Shown: piece after piece, positions 1-64,000 of the stretch | How the letters are laid out: each line of letters begins with the position of its first letter | How positions within the stretch are numbered: the first letter of the stretch is position 1 | NCBI GenBank assembly: GCA_022376515.1 | Contig: WTXI01000196.1 | Location: forward strand, 1-64,000 | Length of the DNA: 64,000 bases | Origin: Lactifluus volemus | Lineage: Eukaryota > Basidiomycota > Agaricomycetes > Russulales > Russulaceae | Direction of reading: 5' to 3' | Position numbers and translations under genes: made by a program | Notes under the pieces: model-generated | Databases searched by the model: none | Told to the model about the DNA's origin: nothing | Seen by the model: only the letters and a program-made list of their open reading frames with translations

Positions 1-230
1 GGAGACTAAGTCATGTTTACCTGCAGCCGATTCGGCTGGTAAGCCGGGGTAATGGGATATTCGCGCAGGGCGGTGTGGTATTCCTGTATTCGTAGGCGCT
101 GGAAGACGTGGAATTAAAGGTGGTGATGTGGACAAGGCACAAGGAATCGATCTACCGCCACCGCCTGCCCCACTAAGAAAACCGAGAGAACGTGCTAGTG
201 GTACAAGGAGATATAGTATGGTGATACAGT
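1..230 (+). pseudogene. Gene A 3' remnant, cut by window edge
   Basis: The frame reading GIFAQGGVVFLYS and the neighbouring frame with VGAGRRGIKGGDVDKAQ correspond to the GIPVYVGAG...PPPLPTAPRR tail of the open gene A copy at 7630-10204. The acidic run is lost and the frame is broken. The same remnant recurs at about 52550-52720. No intact product is expected. Confidence 0.6.
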
Positions 231-1029
231 ATAGTATCCCACCATGGTACGGCACTATGATGATATCATTCTGTCTCTATGCCTCGCAACTGTCACCCCA
301 TTTCACTATATTGTTACAGTATTATTCCCTGGCGTGTGGCTTGTGATTTTGGCCACACAGTTCATCGTGCTCTCAACCTCTGCAAGACCGGGCCCGATAC
401 GGCGCAGCTAACCAATTTCGAATTCTTCAGCAGCGCGTTCAAGTAGTTACGGTCAGCATCGAGGGCTGGTCCGTCGTTGGACGTACATTGGGAGAAGTGC
501 AAGGGTTCCGGGGTGAGCTCATTTTGTGTTCTTCACTAGTTACTAGTTACCGCTCGCTCCCCCTCCCCGCCCTTTGCTTGAGATCCTTCCTGTTTTTAGC
601 AGTCGTTCCACTCGCCAACGTCTATTTGTGAGTCTCTACAGTACATCAAGAATTCATTGGGCCACCCCGACGCGAGCCCTACACTTGCTCCGGGTCGATG
701 ATGTCCACCTGGCACGTATCAAACCACTAGTAACTCTACCTGAAGACTCATTCCTCTGCAGCCCTTCGCAAAATAAATCATTCCTGTCTCTCTCTTCGTC
801 TGCGCCATTCCCTCTGCGATCCATGCCATCGCCCGTCGACGATCTTCCTCCACGCACGCTTTGCTCCCCAAGTTCGAGTTCGCAACACCAGCTGACCCCC
901 GATAACAGGAGTGGCAGGACTCTCGTGGACCTTTCGGCATCGATACACACCACTCACGCTGGTTCCAAATCGGCTACCAACATCCTGTCGTCGAAGCGAG
1001 ACCGATACGTGTTCACCGAGGACTGTACC

Positions 1030-1966
1030 CATATGCGGCATCTCCGACTCGCCGCTAGAGTCCATGGGGTCCATACAGCGAATAGCTCACTCTCCCGAAT
1101 CCTTGAACGCGGTCGGTGGGTTCCTCTGAGTTCGAACTTTGGATCTGATTCGTTCCCCTAGTCATGTTGACTTGCTATTTCGTAACTCAACACACCGTTG
1201 GCTCTGTTATATCAACATGCCGGTGAGCCAGTTGTGTTCTTGACCACCGCTCGAAGGAATTGCGCTCTCATCCGAGGGAGGCCGCTCTACCCAGAGGAAA
1301 ATTAACCAAAGCGGACGCTGGCGTGTTCGAAACAGCGGTGAGTCTTTCTTTCTTCCCTCACCCCTTGTCTGACCCCTTTATTGAGCTGAGCGTGGCGATT
1401 ACGAAGCTTTTCTCTGGCCAGTTTATAGAAGTAGATGAAGAAGTCGCGTTCCTATCGCGGTTTCCCTCATGTCCACGCCCTCTTCACCCTCGATCCGTTC
1501 GTGGTCACTTATCTAGTGGCACTTCTCGACGATGTCTCCGTCTGCAGAGGGTAGTAAGGTGGTCTCCACCCGCTCGGGCGCTGATCGGCCCGGTCATGCC
1601 ACTGGATAGTGGGACGCCTTGTGAACTCGCTGTTTTTTGTCCGTGTCTGGCATCCTTATGCCTTTCTCACTCTTATCATTGCCTCCCCACTAAAAATGGG
1701 CCATCACGAATCACAGATGTCCACTGCTTGGTATTCAATACCTCTTGCGCCGCTTCGAAAGCCTTGCGTTACAAGAGCAGGGACTGACTACAGACACCCT
1801 CGTAGGTTTCTCACTTCTCTGCTCGTCTCTTATTTGTTTGGCTGACGGACTGCGGGAATTAGATTTCCCCTGAGCTGACTCGGACTACGTACACTCGCGA
1901 CACTGCATTTGAGATGTGGCGACAAGGCCAATTGAAGTCTTTCGTGGAAATTCAACAGGCCACCTA
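1030..1966 (+). pseudogene. Decayed Nudix (CoA diphosphatase-type) gene, copy N1
   Basis: Fragments align in order with the Nudix gene at 33742-34885. They include a first-exon piece near 1036, then FLTTRSKELRSHP around 1240, then LTKADAGVFETA ending at a GTGAGT donor (about 1335). After the intron comes FIEVDEEVAF (about 1423), which is the ghost of the FREANEEV metal-binding helix, followed by a last exon near 1900-1966. The Nudix glycine pair is PRG instead of PGG, and at least one frameshift is present relative to the 53.7-kb copy. It is a pseudogene. Confidence 0.75.
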
Positions 1967-2539
1967 CGCTCGTTCATAGACACTGTTCTTACCTGGACGC
2001 GAACTGCAAGTGTTGAGGCCTGATAGCTACTCTGACATTGGGTTCTTCTGAGTTCCTCATAGACCATGATGTATGTACAACTGGGGTAACGAGCTGATGG
2101 AATTTGCGACTTTAGCAAGAACCCAATGGCTTATGAACATATAACTGATCCCTAGTCACAAAAAATGATGGGATGAGCAGCGTGACCAGCCAGGACAGCT
2201 TGACTTTGTGGAATGGAGTCATTAGATGGGACGTGTCCGACACTTAGATGATTTATGAGACTGACTATTCTCCTCGGCGGGAACTGAAAGTGCCGCCGCT
2301 GGCTGGTGCGACACCTAGCGAATCTTCTGTATCGCATCGATTCTGCCAGTGTCAATCTCTTGGCAATTCTCAAGCTAGATGTTGCCTTGGCTTTGTGGAT
2401 TCGACCTCACGAATAACAAAATATGTACTTAGTAAGGCAGTACGGTAATGTAGCGTGTAGCAATACAAAAATCACGTCCTACCTGAGACACAAGCAACGC
2501 TAGTAGTACAAGTAGACGTGTGAGCGCTATAATATACAC
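1967..2539. other. Intergenic, convergent Nudix remnant / NLR-1
   Basis: No gene could be supported here. The stretch is conserved in the duplicate at about 54490-55054 and, less well, at 47580-48043, so it is part of the amplified module. It lies between convergent genes and would hold their 3' ends. Confidence 0.5.
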
Positions 2540-5500
2540 TCACTTTGTAATGTGCTCTGACAGCAGCTTGATCATCTCCTTATCATCATTATTTGCAACC
2601 TCGAATGCTGTCCTGCCGCTACTATCCAACGCCCGCATATCTGCCCCGTGCTTGAGTAACAAGCTTGCGACAGCGACCTTTCCCTCCTGTATTACCCAGC
2701 GCAGAGTCTCATCCCTGAATGAAGCCACATGTAACGGGGTAGAACCATCGTCCTTCCGTGCGTTCACATTGGCGCCGGAGGCAAGCAATAACCGAACCAC
2801 ATCGAGGTGACCACGTTCCGATGCCAAGTGTAATGGGGTCTTGCCGTCGAAATCCTTAGCATTGATGTCCGCATTGTGCTGCACAAGTATCTGAACTGTC
2901 TCTAGATTTCCCCTCATAGCTGCACAATGCAGTGGAATCAAACTCCATCGGGTATCTCGGGCATTCGTCTCCGCGCCACATTCGAGTAGCCACCGCGCTA
3001 TTTCAGGCTCGCTGCCCAATGATAGCGATCGCAGTAGAGTTCCTTCATCCCGGCCCGGAACATCGACATTTGCACCGTGTTGGTAGAGTAACTTTGCAAC
3101 ATGAAGGTGCTTCCCCGCCAATGCAGCCCCCAAGGGTGCCACATAATATCCGCCACGGACATTCACATCTTGGTGATGCTTAACAATGAGGTGCTCCACC
3201 AAGCCATAAAGTCCACAGAGAGCGGCGTAATACAGGCAGGATCCGTTTTTTGGACTCTTTTGTGGGGCGAAATAGTAAAGAAGGGATTCGTAATAGGGAG
3301 AAGTGTCCATGTCGTGGTATTGAAGCCACGTAGAAAAATGGAGTTTGTTTGGGTCAAAGAGAAGTTCCATCCCTTCCGATACACGCGATGCCACATTCTT
3401 GAACTGGGCATGCTTGATCCAATATCGAGCGGCGTATGCAGCCAATTGAAAGCTGCCATCGATTCTATCTTCGCCCTCGGTTCTATCTTCAACCTTGATG
3501 TTATCTTCGTGGAGATCATCGTCCACCGGCAAACGCAGCAGGACACCTAAGCAAGATTGTGCGAAGATGGTGTGCGCGGGTTCCAAGGAGATATGATAAC
3601 GGGAGACTTCGTTACTTGAGCCGGAAAGGCGAGACGAGGTCAGGAACTCTTTCACCGAGAAATGCGAGAATTGTACAACCCGCAAATTGCCTGTGTCGAC
3701 AATGGCGATCAAACTAGAGCATGCTGCCTGAAGAGCTTCTTCTTGATCCTCCCACCGCCAGTCTGGGTTCAACTTCGGAATCCCTTCACTGTGGTCAAAG
3801 TTCACTGCGAGAACTTCTGCGAGCTCCTCGACACGGAGTGGTCGGACAGCTACCACGAGACATTGTAAGAGACGATAAACGTCCTCACGGTTTGAGCTTT
3901 TGACTCCCATCAGGACACGCAGATACGTCTCGTCTAGAGATTCGGGTAATTCACTGAGGACACGCTCGACATTGCGTGCAAGACATTCCCTCAGCATTTC
4001 CAGCTGACATACAACCCATCGAAACCTGAGTGTCTGTGTGAGAACGCAGAATAAACATAGACCGACACTCGTACATTCCGTCAGCCTTTTCAGAGAGCGC
4101 CTTGATAACTGAGTCTTTAATTTCTTGTCTCCACTTCTTCATCACCAGCTCGTTGTCCGAATAAACCACTGAGCGAACATATTCGGCAATATCTTGCTTC
4201 TGGCCATCTTCGTCTTGCAGAGACAATTTGAGAGATGCCAATTGTTCGAGGGTATGCCGTATATCGAACTCTGGACGACTTGTTACACATATATGCAAGT
4301 TCGGAAGGTGCAGCTCCACTAGTTCCTTCAGAAACTCCAAGACCTTTTGACGCGAGCGAGGTGCCCCAATTGACTTGGAAGTATTAGGGCATTCGTCAAG
4401 GGCGTCGATAATAAGATAGATTGGCGCTTGTCCCAGGACCCGAAACATGCTTTTTAGGCAATGTGAAAGTGCACTTTCACTGGGCTGTTGTTCACCGTTA
4501 TCGTGCGTGGAGTACACGTCGAAGAGGGCCTTGAAGCAAAGATTGGATTGACGACAGAGCTGAACGAGGAGAGAAGTTTGCAAAGCACGAATATCTTGCT
4601 TCGAAGTGTCTTTGAAGTCGAAGAAAAAATAGGCCATGTAAGATGGCCCGGCGTCGAGGAACTGTTTTAAATCATGGATGATCGCGGAGCTGGTCGAAAA
4701 TGTCACTTGAGTAGAATGCAGCTAGTCAGACAGTGACGGACCTAAGAATACTCTTTCCGGATCCAGCTATGAAGTTAGGAGGGTGGAATCAACCATAGTA
4801 ACGCCGCTGAACAAAGAATATATTTACCTTTTCCATGAATCCAGAATAGGGACCCAGAACCTGGATTTTTCCAATCTTGAAATGTACGGCCTTGAGTGAA
4901 CCATGAGGCAGTGCCATTGTGGTAAGCATCGCGTGCCGTGTTATAATTGATGGATGGATCCGGGGGAGATAGCCACGTTTGGAATTTCTCTTGTGAATGG
5001 TCTCCTGTGATAATTTGAGGCTCTATACGATACCAATCGAATTAGGAGATCACGAACGTTTCAGATCACCGATATCGCTTTCAATCTGTTGCGTCACTAT
5101 AAAATGCGACAATTAGCTATGAGAGTAGCTAGAATCACTTGCATGATGCGCACCATCAACGACCTGCACAGTGGCTGTCAGAGCCTCATCATTTGACATT
5201 TTTTCCAACCTCGTCAGTGCATCTTCAATATCCGTTTTCCAGTCAGCTTCTTTAAATATCTCTCTGAGAATGGTCAGTCAAGTGACAATTCTGCCTAGGG
5301 ACCGACTCACTCCCCCATCCTTGTCTGATCTCCTTCGTCGCAATAGCCAGGATTCCAAGAATCTCCACCATTATCTTCACAACTAAGTTCTTCATCGCTT
5401 CGGTCAGTCGCACTTTAATGTAAATCTCGAGACGTTGGAAAAATGTTTCGATTCGATCGAAAAGATCAACGAGGGTGTCTTGGCTTGCGCCGACATCCTT

Positions 5501-5973
5501 GGCCGCCTACAGAGTGTATGATCAGCTTTGACTTTACCGATCATGGAAACCACACACCATGAGTAAGACACCTATTCCAGCGAAAATGACCTTTGCTGGT
5601 GAGAATACCTTCAGTCGGACAGTTAGAGGGCATATCCTTGGCGAGATAAGATTCGGCGATTCACCATGCTAACACCCTGGCCAAGGACGCCAGAAAGTGC
5701 GCATAGAACAGTAACAGTGGTGTTGAGCCATTGTTCAGAGCTCCCACTACTGCTCCGAGATTGAATGAATTGTTGAATATTGTATTGTCTGTTAAGAAGG
5801 TCGAGGATAGCGCTAGGGGAGTCGCAATCTTCCAGTTGTACTGTGAGCTGGTTGGCAAGAAGGTCGTTCTTCGTCTTCCTTTTATACTTGATCAAGGCGG
5901 CATCGAAGATTGGCCGGAAATTGGAAGATGTGCCTGAAGAAGCCTGAGTGGTCGGGAAAGGAGTGTGAGACAT
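2540..5973 (-). CDS. NLR-1: Goodbye-NACHT-ankyrin protein (one apparent frameshift)
   Basis: This is a fungal STAND/NLR-like receptor read on the minus strand. Exon 1 (5973-5665) begins MSHTPFP and, with exons 5608-5558 (VFSPAKVIFAGIGVLLM) and 5506-5311, forms a fungal Goodbye-type N-terminal domain. The P-loop GKAGSGKSIL is split over exons ending near 4828 and at 4766-4742. The NACHT core (4689-4075) has Walker B YLIIDALDE and sensor VTSRPE. The last exon (4025-2540) carries LDETYLRVL, HFSVKEFL and about seven ankyrin repeats. Exon 4 (around 5240) lacks one A in a run that NLR-3 and NLR-4 keep in frame, which puts a stop soon after. A block of about 54 nt found in NLR-2 and NLR-3 is also missing here. 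It may be a pseudogene, or the base may be an assembly error. Family known roles: self/non-self recognition and programmed cell death; its ligand is unknown. Confidence 0.85.
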
Positions 5974-6433
5974 AGGATCTGCTCGAGAAGCTGGTCTGCA
6001 CTGAAGGGGTTCGGTAGTCGATAAGGTATAGAAGACAATATAGCACTTGCTGGACCCGTGCGTAACTGCCTCGTGTACACAGAAATAGTCCCACGAAGAT
6101 ATAGCCAGGTGGCCGGATATAGTAGATGATAGGCGCGCAATTCAACTCATGTAATGGCATAGTATACAAGTGACAAACACGGAAGCAGAACACATTGGGG
6201 AGCCAGTCGAGATAGACGTGATGAGACTAAGTCAAGGTGTTATGTGGGTAGTCTGTCTTGATCATTATGCACAATCGGCATGATAATACGTCAGTCAGAA
6301 TCTACTGGAGAGTGATGTTTTATGATACCGGAGCATGCCCTCGCCGCGCCCATTATCTTAACCCTGGATAAATATCTAGTTGTACAGTGGTGTGTGTCGG
6401 TGTCGGTTGACTCTGGGGTGCACGTGCCAGTAC
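5974..6433. promoter_or_regulatory. NLR-1 upstream region, shared with NLR-4
   Basis: No gene was found. The stretch matches the region upstream of NLR-4 (58465-58980) and so probably holds the NLR promoter on the minus strand. In the left copy it leads into gene A; in the right copy it leads into BIO3-BIO1. Confidence 0.4.
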
Positions 6434-6826
6434 GAGTATAAGCAGGCGCCCCCTGTACACCGAGCAGCGAGCCTCCACCCTCTCCCACTTTTCCTCCGCC
6501 TCCATCTTCTCCTCTGAACAAGGGGGCCGCAACCTAGCCCAGTTCACCTTCCTCACCCAAGCCACCCTCCGTCCCCTGCCCCCCAGACCAGACCCCCCTT
6601 GAATGACGCCGTTGGACAGCGGTTTGATGTAAGTCACTTCTGTCCTCTCTGCTTCCCTGCCTCCATATGTACTCCTTACCATACTGCCTTCGAACACACC
6701 TCCCCTTATTATGTCTCTTACTTTACCTTCTCTACGTCGGTACTTGTCTTGTAGGCTATGTCTTGTTGCTTGTTGCAGGGACAATAAACCCCAATTCAAA
6801 AAAAAAAAAAAAGAGTATAAGCAGGC
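6434..6826 (+). mobile_element. 5'-truncated LINE 3' end with 14-bp target duplication
   Basis: A 14-bp direct repeat GAGTATAAGCAGGC flanks the insert (6434-6447 and 6813-6826). Just before the right copy is a run of 14 A (6799-6812), with AATAAA a few bases upstream. The insert has a short open stretch ending in PLPPRPDPP, like the C-terminal tail of a retrotransposon reverse transcriptase. Poly(A), target duplication and severe 5' truncation are the marks of target-primed LINE integration on the plus strand. Confidence 0.8.
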
Positions 6827-7732
6827 CCTAACCGTTTTTTTTTTTTTTTGAATCCACATTTATATAGTGCAATATGTTCATCACAACAAAGACGCGCTCG
6901 ACTGCTACATGGAACAATCTAGGTATAGGGTAAGGTGAAGTGGCTTTAATATGGAAATTGGTGTGGGAGGTGTGTGTGTGTATCAGAAATGTGGCTCGGG
7001 CAGCGTGCCCTGCATGGCTAGCCGTGGTCTTCTGGTGGTGGGTCTCTTCTCCGAGGCCTGACGCAGGCCTGTGTCTCCTCTATGAATTTCGCCAGGGCCT
7101 CCCCTCCTGCCTTCGTCCCGAAGATGATATTGGGGGACAATGTCTGGGACGCCGGGCGCAGGTGGCGTTCGCGGGCAGCGCGAAAGAGCGCGCAGTGGAA
7201 AATGACGTGTGAGGGGGTCTGGAGGGGCTCGTGGCCGCACTGGCATCCGTGGGGATCCGGGGCGCGAGGTCGGTGGCGTGCACTGTATTCACCTGTGAAG
7301 GCGTGTTCAGTAAGGAGCCGAATGGCAGTGCAAAAAACTGGCCGGGAGGAGGTGGCAATCCCTTGCACAAAGTCGGGTGGGTCGTTCGATGGTGGGTGGT
7401 GGAGGGCCCGGTAAGCCGGGTTAGTGCGGGGGTCGTCAAGCCAGATTTCCTCCCAGTCGGCGAAGGCTTTCTGGCGGGAAATAACTCGAAGGGCCTCGAC
7501 AGTGGGGGCGGTAATGCGGAGATCTGGGGCGGCGCGGGCTGCCTCGTTGGTAGCGATGGTTTGTAGACGTTCGAGGGGTAGAAAGGAGGCAGTGCCTGGG
7601 AACCAGCGGATAGCGCAGGTGGAGGCGGGGTGCGTAGAGAGGAGGTCGGAGATAGTATCGCAGATCGCCTTGCAGGTTTCAGCGTTACCGTGGCGGTCGG
7701 TGACCTGGCAATAGGGAAGGCCCTAACCGTTT
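6823..7732 (-). mobile_element. 5'-truncated LINE insertion (RNase H/RT C-terminal part)
   Basis: A 15-bp direct repeat AGGCCCTAACCGTTT flanks the insert (6823-6837 and 7718-7732). Next to the left copy is a poly(T) tract, that is, the poly(A) tail of a minus-strand element. A frame open from about 7714 down to 7018 reads DRHGNAETCKAICDT, then FADWEEIWL, then CQCGHEPLQTPSHVIFHC, a zinc-knuckle-like Cys/His cluster typical of LINE C-termini. Only about 0.7 kb of coding sequence is present, so the copy cannot move itself. Its target duplication overlaps that of the plus-strand LINE by four bases. Confidence 0.88.
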
Positions 7733-10204
7733 CGGGATTCAGCCAACTCACGGAAAGTCAAACACTCCAACCCTCCCCTACCCAGCGCAGAACGCCCCAA
7801 AACTTGCGACGTTCTTTTTCTTCGCGTCATCAAAAGTCATTTTTAAGAACACGAACGGTGTCCCGCCCTCGCCGCCGTGGAAAGCCTCCCTTAACAAACT
7901 CACATACACCACCGCTCGACGAACGCGCTTCGTTCCATGGACACAGCGACGATGATGCAGGTGAAGGAAATCAAGAGGGGGAAGACGAAGACAAAGCCGA
8001 GGAAGAGCATGAAGAACCCCCGCCACAACCCCTTCCCCTCCCTAATCCTCTGCGCCGTCAGCCGTCGATCACAACGCCCGGTGCCCTCTTCCCTCGCAGT
8101 CCGTCAATAGGCCCCACCCCGTCCCAACCTGTGGCGCGCCATGTACACTTTCCAACCAAGCCGACCTACTTTGACTATGAGGTGCCTGTGGCTGGCCCAT
8201 CGAGCTCTCCGGAACGCCCGCCGCCGCCTACACCGATTCCCCATCGGTCCCGTGCGGAATCGGTTGGTGAGCTGTCTGGGAGGCGCGGCGAACGGGTCGC
8301 AGGTGGTGGCGATACCGTGACGGTGTCGGGACTGTTACGGACGGAGAAGGGCAAGCAGCGCGCGACGGATTCTGTAACTGATGCGGTATCGTCGCCTCCG
8401 ACGAGGTCGACTGCATTCGCTGGAAGAAATAGAGTCGATGCGGGCGACGAAGTGCAATTTGAATCCGTAAGCGCGGACACGTCCGGCGAGATTCGCGTGC
8501 GCGGGATGGAGAAGCAGTTGTCCGCTGTGCGGGAGGAACGTAGAGCGCGCGAAGAATGGTGGGACACAGAGGCGGAAACGACCTTGATTAGGGAGGAGAA
8601 GGCAGGGTATGAAGACAAGATTAAGAGGTTGGAAGAGGAAGTGAGACGGCTCAGAGAGGAGGTACGCATCTCGAGTCCCAGTTTTTCCATCGTATTTCGT
8701 ATTAACTATCTTTTTTTTTTGTTCCCGAAAGCTGGCGAGGAGGCCAGCAACGACCCTCGCAGGCTACTCATATTCCCACTCCATGCCCCCACCACCACCA
8801 CCTCCACCGCCGCCGCCACCGCCACCAGATAGATCCCTCGTTCTTCCCCGAATACCAACAACTCCTGCATCGACGGAACTATCCTTTTCCGACGTTCGTG
8901 CACACTTACGACATGCTGGGACACCTGTCGAGGCTCCGATTAACGGTCCATCAAGGTCAAAGCGCGTCGGACAACCTACCATCGGCGTACCTGCAGACAA
9001 GATGACCGCGTTCCTGAAGGAGATGAAGTCCGTACGACTAAAGAAGGTGTATAACGCACCGGCAGATATGGGGCGACCCACTCTCCATGCGAGTTCCGCC
9101 GACAACTCGTTTGTCGCTGCAGGCATTCAGCGGCCACCACGCCCACGCCCAGTCGATGGCCCGGTTGCAATCGGCGAGAAGCGAAAGAGGGAGGTCGATA
9201 CGCAGGCGATGGAAGGCGTGCAGTCGATCAAGCGTCGATTGATGGGTCCAATTCCTCGCTCGGCAGACTCTTCCTTCCAATCTACAAACACGAGCTTCTC
9301 TTCTCAGTCTCAGTCTCAGAGCCAGAGCCAAACAGAGGCAGGACCTTCGAAGCTTCCGCGCTCATTCATACCCGTACGAGCGTGGCCTTCGAGCTCTGTG
9401 GATGGGACGGACGTGACGCCGTCGCTCACTTCTGATGGAGATCCCGAGCAAGTGCCTGATGAACCGTTGCCTCCCACTCCTCCTCAAGTACCCGTAGTCG
9501 CCGCTGAATCGCCGGAGGAACAGGTTCTTTCGCCTGTCTCATCCCCCAAAAAGGGAACGGCTGTCCCTCGCCCGCCTACACCCCCTCGACGAGCTCAGCC
9601 CCATGAAAGACTCGCAAATAGTGTGTTTGACAAGCGTCCCCCGCGATCGCCACTTCCTGCACCTACACCACTCAAGACACGCCCTCCAACACGATCCGCA
9701 GCGCGACGCAGAATACTTGACGAATCTGACGACGAGGACGACCCACTGGCGATCGCAGTGTCCGATTCACCCCTTGTTGTGCGCGCGCGACGAGAGCGAA
9801 GACCTGCAGCGATGGGAACGGGAGCTGCTCGGCATACAAGACGGGATAGTGAGTCATCGGCGCAAGGCGGCGAGCCAAGCAAGACTGGGCGACGGCGCAC
9901 GCTAGACGAGGAGCTACGCAACTCTGATGGGGTGACTGAAGAAGATTTGTTGGTGTTTGATATTGAGCCGCATGTGTACACCACGGTTGGGCCGGCTAGT
10001 GGACCTGGGCGTGGGCGTAAAGGGTTTCTTGCGCACGGTGGCGGTGGAGGTATCCCTGTATACGTGGGCGCTGGAACTGTCGAACGCGTAGAAGGGGGCG
10101 ATGACGACGACGATGACGATGAAGTGCAAATAATCGAACCTCCACCGCTACCGACGGCGCCAAGAAGAACAAGAGGTCGTACTGGTAGTGGTGTGCGGAG
10201 ATGA
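7630..10204 (+). CDS. Gene A: proline-rich coiled-coil protein with acidic tail
   Basis: Two exons join in frame: up to 8661 (GAG then GTACGC donor) and from 8732 (after CCCGAAAG) to the TGA at 10204. In order the product has an acidic Asp/Glu-rich stretch, a Ser/Pro-rich region, a coiled coil at the end of exon 1 (EEWWDTEAET through EEVRRLREE), 14 prolines in a row near 8785, the WH2-like segment FLKEMKSVRLKKV near 9010, a Ser-Gln run near 9305, and a C-terminal Asp run near 10100. I do not recognise the family; an actin-related or nuclear role is only a guess. The start is uncertain: the first in-frame ATG (7630) lies inside the LINE, and the next (about 8507) would remove most of exon 1. 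It is the only open copy of a gene found decayed at least five more times here. Confidence 0.6.
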
Positions 10205-10256
10205 TGATGACTTGTGTTTTACGATGATTTAGAACATATGACACGTGTCGGAAAAA

Positions 10257-10823
10257 CGCCAATTAGCATATCAGTTCTTGCGGCAACTGATGGACTTATA
10301 AGCGCTGATCAGTCTCTGCGAGCAAACATATCAGGTCATGTAACCCACGCTAATCTCTGAAATCACTCATTAGTACTGTTCAGTAAGTACGTAGATATGG
10401 AACTAGGCTACAAAAGAGGGGCCGAAGCAATATATGTATATGAAATACGGTAGACGCGGGTTGACTCTCGGTAGCAAGTGGACTGAATAGGACGCAGAAC
10501 ATGCAGAGACTTGATAAAAATTCGACATTTACAGGTATCTCGTATGTACAGGCTCATTACCTTGCTTGCAAGGTATTCTTGGGGCGTGTCAATTTCTCGA
10601 TGTCAGTGTTGCCCTTTCCTGTCAGTGGTCCGTGTCGATTGTATTTTGGAACAGCTCACCACCTCCGCACATGCTCCCTCTGTCTTTACAATGTCCCCGG
10701 AGACGGCTACGAGTCCCGCACTGACTCTCGCCTCGATACCGCATCAGGTCGTGGACGCTTTGTGTTGGTCCGTTCTTGTTTTTACTTCCTCCCTTCTCTC
10801 AGCACTGACACCCGCCATGCAGA
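10257..10823. other. Left arm of the 23-kb block, exon-like but unidentified
   Basis: There is no recognisable gene. A plus-strand piece reads VVRVDCILEQLTTSAHAP with plausible intron borders on both sides (about 10630 and 10747-10800). It is interrupted by the left end of Plavaka-1. It may be a captured host exon. Confidence 0.3.
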
Positions 10824-10979
10824 TACATCAGGAAAATGTTGCGGTGCTAGAGTTGCTAGATCTAGGCCCGCTAGTGTCACCTAGTCACGTTTAGTAATCA
10901 AGTTCCTGTGCTAGCGAAAGCAGACTTGCCTCGACTTAGGAAGCTGATCTAGATCTAGGCAAGCTCTAGGTACGCCAAG

Positions 10980-11075
10980 TTTTGCTACTTTCACTAGTTT
11001 TGCTACTTTCACTAGTTTTGCTACTTTCACTAGTTTTGCTACTTTCACTAGTTTTTCAACTTTCGCTACTTTCAC
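10980..11075. repeat. 18-bp tandem repeat, four copies plus a degenerate tail
   Basis: The unit TTTTGCTACTTTCACTAG is repeated exactly four times (10980-11051), followed by a diverged half-copy (TTTTTCAACTTTCGCTACTTTCAC). It lies in the left subterminal part of Plavaka-1, where transposase-binding repeats would be expected. Confidence 0.92.
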
Positions 11076-11120
11076 ATCTAGAGCAATTCTGACTTCTTGG
11101 GCTAGATTTCGTGCCTAGTG

Positions 11121-14040
11121 CTAGTAATTCTCGCTGTTTTCGTGCCTGAGAAATGACAGTCCAAAACCAGATAACATTTCTATATGTAATTCAATAACAT
11201 GGGTATCTAGCCGAAGTTCTTTATCACCCGATTGATCTGTCTCCAGCCCCGCAGATACGGGGTTCTTCACCGCGTGACAGTTATGCGCGAGGGATCTTTG
11301 CATACACTTGAGCTCGCAATGATAAGAGAATGATAAAAATACGCACCAATCCAAATCAATGCAAGCGCGGAGATCAACTAATTCACCTTGATCACCGTCC
11401 ATGTTCAGTGCGTTCACCATTTTGGCTGGGAGGTATTTCCACGCTTCCTCAACGACTTGAGCCCAGTGGCGATCATTAAGCCGTCTGGTGGTCCCGACCC
11501 AGCTGCGAGTCTTCCTCCCCCAGGGATTATCGGAGAAGCTCCACACACGAGAATTGACCTTGGACTCGGATTCTTGCTCGGATGCCGTTGAACCATCCTC
11601 CTTGGTCTTCGAGTTGATCCGGGTCTGATTGCGCTCGGCCTGTAGCGCTAGATAAGTAACAACGCCACCAAAACAAAATGGGACGTGATACCTTTATACT
11701 ATCCTCCCCGGTCTTAAACGCGGACAGACCACGCTCGACCTGTAACACTAGATAAGTAATGATCATGGTAATAATAGTAAATGGAATGGGACGTTACTGC
11801 AGCCGTTGCAAGTGCCAATGCCCCTATTTGCCGAGGGCATTCGTTTACCTCTGAGTCATCGAGCGGTAGGATCCTCCGCAGGTGCACAGAATATACCTTG
11901 GCAATCAAACTCGAGCAAAATGTAGCACGCATTTCCTGGTGGCTATGTCAGGCACAGTAATATGATGTATATAGGCGTACCTTCGCTGCATCTGGGTTCT
12001 TATGAATGAATTTGAAGCCGTGCAATGCCTTTTCAATGTATTCGGCGCGAGCTTCTGCGTTGCCAAACGTGGCCGGATCCTCGAGCCACAAGTCTACGAT
12101 TGCTCGGTACCCACTCTTCCCTATCTCGCTGCGCCAGTTGTTGAGCAAAGTCTCGGCCTGGGAGGGTCAATAACGCATGTCCACTTGTCTGATTCCAGTA
12201 CATACCACACTCAGGACTATATCTAGTTCATGTTCACTAAGCACAGAATCAGGGAATGCTGATGACCAAAAGCCCGCCAAAGGGCCACGCATCCTGGCGT
12301 TCGCGCCAAAGGGGTCGGCCTGCGTTCCGGCCCAGATTAGCAAGGAAGGTACAACAGTGTTTTGCCACGTCTTTATATTTTCGCCATTTGGTGGACCGGG
12401 AAAAGGCAGATCGGTTGTCATATATCTTGTCTTCCTGAGACGCTGAGGCGCTTTGGTATTTCCCTCCATCATAGTGCCCGTCGGATCCTGGTTAAGGACA
12501 ATGCCCATCTATTTCGACGAGGAGCTGACAATCATACATAGATCAAACACAATTTGGATCTTACCTGTGCAGTCTCCCGCCCACCGCCAACCCTATTGCT
12601 GCCAGTGAGCGCGGCACCTTTTGATCTGCTCTGAGCCACTCTGGAGGCTTGACCCACAGTAGACTTGCGAGCCCTTACTCGACCAAGCACATCTTCCGAT
12701 TCTTCGTTGTGAGACTCGCATATCGACGCCTGGGCCATCGTCACGCTGGAACCTGAGCTGGTGCTGATGTCTATCTCTTGAGCCATGGGTCTGGGCGCGC
12801 TGTGGACGTGGCTGCGTCCTTTCTTACTTAGTTGTGCTGTTGTATCGATGGATTTCTAGTGAGCCTTGTGGTTAACACGGAAGGGGGGGTGTTACTGTAC
12901 CTGCCGCGGCATTCGTTTTCCAGTCGTCAAGCAGGCCGGCGTTTGCTCCTGTCACGGTCCTTGCACGCTTGGCGCGATCCAACCTAATGGTGGTGAGCCT
13001 CAAACTTTGGGTTACATCTATAACTCACTCTGCGAAATTAGCCTGGACTTTTCGTTTAATCGCTATGCTTTGCCGGGGCTGAGCAGGCGGTGGAGGTGAC
13101 GGCGTCGCGGTTAGCTGCGTCACGGATGGAGTGCACGATTCATTCTCATTCCTAATTGCTGTTAGCCTTAGGTCTAAGCTTTGGGTTGCACTATTACTTA
13201 CTCGTCAGCAATGCGTTCGTATATTGGACGGGGCCTTGGTCGAGATACTGGTTCAGATGGCTGTGAACGCACTCGAGTCGTGGCTCGATCACGGGGTGCG
13301 TTCAAGTCATCAATTTCGGCTCCGGGGCGTGCCTATCATCGCAAACCTAAGTTTCCCATCAAACTCAAAAAACACGAGGCGGACACACCTTGTCAACAGT
13401 CTTATCAACGTTACCCATGTCTTCTTCATTTTCCACTCCGTCGTCCACATACGCCGATACTGCGTCGTCCTCGATGCATTCGCTGGCTCTCTTGTCCCAC
13501 TCTTCATTGCTGATGACATCAATTATTGATTCACCATCAGTGAACGACGCCGGTGATACAGTCGATACATCGTCGTAAAACGCCGTGGGGCTGGCCCTGT
13601 TGCTTTTCCAACCAGCAGAGTAGATGCTACAGCTATTGTCAAGGTCAGTAAAAGCGATCATGTCAGAGGTGAGTCGTGAATTACCTGTCTTCCTCATCAA
13701 TCTGCTCACTGGCATCTACTTGGGCAGCATGTGCATGTTTCATCTGCCTCGTCATGAACTTCGACTGCGTGCTTGCCTGTCCACTGTGACGCAAATCCGG
13801 CCGAGTCGCGTGCTTTTGTGTCAACTGAGAGTCTCGCTGGATCTCGTCTTCGAGTTCGTTGATACGGCCGACGATTTCTTCTAAAGTGGCTTCTGCTCTT
13901 TCTGCCGCTTCTGCGGCTGCTGCCTCCGCCCGCATCCTATCATCTAAGATCTGCTGAGGAGTACGACGCTTCTTCTGGGTGTCGAGGACAACTCGCCCTG
14001 GGTGCGTCTCTGCATTTTGTTTTCGGGTAGTGATTGGCAT
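11121..14040 (-). CDS. Plavaka-associated accessory protein, multi-exon, function unknown
   Basis: The gene runs leftward from MPITTRKQN (14040). Exon 1 (to 13685) has an Ala/Glu coiled coil (AAAAEAAERAEATLEEI). Exon 2 (13632-13389) is acidic. Several short exons then lead to a conserved-looking core: FPGPPNGENIKTWQNT with SLLIWAGTQADPFG (12508 down to about 12208), NNWRSEIGKSGYRAIVDLW (12137 down to about 11982), then ALALATAAVERGLSAFKTG (about 11840-11700), and finally WSFSDNPWGRKTRSW (11546). Introns are about 50 bp with GT-AG ends. It is divergent to the Plavaka transposase within the same terminal repeats, so I infer a transposon-borne partner gene, of a type I recall as common beside Plavaka transposases. 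No enzymatic motif was seen. Exon borders in the middle are approximate. Confidence 0.6.
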
Positions 14041-14458
14041 GTTAGAGACTTCGAGAGATTGGGGGTCTGGGAAGGCTTATTCCTTACGTGTCGACGTTTG
14101 AACAACTATTTCTGAGATATCGCACTGACCCCATTTTTCCTTTCATGTCTAGTCCCGACGGCATTTACTGCCACCAGTACCGACTAAAATGGCGGCCGTC
14201 GCTTGTGAGATCACAGTGCGTATGCTCCTCTGTGTTGCTGCGCTCCCCTCTCCTTCCAAGACTGGTGACCGAGTCTCCCTGGTCTCAGCAACTTTCAGTA
14301 ATTACTCACGTTGCTGTCTTATTCTCCCACTGATAGATATACATTTTCTCTGCGTTTTCTTGCTGCCCGCCCCCTGGCAAACATCCTGACCACAATCGTG
14401 ACTACCGCTTGCAACTAGCGATGCATACTTACTGTACACCCTTTCAATTCACTCATGA

Positions 14459-14956
14459 CCGGTGCGCAACTTTCCCCGGTTCATTGTAATTCAGTAGCGA
14501 TCGGTCCATTTTCACTTGTCAAGAAAATGGCGCATGGTACAACCGGTGCACAACTTTCCCCGGTTCTTTATCGATCAGTAGCGAGCGGTGCGTAGTTCCC
14601 CCGCTTTCAATCATTGCTCGTATTCCCATCTTATTCACCACCAACAGATCCACATTACCATTTATTTCGTGTTCCCTGCTCAGGCTGTATGCCATTTCTG
14701 CTTCTTTCTGACCTCTTAATTCTGGTGTGCCCCTTCGGTCCTATTCTTGGCGACCGGTGCGCACTTCTCTCCGGTTCCTTGGCATTCAGTAGCGAACGCC
14801 GTATATTTTTCTCGCATTCCTTGCTGTACAGCCTTTCAATTCATTCACGGCCGGTGCGCAACTTTCGCCGGTTCCTTATCGACGGTAACGAGCGGTGTGC
14901 AGCTCAATTGGTTTCTTGTCATTCAGTAGCAACCGGCGCATGCCTTTCCCCGGGTG
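14459..14956. repeat. Interspersed CCGGTGCGCAACTTTC-type repeat, about seven copies
   Basis: Variants of CCGGTGCGCAACTTTCCCCG followed by GGTTC and then TCAGTAGCGA recur at about 14459, 14542, 14585, 14754, 14851, 14890 and 14931. Spacing is irregular. They lie between the two divergent Plavaka-1 genes, so a shared promoter or protein-binding array is possible. Confidence 0.75.
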
Positions 14957-15133
14957 ATTTGCTATGCACCACAGCTAACACGTGTAACTCTATCTCTGAT
15001 AGACCATGACATGTCCCTCTGAGTCCTCCCTGTCTTCGAAGCCTCATGCCCGTGCATGTCAGCTGGATTATTGGCTACACAATCACCCATTCAGTAAGTC
15101 CTTCCTCTCCGTCACCACCTCTTCACTCTCACC

Positions 15134-18100
15134 ATGTCGTCATCATCCAGACTCCCTTGCTTGTTTTCTGGGTGCCCCCTTATGTTCAAGAGTCAGCATG
15201 GCCGCACCTATCATGTCCGCACGTTCCACATCAATTCCAACGTCCGTTCCTATCCAGGACAAAGTCAGTCCATCCCTGAGTCCACACAAGCACCACCGCC
15301 ACATGGCAGCCAACGGATCGAACATCCTCACCTAAAGGGTAAGGGTTTTCTTCACTTTTATGTACATTAGTGACGATCCCTCAACAAGCTCTTCCCTGCG
15401 ATGCCAACGGGACGTTCCTTCCTCCCGGGAGTCAACCAACACCCCGTGCGCACGCGACACCCGATGACTGGACCCCATTCGAGAACAAGCTCCAATTCCT
15501 TGTAGCCGACCTTCTGTACCGCCGTGTTGAGATGTCGGCCACAAGTATTGACTTGTTGATGGAGCTGTGGGCATCATCTATGGATGGCTTTGGCACATCC
15601 AGCCCATTCCGGTCTCACCAGCACATGTACGCGACAGTTGACTCGTCATCCCTTGGTGGCGTTACATGGAGATGCCTTGTTGCTGGATTCTCTGAGAGCA
15701 TTCCTAGGAGCGCTCCTAGCTGGAAACGGACAGACTACGAGGTATGGTATCGAGATCCTGACGAAGTTGTACGCACAATGCTAGATAATCCCGACTTTGA
15801 TGGACAATTTGACATGCGTCCTTACATTGAGCTAGACAAGCGTGGTAAGCGTTGTTGGAGCAACTTCATGTCTGCAAACATAGCCTGGAATCACTGCGTA
15901 AGTACTAAGTGTTGCATTCATCATCCATACGCTAAGTTGATGACTTCTCAATCAAAAGGATGACATCGCGCTGCACCATCCCGATAGTTCATTTGGCGCG
16001 ATGTACTGTCCACTGATTTTAGGCAGTGACAAGACCACGGTATCGGTTGCGACGGGACACGTGGAATATCACCCCTTGTACCTGTCCATAGGTAATCCGC
16101 ACAATAAAGTGCGATGTGCGCACCGCAATGCTGTGATTCCAATAGCGTTTCTTGCTATCCCCAAAGGTATGTTATATTTTACTTCTACCGATGTAAGTTC
16201 AAGCCCATATGTACATGATGACCTAGGTGACCGCAGGTATGACAACGACCCTGAGTTTCGCAAATTCAAGCGCCAGCTGTACCATGCGTCAATATCGGCG
16301 ATACTGCGAACCCTTCAACCTGGGATGACGAGTCCAGTCATCCGGCGCTGCCCAGATGGCCACTACCGGCGGGTCATTTTTGACTTGGTGGCCTTCATTG
16401 CTGACTACCCTGAACAAGTCATGCTAACCGGGATCGTCCAGGGCTGGTGCCCAAGGTAAGTAGCCTCCTAGTTTGGATCAGCAACTCGATACTGATACTG
16501 CAATAGGTGTACTGCCTCACCAAGTGATTCCGGCAGAGCGTCAGGACCGCGAACAAGAAATCTCACCGATGAGCTCATCAAGCTTCTAGACTCCAGGGCA
16601 CTTTGGGACAAATACGGAATCGATGATGACGTCGTTGTGAGTATAAAATATGCAACTCAATCTACGCATTACTAACAGACTCGGATATTATAGCCATTTA
16701 CAGCGGATTTTCCACGCGCCGATATCCACGAGATGATGTCACCGGACCTTTTACACCAGGTTATCAAAGGGGGATTCAAGGACCACCTTGTAACTTGGGT
16801 GTGCGACTACTTGACACAGACGTATCGCGGTCAAGCGAACAAAGTTCTTGATGACATCGATCGTCGGTACGTCACAAATTCTCTTTTCACACTGGTATCG
16901 AGCTCACACACCGAGTAAGAATTGCTGCTGTGCCGTCATTCCCTGGTCTTCGCCGCTTCCCGCATGGTTGTCGCTTCAAGCAATGGACAGGGGACGATTC
17001 TAAAGCGCTGATGAAGGTATGCCCACACCGCTGATGGTGTAATTCCCACGACTTAATCTTGATATAGGTTTATCTACCTGCGATCGTTGGGTATGTGCCA
17101 GACGATATGGTAACATGCATCTCGGCTTTTCTCGACACTTGCTACATCGCCCGCCGCCAAGTCATAGATGAGGACGCCTTGAAGCAGTTTGATACCTCCT
17201 TTTCCAAGTTCCTGCAACTACGCGAAATATTTCGTGCTACTGGTGTCCGGCCGTCCGGTTTCTTTCTTCCACGTCAACATATGCTGACGCACTATCACGT
17301 CCTCATCCAAGACTTTGGTGCACCAAGTGGGCTTTGCTCATCCATCACAGAGTCTCGACATATTACTGCTGTGAAGAAACCATGGCGGCGCTCTAGTCGG
17401 TTTGAAGCACTCGGACAGATTCTTTCAATAAATCAGCGCCTTGACAAACTCACAGCAATGCACTCGGACTTCGTTTCCCGTGGGATGTTGCCAGCGGGCC
17501 ATATTCCTCCTTCTGGTGTCTCGTTCCTCCCCCCCCGAGATGATGGCCCACCCACGAGTGGCGATGGTGACGGCGGCGATGATGACGGCGGCGATGATGA
17601 CGGCGGCGATGATGACGGCGGCGATGATGACGGCGGCGATGACGGCGGCGATGATGACGACTCAGATGGAGAGCCGGCCGATGATAACGTGCTTGGGCAT
17701 GTTGTCCTTGCACGCTCACGCAGTGAGTACTGTAGTAATTATCTATGCTATTTATACGAGTTTGGAACTGATATACTATACCGAACTAGTGAAAAACTAT
17801 CCTCAGACTCTACAAGAACTTGCAGCAAAGCTAGATGAAACCGACCTCCCTGCGCTGACGCAAAGGTTCCTTGCTGATCAGCTTGGTGCTGGCCCGGGAG
17901 GTGCACTGGCAAGCTTTCTGCGGATCACAACTACGGTTCACGTCTTCCACTCGGCCACAGCAACCTTCTTTGCCCCAAGCGATCCTAGTGGCATCCGGGG
18001 CATGCGACGCGAGTGCATACGAGCGACACCTTCATGGCGCGGCAAGGGACCAAGACATGACACCGTCTTCGTGGTCGAGGATGACAAGAAGCCGGGAATG

Positions 18101-18427
18101 CGTGGACTCAATGTTGCACGCATTCAATTATTTTTTTCTTTCACGTACAATGATGTTAAATTTCCATGTGCGTTAGTTGAATGGTTTACGAGGGTGGGCG
18201 TGGATCACGTCACTGGCATGTGGGTGATACGTCCAGATTATATCCGCAACAGACGGAACCGGGCTGTAATTCATCTTGATGCAATATTACGTGCTGCTCA
18301 TCTTATCCCAATCTATGGTAGTCATCCTTTACCATTAGAGATCAATTCATCGATATCACTAGACACATTTAGAGGATATTACGTCAACAAATATATCGAC
18401 CACCACGCACACGAGATCGTTTTCTGA
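15134..18427 (+). CDS. Plavaka-type transposase
   Basis: Nine exons read through in frame: 15134-15338, 15389-15897, 15959-16166, 16227-16455, 16507-16636, 16694-16866, 16920-17016, 17068-17722, 17790-18427. The N-terminus has a C2H2-like finger (CLFSGCPLMFKSQHGRTYH). Plavaka hallmarks follow: YCPLILGSDKTTVSVATGH, YHPLYLSIGN, RCPDGHYRRVIFDLVAFIAD, ADIHEMMSPDLLHQVIKGGF, and a C-terminal domain ending HLIPIYGSHPLP. Aspartates in these motifs fit a DDE-type catalytic core. The Asp/Gly repeat at 17561-17660 lies in a linker. No stop or frameshift was found, and it sits inside paired terminal repeats, so the copy could be active. Confidence 0.88.
17561..17660 (+). repeat. 15-bp coding microsatellite (Asp-Asp-Asp-Gly-Gly)
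   Basis: GATGATGACGGCGGC is repeated about five times in tandem with partial copies at each end, encoding DDDGG repeats in the transposase linker. The length is a multiple of three, so the frame is kept. Confidence 0.95.
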
Positions 18428-18595
18428 TCTTGTGCCGCGTTTAATATACCTAGGTCAAGTACAAATTCTAGGGTACCTAGAAAAGTCGAATTCGTGCTAG
18501 GAACTGGCTAGGATGCCTAGAAATAGGTAAGCTAGGACGGCTAGGCATCTCTAGCGTCGCAAGTAACTCTAGCATATAAACATTTTGCTGATGTA

Positions 18596-18963
18596 GCGTG
18601 ATACCACCCACCCGGAACGATCCCTTCCTCCTTCTTTACCAAGCTCGCCTTCGACGGTCCGTCGGAGAGCATAGGCGATACTGTCATTGGCTGGTGCGAG
18701 GACGTCAGCGGGTAATCGTTGAGTCTGGAGAAGCCAAATGGCAAATACGAATGTCTTCCGCGCATTTTGCGTACGTTGCTCGTGCTAGCTAACTCTGACC
18801 TTGCTGCTGGCGCCATACAAGACCTGGGACCTCTGCGCGCCTTGCTTGTACGCACCTTGAGGTTGCCCGTGCTTGGTCCGGTCCCTGTGCTCCTCGATTG
18901 CGCGTCTTTTCAAGCTCCAGGCCTGATGAGTGACATGAAGCAGATCTGGGTCTTAGTTAAAGG
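18596..18963. other. Exon-like stretch between Plavaka-1 and the second transposase
   Basis: No recognised gene. A frame reads FFTKLAFDGPSESIGDTVIG, then a stop, then LGPLRALLVRTLRLPVLGPV. It could be a continuation of the interrupted left-arm sequence (10257-10823) or a captured fragment. Confidence 0.3.
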
Positions 18964-21900
18964 TCAATTCATTGGGTAGTTTTCTTTAAGAAACATATCG
19001 GCATCCACAGTATCAACAAAGTAGTGGGCTTTCTCATCCTCGCGCTGACTCACAGGACAGAGGAGAGCGCCACGAAGTACATAGTCCATAGAAACTAGGG
19101 ATGATTCCACATCCTCGTCAAGCACTCTGCAGCCTGACCAGACCGTTTTTGGCTTCCAGTGGCTTTGAGAGAACCGGTGTACCAGAGCCAAATCAATATC
19201 GTTACCGGATGGCAAGCTGCAACGAATTAGGTCACAAAGGCGCGCAACACTGAGATTTGGGGCGTCATCGTGGATGATCACGCAGTCGAAACGTGGTTCA
19301 CCGTGAAAAGATGGATTACATCGCATGATATCCCGGCCTTCAGTCCAATCTTCAAGTGATTGAAACTTCAGTACAACGTTTTTATATCGTCTTACCTATT
19401 AAATATCAACCTTATAGGATTCTCAAGTCGCAAAATAAGCAAAGGAGAACTCACAAATACTTCGTCCTCATAGCTTAGTGCCTCCTCAGGAAAATGGAAA
19501 GCAATGAAATCTCTCAAGCGTTGATCAAGGTCGTGGTATTCTCTATGCGTCTTCGAGCGATCTTCCGCAAGAGCTCGGAGGTTCATTCTCTTCCCCTCCA
19601 GTGATCCGAATGTCCACGGCCGCAAGTCTAATACATTATTTGCTGCTGCTTCATCAGCTCCACCTTCAGATGCGATTTGACGGGCTTGAGTGTCATTGTC
19701 GATAGCCATGCGGATACGAGCTATTGCTTCCAGTTTTTCATCGATAGCAACCATCTATTATGATAGTGGTAATAACAAAAATGACTGACAGCTTATCTGA
19801 AAGCTCACCTGGTGCTCTGCATGTTTCATGTTCGTCTGCTCGAATGCTTGAGACGCTTCCTGCTGAACGCCTTCACCATTCCGTGTAGAAAAATTATCCA
19901 CCGTTCCTTTCTCCTTAATGTCTTGTACAACATGCTGGGAAGCATGTTGCTTTAGAAAGTCGAAGCTCTTTCCATACTCCATTGTAACCTTCTAAACTGA
20001 ATGAGTGGCTAAAAAAGCTAGTTGAAAGAAAACCAGAAGACGTACAGTACAACATTTCTGGTAGATAAGAATGGCCATCTCGAGGTGCTTGATTCGTCCA
20101 TCCGTCATGCAGTGGAGACCGACCAGAATTCGATACCGAATATATGCACGGATACATTGCACGAGCGATGAGTTCTTAGGAACAAGGTCAACAACACAGG
20201 GAAGAATGCACTGATTTGGAACGTCAGACAAGAAGAACTCTTCACCAACTTGGTTACTCGCCTTCAAGATATCATAGAAGGCCTGTCCATCTGAAAACTC
20301 AGTCGTGCTAACAGCATTGAAGTGCTTCAGGCCGCTCCATCGAGGAAATTTTGCCATTCTAGAAAAGGGACAGTCAATGTCTGAAATTTACATTCAAGAC
20401 CCACTTACCGCGCTGTAAGTTTCCCCTTACCACCTGAGTTCTCCAGAACGGCCAGAAGGAGCACCCAAAGATGCTTTCCCCACTTTCCCAGGTCATCAGA
20501 ATGTAAGGTGTCATATGAATATGCTCTGTACGGATCTGAAAATTTAAAGTCCCAAAGAAAGTGCTGTGCAGCGTCAGTGTGGCCCAGGCCCGGGCGATAA
20601 GTGTCACAGATAATCCTTTTGAGATGCGGCTTACCTCCACGTTATGAAGCCCGTGAGCTTTTAGAACCTCTTCCCTTGCACCTTTTGTTTTCGCCTTTGA
20701 TGCGAGGTTGATCACCGCTCGCATATTTTCTGGGGTACGCGACTCTGCAAATTTACCAGTGATATTGTGTAGGTCTGAATGCGAAATAAGGCACTTTGGA
20801 CATGGGTGGTTAGCCCCAGCTGCACGGCATCCGCAGAAATAAGCGGCTTCTTCTGCATCCTGTGATTCGATCAAGATACCAGGGTACAGCACACGGGTGA
20901 TTCCGTCTGCACAGAGGTGGGCATCCCCATTATGAGAGCGGCGTTGGAGGCTGCTGAACACTTTCTGAAGAACCTTCTGGTAAACTTCATTCTTGAATCG
21001 CGAAAACTCTTCCTTCTGAGGTGCTGACTGGCTCGACGGATCGGATGGGTCCAAAATCTGGGACTGCAGTGAGAAAAATGACAGGAACGGGCATATACTA
21101 AACGGACCATAGGCATGTATCCAAGAAGTACTCCACCACCATTCCCAGAAGCATTTCTTATCTGACGTGGGAGCCATGCAGCCCGAAGCACCATAGGATA
21201 CTTTTTGATGCGTCGTGTGACAAGACCTTTGTCGAGCCAAAAATGTAGCGGAAGAAAGCAGTGGGGGAACCCACTACTTGCATCGTCAAGCTCATTCTAA
21301 ACATCTCCAAGTCAGAGGTCTAAAGAAGGGAAAAAAATCTGGGACGGCTCACATCGACTTCCCACCAAACATCTGCTGTATTTGGCTCGTCATAGATGCG
21401 TTCCTCATGATCTCCCTGACAGTAAAATTTTTTGACGGCATTCCACATATTCCACGGCACTAGTGACTCGTCTTGGATGAGTGCCAAGATCCATTTCCAA
21501 GGATCTCGATACTCGAAAGTAATTTCGCGAGGTTGATCTTCGTATGTGGCTGTGATCGTTCCGCTCTTGAACTGTTTATATGTAAGTTTGTAATATTGTA
21601 ACCAATGTCGAAGGATATAATTGCACACCTGAACAAAATATGTGCGGGCTTTTGAGAGTACCCTCTCCATATCTCTGTGGTTCTTGATGGAGAGAAAACT
21701 TCCCAGCGCCCACGTTGAATTAATTCTCGCCAATTGCGTGTTCACCAGTTTTTTGGACAACAAACCCTTTGTGGCTGTCTCAGCGTACTCGAAATCGACA
21801 AGATTCTTGAAAGGAGCCCAAGGACGAACACTGGGCTTGGGTTGAAAGGCAAGAGTCTCTTTGGATGAGGTCAAGAGAATAATTTGGGTGGTAGGATCGC

Positions 21901-22345
21901 GAGAATGAGGGTGGGGTACAATCTTAAGGTATTCCTGAGGAAAGTTTAAATCGGTGGCAGGATGTTCTACACATTTAATGTTCTTTTGAGAATGCCGCAT
22001 GACCTGTAAAATCTGTGCTCACCAGGTTGCTCTGTTGCATTGAGGCCTATAGGTGATTGAGATGGTCCTGGAAGATCATCGCTCATGTCCACCTGCATTG
22101 CACTTGATCCTTGAACAAATTCTGGCTCATTTTGTGATGTTTGGGCTTCAGGCTCGGCAAGTGGGCCTGCCGCCTCGGTTCTCCAAGTCCTTTGCTCACT
22201 GAGGATCTCCCATTTGGTTTTGCATGCTTTCAAATGTTTATCAAATCGATTTGTTGGCCGATTAGTGTTACAGTAGCAACATGTTCTATATAGATTCTCT
22301 AGTCGAAGTCTCGACTTTTTGGCATCCTTAGAACAACGGGGCATT
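18964..22345 (-). CDS. Second Plavaka-like transposase, probably degenerate
   Basis: Pieces on the minus strand follow the usual Plavaka order. MPRCSKDAKKSRLR opens with a CCYCNTNR...H...C zinc-finger-like start (22345). Next come WAPFKNLVDFEYAE (about 21820) and WWEVD (21360). After introns come LPLHFWLDKGLVTRRIKKYP (about 21235), then YPGILIESQDAEEAAYFCG with CRAAGANHPCPKC (about 20870-20800). FSDPYRAYSYDTLHSDDLGK is at about 20530, KFPRWSGLKHFNAVSTTEFS at 20350, and a C-terminal module ends ADMFLKENYPMN at 18964. A supposed intron near 22040 would be only about 20 nt, so a frame break there is likely. It may be the original transposase of the 23-kb block. Confidence 0.75.
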
Positions 22346-22678
22346 AGCTTGCAGTTGGGTGATTAAGAAATAGAAATATTACATACCAAACAAGTACTAG
22401 AAATGATGACTTTGTCATCGGGAACCTTGCTTGCTTGGTTGATGATGATCCGGTCAGCAGACTCGGAGCTCCAAAACAGGAAAGCACGTGAATGTTTGAT
22501 TGTTTCCGCCAGGCACACTCGAAAAGAACTTAGCACGGAAGTAAGGTACTGTAACATCCAAGTTGTGCCCGTGATACCGACCAGTTGCAATTACATTTCG
22601 TCCTGCCCCACAGACTTCACAGGCGTGATGGCAAAGTACTTAAGAGTTGCCCACTACAGTACTTTCCTTTCTACTCCA
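22346..22678. other. Divergent intergenic region between transposase and accessory gene
   Basis: No supportable gene. It separates the minus-strand Plavaka-like transposase from the plus-strand accessory gene and would hold both promoters. Confidence 0.4.
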
Positions 22679-24090
22679 ATGCCACACACAAATTATACAC
22701 AGAGCCCTTCCCATTCCCCACCGCCTTCGGAGGATGAGAACGCTCCACCTCTTAGCCTCAAAACAAGTAAAGCGGCACTAATTAAGGTGAGTGAGACTCT
22801 GTAGCTTCATGAATACCACTTACTAGTCTTGTGATTATGTTTTGGAGATTGCCCGACAGCACCAAGCTCAACGGAACACACTCAACCAAGAAAATGAGGC
22901 CCTTCGTCGCAAACTCGCTGACATCTCCAATGACAACGATGACAACGACAACGACAACCATGGGGAGGGAACTACACGCAGCTCAAAGCGCCAGAAGATG
23001 CGCAACCCTTCACCCCCTGGCTCTGACAACGAAACTCTGGACAACACTAGCGGTGGTCAATCCGAAGACCAGTTCGTCAACGCTATTGGCCAGAAGTTCT
23101 GCATCCTCTATGCACTTTGGGTTCATAAGGGTGAAGATATCTTCAAGGTCAAACTGGATGATGCGTACGATGCCATTGAAAGATTCGAGAATGACAACAA
23201 CAAAGTCCAGGGCCAGCTACAGGAAATTGTCAGTCTTCTCAAAGAGAAGCTTAATCAGGACACCATTCTTCAGAAGTGGGTGCGTAGGGAGGTATGAAGA
23301 CTTTCACATCTTTTTATTTATTGAATGTGACTAAGATCGATCCAGTTTATGAAAAGCCTCAATAGTCAGCGCGCCAACACAGCATCTCGCATTCGTCACA
23401 ACTGCTCTGCCGTCTTTGGGATTCTCGACACTGATTTGGTTGATCCCGAGCAGCGAAAGGCCAGATTCCGCGGTCGCATAGGCTGGGTACCCAACAAAAC
23501 CGGAGGTGGAACGTACTCAAGTGTTGACGTTGATATCATTCACAAGGATTACTTGGGCAAGTACGACCTATCGAAGATTTTCCTCAGCCCCGTCCTGATG
23601 GCAGTGAGTGCCTAATTTTCATACTACTGAAATACGTTGAGGGCCTTCTCAGCTTTTCGTCGCTCTCATCCGTGGGCCAACGGCAGGAAGGAACTTCATG
23701 CTTGGACACACATCATATCATCCCCAGACAGAGACTATAGCCCGCATTCATGGCATCCACAACACCACACCAGGTGCCATCGCCACATGCGCTATCCTGG
23801 TATGTTAAGACTTCCTCGTCTGGCTCTTCCTTTTTACTAACTATTTTATTACAGGCCCGCTGGGCGCTGTCTAGTGATGTCTCTCTCCAAGAAGTGGGGA
23901 GCAGCACTGGCATACGATACTTCAAGGACTATGAAGAATATCTCACAATGCTCGAGGTGGGTTTACGACGCAGGAAGAAGTCTATTGTCAACATTTTCAG
24001 GGAGTGGGATGCAAAGATCTTTCCAGATACCGCCTCTAGCCTTGCAAGTGCTAAGCCCAGCAACGACTACATCAGCAATTGTCCATGTTG

Positions 24091-24350
24091 CTTAATGGTG
24101 ATTAGTGGTCTTAATGGTCTTAAATTTACTTTTTTGCTTAATTTTGCTTGATGAAAATTTTGTTTAAGCACAATTAAGCAACTTAAGCAGGCTTAACATG
24201 CTCAGCACAATTAAGACTGGCATTAAGCATGCTCAGTATGCTCAGCACAATTAAGACTGACATTAAGCACACTCAAGATATTTAAGCAAGTAATGAAATT
24301 TAAGGGGCTTTTAATTGTGCTAAGCAAACAAATCTAATTTACATAATTTA
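24091..24350. repeat. Left subterminal GCTTAA/TTAAGC array
   Basis: About 260 bp contain a dozen or more copies of TTAAGCA or its complement, partly as CTCAGCACAATTAAGACTG repeats. It mirrors the array at 27585-27840 and is probably the transposase-binding region. Confidence 0.88.
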
Positions 24351-24902
24351 ACTAATCTGAAAATGTTGCAACTTGTGAAAATTTTGCTAAGTCGTTTGTT
24401 TATTCTTGTTGGCATGATGCCAGTGTTTTCGTGCCTTATCATTTTCGTGCCTCATTTATCTTCAACCACCGGTCGCCTCCTTTCCGTCTCCCCTCCGTCT
24501 CCGTGTCGCCTTCTACATGTCCTGGGCTCCTCTGTCTCTACCATCTCTCGTTGTCTGGCACCACCTCAGGTTTCTGTTTTGGCCTGAAGTGCCTAGCACC
24601 ACGTGCAATGTCTCAGCCTGAGCGTCCCCGCCTTCCCCTTGCCGCTGCGACTGCCTTTGTCTGGTCCTTGGTGCGTTTTTTTTTTTTTCGTTTGACTTCT
24701 TAGACTAACTTTTTTGTATTCCTCACTTGACCCACAGGCACTAAGGGTTCACACTGTCACGGTGCCGGCCCCAACTCCTCCTGCGCCGCCACTCTGTTGA
24801 CCACTCTTTTTATTCACAATCATCCACCAGACCTTCCTGGGCCACGGTCCACAGCTGCCTCATCTTCACGCGCACGAAGCATGACACCACCAGAAGGAAT
24901 CA

Positions 24903-25800
24903 TTGTCGTTACAGACACCCCTTGAGCACCCAACACCCACGCTTCCTTCTCCTTCGCTCTCAGCCTCCGGCGGGAGTTCCGGCAGACCCGGTACACGTCC
25001 GCTTCGTAGTTCACCCCTCGCAAATACCCCTGTATCGGGTGGCGATGAGGAAGAAGTCAAAGGCGAGAAACCTACCGCCCAGAAACCACGACCGGCATCT
25101 CCCAAAGCTACAACGCCTGTGGTTAAAGTGGAGCCCTGGATCGACCAATCCAACAGGATAGCCCCCCCTGCGAAAGAAAGGCCCATGACCCCGCCGCCGC
25201 TCGCTACAACAAAAGGGGCCGCTCTCAGCAACAAGCCTTCCTTTTCTTCCGCCACAGCCGCGCCGATCGTGGCGTCCCCGGTTCCGATGCTAAACCTGAG
25301 TAGCTTCTCACTCGGTGCTGCTGACGCAAAGCCCGTTGTGGATGGTTCAACAAACATTGCCATCCCATCCGTGTTTGCGGGTCTCAAACCCTGGCCAACT
25401 CAGCCTTTCACCGAAGCCCGAAGCAAGTAATGCAGAGACGCCATCTTCTGCCCCCGACACAAAGCCTCTGCCTACCTTGGGGACCGCACCTAAATTGCCC
25501 TTCGGTGCCTCGTTTGGGGCATTGCCCCTTGCTGCGGCGCCCGCTACTATGACCCCGCCAAAAGATGCAGCCCCACTGGAACGCATGGCGCGCGAATTTA
25601 TGAGTCTGTATACCGAACTTGATTTGGAGTTGGCAAAAGTAAGTCAAGTCTCTTACGTGCTTCCACTTTAATTCATTCCCCACACGTTCTACATCTAAGC
25701 TCGGCAAACTCTCTCGCGAGCAGCGCGAGCAATGGGCAACGCGGCCTGGTTCGGCTCCCACCGCTGCTTCCCGCCGCCCCGAAGTACTCAACCCACTCCC
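24903..25800 (+). pseudogene. Captured fragment, possibly of an FG-nucleoporin
   Basis: A Ser/Pro/Ala-rich stretch with KPSFSS, SLGAADAKP, PFGASFGALPL and a following helical piece (ERMAREFMSLYTELDLELAK) runs into a next exon LGKLSREQREQWATRPGS after a GTAAGT...TAAG intron (25640-25699). There is a frame break near 25430. The low-complexity FG-like part followed by a coiled-coil-like segment suggests a nucleoporin of the Nup159/Nup214 kind, but this is weak. No intact protein is expected. Confidence 0.35.
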
Positions 25801-26230
25801 CTCGACGTAAGTAACATGCCTGAGGACGTTGTTGACTACTACCGACGTGTTCGTACTTCCCTCACTCTTTCCCTTTTCCCAATAATACAAACCAACTTGA
25901 CAGTGCACGGACTATAACGTTCGACACGTGAGAGATGCTCTGGTCAAAGTCGAGCCCTCTCGCGAGAAGCGAGGTGCTCAGCAGAACGCAGGGCTCTTCC
26001 GGCTCTGCCTTTTTTTTCTCCCGCAGACGTCGGAATCGGCAGTAGTGGACGACTCTTCATGGGCTTGAGGAACCCAGCAAGATGCTTGTTTGACCCGTGC
26101 GTTTGCTGTTGCCCGATTACACCTGGACTTTTTACCCTTCCTATGTCCCGTCACGACGATATTCGAAACGTCGTGCTCTGAGAGATACACGCCCATCTCA
26201 CCTGCGCGCGCACGTGTGTTGGTAAAAATG

Positions 26231-26478
26231 ATGACTCGCCACGAGGCTGTCCCCGGTGGAAAGCTCAATTGGGGAATGAGCGTTGTCGATTCAGTCGCTA
26301 TCCTCAAGGGTCGCGACCTTACTGGGACAGAGTACTTCAAAGCAGCCGTCCTTGGCTGGTGTGTGGAATGGGTTTGCCTCTTTGCTTTACCCCCTTATCA
26401 TTGCATCCCACTGACCATCCGCTCAGGTTCCAACCCTACTTCCACATTTCCGATGACATGGTGGACGGGGAGCACAAC
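26231..26478 (+). pseudogene. Captured farnesyl diphosphate synthase fragment
   Basis: The piece reads [19 protein letters not shown], then [20 protein letters not shown] and CVEW, a GT-AG intron, then [17 protein letters not shown]. This matches the farnesyl diphosphate synthase (ERG20) region GGKLNRGLSVVD...LGWCVEWLQAYFLVSDD with the first DDxxD motif, where the Asp residues bind Mg-diphosphate. Only about 75 residues are present, and the intron is retained, so capture was at the DNA level. The rest of the enzyme is absent, so no activity is expected. Confidence 0.85.
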
Positions 26479-26878
26479 CCGTCACTCCTGTGTGCCCGCC
26501 CCACCCAATGCATCCCGACGCCTCCTTCTCATGTCTTCTGGCCTCGCTCTACCACCCATCCAGGGCTCTCCTCAACAGCACGCACCCAACCCGCATTTGA
26601 ACCATCGGAGTCAGAGCCCGACGCAAGGTCGTGCCCAGACGCAGAGTCGTCCGCTCTCCCCTTCACCCAATGCCGGAATCGGAATCGGAATTTGCGATCG
26701 TGTGTGCAGCGTGTTTCCTGGTGCGTGATCGGTTTGGCTGGGCCTCCTGTCCTTCTCCTACTAGTAGGACTCCTTCCGTACTGCCGCCCAACCCCGAGCC
26801 CACCGCTCCTCCTATTTCTGGCCCAAGTCCCCCGACGATCCCGGTAGACCCGCGCATGCAACTTCTCACTGATATGGT

Positions 26879-27443
26879 GTGCGCGTTCCATATGGGTATA
26901 CTCTCTGTGCAGCATCTTTCGTACTGATCTTTGGTGATGTAATTCATCTGGTGCTCGGCTACTCCCTCGTTGTGTGTCGGGCCCGCAAGGCAAAGTACGT
27001 TCACCCATTCATCGCCATCCCCGTCACATCATCTCATCTATCTACTCAGGATTCCCTGGTGGCTCACGCAGCGTATGATCCTAAATCTTGCCCTTTCGGG
27101 TGGGCTTGGCCTCTTGCCTGGCCTCGGCAGTGTCCTACTTACCTCCTTCCGACCCAACGTGTGCAACGCAGCCCTCCTCAAGGAGTACCTCCACATGCGT
27201 AGTAGGAACAAGCCAAAGGTGGCAGCAGCACAGTCTGGGGCTCTGGCGGAGAAGAAGACCGACCTGGACGATAAGGCACAGATTGCAGATGAGAAGGAGA
27301 CCTCCACAGATGAGATGAAAGCCACCCTGAAGGACGAGGAGGCATCAATTGGTGGCATATGTACTGATTCCCCCCCCCCCCTCATGGTGGTCCCACATGG
27401 GACTCCGCAGTGCCTCCGTGGCCAACTGCTCCTCCATTATTGA
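26879..27443 (+). pseudogene. Captured DUF4112-family fragment
   Basis: A first piece reads FGDVIHLVLGYSLVVCRARK, followed by an intron (about 26999-27048) and then MILNLALSGGLGLLPGLGSV with LLTSFRPNVCNAALLKEYL. This corresponds to the membrane-associated DUF4112 domain: a glycine-rich GD...Y segment followed by LLN...PxxG and a RNxxLLEE-like end. A Lys/Glu-rich tail (KKTDLDDKAQIADEKE) follows to the stop. The function of DUF4112 proteins is unknown. The fragment keeps its intron and lies just inside the right end of the Pack-type element. Confidence 0.7.
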
Positions 27444-27584
27444 TTGCCTGGTGGTGCTGGTGGATTGAGGCCATATGCACACTCAGATAGAGTATAGATA
27501 GTGTACTGATGTTGTAGTATAGTTGACTGAATATACTATCTTATGCTCATCATTGATTGAATTTTACCTGATACTTCTGTGTGC

Positions 27585-27840
27585 TTGAAACTGCTTAATG
27601 TTGTGCTTAGATTGCTTACATGTGCTTAATTTGATGCTTAGTGCTGCTTTAAAAGGTAATCGAACTTCTTGGAATTTTGCTTAATATTGTGCTTAATTAA
27701 GCACAATTAAGCACAACATGTGCTTAATTAAGCAGAATGGTGCTTAATTAAGCACCGGGGTGGCGTTAACCTGCTTAATCGTTTTGTGCTTAATTTGTGC
27801 TTAACGTGCTTATTAAGCACGTTAAGCACACATTAAGCAA
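27585..27840. repeat. Right subterminal GCTTAA/TTAAGC array
   Basis: GCTTAATTAAGCAC-type words are packed at almost every 10-20 bp, several as palindromes. It runs directly into the right terminal inverted repeat (27831-27858). Confidence 0.9.
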
Positions 27841-28303
27841 CATGGACAATTGCTGATGCTATGCTGCTGGCCTCAGGTTGTTGATGGCTTCGATCGAGCA
27901 TGACACAGAAGAACAGGATGACAACGCTGGGGGGATATTGGACCAGCAAGCATTTAGGTTCTGTACTACTGTAGTAGCTCTGTATTTTGCTCAAATGACG
28001 TATACTCCCAAAAACGCCTCGTGTCCACCACTCCGAATTGTGCCTTGGGCATGCTTGTCATCCCGGCGTCTGTTCCCGTCTCTACCTCTCAAACTCACCC
28101 GCGCTCTCTCTCGAGTGTACACTTTGATTTCCATAACTGAGATTGCAAGTAATATCACGCAATACAGCAGAGCATAACACATTCATCAGATCACAACTGA
28201 TAATACTGGTAAATCAGATAAGATGTGGTACATGCGCTCGACACCAATATGGCTGATCTTGATCAGCAGTCAGCAGTCCTGGTAATACAAAGTTAGGTAC
28301 TGG

Positions 28304-28863
28304 CTAATTCGAGTCCAGAGTAATCTTGAACCTCCCCTCTCTGAGGATCCGCTTAACATCCTGGATGGACTGTTTGATCTCAGCAACCTCATCCTTGAGC
28401 GAGTCCATGTCATCTCTGCCAATCGAGATGCGCTTCCTTTTTGATGAGTGGTCACGGACCTCACGGACCCGGACCGGCTCCGAGTCAGGGACATCGCTTT
28501 CTGTGGATCGCTGTCGCTTCTGGCTCCGAGTCTGAGTCAACAGCTAACAGCAGAGTCATGATTAGCACTTACCTTGGCCTTGGCCTTGGTGCTCTGTTCT
28601 GCTGCTGAAGTTGGCACAGTATTGACACAATTGAAGTTTCCAAGCCCTGCGCCTGATGACTGAGAATGATGGCGAGGAGGAACTTTAGGGGATGGGGTAT
28701 TAGCCTCAGGTGTCAAAGGTGTTTCAAGACAGGGGGGAAATGCTGATTCTTCGGATGTCGTCAACTCTAGGGGGCTGTCATGGAGATTGACCTGACGGTT
28801 GTGACGACTACCACGGGGATACCGGCGAATTGTCGAGTAGTGATACGGTTCAGTGCGAGGCAT
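28304..28863 (-). CDS. Small basic coiled-coil protein, transposon-associated, unknown
   Basis: Two exons (28863-28573 and 28543-28304) are joined over a 29-bp GTAAGT...TTAG gap, short but with clean borders. The product of about 176 residues starts MPRTEPYHYSTIRRYPRG, has a Pro/Ser-rich middle, a basic patch (KRKRISIGRDD) and a C-terminal helix with heptad-like spacing (LKDEVAEIKQSIQDVKRIL). I do not recognise it. It lies inside the 23-kb block, downstream of and convergent with the split accessory gene, so it is probably another transposon cargo gene. The short intron leaves some doubt about the model. Confidence 0.5.
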
Positions 28864-29261
28864 TGATTCTCACCAATGACATTAAGGGACCTTTTATGTG
28901 TCCTTGTTGCGAGTTCCGGTCACTGCACGCGGTGCACCCAGGAACCATGAAGTAGCCGTGACAGTAATTCAATTTGTGTCAGGCCCAGTCAGGCACCTTG
29001 CCGAATATGCTCGCACGCGACATCACGCGCACAATCTGCCATACCTCCGCCACAGCTCGACGTGCATCGACGTGTTCAAGTTGTCTGTGATCGTCTTTTG
29101 GATAACCTTCATCCTTGCGCAAACTGGCGTTGATCGTGTGACCCACGACATTCGTTTTTTTCACGCGCTGAGCGTGTTGAGAACCGCACTGGCACGGCTC
29201 CTGACTGGTATGACTGTGAATGACTGAGTTCATATGTTCCAGTTTTCTGACAAGGTCTCAC
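28864..29261. other. No gene identified; start of right arm
   Basis: Short open stretches on both strands, none with recognisable motifs. It could contain more of the SDA1 fragment that becomes recognisable from about 29262. Confidence 0.3.
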
Positions 29262-30140
29262 CTCACTTGGACTCTCGCATACCGTCAACGTCAAGTCTCT
29301 CGAGCATAAGCGTGAGGTAAAGAAAAGGAAGCGCAGCCACGCGGTGACAAGAAGATGCGGAAAGTGTTAGAGACAGCGAGCAAGGTTCGTCTAAGGCTAC
29401 TTCTGATTATTTGTGATCTGCTGAGACTTGTTCACCGTGACAGCGACGAACACGCAAAGATGCGGGAAATACCCCCAATTTTTCTGCCATCCAATGACTG
29501 CAGTCACTGCACGATCCACAAACATTTGGAGAAAAGCTCTACGATCTGTTGCAGAAATATGACGCTCGCTTTTCGCTCGATCACAAAATTCTCATGATGC
29601 AGCTCCTGAGTCGCATCACTTCATTGCACCAGCTGACAATCCTTGGTTTTTATACATACATCCTCAAGTATCTCACGCACCACCAGCTACGTGCCCCGGC
29701 CATTCTCGCTTTACTTGCCCGTCCATGTATGCACTTACACCACCTGACCTCCTCATTCCTGTGGTTCGCAAATTATCAAATCAATTTGTGCATCCCGGAG
29801 TTGGCTTGGAGGTTGTTGCTGCGGATCTGAACGCGGTTAGAGAGATATGCCGTCGGCAGCCATGGCTATGGAGGAGGACCTGCTTGGTGACTTGATCGGC
29901 TACCGGAAGGACAGGGATAAAGGCGTGATGAGTGCTGCAGGTGGGCTACTACAACTGTACTGTGAGGTCAACCTTAACATGCTAAAACGTCGGGAGCAGG
30001 GAAAGACGGCACGTATGAGGTTGACCCAGGGCAGTCAGCCTACTCCGTTCGGATATGTCGAGAAGCCCGCTGAGGACATTGAAGGCCTTACGGTTCGTCT
30101 TTCTCCTACTCCGTCTTGGATAATGGTGGACTGTATTCCT
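29262..30140 (+). pseudogene. SDA1: Captured, decayed SDA1 fragment
   Basis: Across shifting frames the stretch reads VNVKSLEHKREVKK, DKKMRKVLETAS, an intron (about 29384-29441), DPQTFGEKLYDLLQKYDARF, ILMMQLLSRITSLHQL, VRKLSNQFVHPGVGLEV, AVREICRRQPW, LLGDLIGYRKDRDKGVM and KRREQGKTARM. These match, in order, the central part of Sda1, a nucleolar protein of 60S ribosome biogenesis. Stops and frameshifts are frequent and the N- and C-terminal thirds are missing. A retained intron means DNA-level capture or a transposed segment, not a retrocopy. Confidence 0.82.
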
Positions 30141-32989
30141 CTGTAGCTTCTCGAGTCTCGAGATCATCTCAAGACGGGTCTTTCAAGCGCCGGATCATCG
30201 GCCCAACCTCGCCCCTGTTTTCCATGCCATGACATCCGCGCCTCGGGCATAGACCAACCTCGTGACACTACTTTTGATCCGTTTGTATCTGCTTTTGTTA
30301 GCTGGTATATTTCACATACTAGCGAGGCGGCGTTCTGAGGACGCCACAGCGCCACTGACAACCACCTTCTCCCACCCCCGTCTATTGGCTCCAAAACCCC
30401 CCCTGGGTGCACGCCACACCCTAGAAGTGACAGATGAACCTTCAATTACAACCCGCAAAATATAAACCCAATCATGGTAAGTGAATTTGGATCCCCATTC
30501 ATTTTCCTCCTAGCCATCTGACCCCCATCTTGATACTGCATGCCAGTGATTGTGCGGAGAGCTTCAAAGCTTGTACTTAGGTTCGTTCCTCTCATTTTAA
30601 TTCCGCACATTGTTTCACCTGACCGGGTGTCTCACGTTACCCCTACGCAGGAAAACATTTTCGCCAAAGTAGGGCTCATACTATCATTTTCCTTCGTTCT
30701 GATTTGGGGCGTCCGCCTTCCGGTCGTGAGTGTTCTCAGTGCCACATCTTTGAACAAGTAGTCCCCTTGTTGATACTTGACAGGTTTGCATCAGATGTAT
30801 TACTGGTCAGTATGCTAAGCCAAGGTGTGGCGCAACCGAAAACGTTGGGGATCGTGAGGTCATGGTCTTTTAGTAATGACTTGTCATCTATTTCTGCTGT
30901 TCTTTTTCCAAACCCACAATCAATAGGGGCGATAATATGAACGGGTAATCCAACTGCATATGGCTGTGTATATCTTCCTGACTCTTTCATGAGCTACTCT
31001 CCCAATGGGCGGACACCGGATCCCGAAAGATTACTGAGGTAAGTCTTCGTTAATATTTCTCTTCGTCGAACGGCTCCTAAGTCAATGCAGCGCATATTTT
31101 CACTCCGCGGCAACTCTAAACCACATAAGGGGTCGCCTTACCTCCGGGTTCGGTTCCCTGCACCATCTGCGGGATTGGTCATTTTCTTGTGTGCGATCGC
31201 CGTCTCTGAGGTATGTGGCAATGCAGGCGAATACATTTGCTCTATGGGCGCCGACATCCATGGACAGAGCGGAATACGGATCCATTTCTGAAGTTCTTCC
31301 GGATGCTCTCGATTTTACTCGGACGACTGGCTTGGCCTCCGGCCGAGAAGCGCAGAGCTACAAGCCGGGTGGAGGCCGCGGTGTCCTGGGAGAGGCTGAT
31401 CTGTTTACGAGGTATCCTTGTGTTATTCATCGCGAGGCTGTTGTTGACGCATCCCCTGTGTTAGTCATGAGGGACTATTGCTCGACTACGAGGAAACCAT
31501 GACAGGGCAGTACCCCTACTATATCCGACTAGACAGCCGCCCGCGAGCTCGGAACGCCAGCACCTGACAAGTACTATAATATCTCCGTACACTTCCTGGG
31601 TGTGGGGGACCGAACTACGCAGCTGGATGGTGCACATGTCAAGTACTCTCGAGGAATTCGGAATCCGGAATCCGGAATCCGATCAGTATCAAGGTTGGGC
31701 CTTCCATGGCCGCCGATGAATTTGTCTCTCTTCTCGACAGTTAGCACTTTGCTCGAACATTGCCGCCCAGTTATCGTTGCAACTAACCAGGCTTATAGTT
31801 GTTAATCCAAGCCATGATGGCGGACGAGTGACCCTGATAACCCGCTACGGGGCTGACAAGGTCACGACTAATTCACGACCTTCAGATCGACTCATACCCG
31901 GTACGTCATACCTTCTGGTTCTCTTAGAGTTTCTGCGATCCCCGTTTGAATTTTGAGCAATCTCTCGGTCAGTTCCTGTTTGGTCCCTCTTTTCCCCCCT
32001 CATAGGTGTGTGAAGGTGCGCTCCGCACCTTGTCTTCATTTTGCTCGCCCATGTGATCTCTTTGAATGCGGGTTTACACCAAATTCTCGTCCTCCTCTCG
32101 TCCTGCCTTGTTTCACCTCCTTTTTCTCCAGCATTTCTCAATGTGCTAGTACAGCCGAGCATCTACGATGCAGAGAAAATGACACTTGCGGATGTGATCA
32201 ACGTCCTACGAGTGGTTTCAGAATTTGTGTGCCTATTTCTATACGACTCATTTTTACATAGGCCGTTGAAGTTGGCTCTCCGAACGCGACATCAAAATGG
32301 CTATGTCAAGGGGTTTAGCGATCCCTAAAGGACGTGTCTCCCTCCGCAGGAATCCGAAACCAAAGGTCAAGGATAAGGTACTCGTCGTTGCTGAAGGGAA
32401 GGCTACAGAAGCCAAAAGGTTGACACTTGTTCTGTTCTCGTTCTAGGTGACTAGCAGCAGGGTCCAAGCAACCTTATTCCTGTCGCTCCCCTTGGTCGTT
32501 TCCCAATGTCCTGGCCGTGTCCTTGGTCCGTGTAGCTTGATGCCATCAGAACGTCGGGGCCCCGTCACTGACAACGTTTTGGGATACGTTTGGCGTTTAC
32601 AAGGTACTACGGAGTGGAAGGGTGAGAATGCCAGCGCTGGGACAATCCGAACCCCGATAGCGAAAGTGAGTCCGCTTCATGCCAGTTCTCAAATTCGACC
32701 GGTCTCAATAGCCTAGTTTGAATAGATTACCCAGTTGAAGACGTTGTAAGGAGTGCCATCGGGAAACAGCAGTCCGCAGACAAAGACCAGAGCTCAAAGC
32801 CCGGCAAGTCATTTCCACCTTCATTGTCCGAGCCTCGTCCTTGTCACCAGTATGGTATCTATCCCACACCCTGTTGATGTAGACTAGTATTATGATTTGG
32901 AATATCATTTGCATGACCAATTTGAATGTGTGCACGCGAGTGAGGGGATAATATGTGATACTGCTGATTCCCATTAAATAACTGACTAT
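30141..32989. other. Right arm of the 23-kb block: exon-like pieces, unidentified
   Basis: No gene could be named. Plus-strand stretches with plausible GT-AG borders include MNLQLQPAKYKPNH joined to VIVRRASKLVLRKTFSPK over an intron at about 30479-30545, VYLPDSFMSYSPNGRTPDPE (about 30965-31030), and TTGLASGREAQSYKPGGGRG (about 31320). GGAATCC is repeated three times near 31658. They look like further captured host fragments, but the sources are unknown. Confidence 0.35.
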
Positions 32990-33300
32990 TTGAATAACCA
33001 CTGAGAATGCTGATTGGGCTGATCAGCCTGATAATTGCTGAATAGTCGGATAGGGACTGATAACGCCGATAGGGTTGATTATCGTGATAACTATGAAACC
33101 AGCGATAACATCAAGTTGATAAGATAACTACTGATAAGACTGATAACCACTAATTGCACTGATTACGGTGATAATTGCTGATAAAGATCATCACGCAGTT
33201 GAGGACCTGTCAAACAGATTGTCGTGATCAGAGTTACTGATACAATAAGGTATAATGGGTGATTCATGGATAAGATTGGTTGGGATCACCTCCCAAAATC
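32990..33300. repeat. CTGATAA-rich subterminal array
   Basis: Over 20 copies of CTGAT, GATAA or their complements fall within 300 bp (for example CTGATAACC, GTGATAATTGCTGATAA). Similar words occur at the left end (10265-10350) and at 28175-28280. The array is probably the right subterminal binding region of the 23-kb block. Confidence 0.75.
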
Positions 33301-33741
33301 CTGATAAACATTTAGATTCTTATATGTGCATATTTCTGCTGATATCATAGTCTCATTTTACTCTTCAACTGATCACAGTTATTAAACATCGTCGCAGCTG
33401 ATAGAGTACCCCTTCAACTGACCGACTTATCCCCGGAGATATGCTTATATCGGCCCAGATTGGTGTTTTGTGATTTTTCCGACACGAGATCTACTAGTAT
33501 CACTTGTTCATTGGTCTAAGCTGTATGTAGTACATCGATTGTTGTGACCTTTTGTTTTCGTTTGTTATTGGGCTTTTTTGTTATCATTCTTTGTCGATGT
33601 TACCCTATTTTCACTTCCTTTCCACTGTTCCCCCGGTGTGTGGCTTAAGGAACTTTGAGAGAAATTTGATTCGGAGCCAAGAGACCGACTCGTCCGTCTC
33701 TGTCGGCGCTTTCACAATCTGATCCTTGCCTTTGTACTGAT

Positions 33742-34885
33742 ATGACTGGCCACGTATTCGGCATCTCCGACTCCGCCCTCACCTCACTCTCAACCAGTTC
33801 ACGAGTGGCCATACAGCGATTGCTCGCTCATTCATCATCCGAATCCTCCAACGCGTACGTACAGTATTCTTATTCATTTTAGTAAAACTCCGGGCCGGCG
33901 GCGCCCGTTCACTCTCGGGATTCTCTTCGATTTCGCGGCTGCAGGCTCCAACTCCCTTTTTGAAACTTTTGAACCTGATTTGCGCTTCCCCCCCCCCCTC
34001 TTCCCCATTTTAGATATGCGGATCTACCGATTTCGAAGCTCGCCGCGGTGCTGGTTCTGTTGTATGAAGGAGCCGGCGGCGAGCTACGCGTGCTCTTGAC
34101 CACCCGCTCGAAGGAACTGCGTTCCCATCCGGGACAGACCGCACTTCCAGGAGGGAAAATGGACAAAACGGACGCTGGGGTGGTCGAAAGCAGTGAGCCC
34201 TTTTTCTTTTCTTTGTCCTTCCCAATGGAGTCATTTGACGCATGGCCCGCGATTGTTGCGATTTTTTGGCTGGCAGTTTAGGGAAGCAAATGAAGAGGTC
34301 GCACTCCCACTGTACTCTCCGCACGTTCACACCCTCTGCACCCTCGATCCATTCGTCTCGCGGTACATGGTAGTGGTCACTCCCGTGGTAGCCTTTCTCG
34401 ATGACCTCTCCGTTCTGGAGGAGCTGCGCGCGGCTCCTGGTGAGGTGGCACATATATTTGACCATCCGCTTGAGGCATTGCTCGATCTAGAGCTGGTCCG
34501 TAAGGAGGAACTCGTACTTTTGGGTAGCGAGCATTGGCCTTACGAGGAGGAACTCCATGTGCGTCCGCGTCCTTGTTCCTTTTCTCACTCTTATGATCAT
34601 CGCCTTTACTCAGAACTTCACCGATGCCCTCTGGCTAGGGTGTATTTACCGCCTGCACCGCTTCCGGAGCACAGCCTCGCCAGTGAAAGGATTGACGGCA
34701 GACATCCTCGTAGGTTTTCTCTCATTGCCCTGCTTTGTTCGGTTTGGCTGACAGTGGAAAATTAGATGGAGATTGCGAAGATTGCGTACGCTCGCGATGC
34801 TGCATTTGAGAGGTGGGGACCAAGCCAATTGAAATCCTTCGACGAAATCCAACAGGCTATCTCGGCTTGCTCGCAGCCACACTGA
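33742..34885 (+). CDS. Nudix hydrolase, CoA diphosphatase type (apparent 2-nt deletion)
   Basis: This is the best Nudix copy. Exons: 33742-33854 (MTGHVFGIS), 34014-34192, 34277-34558, 34614-34709, 34766-34885. It reads LLTTRSKELRSHPGQTALPG, then GGKMDKTDAGVVES, then FREANEEVALP, which is the NUDT7/NUDT8/Pcd1-type Nudix box whose Glu residues bind Mg. It continues to FDHPLEALLD, GSEHWPYEEELH, RLHRFRSTASPVKGLTADIL and a C-terminal helix. Known relatives hydrolyse CoA and acyl-CoA in peroxisomes or mitochondria. At the exon 2/3 join this copy has GAAAGCA where the copy at 41460 has GAAACGGCA, so the frame shifts by two bases and meets TAG. It may be a recent pseudogene or an assembly error. EEVA replaces the usual EEVG. 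Confidence 0.75.
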
Positions 34886-35426
34886 CAGCCCTTACCCGGA
34901 AACGTTGCACCAACCGCAACTGTGTTGGCCTGATAGTTACTCAAACATCAGGTCGTTTCTCATAGATGTACGTACAAGAATATGGTAATGCACTAATAGA
35001 ATTTGTGACTTTGGTGGTGGGAACGTACTGTGAATGGTCTATAATCATCCAAGTCATCCGATCTGACCACAAAATCAGCATGGCCATTGGGTGGGATATG
35101 CCAAACATGTAAAGTTTAGTAGCAATACAAAATGCGATGGCGAGCGACATCGAAATCCTATCAGACGTACTTGGAGCGCACTAGTAACGATACACCGTTG
35201 CATACACTTTTTTAAATGTGCGTTTAGATGGCGCAGAATGTTTACAACAACCACTAGTAGTACAGTAACTAAGACGTACTCTTTCCGAGTCGACGTGTGC
35301 TACGTGAGTCGGCCGAATCACAATAGGGTTGGGATGGCAGTGTACATAATGCGAGGTGGGGATGGGGTAAAGCCAGAGCGTTGTCAGTGACAGTTGTGGG
35401 GATGGGCTGTGGTGTCGCACATACTC
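34886..35426. other. Convergent intergenic region, Nudix / NLR-2
   Basis: No gene found. It carries module sequence also seen at 42130-42400, where no NLR follows. Confidence 0.4.
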
Positions 35427-38400
35427 TCATTTAGAAACGTGCTCTGAAAGCAGTTTAATCATCTCCTCATGACCTTGACTTACAACCTGGAATGCCGTCC
35501 TGCCACTATTATCTACCACCCGTATATCCGCCCCAAGCTCGAGTAATAGGCACGCGACCGCCAATTTTCTCTTCAGGTGTTCCGGGCTTTCCCACGCCAC
35601 CCACTCCCGTCTTTTAGAAGCCTGATGTAGCGGGGTCGAACCATCGTTACTCCGCGCGTTCACATCTGCACCGTAGACAAGCAATAACCGAACCACATCG
35701 GGCCAACCGAGTCCCGATGCTATGTGTAATGGGATTTCGCCGTGGTTATTCTTGATCTTGACGTCTGCATTATGTTTCGCTAGTAGTTGAGCTGCCTCGA
35801 AATTCCCCCATTCAGCAGCATAATGTAGTGGAGTCCAACCACTTAAGTCCTGGATATTCGTATCCGCACCATGACTGAGTAGCCACTGCACAATTTCAGT
35901 GTCGCCATGTATCGTTATCCCATGCAGTGGTGTTTTTTTATAGGAGCCTCGAATGTCAACCTTTGCACCGTGTTCATAGAGTAACTGTGCGACTTGAAAG
36001 TGTTTGCCTGCCAATGCAGCCACCAGGGGTATCAGATACCATCCGCCACGGGCATTCACATCTTGTAGATGCCTGACAATGAGGTCCTCTGCAAGGTCAC
36101 GAAATCCACAGAGTGCGGCGTGATACAGAGGGGAAGCCAGTTCGCGGTGGGTGTATGTGTTTGAGAAATAGTAGAAAAAGGAATAACGGTGGGGTTGAGT
36201 GTCTATGTTGCAGAAACGGAGCCACGCCGAAAAATGAAGCTTGGTGGGATCAAAAAGAAGTTGCAGCCCCTTCCATATCTCGGACGACACATTCCCAAAT
36301 TGGGCATGGTCGACCCAGTATCGCGCCGCATATCCAGCCAGTGGAAACTCATCTATAAATTTATCTTCATCCTCCGAGCCTTCGTCCTCCGAGTGTTCAT
36401 CCTCCGAGTCGGTGATATCTTCATCCTCCGAGTCGGTGTTATCTTCATCCTCCGACTCGGCGTTATCTTCATCCTCTGAGTCAGCGTTTCTTTTATCCTC
36501 CGAGCCGGCGTCATCTTCGTAAGCGAGGTGGTTTACCGGCAAACGCAGCAAGACACCTAAGCAAGATTGTGCGAGGGTCTTGTGCGCTCGCTCCAGGGAA
36601 ATATGATAGCGGGAGACATCCGCACTTGAATCGGCAAGACGAGGCGAGGTAAGGAACTCTTTCACCGAGAAATGCGAGTATTGAACGACTCGTGATTTGC
36701 CAGTGTCGACAATGGCAATCAAACTGGAACATGCCGCTTGAAGAGCCTCTTCTTGATCTTCCCACCGCCAGTCTGGGTTCAACATCGGAATCCCTTCACC
36801 ACTGTCGAAGTCAACCGCGAGGACTTCTCCAAGTTCCTCAACGCGAAGTGGTCGGGTGGCCGCTACGAGACATTGGAAAAGGCGATAAGCATCCTCGCGG
36901 TTTGTGCCCTTGATTTCCTTCAGAACACGTAGATACGTCTCGTCCAGGGATTCGGGCAACTCTTTGAGGACACGCTCGACATTGCGTGCAGGACAGTCCC
37001 TCAGCGTTTGCAGCTGACACACAACCCATCGAAACCTGATTATCTGCGTGAGAACGTGCTACCAGAATAAACAGACATTCATACATTCCGTCGGCTTTTT
37101 CAGAAAGCGTCTTGATAACTAGATCCTTAAACGCTTGTCTCCAGTTCTTCATCACCAGCTCATTGTCCGAATGAATCACCGAGCGAACATATTCGGCAAT
37201 ATCTTGCTTCTGTCCGTCTTGGTCGTGCAGAGACAGCTTGAGACGTGCGAACTGTTCAAGAGAATTTCGTATATCAAGCTCGGGGCGGCTTGTTACACAT
37301 ATATACAAGTTTGGAAGCTGCAGCTTGACGAGTTCCTTAAGAAACTCTAAGACCTTTTGGCGCGAGCGAGGCACCCCAATTGACTCGGAAGTATTAGGAC
37401 ATTCGTCAAGAGCGTCGATAATAAGATAAATTGGGACTTGTCCCAGGACCCGAAACATGCTTTTGAGGCAACGCGAAAGTGCACTTTCACTGGGTTGTTG
37501 TCTACCCTGGTCGTGCGTGGAGTACAAGTCAAAAAGGGCCTTGAAGCAAAGCTCCGATTGACGACAGAGCTGAACGAGGAGAGAAGTTTGCAATGCGCGA
37601 ATATCTTGCTTCGCAGCATCTTTAAAGTCGAAGAAAAAATACACCATGTGAGATGGCCTGGTGTCGAGGGACTGATTGAAATCGTCGACGATCGTAGAGC
37701 TGGTCGAAAATATGACTTGTTTGAAAGTCAGTCAGTCAGATAGCGACGCACCTAAGGATGGTCTTTCCGGATCCGGCTATCAAGTCATAAAGGAGAGATC
37801 AGCAACAGCAAAGTTACTGATGAAAGAACATATGTACGTTTTCCATGAATCCAGAGTAAGGACCCAGAACTGGATGTTTTCCAATCTTGAAAGGTACGGC
37901 CTTGGGTGAACCAAACCGCAGTGCCATCATGGTGAGCATCTCGGGCAGTGTTATAATTGATGGAAGGATCTGGAGGGGAAAGCCACTGGTGAAACGACTC
38001 GCATAACTGATGTTCACTGGCAGTGGCATTTTGAGACTCTAGCCAGTGTCTCAGATCTCCAAGATCTTTCCCAACCTGTTGCGTTGCTAACGTCGTTTCC
38101 CTTATGCCTATGACCATGAACCTCATTATTAGCGGTAGACTAGTTGATTTACACGTTGCGCACCATCAACCACCTGTTCCATTTTATTGTCCATGCTGTC
38201 CGTAGCTTCCAGGACTTGCACAGTTGCGGCTCGAGTCTCATCATTTGACAATATTTCCAGCCTTTGCAGCGCATCTTCAATATCGGTCTTTCCAAACAGC
38301 TTCCTCAGATATTTCTCTGCGAATGGTCAAGCAAGTGACAACTTCTGCCAAGAGATCGACTCACTCCCCCATCCTTTTCTGACCTCCTGCGTCGCAATAG

Positions 38401-39024
38401 CCAGGATCCCAAGAATTTCAGCCAGTATCTTCGCAATCAAGTTCTTCATCGTTTCGGTCAGTTGAACTTTAACGTAGATCTCGAGACGTCCGAAAAAGTT
38501 TTCGATTCGGCCGAAAAGAACAACAAGGGTGTCTTGGCTCGCGCTGACATTTTTGGCCGCCTATAGACTTTATGAGTCAGATTTTACTGTGTCAATCAAG
38601 GGAACAACATACTGCGAGGAAGATACCAATCCCAGCGAAAATCACTTTTGCCGGTGAGAATACCTCGAATCCGAATGTTAGAGGGCATATCCTTGAAGGG
38701 ACAGATCCGAAGATTCACCATGCCAACACCCTGGCCAAGGGTGCCAGAAAGTGCGCATAGAACAGTAACAGTGGTGTTGAGCCATCGTTTTGAGCTTCCA
38801 ATATCGCTCCGAGATTGAATGAACTGTTGAATATTGTATTGTTTGTTAAGTAAGTCGAGGATAGCGCCAGGGGAGTCGCAATCTTCCAGTTGTACTGTGA
38901 GCTGATGGGAAAGAAGGTCGTTCTTCGTCTTCCTTTTATACTTGTTCAGGGCGGCATCGAAAATAGATCGGAAATTGGAAGAGGAAGGGGAAGCTGAGGG
39001 TGTCAGGATGGGAGTGTGCGACAT
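35427..39024 (-). CDS. NLR-2: intact Goodbye-NACHT-ankyrin receptor
   Basis: Eight exons join in frame into 1077 codons: 39024-38719, 38663-38613, 38560-38365, 38316-38155, 38107-37838, 37776-37752, 37699-37085, 37035-35427. Residues about 15-180 form a fungal Goodbye-type STAND N-terminal domain (IFDAALNKYKRKTKNDLL ... FSPAKVIFAGIGIFL). The P-loop GKPGSGKTIL (about 326-336) is split by introns. Walker B YLIIDALDECP lies at about 428-438 and VTSRPE at about 473. HFSVKEFL marks the end of the NACHT-associated region. An acidic repeat (about 714-768) separates it from about seven ankyrin repeats (about 843-1077). By family, it should oligomerise on ligand sensing and signal through the N-terminal domain; the ligand and output are unknown. 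It is the only copy of four without a visible lesion. Confidence 0.9.
36360..36521 (-). repeat. Acidic coding minisatellite in NLR-2
   Basis: Tandem DSEDEDN/DSEDEDI-type units (TCCGAGTCGGTG...ATCTTCATCC on the plus strand) encode a run of Asp, Glu and Ser between the NACHT part and the ankyrin repeats. Units are 24-27 bp, multiples of three. NLR-1 and NLR-4 have only a short version at the same place. Confidence 0.85.
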
Positions 39025-39262
39025 AGGGATATAGCCAATCCGATGGGGATTCGGTGTGTGTCAAGGCATAAAGGCAAGGATGACAATCGATCACTCATGT
39101 AGTTAGAAATAGTCCCACGAAGATATGCCCTGTGACCAGATATAGTCGATAGGCGCACAATGCATCGAGCAGTGCCAGTGCACGTGATGCCAGTGGGACG
39201 CGCTTGCGTGGCCTAGCGTATCAAACGCTAGTTAGACAAAGTGCTGCATCGTCATTGACAGG

Positions 39263-39308
39263 AAAAGGTGCAAGAACAGCTCCGGAGCCGGAGCTGCCAC
39301 CTTTCCCC
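39263..39308. repeat. Small hairpin-forming repeat, copy 1
   Basis: AAAGGTGCAAGAACAGCTCC is followed by GGAGCCGGAGCTGCC and ACCTTT. CAGCTCC pairs with GGAGCTG. Related copies are at 42562-42613 and 45440-45483, each at the 5' edge of a gene A remnant. Confidence 0.7.
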
Positions 39309-39339
39309 TATCATGATCCTAAAACCTGTTGACTGAAGA

Positions 39340-40890
39340 CCGCGCTTCGTGCTACAGGCACAGAGATACAGCGAAGAGCATAGTGAGGAATCTGCGCCAC
39401 AACCCCTTCCCTTCCCGTCATCCTCGTTACTGTGACTGGACATTCAGTCAAGGACAAGCTTAAGCGCCTCTGAATCCCTGGCTTCACCAATTGTCCATCG
39501 CGATCCCTGCATCGTCTCCCCTCCCAGCTCAGCTAACCTGTCCTGCTCCGTAGCATCCCTTCCGGTCCTTTGAACTCTTTAGAACGCCCTCCGCAACCTA
39601 CGCCGATTACCAGAGGATCCCGAGAGGGATCGATAGTGAGGTGTCTGGGCACCGCGGCTAGCGGGTCTCAGATGGTGGTGGTGATGGCGTGCTACCGGGG
39701 TGGTCATAGAAGACGGGCTAGCATGTGCATGGTGGATCTCTTAACATGTGAAGCACTGTCACTTCAGGGGTCGAGTTTGGCTAGGCCAAGGAGGGTAAAT
39801 AAGATTTTACCTTGCAACATCAAAATGTCCAACCAGATTCATATGCACAGAAAGAGAGGTGCGCGTCTCGTGTCCAATTTTTCAATTGTGTTTTTCGTGT
39901 TGACGATCTGTCCTTTATTTTTGTGCCCGAAGGCTGACGAGGAGACCAGAAATGACCCCCGCAGACTACTTGTATTCTCACTCCATGCCCCCACCACCTT
40001 CACCACCACCACTAGGTAGACCTCCTGTTCTTACCCGAACACAAACAACTCCTGCATCAGCGGAACTGTTCTTTTCTGATGTTCGTGCACACCGACGACA
40101 CTGGAACACCAGTCGCATTCCAGTGTTCCATTTGAGGCACCGATTAACGGTCCATCTAGGGCGAAGCGAATCGGACAACCTACCATTTGCGGAACCGCAA
40201 CCAAGATGGCGGCATGTTATGAAGTCTGTACGAATAAGGAAGCTGTTCAACGCACCAGTAGATTAGAAGACCCACTCTCCGTGCGACTTTTGCCGACTAC
40301 TTGTTTGTTGTTGCAGGTATTCAGCGGCCACCACGCCCAGTCGACGGCTCAGTTACAATGCTAGAAGCGAAAGTCGATGACGCAGACGAAGGGCGGCATG
40401 CAGTCTATCAAGCGTCGATTGTTGTGCCCACTTCCTCGCTCGGCAGACTCTTCCTTTACAAACACTAGCTCTTCTCGCCAGAAGCAGGACATTTGATGTC
40501 TCCGCCTAATATACGGTATGAGCGTGGCCTTCCAGTTCTGTGGATGGGACGGACTTGACGATATCGCTCACTTCGGATGGGAATCCTGAGCAAGTATTTG
40601 ATGAGCCGTTGCCTCCCACCCTTCCCGAGACCCATGGGTGCTGCTGAATGGCCAAAGGAAGAGGTGCTTTAAAAGTCAAGTCGCCGGCTGCATACATTGC
40701 GGTTGGGCCGGCTGGTGGACCTGCGCACGGTGGCGGTGGAGGTATCCCCGTATACGTGGGCGCTGGAACTGTCGAAGGCCTAGGGAAGAGGCGATGAGGG
40801 TGAGGAAGAAGTGCAAGTAATCGAACCTCCACTGCCATCGACGCCACCAAAAAGGACAAGAGGACGTACTGGTGGTGGTGTGCGGAGATG
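39340..40890 (+). pseudogene. Gene A remnant
   Basis: Recognisable blocks follow gene A order: the 5' part (CCGCCACAACCCCTTCCC-like, 39395), the second exon start with TPASAELFFSDVRAHRRH (40050), MKSVRIRKLFNAPVD (40220), the IQRPP piece (40320), and the tail GGIPVYVGAGTVE with GVRR and the stop at about 40890. Many indels and stops; the coiled-coil region is lost. Confidence 0.75.
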
Positions 40891-41133
40891 ATGACTTGTG
40901 TTTTACGATAATATACTGTTCATTGGTCTGAGCTGTAAGGTCAGGTGTCTGACCGACAGACGGGATGCGGATCTCCCAGTTAAAATTTCTCTCGAAATTT
41001 TGGGTTCAGACCGGGTAACAGTGGAACGAAAGTGAAATTAGCCTGAGGGGCAGGTAACAAAGCTCAATGATAACAAACGAAAACAAACTTCACAACAACC
41101 AACATTCAAACGTACACCTTGACCCGTCTTCGG

Positions 41134-42128
41134 CATCTGCGACTCAGCTCCGCCGCACTCATTCATGAGAGTCCATCTAGCGGTTGCTCGCTCATTCTCC
41201 TGGATTGTCCAACGCGTACGTTCATTTTCTTCGAATTCGCGACGACTTCCTTTTCAATTTTGAACCCGAATCGCGCCCCCTAGATATGCGGACCTACCCA
41301 TTTCGAAGCTCATCGCAGTGCTGGTTCTGTTCTATGAACGCGCAGGCGAGCTACTAGTACGCGTGCTTCTGACCACCCGCTCGAAGGAATTTTGCGCTCT
41401 CATCTGGGACAGACCGCTCTGCCCGGAGGGAAAATGGACAAAGTGGACGCTGGGGGTCGTCGAAACGGCAGTGAGCCTTTTCCTTTCTTCCATCCATCCA
41501 CCCACCCTTCATGCCACGATTATTATTTTTTTGTGTGTGGCTAGTTTAGGGAAGCAAATGAAAAAGTCGCCTTCCCATTGTGCTCCCAGCATGTCCACAC
41601 CCTTTACACCCTCCTTCCATTCGTCTCGCGGTACATGTAGTGGTCACTCCCGTAGTGGCGATTCTCGATGACCTCTCCATTCTGGAGGAGCTTCGCGCTG
41701 CTCCCGGTGAGGTGGCGCCGCAAAGAGGCACTCGTACCGCTGGGCAGCGAGCATTGGCCTTACGAAGAGGGGCTCCACATGCGTCCCTCGTTGTAGTGTC
41801 CTTCAGTTGTTCCTTTTCTCACTCTTATGGTTATCGCCTTTACTCAGAACTTCACGACGCCCTCTGGCTAGGGAGTATTTACCGCCTGCACCGCTTCCGG
41901 AGGACTGCCTCGCCAGTGAAAGGATTGACGGCAGACATCCTCGTAGGCTTTTTCTCATTTTCCTGTCCTTGCCTGCTTTTGTGCGGTTGGCTGACGGTGG
42001 AAAATTAGATGGAGATTGTGAGGATTGCATACGCTCGCGATGCTGCATTTGAGAGGTGGGGACCAGGCCAATTGAAATCCTTCGAGGAAATCCAACAGGC
42101 TATCTCGGCTTGCTCTCAGGCAGCCCTT
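41134..42128 (+). pseudogene. Decayed Nudix gene copy
   Basis: The order of blocks is that of 33742-34885: YADLPISKL with LVLFYERAGEL (41286), VRVLLTTRSKEF, PEGKWTKWTLGVVETA ending at GTGAGC (41470), FREANEKVA (41546), then AILDDLSILEELRAAPGEVA (41660), HRFRRTASPVKGLTADIL (41890) and MEIVRIAYARDAAFERWGPG (42009). A frameshift in the LPGGK region and Glu to Lys in the REANEK helix remove metal ligands. An internal deletion after the APGEVA block is also present. No NLR follows this copy. Confidence 0.8.
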
Positions 42129-42561
42129 ACTTGGAAACGTTTCATCAACCGGAACTGTGTTGGCCTCATAGTTAACATCAGGGTCGTTCCTCATAAATGT
42201 ACGTACAAGAATAGGGTAATGCACTAATAGAGTTTGTGAGTTTGGTGGGAATGCACTGGTATATGATCATCCAAGTGACCATGGATGACCACAAAATCAG
42301 CACGGCCATTGGGTGGGTAAGGTTTATCAGGTGAATGTAAAGTTTAGTATCAATATAAAATGCGATGGCGACATCGGATCCCTATCACAGACGTACTCGG
42401 AGCGCAACAATAATGCTGCCTGAAAATAGTCCCACGAAGCTCGCCACCACGGAGTCAGTCCACGTATGAGACCTAGCGTATTGCCTAGACTCGGAGGTCT
42501 TTCAGTTTGCCATCGTCATCGAACGCTATTTAGACAAAGTACTGGATCGTCATTAACAGGA

Positions 42562-42613
42562 AAAGGTGCAAGAACAGCTCCAGCGCCGGAGCTGCCAGTA
42601 TTCTTGCACCTTT
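42562..42613. repeat. Small hairpin-forming repeat, copy 2 (best stem)
   Basis: A 13-nt arm AAAGGTGCAAGAA (42562-42574) is perfectly complementary to TTCTTGCACCTTT (42601-42613). Inside it CAGCTCC pairs with GGAGCTG. The hairpin is about 52 bp. Confidence 0.85.
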
Positions 42614-42639
42614 CTCTATCAGCCTCTAAAACCTGTTGA

Positions 42640-43640
42640 TTGATAACCGCGCTTCGTTTGACAGGCACGGAGACACAGCGAAGAGAATTACGACAAATCT
42701 GCGCCACAATCGTTTCGCCCTCCTGTTATGGAGACTGGACATTGAATTAATGACAAGCGCCTCTGAATCCCTGACTTTACCGCCGATTGTCCATCACGAT
42801 CCCTGCATCGTCTTCCCTCGCAGCCCACTGGGTTGTATGGATGCTGGACTGTCCGGCTCCAATATCCTGCTCCGTGGCATGCCCTGTGCATTTCATGACC
42901 AAGCCTGTCTACTTTGACTTTGACTGTGAAGCACCGTCACTTCAGGCCTTCTGGGGTTGAGTTTGGCTGATCCAAGGAGGGTAAATGAGTCATTACCTTG
43001 CAAACATCAAGTCCAACCAGATTTATGGTTGCAGGCAAGGAGAGAAATGCGCATCTCGTGTCCAGATTTCCATCTGTCTTTTCGTGTTGACAATCTGTCC
43101 GTTATTTTTGTTCCCGAAGGAGACCAGGAATGGCCCCCACAGACTACTCGTATTCTACTCGCATTCTCACACCATGTCCCCACCCCCACATTCACCCAAC
43201 CATTAGGTAGACCCCTTATTCTTCCCCGCATACATCCAACTCCTGAATCAGTGGAACTGTCCTTTTCCGATTTTCATGCATCTAGAGCAACGCGAATCGG
43301 ATAACCTACCATTGGCGTAACCGCAGACAAGATGGCGGCAGAAGATGAAGTCCGTACGACCAACGAAGCTATTCAACGCACCCGAGAGCTGGGACGACCC
43401 GAGTTCCGCTGACGACTCAGCCAGAGCCAGCCAGCCAGAAGCAGTACCTTTGAAGTCTCCGCCTCGGGTATACGGTACAAGCGTGGCCTTCGACTCGGAG
43501 TAGTGTGGATGGGACGGACGTGACGCTATCACTCACTTCTGATGGGAATCCTAAGCAAGTATCGATGACCCGTTGCCTCCTACTCTTCCCCAAGTACCCA
43601 TAGATGCCGCTGAATCGCCGGAGGAAGAGGTGCTATAAAA
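42640..43640 (+). pseudogene. Gene A remnant, 5' and middle part
   Basis: Blocks matching gene A in order: the 5' acidic region (CACAGCGAAGAG, 42670), the Pro-rich part, the exon 2 start (GRPLILPRIHPTPESVELS then FSDF, 43205), MKSVRPTKLFN (43345), and TSDGNPKQV (43540). Multiple frameshifts. The following part of the gene resumes at 44445 after an inserted acyl-CoA-binding-protein pseudogene. Confidence 0.7.
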
Positions 43641-43774
43641 GTCAAGTCGCCGGTGTCGGACCATGACGGACCGTGAGCGACGTGACCGCTTGCACTTGCG
43701 CTTGGCCGCCGTGTCCCGCGTCGTCCTGTTTGCCATCGCCATCGACCCAAATATCGTACGTGCATCAACGTCGA

Positions 43775-44338
43775 GCACCGTGACCCATGAGCAATTAAAG
43801 AAAGCTGTGGTGATCATAATGACCCTTCCACGGGAAGGTCCCATCTAGCCCACAAAGGAGGACCAAGTCTACGTGGGCACTCTTGTTTTCTTTCGTAGTC
43901 CTTTCATCTAACCTAATTATACTCTTATTACAAGCAGCGTAGGGTTTTCTATGCGCAACTGTGGGCATCACGGTCCTCATTTACACCAAACTTGGAATTC
44001 TAGCCACCAAACGCGACGTCAACATCCCGTGACCTGGTATGCTCTACGGATAAAGCCAAGTGGTGCGCGATCGCTTTCTTCCTTTTAAGCCATAATTGCT
44101 AATATGATGTAAACCATTTACACCCTATCACAGTACAGGTATGCTTGGGATGATCATCAACAGGGCACATCGAAGGAGGAGGCGTTGACCAAATATGTAG
44201 AGAAGCTCATTGACGTGCGTTGCTCATGTGCCCTCATAAAAGTCGTGATGCTGATCTACCAATATACTACTCTAGATTCTCGAAGCCGTGGGGACGAAAG
44301 AGGCAAAAGATCACATAGTCGAGATCAACGCTGCCTGA
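43775..44338 (+). pseudogene. Acyl-CoA-binding protein (ACBP) pseudogene
   Basis: MTHEQLKKAVVIIMTLPREG, then PI, a TAG where the family has Gln, then PTKEDQVY match helix 1 and the start of helix 2 of ACBP. GDVNIP.PGMLYG-like sequence appears near 44015 in a broken frame. After an intron, YAWDDHQQGTSKEEALTKYV with EKLID (44140-44215) and, after another intron, ILEAVGTKEAKDHIVEINAA (about 44277-44338) give helices 3 and 4. Intact ACBP carries medium- and long-chain acyl-CoA in the cytosol. The copy has a stop and frame breaks but retains introns, so it is a DNA-level duplicate. Confidence 0.85.
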
Positions 44339-44444
44339 TTTGTCGACGGCAGATGGGGCTCGGAAGTCCCGGAGGAGAGGGAGGGGTGTCCTTGTCAAAT
44401 GCTGTGTATGTGTCTTGTACGTCGTCCTGGTCACGCGTTTATCT

Positions 44445-45009
44445 GCGTGTATCATCCCCAAAAAGAGGGCGGCCGTTTCACGCCCGCCCATACCCCCCCT
44501 CGACGAACACAGCACCATAGGGATCTAGCACATAGCGTGTTCGATGAACGTCCCCCGCGATCACCACTTCATGCGCCTACACCACGCAAGGCGCGGGCCG
44601 CGGAATACTCGACGAATCTGACGACAAAGACGACCACGGGCGATTGTCGCGCTTGATTTACCCCTTGCTGCGTGTCCGCAACGAGAGCGAAGCCGGGGGC
44701 AGGGGCTGTTCGGCATGCACGGCAGGAGAGTCATTAACGCAAAGCGGCGAGCCGAACAAGACTGCACGACAGCGCACGTTAGACCCGGACTCGGGTGGCG
44801 TGACTGATGAAGACTTGTTGATGTTCGGTATTGAGCCGCACTTGTGTACCGCGGTTGGGCCGATGGCGGTGGAGGTATCACCGTATATGCGGGCGCTGGA
44901 ACTGTGGAAGATGAAGATGAGGATGAAGTGCAAGTAATCGAACCTCCACCGTCATCGATGCTGCGAAGGAGAACAAGACGACGTACTGGTAGTTGTGTGC
45001 GGAGATGAT
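44445..45009 (+). pseudogene. Gene A remnant, 3' part
   Basis: It continues the gene A order interrupted at 43640: SSPKRGRPFHARPYPPS (44450), LAHSVFDERPPRSPL (44527), NKTARQRTLD and GVTDEDLLMFGIEPHL (44750-44845), then the VGAG-like tail and the ACTGGTAGTTGTGTGCGGAGATGA end (45009). Frameshifts separate the blocks. Confidence 0.75.
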
Positions 45010-45439
45010 GGTGACTATGTTTTACGATAACATGGAACATCTACTATTAATTGGTCTAAGCTGTACATGTTTGGTTATTGTGGAGTTTGTTTTCGTTTGT
45101 CATTAGGTTTTCGGGGATACTATCCCACTGGCAGAACCACTGTAACATACTACAGTATTATCGTTGTGCTTTTGCAACTGCGTTACCCTATTTTCACTTC
45201 CGTTCCACTATTACCCGGTCTGTGGCTTTTAAACTCAAAACTTTGAGAGAAATTTTGAGTGAGCCAATAGACCGGAGATCCAGTCGACACCTGACCTAGA
45301 CCGAGAAAGTCCCACGAGTACCAAACTAAACCAAAGCCGAATATGGAAGACAGCTCCGAGTCACCGAGCTCACCTCGTCCCCTCTTTCAGTCTGTCATCT
45401 CATCCAATACCATTTAGACAAAGCGCCGCATTTTCAGTG
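45010..45439. other. Module spacer without gene
   Basis: This matches the host sequence after the 23-kb insertion (33490-33720; ATTGGTCTAAGCTGTA and TTTGAGAGAAATTT blocks). No gene seen. It shows the uninserted arrangement of the spacer. Confidence 0.6.
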
Positions 45440-45483
45440 AAAGGTGCAAGAGCAGCTCCAGTGCTTTTTATGCACCTTTCCCC
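45440..45483. repeat. Small hairpin-forming repeat, copy 3
   Basis: AAAGGTGCAAGAGCAGCTCC is followed after a short loop by TGCACCTTT. A diverged copy of the 42562-42613 hairpin. Confidence 0.65.
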
Positions 45484-45529
45484 TATCACGCTCGTAAAAT
45501 CCGTCGATTGATGAGCGTGATCGTTCTAC

Positions 45530-46640
45530 GGGCATCATAATAGAGATATAGTGAAGAGCATGAAGAATGCGCGCCACAATATCTTCGCTTCCCCTTCCCC
45601 TCGTCACGGCGACCGGAAGTCGAGGCAATGACAAGTGTCGCTGAGTCCCTGACTTCACCAGTTCACCGCTTGCTGTCCATCGCGATCCCCTGCATTGTCT
45701 TCCCTGCAGCCCACGGGCATCCACGGGCTCTGAATTGTTCTGTTCCACTGCCCTGCTCTGTGGCATACCTTGTACACTTCCTGACCAAGCCGTTCTACGT
45801 TGATTACGTGGCGTCCCTTCCCGGTCTTTTGAGCTCCCGAGAACACCCTTCGCAACCTACGTCGGTAGCCTACCGATCTCGAGCGGGATCTGTTATCGAA
45901 TTGTCTGGGACGGGTCTCCAATGGTTGTGGAAGCGGCGGCGTATCTGCAGGGTCGTCATAGAAGAAAGGCAGGCAGCACATGGCGGATTTCTTAGCATGT
46001 GAAGTACCGTCGCCTCAGTGGTGAAGTTTGGCTTATCCAGAGAGGGTGTACGAGACTTGACCTTGCAAACACTGACATGCCCAGCGAATTTTGTGCGCGC
46101 AGGAAGAAGAGGGAGCTGTCTGCTGTGCGGGAGGGTAGAAAATATTAAGTAGTTGGAGGAAGAAGTGAGATAGCTCAGAGAAGAGGTCGGCGTTTTTGGT
46201 CTAATTCTCTATCCATATTCTTTGTGTTGACAATATCTTTGTTACCCAAGATTTTGTGAGGAGCCGAGCAACAACTGCACGCCATCACTTCCGCAGCTGC
46301 CGCCGCCACTGCCATTATGCGGCACCCTTGTCCTCCCCAAGAGCCAAAAACTCCAGTAATGGCGGAGGTGTCTTTTTCCGACACACCTGCGTCACTGTGG
46401 CACGCCAGTGGACGCTCCGATTTTTCACCGCCTAGAGCGAAGCGCGTTGGACAGCCCACATCGACGCCCCCGCATATAGGCCAGCTGCCTCCCTGTACTA
46501 TGAGTTCCGCTGATACTTCATTTATTTCCCCGAGTGTTCAGCGGCCACCACTCGCGGTCGATGGCCCAGTTCAAGTTACAATTAGCAAGAAGCGAAATTG
46601 GGATGGTCGATACGCAGGCGAAGGAAGGCGTGCCGTCGTC
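45530..46640 (+). pseudogene. Gene A remnant
   Basis: Blocks in gene A order: the 5' acidic region (GAAGAGCATGAAGAA, 45552), the FLTKPFYVDYV piece (45780), the coiled-coil remnant around 46140-46185, the exon 2 start with VSFSDTPASLWHAS (46365), the AKRVGQP motif (46440) and SADTSFISPSVQRPP (46508). It ends before the acidic tail. Many stops. Confidence 0.7.
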
Positions 46641-46779
46641 AAGTATCAAGTGATGAGCCGACTTTCTCGACATGTTACAATACATTACATACCTCGTTAT
46701 TAAGTGCAGTACAGTGCATACATTAAGGAATTGCTTTGGCCACCATAAAAGTGGGCTCTCTACACGTGACTCTTAATCT

Positions 46780-47560
46780 TGACCGAGTTCCTGGCCCGGG
46801 TCGGGTTGGCAACTAGTAGCGCACTGCTAAATCTGCCCGCAACCCGCAAACACTTCTCCTCCTGCAGCCCTTCACATAACCGATCATCTGTATTTCTCTC
46901 TCTTCGTCTGCGATCAGCCCGTCAAGCAATGATCTTAGAGTCCACATCGCCAGCCACCTTGGCGTTCAACATCCTGTCATCAAAGCAGAACTGCAGCCAT
47001 ATTCGGTATATCCAATTCAGCTCGCGTCTCTTGCCGCTCCTGGAGAAGAGACTTACCGATGGCTCCGTCGCTCGAATCCTTGAAACGCAAACGTATTCTC
47101 ATTCCATTGTAACTTTGGGCCAGTCCACTGGTGTAATTTGACTCGGATCTCTCCGTTTTGGTGGTGGGTTGCTTGTGAACCTTCTGAACTTTAAATCTGA
47201 TTTATTCCCTAGACGTGTTGATCTACTTATTTCGAAGCTCGCCCGCAGTGCTCGTTCTGTAGTGTGAACATGCCAGTGAGACCCTCACGTCCTTCACTAC
47301 CTGCTCGGAGGAACTGTGCTCCCATCCAAGGGAGACGGCTCTACCTGGAGGAAAAATATGACAGTAGACGCTAGATTTGTTGAAACAGCAGTGAGCCTTT
47401 CCCTCTTCCTTCCGCCCCTTTCTGGCACCTTTATTCCCACTGTGTTCCCTTCGTGTCCACACACCCTGCCCCCTCGACCCATCCGTCTCGGATGTGGGTC
47501 GCTTCTCTTGTAGTAGCACCTTTTGACAATGTCCCATTCTGGATGAGCTGTGCGTAGCTC
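46780..47560 (+). pseudogene. Decayed Nudix gene copy
   Basis: First-exon-like sequence (46880-47090) is followed by the TCTACCTGGAGGAAAAATATG block (47340), the remains of LPGGK, and then by VETAVSLSL at a former donor (47380). Later exons are largely deleted. It lies just 3' of a gene A remnant and convergent with NLR-3, as in the other modules. Confidence 0.6.
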
Positions 47561-48043
47561 CCAGTGAGTAGGCACATATATTCGACCACCTACTCGAGGA
47601 GTTTATGATCATACAAGTGATCCCATTTGACCTGGGGCGACCACAAAATGACGGACGACCAGCGTTACCAGGTGGGATCCTTCGAGTGGACTTCGTGGAA
47701 TGGACGTATGTCGTTATTATTAACAAATGGGACGTGCCCGACACTTATACGGAATATCAGTTTCTTGGGTTTTACGTCTGTAGAAGTACCTGAACGGTAG
47801 CTGTTGTGTCCTTCACTGGTACCGCAACGATTCCTGTTAGTGTGAATCTCTGGAAATTTCTGAGCCAAGACGTTGCCGTCACGTTGGCTTTGCGGGTTAC
47901 GGCCACATGGATAGCAGTTTTGTAAAGTAATGCGGCAGTGTAGCATGTAGCGATACAACTTGAAATAATGACGAGTACTCGAGAGGCCTATCTTTAGACA
48001 TAAGCAGTACTAGTAGTGGACTTGTGAGCGTTATAGTACACGC
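47561..48043. other. Convergent intergenic region, Nudix remnant / NLR-3
   Basis: No gene found. Parts match 2100-2539 and 54600-55054. Confidence 0.4.
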
Positions 48044-51000
48044 TCACTTTGTAATGTGCTCTGACAGCAGCAGCTCGATCATCTCCTCATCATCTTCATA
48101 TGTAACCTCGAATGCTGTACTACCGCTGTTATCCACCGCCCGTATATCTGCCCCGTTCTCGAGTAACAATCTTGCGACAGGGACTTTGCCCTCCTGTATT
48201 TCCCAGCGTAGATCCCCCCTGCGTGGAGCCACATGTAACGGGGTAGAACCATCGTCCATCCGCGCGTTCACATCGGCGCCGGAGCCAAGCAATAATCGAA
48301 CCACATCGAGGTGACCACTTTGCGATGCCACGTGTAATGGGGTGCGGCCGGCGAAAGCCTTAGCATTGATGTCCGCATTGTGCTGCAGAAGTATCTGAAC
48401 TATCTCTAGATTTCCCCTCACAGTTGCAAAATGCAGTGCGATCCCACCCTCTTTGGTTTCTCGGGCATTCGTCTCCGCGCCACATTCGAGTAGCCACTGC
48501 ACTATTTCGGGCTCGCTGCCCGTTGATAGCATTTGCAGTAGAGTTCTTTCATCCTTGCCTGGAACATCGACATTTGCACCGTGTTGGTAGAGTAACTTTG
48601 CAACATGAAGGTGCTTCCCCGCCAATGCAGCCCCCATGGGTGCCACATAATATCCGCCACGGACATTCACATCTTGGTGATGCTTAACAATGAGGTGCTC
48701 TACCAAGCCAAAAAGTCCACAGAGAGCGGCGTAATACAGGCAGGATCCGTTTTTTGGTCTCTGAGCGAAAAAGTAAAGAGGGGATTCGTAATCGGGAAAA
48801 GTGTCCATGTCGTGGTATTGAAGCCACGTCGAAAAATGGTGTTTGTTTGGGTCAAAGAGACATTCCATCCCTTCCGAAACAAGCGACGACACATTCTTGA
48901 ACTGAACATGATCGACCCAGTATTGAGCGGCGTATATAGCCAATGGAAAGCGGTCATCGACGCTATCTTCGCCCTCGGTTCTATCTTCGCCTTTGCTACT
49001 ATCTTCGCCCTCGCTGTTATCTTCGCCTTTGCTGCTATCTTCGCTCTCGCTGTTATCTTCGCCTTTGCTGCTATCTTCGCCCTCGCTGTTATCTTCTCTC
49101 TTGGAGTTATCTTCGTGGAGATCCTCGTGCACTGGCAAACGCAGCAAGACACCTAAGCAAGATTGTGCGAGGATCGTATGCGCGGGCTCCAGGGAAATAT
49201 GATAACGGGAGACATCCGCACTTGAGACGGCAAGACGAGGCGAGGTCAGGAACTCTTTCACCGAGAAATGCGAGAATTGAACGACTCGCGATTCGCCTGT
49301 GTCGACAATGGCGATCAAACTGGAACATGCCGCCTGAAGAGCTTCTTCTTGATCCTCCCACCGCCAGTCTGGGTTCAATTGTGGAATCCCATCACCACTG
49401 TCGAAGTTCATCGCGAGAACTTCTGCGAGCTCCTCGACACGAAGTGGTCGGACAGCCACCACGAGGCATTGGAGAAGACGATAAACGTCCCCACGGTTCG
49501 CGCTCTTGACTCCCTTCAGGACACGTAGATACGTCTCGTCTAGAGATTCGGGCAATTCGCCGAGGACACGCTCAACATTGCGTGCAAGACATTCCCTCAG
49601 CGTTTCCAGCTGACATACAACCCATCGAAACCTGAGAGTCTGTGTGAGAACACAGAATAAACAAAGACCGACACTCGTACATTCCGTCAGCCTTTTCAGA
49701 GAGTGCCTTGATGACCAAGTCTTTAATTTCTTGTCTCCACTTCTTCATCACCAGCTCATTGTCCGAATAAATCACCGAGTGAACATATTCGGCAATATCT
49801 TGCTTCTGGCCATCTTCCTCATGTAGAGAGATCTTGAGACGTGCCAATTGTTGAAAGGTGTTTCGTATATCGAACTCTGGGCGACTTGTTACACATATAT
49901 GCAAGTTCGGAAGGTGCAGTTCCACTAGTTCCTTCAGAAATTCCAAGACCTTTTGACGCGAGCGAGGTGCCCCAATTGACTTGGAAGTATTAGGGCATTC
50001 GTCAAGAGCGTCGATGATAAGATAGATTGGCGCTTGTCCCAGTACCCGAAACATGCTTTTTAGGCAATGGGAAAGTGCACTTTCACTGGGCTGTTGTTTA
50101 CCCTTATCGTGCGTGGAGTACAAGTCGAAGAGGGCCTTGAAACAAAGATCGGATTGACGACAGAGCTGAACGAGGAGAGAAGTTTGCAAGGCGCGAATAT
50201 CTTGCTTCGCAGCATCTTTAAAGTCGAAGAAAAAATACACCATGTGAGACGGCCTGGTGTCGAGGGACTGTTTGAAATCATCGACGATCGCAGAGCTGGT
50301 CGAAAATATGACTTGTTTGAAAGACAGGCATCAGATAGCGACGCACCTAAGGATGGTTTTTCCGGATCCTGCTATCGAGTTGGGAGGAAGGATGAGCAAT
50401 AGCAGCGTCACTGAACAAAGAATAAATATACCTTTTCCATGTACCCAGAATAAGGACCCAGAACCTGACGTTTTCCAATCTTGATATGTATGGCCTCGAG
50501 TGAACCATGTGCGGTGCCATTGTGGTAAGCGTCGCGTGCCGTGTTATAATTGATGGATGGATCGGAGGAGAGAGCCACGTTTGGAGTTTCTCTTGTAAAT
50601 GGTCTCCTGTGTGGAAATTTGAGGCTCTAAACGATGACATTGAATTAGGAGTTCATGAACCTTCAGATCACCGACATCGCTTTCAATCTGTTGCGTCACT
50701 ATAAAATACGACAATTAGCCATGAGAGCAGATGGAATACACTTTCATGTTGCGTACCATAAACGACCTGTTCCATTTTACCGTCCATGCTGTCCGCAGCT
50801 TCCAGGACTTGTACAGTGGCCGTCAGAGCCTCATCATTTGACAGTTTTTCCAACCTCGTCAGTGCACCTTCAATATCCGTTTTTCCAGTCAGCTTCTTTA
50901 AATATCTCTCTGAGAATGATCAGTCAAGTGACAGTTCTGCTTAGGGACCGACTTACTCCCCCATCCTTGTCTGATCTCCTTCGTCGCAATAGCCAGGATT

Positions 51001-51610
51001 CCAAGAATCTCTGCCATTATCTTTGCAATTAAGTCTTCATCGCTTCGGTCACTCGCACTTTAATGTAGATCTCGAGACGTTGGAAAAAGGTTTCGATTCG
51101 ATCGAAAAGATCAACGAGGGTGTCTTGGCTTGCGCCGACATCCTTGGCCGCCTACGGAGTTTATGATCAGATTTTGACTTGATCGATCAAGGAAACCACA
51201 CACCATGAGTAAGACACCTATTCCAGCGAAAATGACCTTTGCCGGTGAGAATACCTCGAGTCGGACAGTTAGAGGGCATATCCTTGGCGAGATAAGATCC
51301 GAAGACTCACCATGCCAACACCCTGGCCAAGGGCGCCAGAAAGTGCGCATAGAACAGTAACAGTGGTGTTGAGCCATTGTTTAGAGCTTCCACCATCGTT
51401 TCGAGATTGAATGAATTGTCGAATATTGTATTGTCTGTTAAATAAGTCGAGGATAGCGCCAGGGGAGTCGCAATCTTCCAGTTGTACTGTGAGCTGATTA
51501 GCAAGAAGGTCGTTCTTCGTCTTCCTTTTGTACTTGATCAAGGCGGCATCGAAGATGGATTGGAAATTGGCAGAGGAAGCTGAGTGTGTCGAAATGGTAG
51601 TGCGAGACAT
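48044..51610 (-). CDS. NLR-3: Goodbye-NACHT-ankyrin protein (one apparent frameshift)
   Basis: Exon 1 is 51610-51311 (MSRTTISTHSASS, then the Goodbye domain). The P-loop GSGKTIL is near 50370, the NACHT core about 50289-49681 (YLIIDALDE, VTSRPE), and the last exon 49631-48044 carries LDETYLRVL, HFSVKEFL, an enlarged acidic repeat and about seven ankyrin repeats ending SEHITK. I chose the ATG at 51610 because it aligns with NLR-1 and NLR-2; an upstream in-frame ATG at 51841 would add 77 unrelated residues. In the exon before the P-loop (about 50562) a base is missing: SPP then IHPS instead of SPPDPS. That breaks the frame before the NACHT domain, so the copy is a pseudogene or carries a sequence error. 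Confidence 0.85.
48960..49115 (-). repeat. Acidic coding minisatellite in NLR-3
   Basis: A 36-bp unit encodes alternating SEGEDSSKGEDN blocks, about four copies (TTCGCCCTCGCTGTTATC and TTCGCCTTTGCTGCTATC on the plus strand). It occupies the same NACHT-ankyrin linker as the repeat in NLR-2 but has a different unit. Confidence 0.9.
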
Positions 51611-51849
51611 AGGGACTGTTGGGAGTAGAAATTTCGCGCTGGGGGATTTCGAGTCGGTGTGTTGAAGCAAAGATGAGTCAAGTCGGTCAACAGATCGATG
51701 GGACCGCCATGCCTGCTGCCTCGTGTGGTACAAATGACCCGATGAGGTCGATAGGCGCTCAATGCAAATGATCGCATACAAAGTGACAGACCATGAGAGC
51801 AGAACACAACGGTCAGTCGAGAGAAGTGATGTCTTGTGCACGGTAGCCG

Positions 51850-52720
51850 CTTTTTTTTGCCATCGTCTTCAAAACGCTACTTTGCACGAACCGAGTCATG
51901 TGTTTTGCTCAGGCTGGAGCCGTTCCGGCTGGCACATCTCCGTTTTCATTCGTCTATTTTATAAATACAATAGCTGATCGACTTGGATGAGCACGCTTCA
52001 CGACGACTGGACATCGAGTCAATAACCAGTGCTGCTGAGTCCTCACCGCCGGATGTTCGTCACAGCTGTACCCGAAGCCTCCCTCCACCTTGACGACGTG
52101 CTATCCTTTCCCGTCCTTCGGGCTCCCTGAAACAACCACCCAGGGCACCTACACCGATTTCCTACTATCCCAGCTGGGATAGGCTGACAAAGTCCCCGCA
52201 CGATATGGCCGGGGGTCATAGGTGGTGGTAGTGATGGTGGTGGGTGCGCTACTGGTTTCACCATAGTGGGCAAGGACTAACTTACATGATGGATCCTTCA
52301 GCGAGTGAGGCACTGTCACCGCAAGGGGTCAAGTTTGGAAAACCAGACTTTACCCTTGAAGCACAGAAATTCCGGCTCCGCGTATGAAGGAAGGCAGCTG
52401 TCTCTTGTGCGGGAGGAATGTAGAGTACGCGGACTGTCGTGCGAAACAGAGGCAGAGACGACGGCGATTATATGAAAAAAGTGGAGAAAGGTATGAAAAA
52501 GAAGACGAGCGTGGGAGACTACAGTCATGTTTACCTGCAGCCGATTCGGCTGGTATGGGGTGATATTCGCGCAGGGCGGTGTGGTATTCCTGTATTCGTA
52601 GGCGCTGGAAGACGTGGAATTAAAGGTGGTGATGTGGACAAGGCACAAGGAATCGATCTACCGCCACCGCCAGCCCCGCTAAGAAAACCGAGAGAACGTG
52701 CTAGTGGTACAAGGAGATAT
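51850..52720 (+). pseudogene. Gene A remnant (leads into duplication copy 2)
   Basis: Blocks of gene A are scattered: the PPTPIP-like Pro-rich part (about 52130), GCACTGTCACCGCAAGG (52310), the coiled-coil remnant (52390-52500), and the tail GIPVFVGAGRRG with PPPPAPLRKPRER (52580-52700). Multiple frame breaks. Its last part is repeated at 1-220. Confidence 0.65.
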
Positions 52721-53540
52721 AGTATGGTGATACAGTATAGTATCCCACCATGGTACGGCACTATGATGATATCATTCTGTCTCTTGCCTCGCAACTGTTA
52801 CCCTATTTCACTCTATTGTTACAGTATTATTCCCTGGCGTGTGGCTTGTGATTTTAGCCACACAGTTCATCGTGCTCTCAACCTCTGCAAGACGGGCCCG
52901 ATACGGCGCAGCTAACCAATTTCGAATTCTTCAGCAGCGCGTTCAAGTAGTTTACGGTCAGCATCGAGGGCTGGTCCGTCGTTGGAACGTACATTGGGAG
53001 AAGTGCAAGGGTTCCGGGTGAGCTCATTTTGTGTTCTTCACTAGTTACTAGTTACCGCTCGCTCCCCCTCCCCGCCCTTTGCTTGACATCCTTCCTGTTT
53101 TTAGCAGTCGTTCCACTCGCCAACGTCTATTTGTGACTCTCTACAGTACATCAAGAATTCATTGGGCCACCCAGACGCGAGCCCTACACTTGCTCCGGGT
53201 CGATGATTCCACCTGGCACGTATCAAACTCACTAGTAACTCTACCTGGAAGACTCATTCCTCTGCAGCCCTTCGCAAAATAAATCATTCGTGTCTCTCTC
53301 TTCGTCTGCGCCATTCCCTCTGCGATCCATGCCATCGCCCGTCGACGATCTTCCTCCACGCGACGCTTTGCTCCCCAAGTTCGAGTTCGCAACACCAGCT
53401 GACCCCCGATAACAGGAGTGGCGGACTCTCGTGGACCTTTCGGCATCGATACACACCACTCACGCTGGTTCCAAATCGGCTCCAACATCCTGTCGTCGAA
53501 GCGAGACCGATACGTGTTCACCGAGGACTGTACCCATATG

Positions 53541-54487
53541 CGGCATCTCCGACTCGCCGCCTAGAGTCCATGGGAGTCCATACAGCGAATAGCTCACTCT
53601 CCCGAATCCTTGAACGCAGGTCGGTGGGTTCCTCTGAGTTCGAACTTTGGATCTGATTCGTTCCCCTAGTCATGTTGACTTAGCTATTTCGTAACTCAAC
53701 ACACCGCTGGCTCTGTTATATCAACATGCCGGTGAGCCAGTTGTGTTCTTGACCACCCGCTCGAAGGAATTGCGCTCTCATCCGAGGGAGGCCGCTCTAC
53801 CCAGAGGAAAATTAACCAAAGCGGACGCTGGCGTGTTCGAAACAGCGGTGAGTCTTTCTTTCTTCCCTCACCCCTTGTCTGACACCTTTATTGAGCTGAG
53901 CGTGGCGATTGACGAAGCTTTTCTCTGGCCAGTTTATAGAAGTAGATGAAGAAGTCGCGTTCCTATCGCGGTTTCCCTCATGTCCACGCCCTCTTCACCC
54001 TCGATCCGTTCGTGGTCACTTATCTAGTGGCACTTCTCGACGATGTCTCCGTTCTGCAGAGGGTACGTGATCCCAGTAAGGTGGTCACCACCCGCTCGGG
54101 CCGCTGATCGGCCCGGTCATGCCACTGGATAGTGGGACGCCTTGTGAACTCGCTGTTTTTTGTCCGTGTCTGGCATCCTTGTGCCTTTCTCACTCTTATT
54201 ATTCCTCCCACTAAAATGGACCATCACGAATCACAGATGTCCACTGCTTGGTATTCAATACCTCTTGTGCCGCTTCCAAAGCCTTGCGTTACAAGAGCAG
54301 GGACTGACTGCAGACACCCTCGTAGGTTTCTCACTTCTCTGCTCGTCTCTTATTTGTTTGGCTGACGGACTGCGGGAATTAGATTTCCCCTGAGCTGACT
54401 CGGACTACGTACACTCGCGACACTGCATTTGAGAGGTGGCGACAAGGCCAATTGAAGTCTTTCGTGGAAATTCAACAGGCCACCTAC
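53541..54487 (+). pseudogene. Decayed Nudix gene, copy N5
   Basis: Near-identical to 1030-1966. VFLTTRSKELRSHP is open here, followed by REAALPRGKLTKADAGVFET and a GTGAGT donor (53852), then FIEVDEEVAFL after the intron. The first exon has stops, PRG replaces PGG, and the middle exons are eroded. Confidence 0.75.
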
Positions 54488-55054
54488 GCTCGTTCATAGA
54501 CACTGTTCTTACCTGGACGCGAACCGCAAGTGTTGGGGCCTGATAGCTACTCTGACATTGGGTTCTTCTGAGTTCCTCATAGACCATGATGTATGTACAA
54601 ATGGGGTAACGAGCTGATGGAATTTGCGACTTTAGCAAGAACCCAATGGCTTATGAACATATAAGTGATCCCTAGTCACAAAAATGATGGGATGAGCAGC
54701 GTGACCAGCCAGGACAACTTGACTTTGTGGAATGGAGTCATTAGATGGGACGTGTCCGACACTTAGATGAAATATGAGACTGACTATTCTCCTCGGCGGG
54801 AACTGAAAGTGCCCCGCTGGCTGCTGTGACACCTAGCGAATCTTCTGTATCGCAGTGATTCTGCCAGTGTCAATCTCTTGGAAATTCTCAAGCTAGATGT
54901 TGCCTTGGCTTGGTGGATTCGACCTCACGAATAACAAAATATGTACTAGTAAGCAGTACGGTAAGTAGCGTGTAGCAATACAAAAATCATGTCCTATCTG
55001 AGACACAAGCAGCACTAGTAGTACAAGTAGACGTGTGAGCACTATAATATACAC
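54488..55054. other. Convergent intergenic region, Nudix N5 / NLR-4
   Basis: No gene found. A near-copy of 1967-2539. Confidence 0.5.
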
Positions 55055-58000
55055 TCACTTTGCAATGTGCTCTGACAGCAGCTTGATCATCTCCTTATCT
55101 CTTATCGCAACCTCGAATGCTGTCTTGCCGTATTATCCACCGCCCGTATATCTGCCCCGTGCTTGAGTAACAACTTGCGACAGCGACTTTGCCCTCCTGT
55201 ATTACCCAGAGCAGACTTAGCCCTGCATGAAGCCACATGTAACGGGGTAGAACCATCGTCCTCCGTGCGTTCACATCGGCGCCGGAGCCAAGCAATAACC
55301 GAACCACATCGAGGTGACCACGTTCCGATGCGTAGTGTAATGGGGTCTTGCGGCGAAATCTTAGCATTGATGTCCGCATTGTGCTGCACAAGTATCTGAA
55401 CTGTCTCTAGATTTCCCCTCATAGCTGCATAATGCAGTGGATCAAACCTCTCGGGTATCTCGGGCATTCGTCTCCGCGCCACATTCGAGTAGCCACTGCA
55501 CTATTTCAGGCTCGCCGCCCATTGATAGCGATTCAGTAGAGTTTTTATGGTCGCCTGGAACATCGACATTTGCACCGTGTTGGTAGAGTAACTTTGCAAC
55601 ATGAAGGTGCTTCCCCGCCAATGCAGCCCCCATGGGTGCCACATAATATCCGCCACGGACATTCACATCTTGGTGATGCTTAACAATGAGGTGCTCCACC
55701 AAGCCATAAAGTCCACAGAGAGCGGCGTAATACAGGCAGGATCCGTTTTTTGGACTCTGGGTGGAGCGAAATAGTAAAGAAGGGATCCGGAATCGGGATA
55801 AGTGTCCATGTCGTGGTATTGAAGCCACGTCGAAAAATGGAGTTTGTTTGGGTCAAAGAGAATTCCATCCCTTCCGATACACGCGATGCCACATTCTTGA
55901 ACTGGGCATGCTTGATCCAATATCGAGCGGCGTATGCAGCCAATTGAAAGCTGCCATCGATTCTATCTTCGCCCTCGGTTCTATCTTCAACCTTGATGTT
56001 ATCTTCGTGGAAATCATCGTCCACCGGCAAACGCAGCAGGACACCTAAGCAAGATTGTGCGAAGATGGTGTGCGCGGGTTCCAAGGAGATATGATAACGG
56101 GAGACTTCGTTACTTGAGCCGGAAAGGCGAGACGAGGTCAGGAACTCTTTCACCGAGAAATGCGAGAATTGTACAAGCCGCGAATTGCCTGTATCGACAA
56201 TGGCGATCAAACTAGAGCATGCTGCCTGAAGAGCTTCTTCTTGATCCTCCCACCGCCATCTGGGTTCAACTTCGGAATCCCTTCACGTGGTCAAAGTTCA
56301 CCGCGAGAACTTCTGCGAGCTCCTCGACACGAAGTGGTCGGACGGCCACCACGAGACATTGTAAGAGACGATAAACGTCCTCACGGTTTGAGCTTTTGAC
56401 TCCCTTCAGGACACGCAGATACGTCTCGTCTAGAGATTCGGGTAATTCACTGAGGACACGCTCAACATTGCGTGCAAGACATTCCCTCAGCGTTTCCAGC
56501 TGACATACAACCCATCGAAACCTGAGTGCTGTGTGAGAACGCAGAATAAACATAGACCGACACTCGTACATTCCGTCAGCCTTTTCAGAGAGCACCTTGA
56601 TAACCGAGTCTTTAATTTCTTGTCTCCACTTCTTCATCACCAGCTCGTTGTCCGAATAAACCACTGAGCGAACATATTCGGCAATATCTTGCTTCTGGCC
56701 ATCTTCGTCTTGCAGAGACAATTTGAGAGATGCAATTGTTCGAGGGTATGTCGTATATCGAACTCTGGACGACTTGTTACACATATATGCAAGTTCGGAA
56801 GGTGCAGCTCCACTAGTTCCTTCAGAAATTCCAAGACCTTTTGACGCGAGCGAGGTGCCCCAATTGACTTGGAAGTATTAGGGCATTCGTCAAGAGCGTC
56901 GATAATAAGATAGATTGGCGCTTGTCCCAGGACCCGAAACATGTTTTTAGGCAATGTGAAAGTGCACTTTCACTGGGCTGTTGTTCACCTTATCGTGCGT
57001 GGAGTACAAGTCGAAGAGGCCTTGAAGCAAAGATTGGATTGACGACAGAGCTGAACGAGGAGAGAAGTTTGCAAAGCACGAATATCTTGCTTCGAAGTGT
57101 CTTTGAAGTCGAAGAAAAAATAGGCCATGTAAGATGGCCCGGCGTCGAGGAACTGTTTTAAATCATGGATGATCGCGGAACTGGTCGAAATATCACTTGA
57201 GTGGAACGCAGCTAGTCAGACAGTGACGGACCTAAGAATACTCTTTCCGGATCCAGCTATGAAGTTAGGAGGGTGGAATCAACCATAGTAACGCCGCTGA
57301 ACAAAGAATATATTTACCTTTTCCATGAATCCAGAATAGGGACCCAGAACCTGGATTTTTCCAATCTTGAAATGTACGGCCTTGAGTGAACCATGAGGCA
57401 GTGCCATTGTGGTAAGCATCGCGTGCCGTGTTATAATTGATGGATGGATCTGGGGGAGATAGCCACGTTTGGAATTTCTCTTGTGAATTGTCTCCTGTGA
57501 TAATTTGAGGCTCTATACGATGCAATCGAATTAGGAGATCACGAACGTTTCAGATCACCGATATCGCTTTCAATCTGTTGCGTCACTATAAAAACGCGAC
57601 AATTAGCTATGAGAGTAGCTAGAATCACTTGGATGTTGCGCACCATCAACGACCTGCACAGTGGCTGTCAGAGCCTCATCATTTGACAGTCTTTCCAACT
57701 TCGTCAGTGCACCTTCAATATCCGTTCTTCCAGTCAGCTTCTTCAAATATCTCTCTGAGAATGGTCAGTCAAGTGACAGTTCTGCCTAGGGACCGACTCA
57801 CTCCCCCATCCTTGTCTGATCTCCTTCGTCGCAATAGCCAGGATTCCAAGAATCTCCGCCATTATCTTCGCAACTAAGTTCTTCATCGCTTCGGTTAGTC
57901 GCACTTTAATGTAGATCTCGAGACGTTGGAAAAAGGTTTCGATTCGATCGAAAAGATCAACGAGGGTGTCTTGGCTTGCGCCGACATCCTTGGCCGCCTA

Positions 58001-58464
58001 CGGAGTTTATGATCAGATTTTGACTTGATCGATCATGGAAACCACACACCAGGAGTAAGACACCTATTCCAGCGAAGATGACCTTTGCTGGTGAGAATAC
58101 CTCGAGTCGGACGTTAGAGGGCATATCCTTGGCGAGATAAGATTCGGAGATTCACCATGCTAACACCCTGGCCAAGGGCGCCAGACAGTGCGCATAGAAC
58201 AGTAACAGTGGTGTTGAGCCATTGTTCAGAGCTCCCACTACTGCTCCGGGATTGAATGAATTGTTGAATATTGTATTGTCTGTTAAGCAGGTCGAGGATA
58301 GCGCTAGGGGAGTCGCAATCTTCCAGTTGTACTGTGAGCTGGTTGGAAAGAAGGTCGTTCTTCGTCTTCCTTTTATACTTGATCAAGGCGGCATCGAAGA
58401 TTGGCCGGAAATTGGAAGATGTGCCTGAAGAAGCCTGAGTGGTCAGGACAGGAGTGTGTGACAT
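55055..58464 (-). pseudogene. NLR-4: Goodbye-NACHT-ankyrin pseudogene
   Basis: The exon order and sequence follow NLR-1. The Goodbye domain starts MSHTPVLTTQASSG (58464), and exon 4 has the base that NLR-1 lacks (GGAAGAACGGATATTG). The NACHT core and ankyrin exon, however, carry many one- or two-base losses relative to all other copies, for example near 56985, 57018, 56732, 56262, 55860, 55440, 55180 and 55130. The ankyrin part is broken into short frames such as VQILVQHNADINAK and HLDVVRLLLGSGADVNA. The lesions are nearly all deletions, which is unusual for simple decay and could reflect consensus errors. Confidence 0.85.
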
Positions 58465-59046
58465 AGGATCTGCTCGAGAAGCTGGTCTGCACTGGAGTGG
58501 AGGGGTTCGGTAGTTGATAAGGTAAAGAAGACAATATAGCACTTTGCTGGACTGGTGGCTAACCGCCTCGTGTACACAGAAATAGTCCCACGAAGATGAG
58601 GCCATGTGGCCGGATATGGTAGATGATAGGCGCGCAATTCAACTCATGTAGTGGCATAGTATACAAAATCAAACATGGAAGCAGAACACATCGTGGGGCC
58701 AGTCGAGATAGACGTGATGAGAGAAAGTCAAGGTGTTAAGTTATGTGCCAGTGGGTAGTACTTTTAGTCACGGTTACGCATGCTGTTATGCACAATCGGC
58801 ATGATAATAAGTCAATCAGAATCTACAGGTAAGTGGTGCTTTATGACACCGGAGCATGCCTTGTGGCGCGCACACAGTATCGTAACTTGTACTGAATAAA
58901 TATCTGGTTGTATATGGGTGTGTCGGTGTGAGGCGCCCGGATGACCTGGGTGCACGTGCCAGTAAAAGTTCGCCTGATGAGGAAAGTCCCAACCGTTGGG
59001 GGATTCAGCCATTTCTGCCCCATGCTGTGATTCATTGGAAATATTA
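58465..59046 (+). promoter_or_regulatory. Divergent region upstream of NLR-4 and BIO3-BIO1
   Basis: No gene. The left part matches the NLR-1 upstream region (5974-6430). The right part (58900-59010; GTGCACGTGCCAGTA and CCAACCGTT...GGGATTCAGCCA) also resembles the sequence before gene A. The boundary between single-copy host DNA and the duplicated module therefore lies here. Confidence 0.45.
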
Positions 59047-61678
59047 ATGTCACTGCTATTCAAGAACCTTCGCGTCCATCAAGTCTTTGGTGCCAACACC
59101 GATGTCGGCAAGACTATTCTCACGTCCGGTCTCGTACGCGCCTCGTCAGCCAAAGAAAACAAGGTGTTCTATCTCAAGCCGGTGAGCACGGGTCCCATGC
59201 AAGATGCTGATGACGAGTAGGTTCTGCTGTCATAACTAACGGGTCCCGGGTGTTGAAAGTTGGCCAATTAGACACGTGAAAAGACATGCGGGACCTCGCA
59301 AAGATCTAGTGGAAGCTCAATGTCTTTATCGCTTTGATGAGCCAGTAAGCCCACATCTGGCTGCAAGTATGGCGGCAGAGAAGAAGGGTGTTCAAGTGAG
59401 CCAATGTGCATAGCCCCGTATGCGTCCTGCTGAACCTTCAGAGTGTTGTTTTACCCGCCGATGACGGGTTCGTGGCATTCATAGCGAGCTATATCCGAAA
59501 ATGCGCATCAGGCCTCACGGAGAGGTCACACATGTACATCGAGACTGCTGGAGGTGAGGCTTAAGGTCTCTTCGTGAGTTCTCATGACGACCTGGTGCTA
59601 CTGTTATTATCTACATTCACGTCTGACGGAACTGCTAGGCGTACACAGTCCAACATTATCCGGGACAACGCAACTCCAGACTTATAGACCACTCTTCCTT
59701 CCTACTATCCTCGTCGGTGACTCAAGGCTTGGTGGCATCTCATCCACGATCTCCGCGTATGAATCTCTGCTTCTCCGAGGCTACATTGTCGACACTGTCT
59801 TGCTTTTCAAAGACGAGTATTATCGCAATTGGGAATACCTCGAGCCTTATTTTGCAGAATACGGCGTCAAAGTCTCAGCAGTGGAACACCCTCCCCCTCG
59901 AGAAGCCGATCCAGGTCGAAACCTTGTTATCACGGAAGAGTATTACCGCCAGCTTTCCTCCGAAAGTAACACCGGACTACGTAGTGTCGTCGAGCATTTG
60001 GATGAGAGACACGAAGAACGTCTACGAGAACTGCATGGCATGGCGCGGCGCACCCTTGATACAGTATGGTGGCCTTTTGTCCAGCACGGGCTCATCAAAG
60101 ACGAACGGGACGTAAACGTGATTGACAGCGCGTGGGGGGATCACTTTACTGTATTTACTGGGCACAAGTCTCCTCCGGCATCGGCGGCCATGCAAGGATC
60201 GCTTTTGGAGCCGCAGTTTGACGGTTCTGCTTCCTGGTGGACTCAAGCCCTCGGACATGCTCACCCTAGTCTCACGCTCGCTGCTGCCAGAGCTGCTGGG
60301 CGCTATGGGCACGTAATGTATCCCCAAGCAACGCAGAAACCTGCTTTGCGCCTTGCAGACCGTCTCGTTCACGATGGCCCTGGAAAGGGGTGGGCGTCTC
60401 GTGCATTTATCTCCGACAATGGCTCTACAGGTATGGAAATCGCGCTGAAGATGGCCCTGCGAGTCGCCACAAAGCGTTTCGGGATACTGCCACAGGAACG
60501 AAAGAGGATCGGTGTCCTAGGTCTGCGGGGCAGTTACCACGGCGACACTATTGGTTCCATGGACGCCTGCGAGGAAGGGGTGTACACGTGCGAGTGGCAC
60601 GAAGCGAAGGGATATTGGTTTGAACCGCCGTCTGTCGGAATCAAGAATGGAAGAGCAAAAATCAATATTCCGTCGGCGTTTATGCACGAAAATGTCGAAG
60701 GAGAACCACTGTCGTGGATCTACAATGTCCACGCGCGCCTAAACACGCCCCTCGCCGCTGCCTATCGGACACATATCAACGCTACCCTGAAGAAGCTCAC
60801 CGATGGCGGGGCGCCACCGTTTGGTGCGCTCGTCCTGGAGCCGCTCGTGCTCGGAGCGGGCGGCATGATCTTCGTAGACCCGCTCTTCCAGCGCATCCTG
60901 ATAGACGCAGCTCGAGCGCGCGGTCTACCCGTCGTCTTTGACGAGGTCTTCGCGGGGCTCTGGCGTCTTGGCGTGCCCTCTGCCGCCTCCCTCCTCGGCG
61001 CATTCCCAGACGTGTCCGTGCACGCGAAAATCCTTACCGGAGGACTCGTCCCGCTCGCCGTGACGCTCGCGTCGGATGACGTATTTCGTGCGTTCGAGGG
61101 GACGACCAAGGCCGAGGCGCTGCTGCATGGTCACAGCTATACGGCATATGCGATCGGCTGCGAAGTGGCGAATGAGACGCTGGACCAGATTGAGCGGCTC
61201 GCGCGTGGGGATGAGTGGAAGGCCGCACGGGCTGCTTGGCAGGAGGAGGGGGCCAGGAGCGTCATGACGTAGACGAGGACAGGGCTGTGTGGAGCATGTG
61301 GTCGCCTCTGTTTGTCGACGCGCTTTCGAAGCGGGGCATAATCGACCAGGCGATGACCCTTGGCACCGTGCTTGCATTCAAAGTGAGAAGCGGTGATACA
61401 GGTACGCCATTTTCTCCCTTTCCCTTTCTAACACAATGGGAGACGGCTAAATGGAAATCACAGGATATCAATCCCACTCCGCCCAGGCACTCCTTGCGGC
61501 GCTGGGTGATGCCACTGGCGAGGCAGGTCGGGATGTGACGAGCGCACCAGGAGGTGCACACTTCAGCATACATTTCCGCACTCTAGGCGATGTGGCATAT
61601 CTGATGACGAGTCTGAATACGCCGCGAGCTACTATTAGTGCGATAGAAAACAGAGTTTTGGCTCTGCTTAGCCGTTAA
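59047..61678 (+). CDS. BIO3-BIO1: Bifunctional dethiobiotin synthetase / DAPA aminotransferase (apparent frameshift)
   Basis: This is a fused biotin-pathway enzyme. Exons: 59047-59216, 59272-59395, 59442-59553, 59639-61402, 61464-61678. The N-terminal dethiobiotin synthetase part has the P-loop FGANTDVGKT and YRFDEPVSPHLAA; it closes the ureido ring using CO2 and ATP. The C-terminal PLP-dependent transaminase makes diaminopelargonic acid. It has WWTQALGHAHP, DNGSTGMEIALK, RGSYHGDTIGSMD, VFDEVFAGLWRLG (PLP-ring Asp) and the Schiff-base Lys in HAKILTGGLVPLA. ATG 59047 precedes the P-loop closely; an in-frame ATG at 58996 exists upstream. Near 61265 the main frame stops (SVMT then TAG), whereas the family-like continuation DEDRAVWSMW ... 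TLGTVLAFKV lies in another frame. This needs a one-base correction or an unlikely 38-bp intron. If real, about 125 C-terminal residues are lost. Confidence 0.92.
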
Positions 61679-62014
61679 ACACGTTTGCGTTCTGCACTTT
61701 CTTTTTTTCGTTTATTTCAAAACACCCAATTCATCTCCTCGGCGCTTAATTGCCATTGTAGCAAAAAGTGCTCATGACATAACCCAGGTTACTGTACTTT
61801 GTAGGATCCGTTATTCGGGGATAAGCTTAGAAGGCCAGGGTCGATGGCTAGGTCTCCACCAAGAGAAAAACTGCAATTAGAGGAAGAACGAGCTCCTCGG
61901 ATTACATGCACAGATGAACGTAACTAGGAGCCCTTTTTGTGAATCTAAATCACAAGGGGATACCGTTTCGATCGGTAAGGACGAACGTGCCCATAGCACT
62001 ACCCCTTTCTTGGT
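61679..62014. other. Intergenic, convergent BIO3-BIO1 / SEC61 beta
   Basis: No gene seen. It would hold the 3' ends of both genes. Confidence 0.6.
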
Positions 62015-62526
62015 TTACTTTGTAAAGGCACGGATGATCTTGGCGGAGATGTGGAGGAAGAATATGGACGCGATGAAGGAAAGGGAAAGGACTAAGACGA
62101 TGAATGGGTCACTGTGAGAAACAACATCTCCGGAATCAGGGGAAAAAAACAAATCAACGGAGAAGAAGAACACGCACACCCGAAGACCTGGCGAATCGTC
62201 CGTGTACAGCTTGAGCATGGTGTTGGACGACCCTCCGGCTCCTGCTGCGCGCGAAGAGTTGGGCTTGGAAACTTGCGACGCAGCAGCACGTCGACTAAAA
62301 TTGACTTGTCAGAGAGGCAAAAGAGGTACGATTGGGAAGCCGGGGGCGGAACAGAGGAAGCGACACGAACCGAATTTGGGCACCAGGTGGTTTGGCAACT
62401 CCACCGGTGGAGGAGCGCGAGACGGCGGAGGGAGAGGCGTCGGAGTCGGACTGAAGAAAAATACACAAGAATTGTTAGGTTTGGAGGAGCTTTACTCAGG
62501 AAAGTTGAAATTCAGAGGCTGACCAT
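62015..62526 (-). CDS. SBH1: Protein transport protein Sec61 subunit beta
   Basis: Small tail-anchored subunit of the Sec61 translocon in the ER membrane. Exons on the minus strand: the ATG alone (62526-62524), then 62450-62371, 62294-62178 and 62111-62015. The joined product starts MSDSDASPSAVSRSSTGG, goes on with QIRRRAAASQVSK, then the family signature AAGAGGSSNTMLKLYTDDSP with GLRV, and one C-terminal membrane helix FIVLVLSLSFIASIFFLHIS. About 100 residues, normal for the family. Placing only the ATG in exon 1, before a GTCAGC donor, is an inference; the rest is firm. It is divergent from SDE2, so the two share the 62527-62710 promoter region. Confidence 0.92.
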
Positions 62527-62710
62527 GGGGTGATTGATGATGACGGTGGTTGTAGAAATCGAAATATTGTGTTGCTGTGCGTGTCGCGTGTCAAAAGTCG
62601 GACCTGCTTCCGTGGCCAATTGGGTGGAAGGACCCCCGATACCCCTACCATTGGACATCAAAGCCCCCGGTTACAAACTTTATACACACTTAGCTTTGAT
62701 CGCCACCGCG

Positions 62711-63611
62711 ATGTCAACCACGGTCCTCATTTCTTCATTTCCGCCTTTCCCGACCGTCGCCCTCTCCGTCCCTGATGACATTACGCTCGGAAATCTTCAC
62801 GATCTCCTTTTGGCTCGTTACGCATTTCTTCCGTCCACAGCCGATCTACATCTCTCGCCTCTTTCTGGGACCGTGTCTGATCAAGCCACCCCACTCTCCT
62901 CTATTCTAGGGCCGCATGATGTTGGTCATTCCCTGGTCTCCCTTAGGCTAGTACCGCGCATGCGTGGTGGTAAAGGTGGTTTCGGATCCCAGTTACGCGC
63001 CGCGGGTGGCCGCATGAGCAGTCAAAAGACAAGTAATAACGACTCATGTCGTGACCTGAGCGGTCGCCGCCTCAGTACGATTAAGGAAGCAAAAAAGTGC
63101 GTTCTTTGTTTGAGGCTGTTCACCTAGCGCTTATAATTTGATTTGTCATTGAAATGCTACGTGTATACTAGGTTGGCCGAATACTTGGAGCAAGAACCCG
63201 AACGAAAGAAGGCAGCTGCAGAAGCTCAGCGTGCCAAGCTAGAAGCGCTTGAGCGAAAACTTGGCATTGACAAGGATGCAGGGTCCAGCTCGGATGTTGA
63301 TCCGACTCAGGTTGCCGGGAGAAAACACAGGTTCGAGGACACAGAGTACTTGGAGCAGAGTCGGGAATTAGTCGATAACGTAAAGAGCGCAGTGACAGCA
63401 GGTCTGCCGGTGTTTCCTTTTGTTGCCTTCGGACAACTCATCGTTCATTCTTTGCGTTGCAGGGCTTCTAAAGAAACGTAAGAAAGCAAAGACAGATCAA
63501 AATCCGTCCAAATCAGACGCCCCCGCTCAAGAACAACGTCTTTCCTCTGTCGGGCACAATACTGGCACAGAGAAGGTTTCGGCTGCCAGCACTGCCGCTG
63601 TTGGAGCTTAA
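62711..63611 (+). CDS. sde2: Sde2-family telomere/splicing factor
   Basis: Exons 62711-63096, 63172-63401 and 63463-63611. The N-terminal 75 or so residues form a ubiquitin-like fold ending in the invariant [18 protein letters not shown]. In fission yeast and human Sde2 the precursor is cut after the GG to release a processed protein that joins the spliceosome. The conserved block [16 protein letters not shown] and [19 protein letters not shown] follow, then a charged region and a basic tail (LLKKRKKAK). I chose the ATG at 62711 because the ubiquitin-like domain starts there; the frame is open upstream to 62534, but that part is not family-like. Donors are GTGCGT and GTCTGC. It is shorter at the C-terminus than animal SDE2, as usual in fungi. 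Confidence 0.93.
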
Positions 63612-64000
63612 CAGTGTTCCCTTTGGATTTCCTTTTCATGTCCAATCACTAATCCTGTCCGGCGTCTCGTAACATCCATCAATATGAACGGGTATTCGTC
63701 CTCATCTGTCTCCGTAGGTCTATATCTGAAATATATGTTTTTTTTTTTCCTACTCCCGCTCCGCTTTCATGATAGAACCTTGTCGGTGACTTTATTATAA
63801 GTTGGCTTTGATGCAATCTTTGGCGCCAGCCAGTGGGATTCCACCTAACGACCGACACGGTCGTATGACCAGCTGACGCTACTGTCGGGGTTCGACACTA
63901 TTCTCCATTCTTTCATCACATACAAAGTTTCCGGATCAAGGGTCATTCAAGGCTGCGGGGCAGTGCGTGTACCACCGCTACGGGTCGTTCAAACGAGACG
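63612..64000. other. No gene seen, right end of window
   Basis: The 3' flank of SDE2; no supportable open reading frame or RNA gene. The next gene probably starts outside the window. Confidence 0.5.

Follow-up and report, generated by a model that had tools for sequence, protein, structure and literature searches.

How transposons with terminal inverted repeats (TIRs) gain fragments of genes is still debated, and several models compete. The question is raised here by a 3,789-bp transposon of Lactifluus volemus, at positions 24070–27858 of the window (the whole 64,000-nucleotide stretch analysed), in whose structure the order of capture of pieces from five host loci, some lying within others, is partly preserved. 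The ends of the element read CATCAGCAATTGTCC. Its left TIR (24070–24097, plus strand) starts with CATCAG and its 28 nucleotides are 100% complementary to the right arm (27831–27858, minus strand), which finishes with the family-wide CTGATG; 100 shuffles of the window gave 0 matches to such an inverted repeat. The hexamer GCTTAA/TTAAGC occurs 39 times across the 64-kb window, and the 25 copies in the element all lie within 330 bp of an end. These repeats mark a left subterminal block (24070–24395) and, opposite it, there is a right block (27726–27858), both common to the family: each aligned in 33 of 33 other elements, the left one over lengths from 121 bp in L038 to over 300 bp and the right one at about 80–100%. 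Pfam matched no transposase in four interior reading frames, Rfam had no match in the window, and the 28-mer terminal repeat was absent from the viral contigs searched. The perfect repeats, the dense subterminal hexamers and the lack of a transposase had all been described in a first-pass annotation, and these observations held. So did its CTA target duplication, read from the sequence as 3 bp on either side (24067–24069 and 27859–27861), although duplications in the family are mostly of 2 bp.

The interior is a mosaic drawn from five chromosomal donor loci, where three captures had been proposed: farnesyl diphosphate synthase (FPPS), a probable NUP159 nucleoporin, a helicase, a proline-rich gene and a DUF4112 gene. 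The FPPS donor on contig C334 (L053) has frames that match polyprenyl_synt, and the captured DNA aligns to it in four plus-strand pieces at 83–98% identity; on the captured fragment itself the polyprenyl_synt match is weak (0.0072, below the Pfam cut-off). Piece 1 (24789–24823; L053 434–469, 94%) reaches the donor start codon and is followed by piece 2 (25753–25808; L053 470–525, 98%), piece 3 (25811–25920; L053 616–725, 83%) and piece 4 (26248–26483; L053 723–957, 89%), the last with an intron-like segment and a DDxxD motif read by eye. Set between pieces 1 and 2, with zero FPPS donor bases lost, is a plus-strand fragment (24824–25752) that includes an intron-like segment and matches a locus on C601 (L049) at 94% and 97%. 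Earlier described as "perhaps a nucleoporin", it is now tied to a donor, and probably derives from NUP159: a downstream frame of the donor locus matches proteins of that name, but the captured stretch has no Pfam match and a single, unnamed homologue, so that we treat the name as no more than probable. A second insert within the FPPS fragment (25924–26253, minus strand) is an antisense piece of an RNA helicase gene, 92% identical to donors on C149 (L051) and C301 (L052), the former with a Helicase_C match on its minus strand (1.2e-11). Further right, a proline/serine-rich gene whose donor has no Pfam match contributes a plus-strand piece at 26528–26899 (86% to C343, L054; 85% to C92) and another at 27333–27424 (L054 233–148, 83%), and within this fragment lies the plus-strand DUF4112 fragment (26906–27339), 91% identical to a donor on C113 (L050), with a PF13430 match at 2.2e-07 and a possible intron read by eye.

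Comparison with the parent loci bore out the earlier description of the FPPS and DUF4112 fragments and of intron-containing captures, as the nucleoporin and FPPS donors match the element across intron-like segments (introns read by eye). The claim that all fragments share one orientation was wrong because the helicase piece is antisense to the four sense donors. Strands are also mixed in element L015, where a glyoxal oxidase fragment runs opposite to the C556 frame, and since both elements mix strands we claim no strand bias.

With TIRs, host-derived coding DNA and no transposase found, the element is of Pack-TYPE, and the Pack-type interpretation first put forward is further supported by its five host donors and by siblings with the same ends. 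A search of the genome returned 86 family ends at up to 3 mismatches (0 for the reversed-pattern control), which paired into 34 elements falling into 19 interior clusters with common ends. Identical 2-bp flanks were found in 24 of 34 elements (p about 9e-22 against 1/16), a match of 3 bp only in two (the window element and L037) and of 4 bp only in one (L016); the remaining 7/34 had no matching flank of 2–4 bp. Copies within a cluster are 98.4–99.8% identical in the seven multi-copy clusters compared, a set that leaves out the eighth (L038 and L044). L025 is a full-length sibling of the window element at a different site, and the window element has thus moved as a unit after capture. Among the 300-bp flanks of same-cluster copies there was no shared insertion site, and the sole flank similarity joins L029 and L030: an uninterrupted copy of the L029 target sits beside L030 and reveals a TA duplication. 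For the window insertion itself the flanks occur once and no empty site was found in the assembly, a draft of 628 contigs.

The first-pass comparison with Pack-MULE and Pack-CACTA elements was right as to the Pack type, but the ends fit neither of these groups. Mutator elements and Pack-MULEs have 8–11-bp target duplications and long TIRs, which a 28-bp TIR and a mostly 2-bp duplication do not fit. CACTA/EnSpm elements have CAC..GTG ends and a 3-bp duplication (PMC12730594), and the CATCAG end argues against them; the hAT duplication is usually 8 bp and at least 5 bp according to the same source, so that the family's mostly 2-bp duplication does not agree with it. The CATCAG..CTGATG ends and 2–3-bp duplications are instead those published for PlavakaB, a group of the CMCT clade for which the excerpted text gives 5'-CATCA..TGATG-3' termini, target duplications of 2 or 3 bp and Agaricomycotina hosts, all shared by the window element (PMC12730594). 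PlavakaB is defined there by transposase phylogeny together with termini, with TET/JBP in some families; the window element differs in that no transposase was found in it and its interior consists of host fragments.

A Plavaka transposon is present in the same window (10826–18593, plus strand), with CATCAG..CTGATG ends, TA flanks and a PF18759 transposase match at 15607–16462; its end pattern brackets PF18759 matches in other copies. It has the terminal hexamer in common with the window element and a different inner repeat; it shows the type of enzyme present and is only a candidate partner. The genome holds 168 PF18759 matches, and among the matches listed (checked by eye) none lies inside any of the 34 elements; an autonomous copy with identical ends was not found. 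The five longest elements (9.9–15.4 kb), considered as autonomous copies, have reverse transcriptase, RNase H or integrase domains instead, and Pfam found no transposase in the scanned frames of each. A pair of ends spanning 14.5 kb, the left one diverged (C334:1388339–1402877), enclosed no Pfam match in the two frames scanned.

Capture is not confined to the window element. When interiors from 8 of the 19 clusters were searched against the genome, low-copy host fragments were found in seven of eight elements (the window element, L033, both members of L012, L015, L032 and L009), L010 having only high-copy or family sequence. Pfam matches in these other elements or their donors include glyoxal oxidase, aldehyde dehydrogenase, formyl transferase, adaptor medium subunit and SAM, while donors such as C556, C91, two C246/C611-type loci and C73 have no Pfam name; the outer locus in L032 is present at five places. 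In eight of the eight nested pairs identified, the inner fragment resembles its donor more closely than the outer fragment does its own (sign test 0.004, an optimistic value because rates vary between genes, some fragments enter more than one pair and the test was picked after the pairs had been seen). The two FPPS pieces adjoining the nucleoporin insert, at 94 and 98% over 36 and 56 bp, match their donor as well as the insert matches its own, and it is the other pieces that pull the FPPS mean down. Two uninterrupted states survive: the SAM-gene fragment inserted in the second L012 element is absent from L009, and L011-type elements (C24, C43, C74, C618) carry the outer L015 stretch with no glyoxal oxidase fragment in it. 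Together with nested captures of known donors, they supply ordered before-and-after states, and capture models therefore become testable by counting.

Pack-type elements are already known in plants and animals, as is gene capture by hAT elements in fungi. Helitrons are rolling-circle elements without TIRs or target duplications. Those of Pleurotus with captured genes resemble the present family in that gene fragments are captured in a mushroom (PMC4289320). Plant Pack-TYPE elements (Pack-MULE, Pack-CACTA and others) likewise have TIRs, are non-autonomous and carry coding DNA taken from several host loci (PMC8903248); here the host is a fungus, the ends are those of Plavaka and the captures are nested with an identity gradient. 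Animal Pack-TIRs, for which gap filling was proposed, also carry non-TE sequence in TIR elements and are described as mostly single-copy with frequent microhomology (PMC8277862), whereas in the Lactifluus family an element draws on several donors, copies have been amplified and most junctions lack overlap. The closest fungal DNA transposon with a host gene is the hAT transduplication of histone H3 in Pyrenophora and Pseudocercospora, a single gene for which transcript capture was proposed (PMC3538342, PMC6710886), unlike the genomic fragments of many loci between Plavaka ends found here. The earlier suggestion that a clear fungal example with three captures might be undescribed needs correction as far as gene capture in general is concerned; a Plavaka Pack family did not turn up in searches of an open-licence library, nor did iterative, intron-retaining, multi-gene shuffling by Plavaka in mushrooms. 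In the accessible text of three further papers, Pack element terms appear in the references only (PMC10853768), rice Pack-MULEs as background (PMC10799480) and Plavaka only for a deletion (PMC9674265). Multi-gene Pack-type shuffling is hereby extended to Plavaka, which the transposase matches show to be abundant in the L. volemus genome.

We conclude with considerable confidence that the window element is a non-autonomous Pack-type PlavakaB transposon which gained host DNA in several rounds, likely through break repair inside the element. The terminal hexamers and GCTTAA arrays would be the sites recognised and cut by a Plavaka transposase acting in trans. Siblings at different sites and the one uninterrupted target show movement as a unit that leaves 2–3-bp duplications. 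The interior is a copy of host chromosomal sequence gained in successive rounds, probably first a stretch of one gene, with stretches of others later inserted into it or replacing part of it; the nested structure is seen directly, the order suggested by it. The most likely route would be the repair of double-strand breaks that arise within the element on excision or at unstable repeats, with unrelated genomic DNA copied or joined in, mostly without microhomology. We lean, by a little, towards extending this to the Plavaka-driven family as a layered recorder, in which each new fragment enters a break in the previous one, usually without microhomology, so that nesting depth may reveal the order, and percent identity with the donor the age, of each capture.

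A possible though less probable route is template switching guided by microhomology, in replication or in gap filling, as put forward for animal Pack-TIRs. The outcome would be of the same kind, and three of the 16 nested junctions do overlap, one by a single base and two, imperfectly, by 6 and 7. Eight of the 16, however, have neither overlap nor filler, four have 3–6 bases of filler and one has 48 unexplained bases, as against 67.6% of the animal set in which at least one breakpoint shows microhomology, a count not strictly comparable with ours (PMC8277862). We regard it as unlikely that neighbouring insertions fused, two nearby copies being mobilised as one and taking the intervening DNA with them, a model favoured in the available text for plant Pack-CACTA and other Pack-TYPE elements that also expects new DNA towards the centre (PMC8903248). 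Neighbouring insertions do occur, since contig C32 holds a pair of family members (L012) separated by 100 bp. Fusion does not predict, however, a fragment of one gene inside another without a terminal-repeat remnant and without a base lost, as seen for the nucleoporin insert and the L032 adaptor fragment, and on inspection the donors have no 13-base family end nearer than about 45 kb, although decayed ends would escape that pattern, as a decayed family copy at C1:85391–86823 did. Capture of transcripts (cDNA), as proposed for the histone H3 hAT elements of Dothideomycetes in the part of that report available (PMC6710886), is already contradicted for the window element and most improbable, since the element contains intron-like segments (read by eye) from both the nucleoporin and the FPPS donor and the borders of its pieces ignore exons. 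An ordinary chimeric gene, a segmental duplication or an assembly artefact, for which flanks that occur only once in a draft assembly might speak, is just as improbable: a full-length sibling sits elsewhere in the genome, the ends recur throughout a family, one member has an uninterrupted target, and the interior is pieced together from five separate, unlinked donor loci.

The Pack-type element at positions 24070–27858 of the window is 3,789 bp long and has perfect 28-bp inverted ends, a sequence for which 100 shuffles of the window gave no match. None of its 25 GCTTAA/TTAAGC motifs is more than 330 bp from an end, and CTA is present at both flanks; a genome search for the empty site of this insertion returned the window alone. 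Donors, that is, chromosomal loci matching the captured fragments, were resolved by genome search with the interior and local alignment. A farnesyl diphosphate synthase (FPPS) fragment matches contig C334 in four pieces (94, 98, 83, and 89% identity), a probable nucleoporin fragment matches C601 (94 and 97%), an antisense helicase fragment matches C149 and C301 (92%), a proline-rich gene fragment matches C343 and C92 (86 and 83% against C343), and a DUF4112 fragment matches C113 (91%). The donor frames were recognized in Pfam as polyprenyl synthetase, Helicase_C, and DUF4112. The nucleoporin name derives from the donor frame downstream of the captured stretch, whose better named matches include Russula and Lactarius, so that the host probably belongs to the Russulaceae; the captured stretch itself has a single, unnamed homologue. 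As read by eye, the element retains intron-like segments from both the nucleoporin and the FPPS locus, which indicates that the captured material was genomic DNA. On C334, a row of FPPS-like stretches at 956–979 kb (including L053, 977400–979400) is 80–89% identical to the captured fragment and is perhaps a local FPPS array.

The element belongs to a family sharing its CATCAG..CTGATG ends. In this one genome (62.4 Mb, 628 contigs), the family end was matched 86 times with three mismatches or fewer, against none for the reversed control, and its exact 13-base core occurs 89 times. The fetched loci contained 34 paired elements (1,960–15,374 bp), whose interiors fall into 19 clusters at a threshold of 70% mutual coverage, and the ends of the window element recur in all 33 others across at least about 120 bp per side. 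L025, at a different site, is its single full-length sibling and is 98.7% identical over aligned bases (98.4% by BLAST). Across the seven multi-copy clusters that were compared, sibling copies are 98.4–99.8% identical. CpG transitions account for over half of the differences in 17 of 24 pairs (counts uncorrected for CpG content), a pattern suggestive of methylation and decay. C1:85391–86823 matches the interior and end scaffold of L032 without the 13-base end and is apparently a decayed member, so the end count understates the size of the family. No autonomous copy with these ends was found among the 34 paired elements, judged by the PF18759 matches listed. In five members of 10–15 kb (among L038–L047), Pfam recognized frames containing reverse transcriptase, RNase H, or integrase domains, probably nested retroelements. 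Two further loci, L055 (C334:1388339) and L058 (C609:144094), agree with the family end for its first 20 bases and then continue in unlike sequence; a frame in L058 looks TPR-like by eye and has no Pfam match.

Matching flanks of 2 bp were found in 24 of the 34 elements; two others (the window element and L037) match solely at 3 bp, one solely at 4 bp, and seven have no match. Comparison of the 300-bp flanks revealed six similar pairs. A stretch beside L030 consists of both flanks of L029 joined with an overlap of TA, and TA flanks L029 on each side; this stretch is a related empty site and shows a duplication of 2 bp. Of the five further pairs, one reflects 100 bp common to the two elements of L012, and four are short matches (28–60 bp), among them the second half of the similarity between L029 and L030.

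In the available text of PMC12730594 (2025), PlavakaB has termini CATCA..TGATG and duplications of 2 or 3 bp, and Plavaka has EnSpm, Mirage, Chapaev, and Transib as relatives. In both termini and duplication length, the present family matches PlavakaB as described there. The Plavaka transposase profile PF18759 has 168 matches in the genome, two stretches of which (15607–16462) lie inside a Plavaka element at 10826–18593 of the window (7,768 bp, CATCAG..CTGATG ends, TA flanks). This element has its own subterminal repeats and differs from the Pack family in inner repeat sequence. A weaker transposase relic lies on the minus strand at 20374–22000, between the two elements. On C35, C57, C290, C465, and C596, the end pattern of the 10826–18593 element is found again at a spacing of about 7.7 kb, enclosing PF18759 matches. 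Ends of this type are also paired about 3.1–3.8 kb apart elsewhere in the genome, and these pairs may represent a second family, with non-autonomous or Pack elements.

Low-copy host fragments were found in seven of the eight elements searched, the window element included (8 of the 19 interior clusters); the genome search found none for L010. Pfam identified glyoxal oxidase in L015 (donor C112), aldehyde dehydrogenase in L024, of the cluster of the first L012 element (donor C168), and WD40 in L011, and, on the donors, formyl transferase for L033 (C246), an adaptor medium subunit for L032 (C434), and SAM for the second L012 element (C423). The frames tested for donors C556, C91, the other C246 locus, the C611-type locus, and C73 have no Pfam match. 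For many donors, two contigs match almost equally well, perhaps reflecting two haplotypes.

Captured fragments are nested, one donor's fragment lying inside another's, and the inner fragment is the closer to its donor in all eight identified pairs (identities weighted over aligned pieces). In the window element, outer FPPS (89.1%) encloses nucleoporin (95.7%) and helicase (92.1%), and outer proline-rich sequence (85.0%) encloses DUF4112 (91.2%). The same order is seen in L033 (formyl transferase, 80.0%; C91 fragment, 94.2%), in L015 over three levels (C246 fragment, 86.4%; glyoxal oxidase, 93.1%; C556 fragment, 97.6%), in L032 (C611-type fragment, 87.3%, its locus present at five places in the genome; adaptor fragment, 90.0%), and in the second L012 element (C2 stretch, 78.4% by direct C2 alignment; SAM-gene fragment, 96.6%). 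The sign test value of 0.004 is optimistic because gene rates differ, FPPS and glyoxal oxidase each enter twice, the FPPS pieces flanking the nucleoporin (94 and 98%) are as close to donor sequence as the nucleoporin fragment is, and the test was chosen after the pairs had been viewed.

Uninterrupted states also occur: at the point where L028 and the second L012 element carry the SAM-gene insert, L009 runs through uninterrupted, overlapping by 4 bases, and L011-type elements (C24, C43, C74, C618) hold the outer stretch of L015 with about 100 bases in place of its glyoxal oxidase and C556 fragment. By hand count, eight of 16 nested junctions have neither overlap nor filler, four have 3–6 bases of filler, one has 48 unexplained bases, and three have overlaps of 1, 6, and 7 bases, imperfect for the 6 and the 7. 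Where the insert entered, the outer locus keeps its sequence intact in two cases, shows a 3–4-base overlap in two, and lacks 14, 101, 214, and 674 bases in four. Transposition would leave a fixed duplication, unlike these nested borders, which fit break repair with inserted DNA, whether copied or ligated in.

A search of open-licence literature found no Plavaka Pack family. Gene capture is described for TIR elements in plants (PMC8903248) and animals (PMC8277862) and for hAT elements in fungi (PMC3538342, PMC6710886). Compared with these systems, as far as the available portions of those reports describe them, the present family has Plavaka ends and differs in the number of donors per element, in nesting with an identity gradient, and in junctions that are mostly overlap-free.
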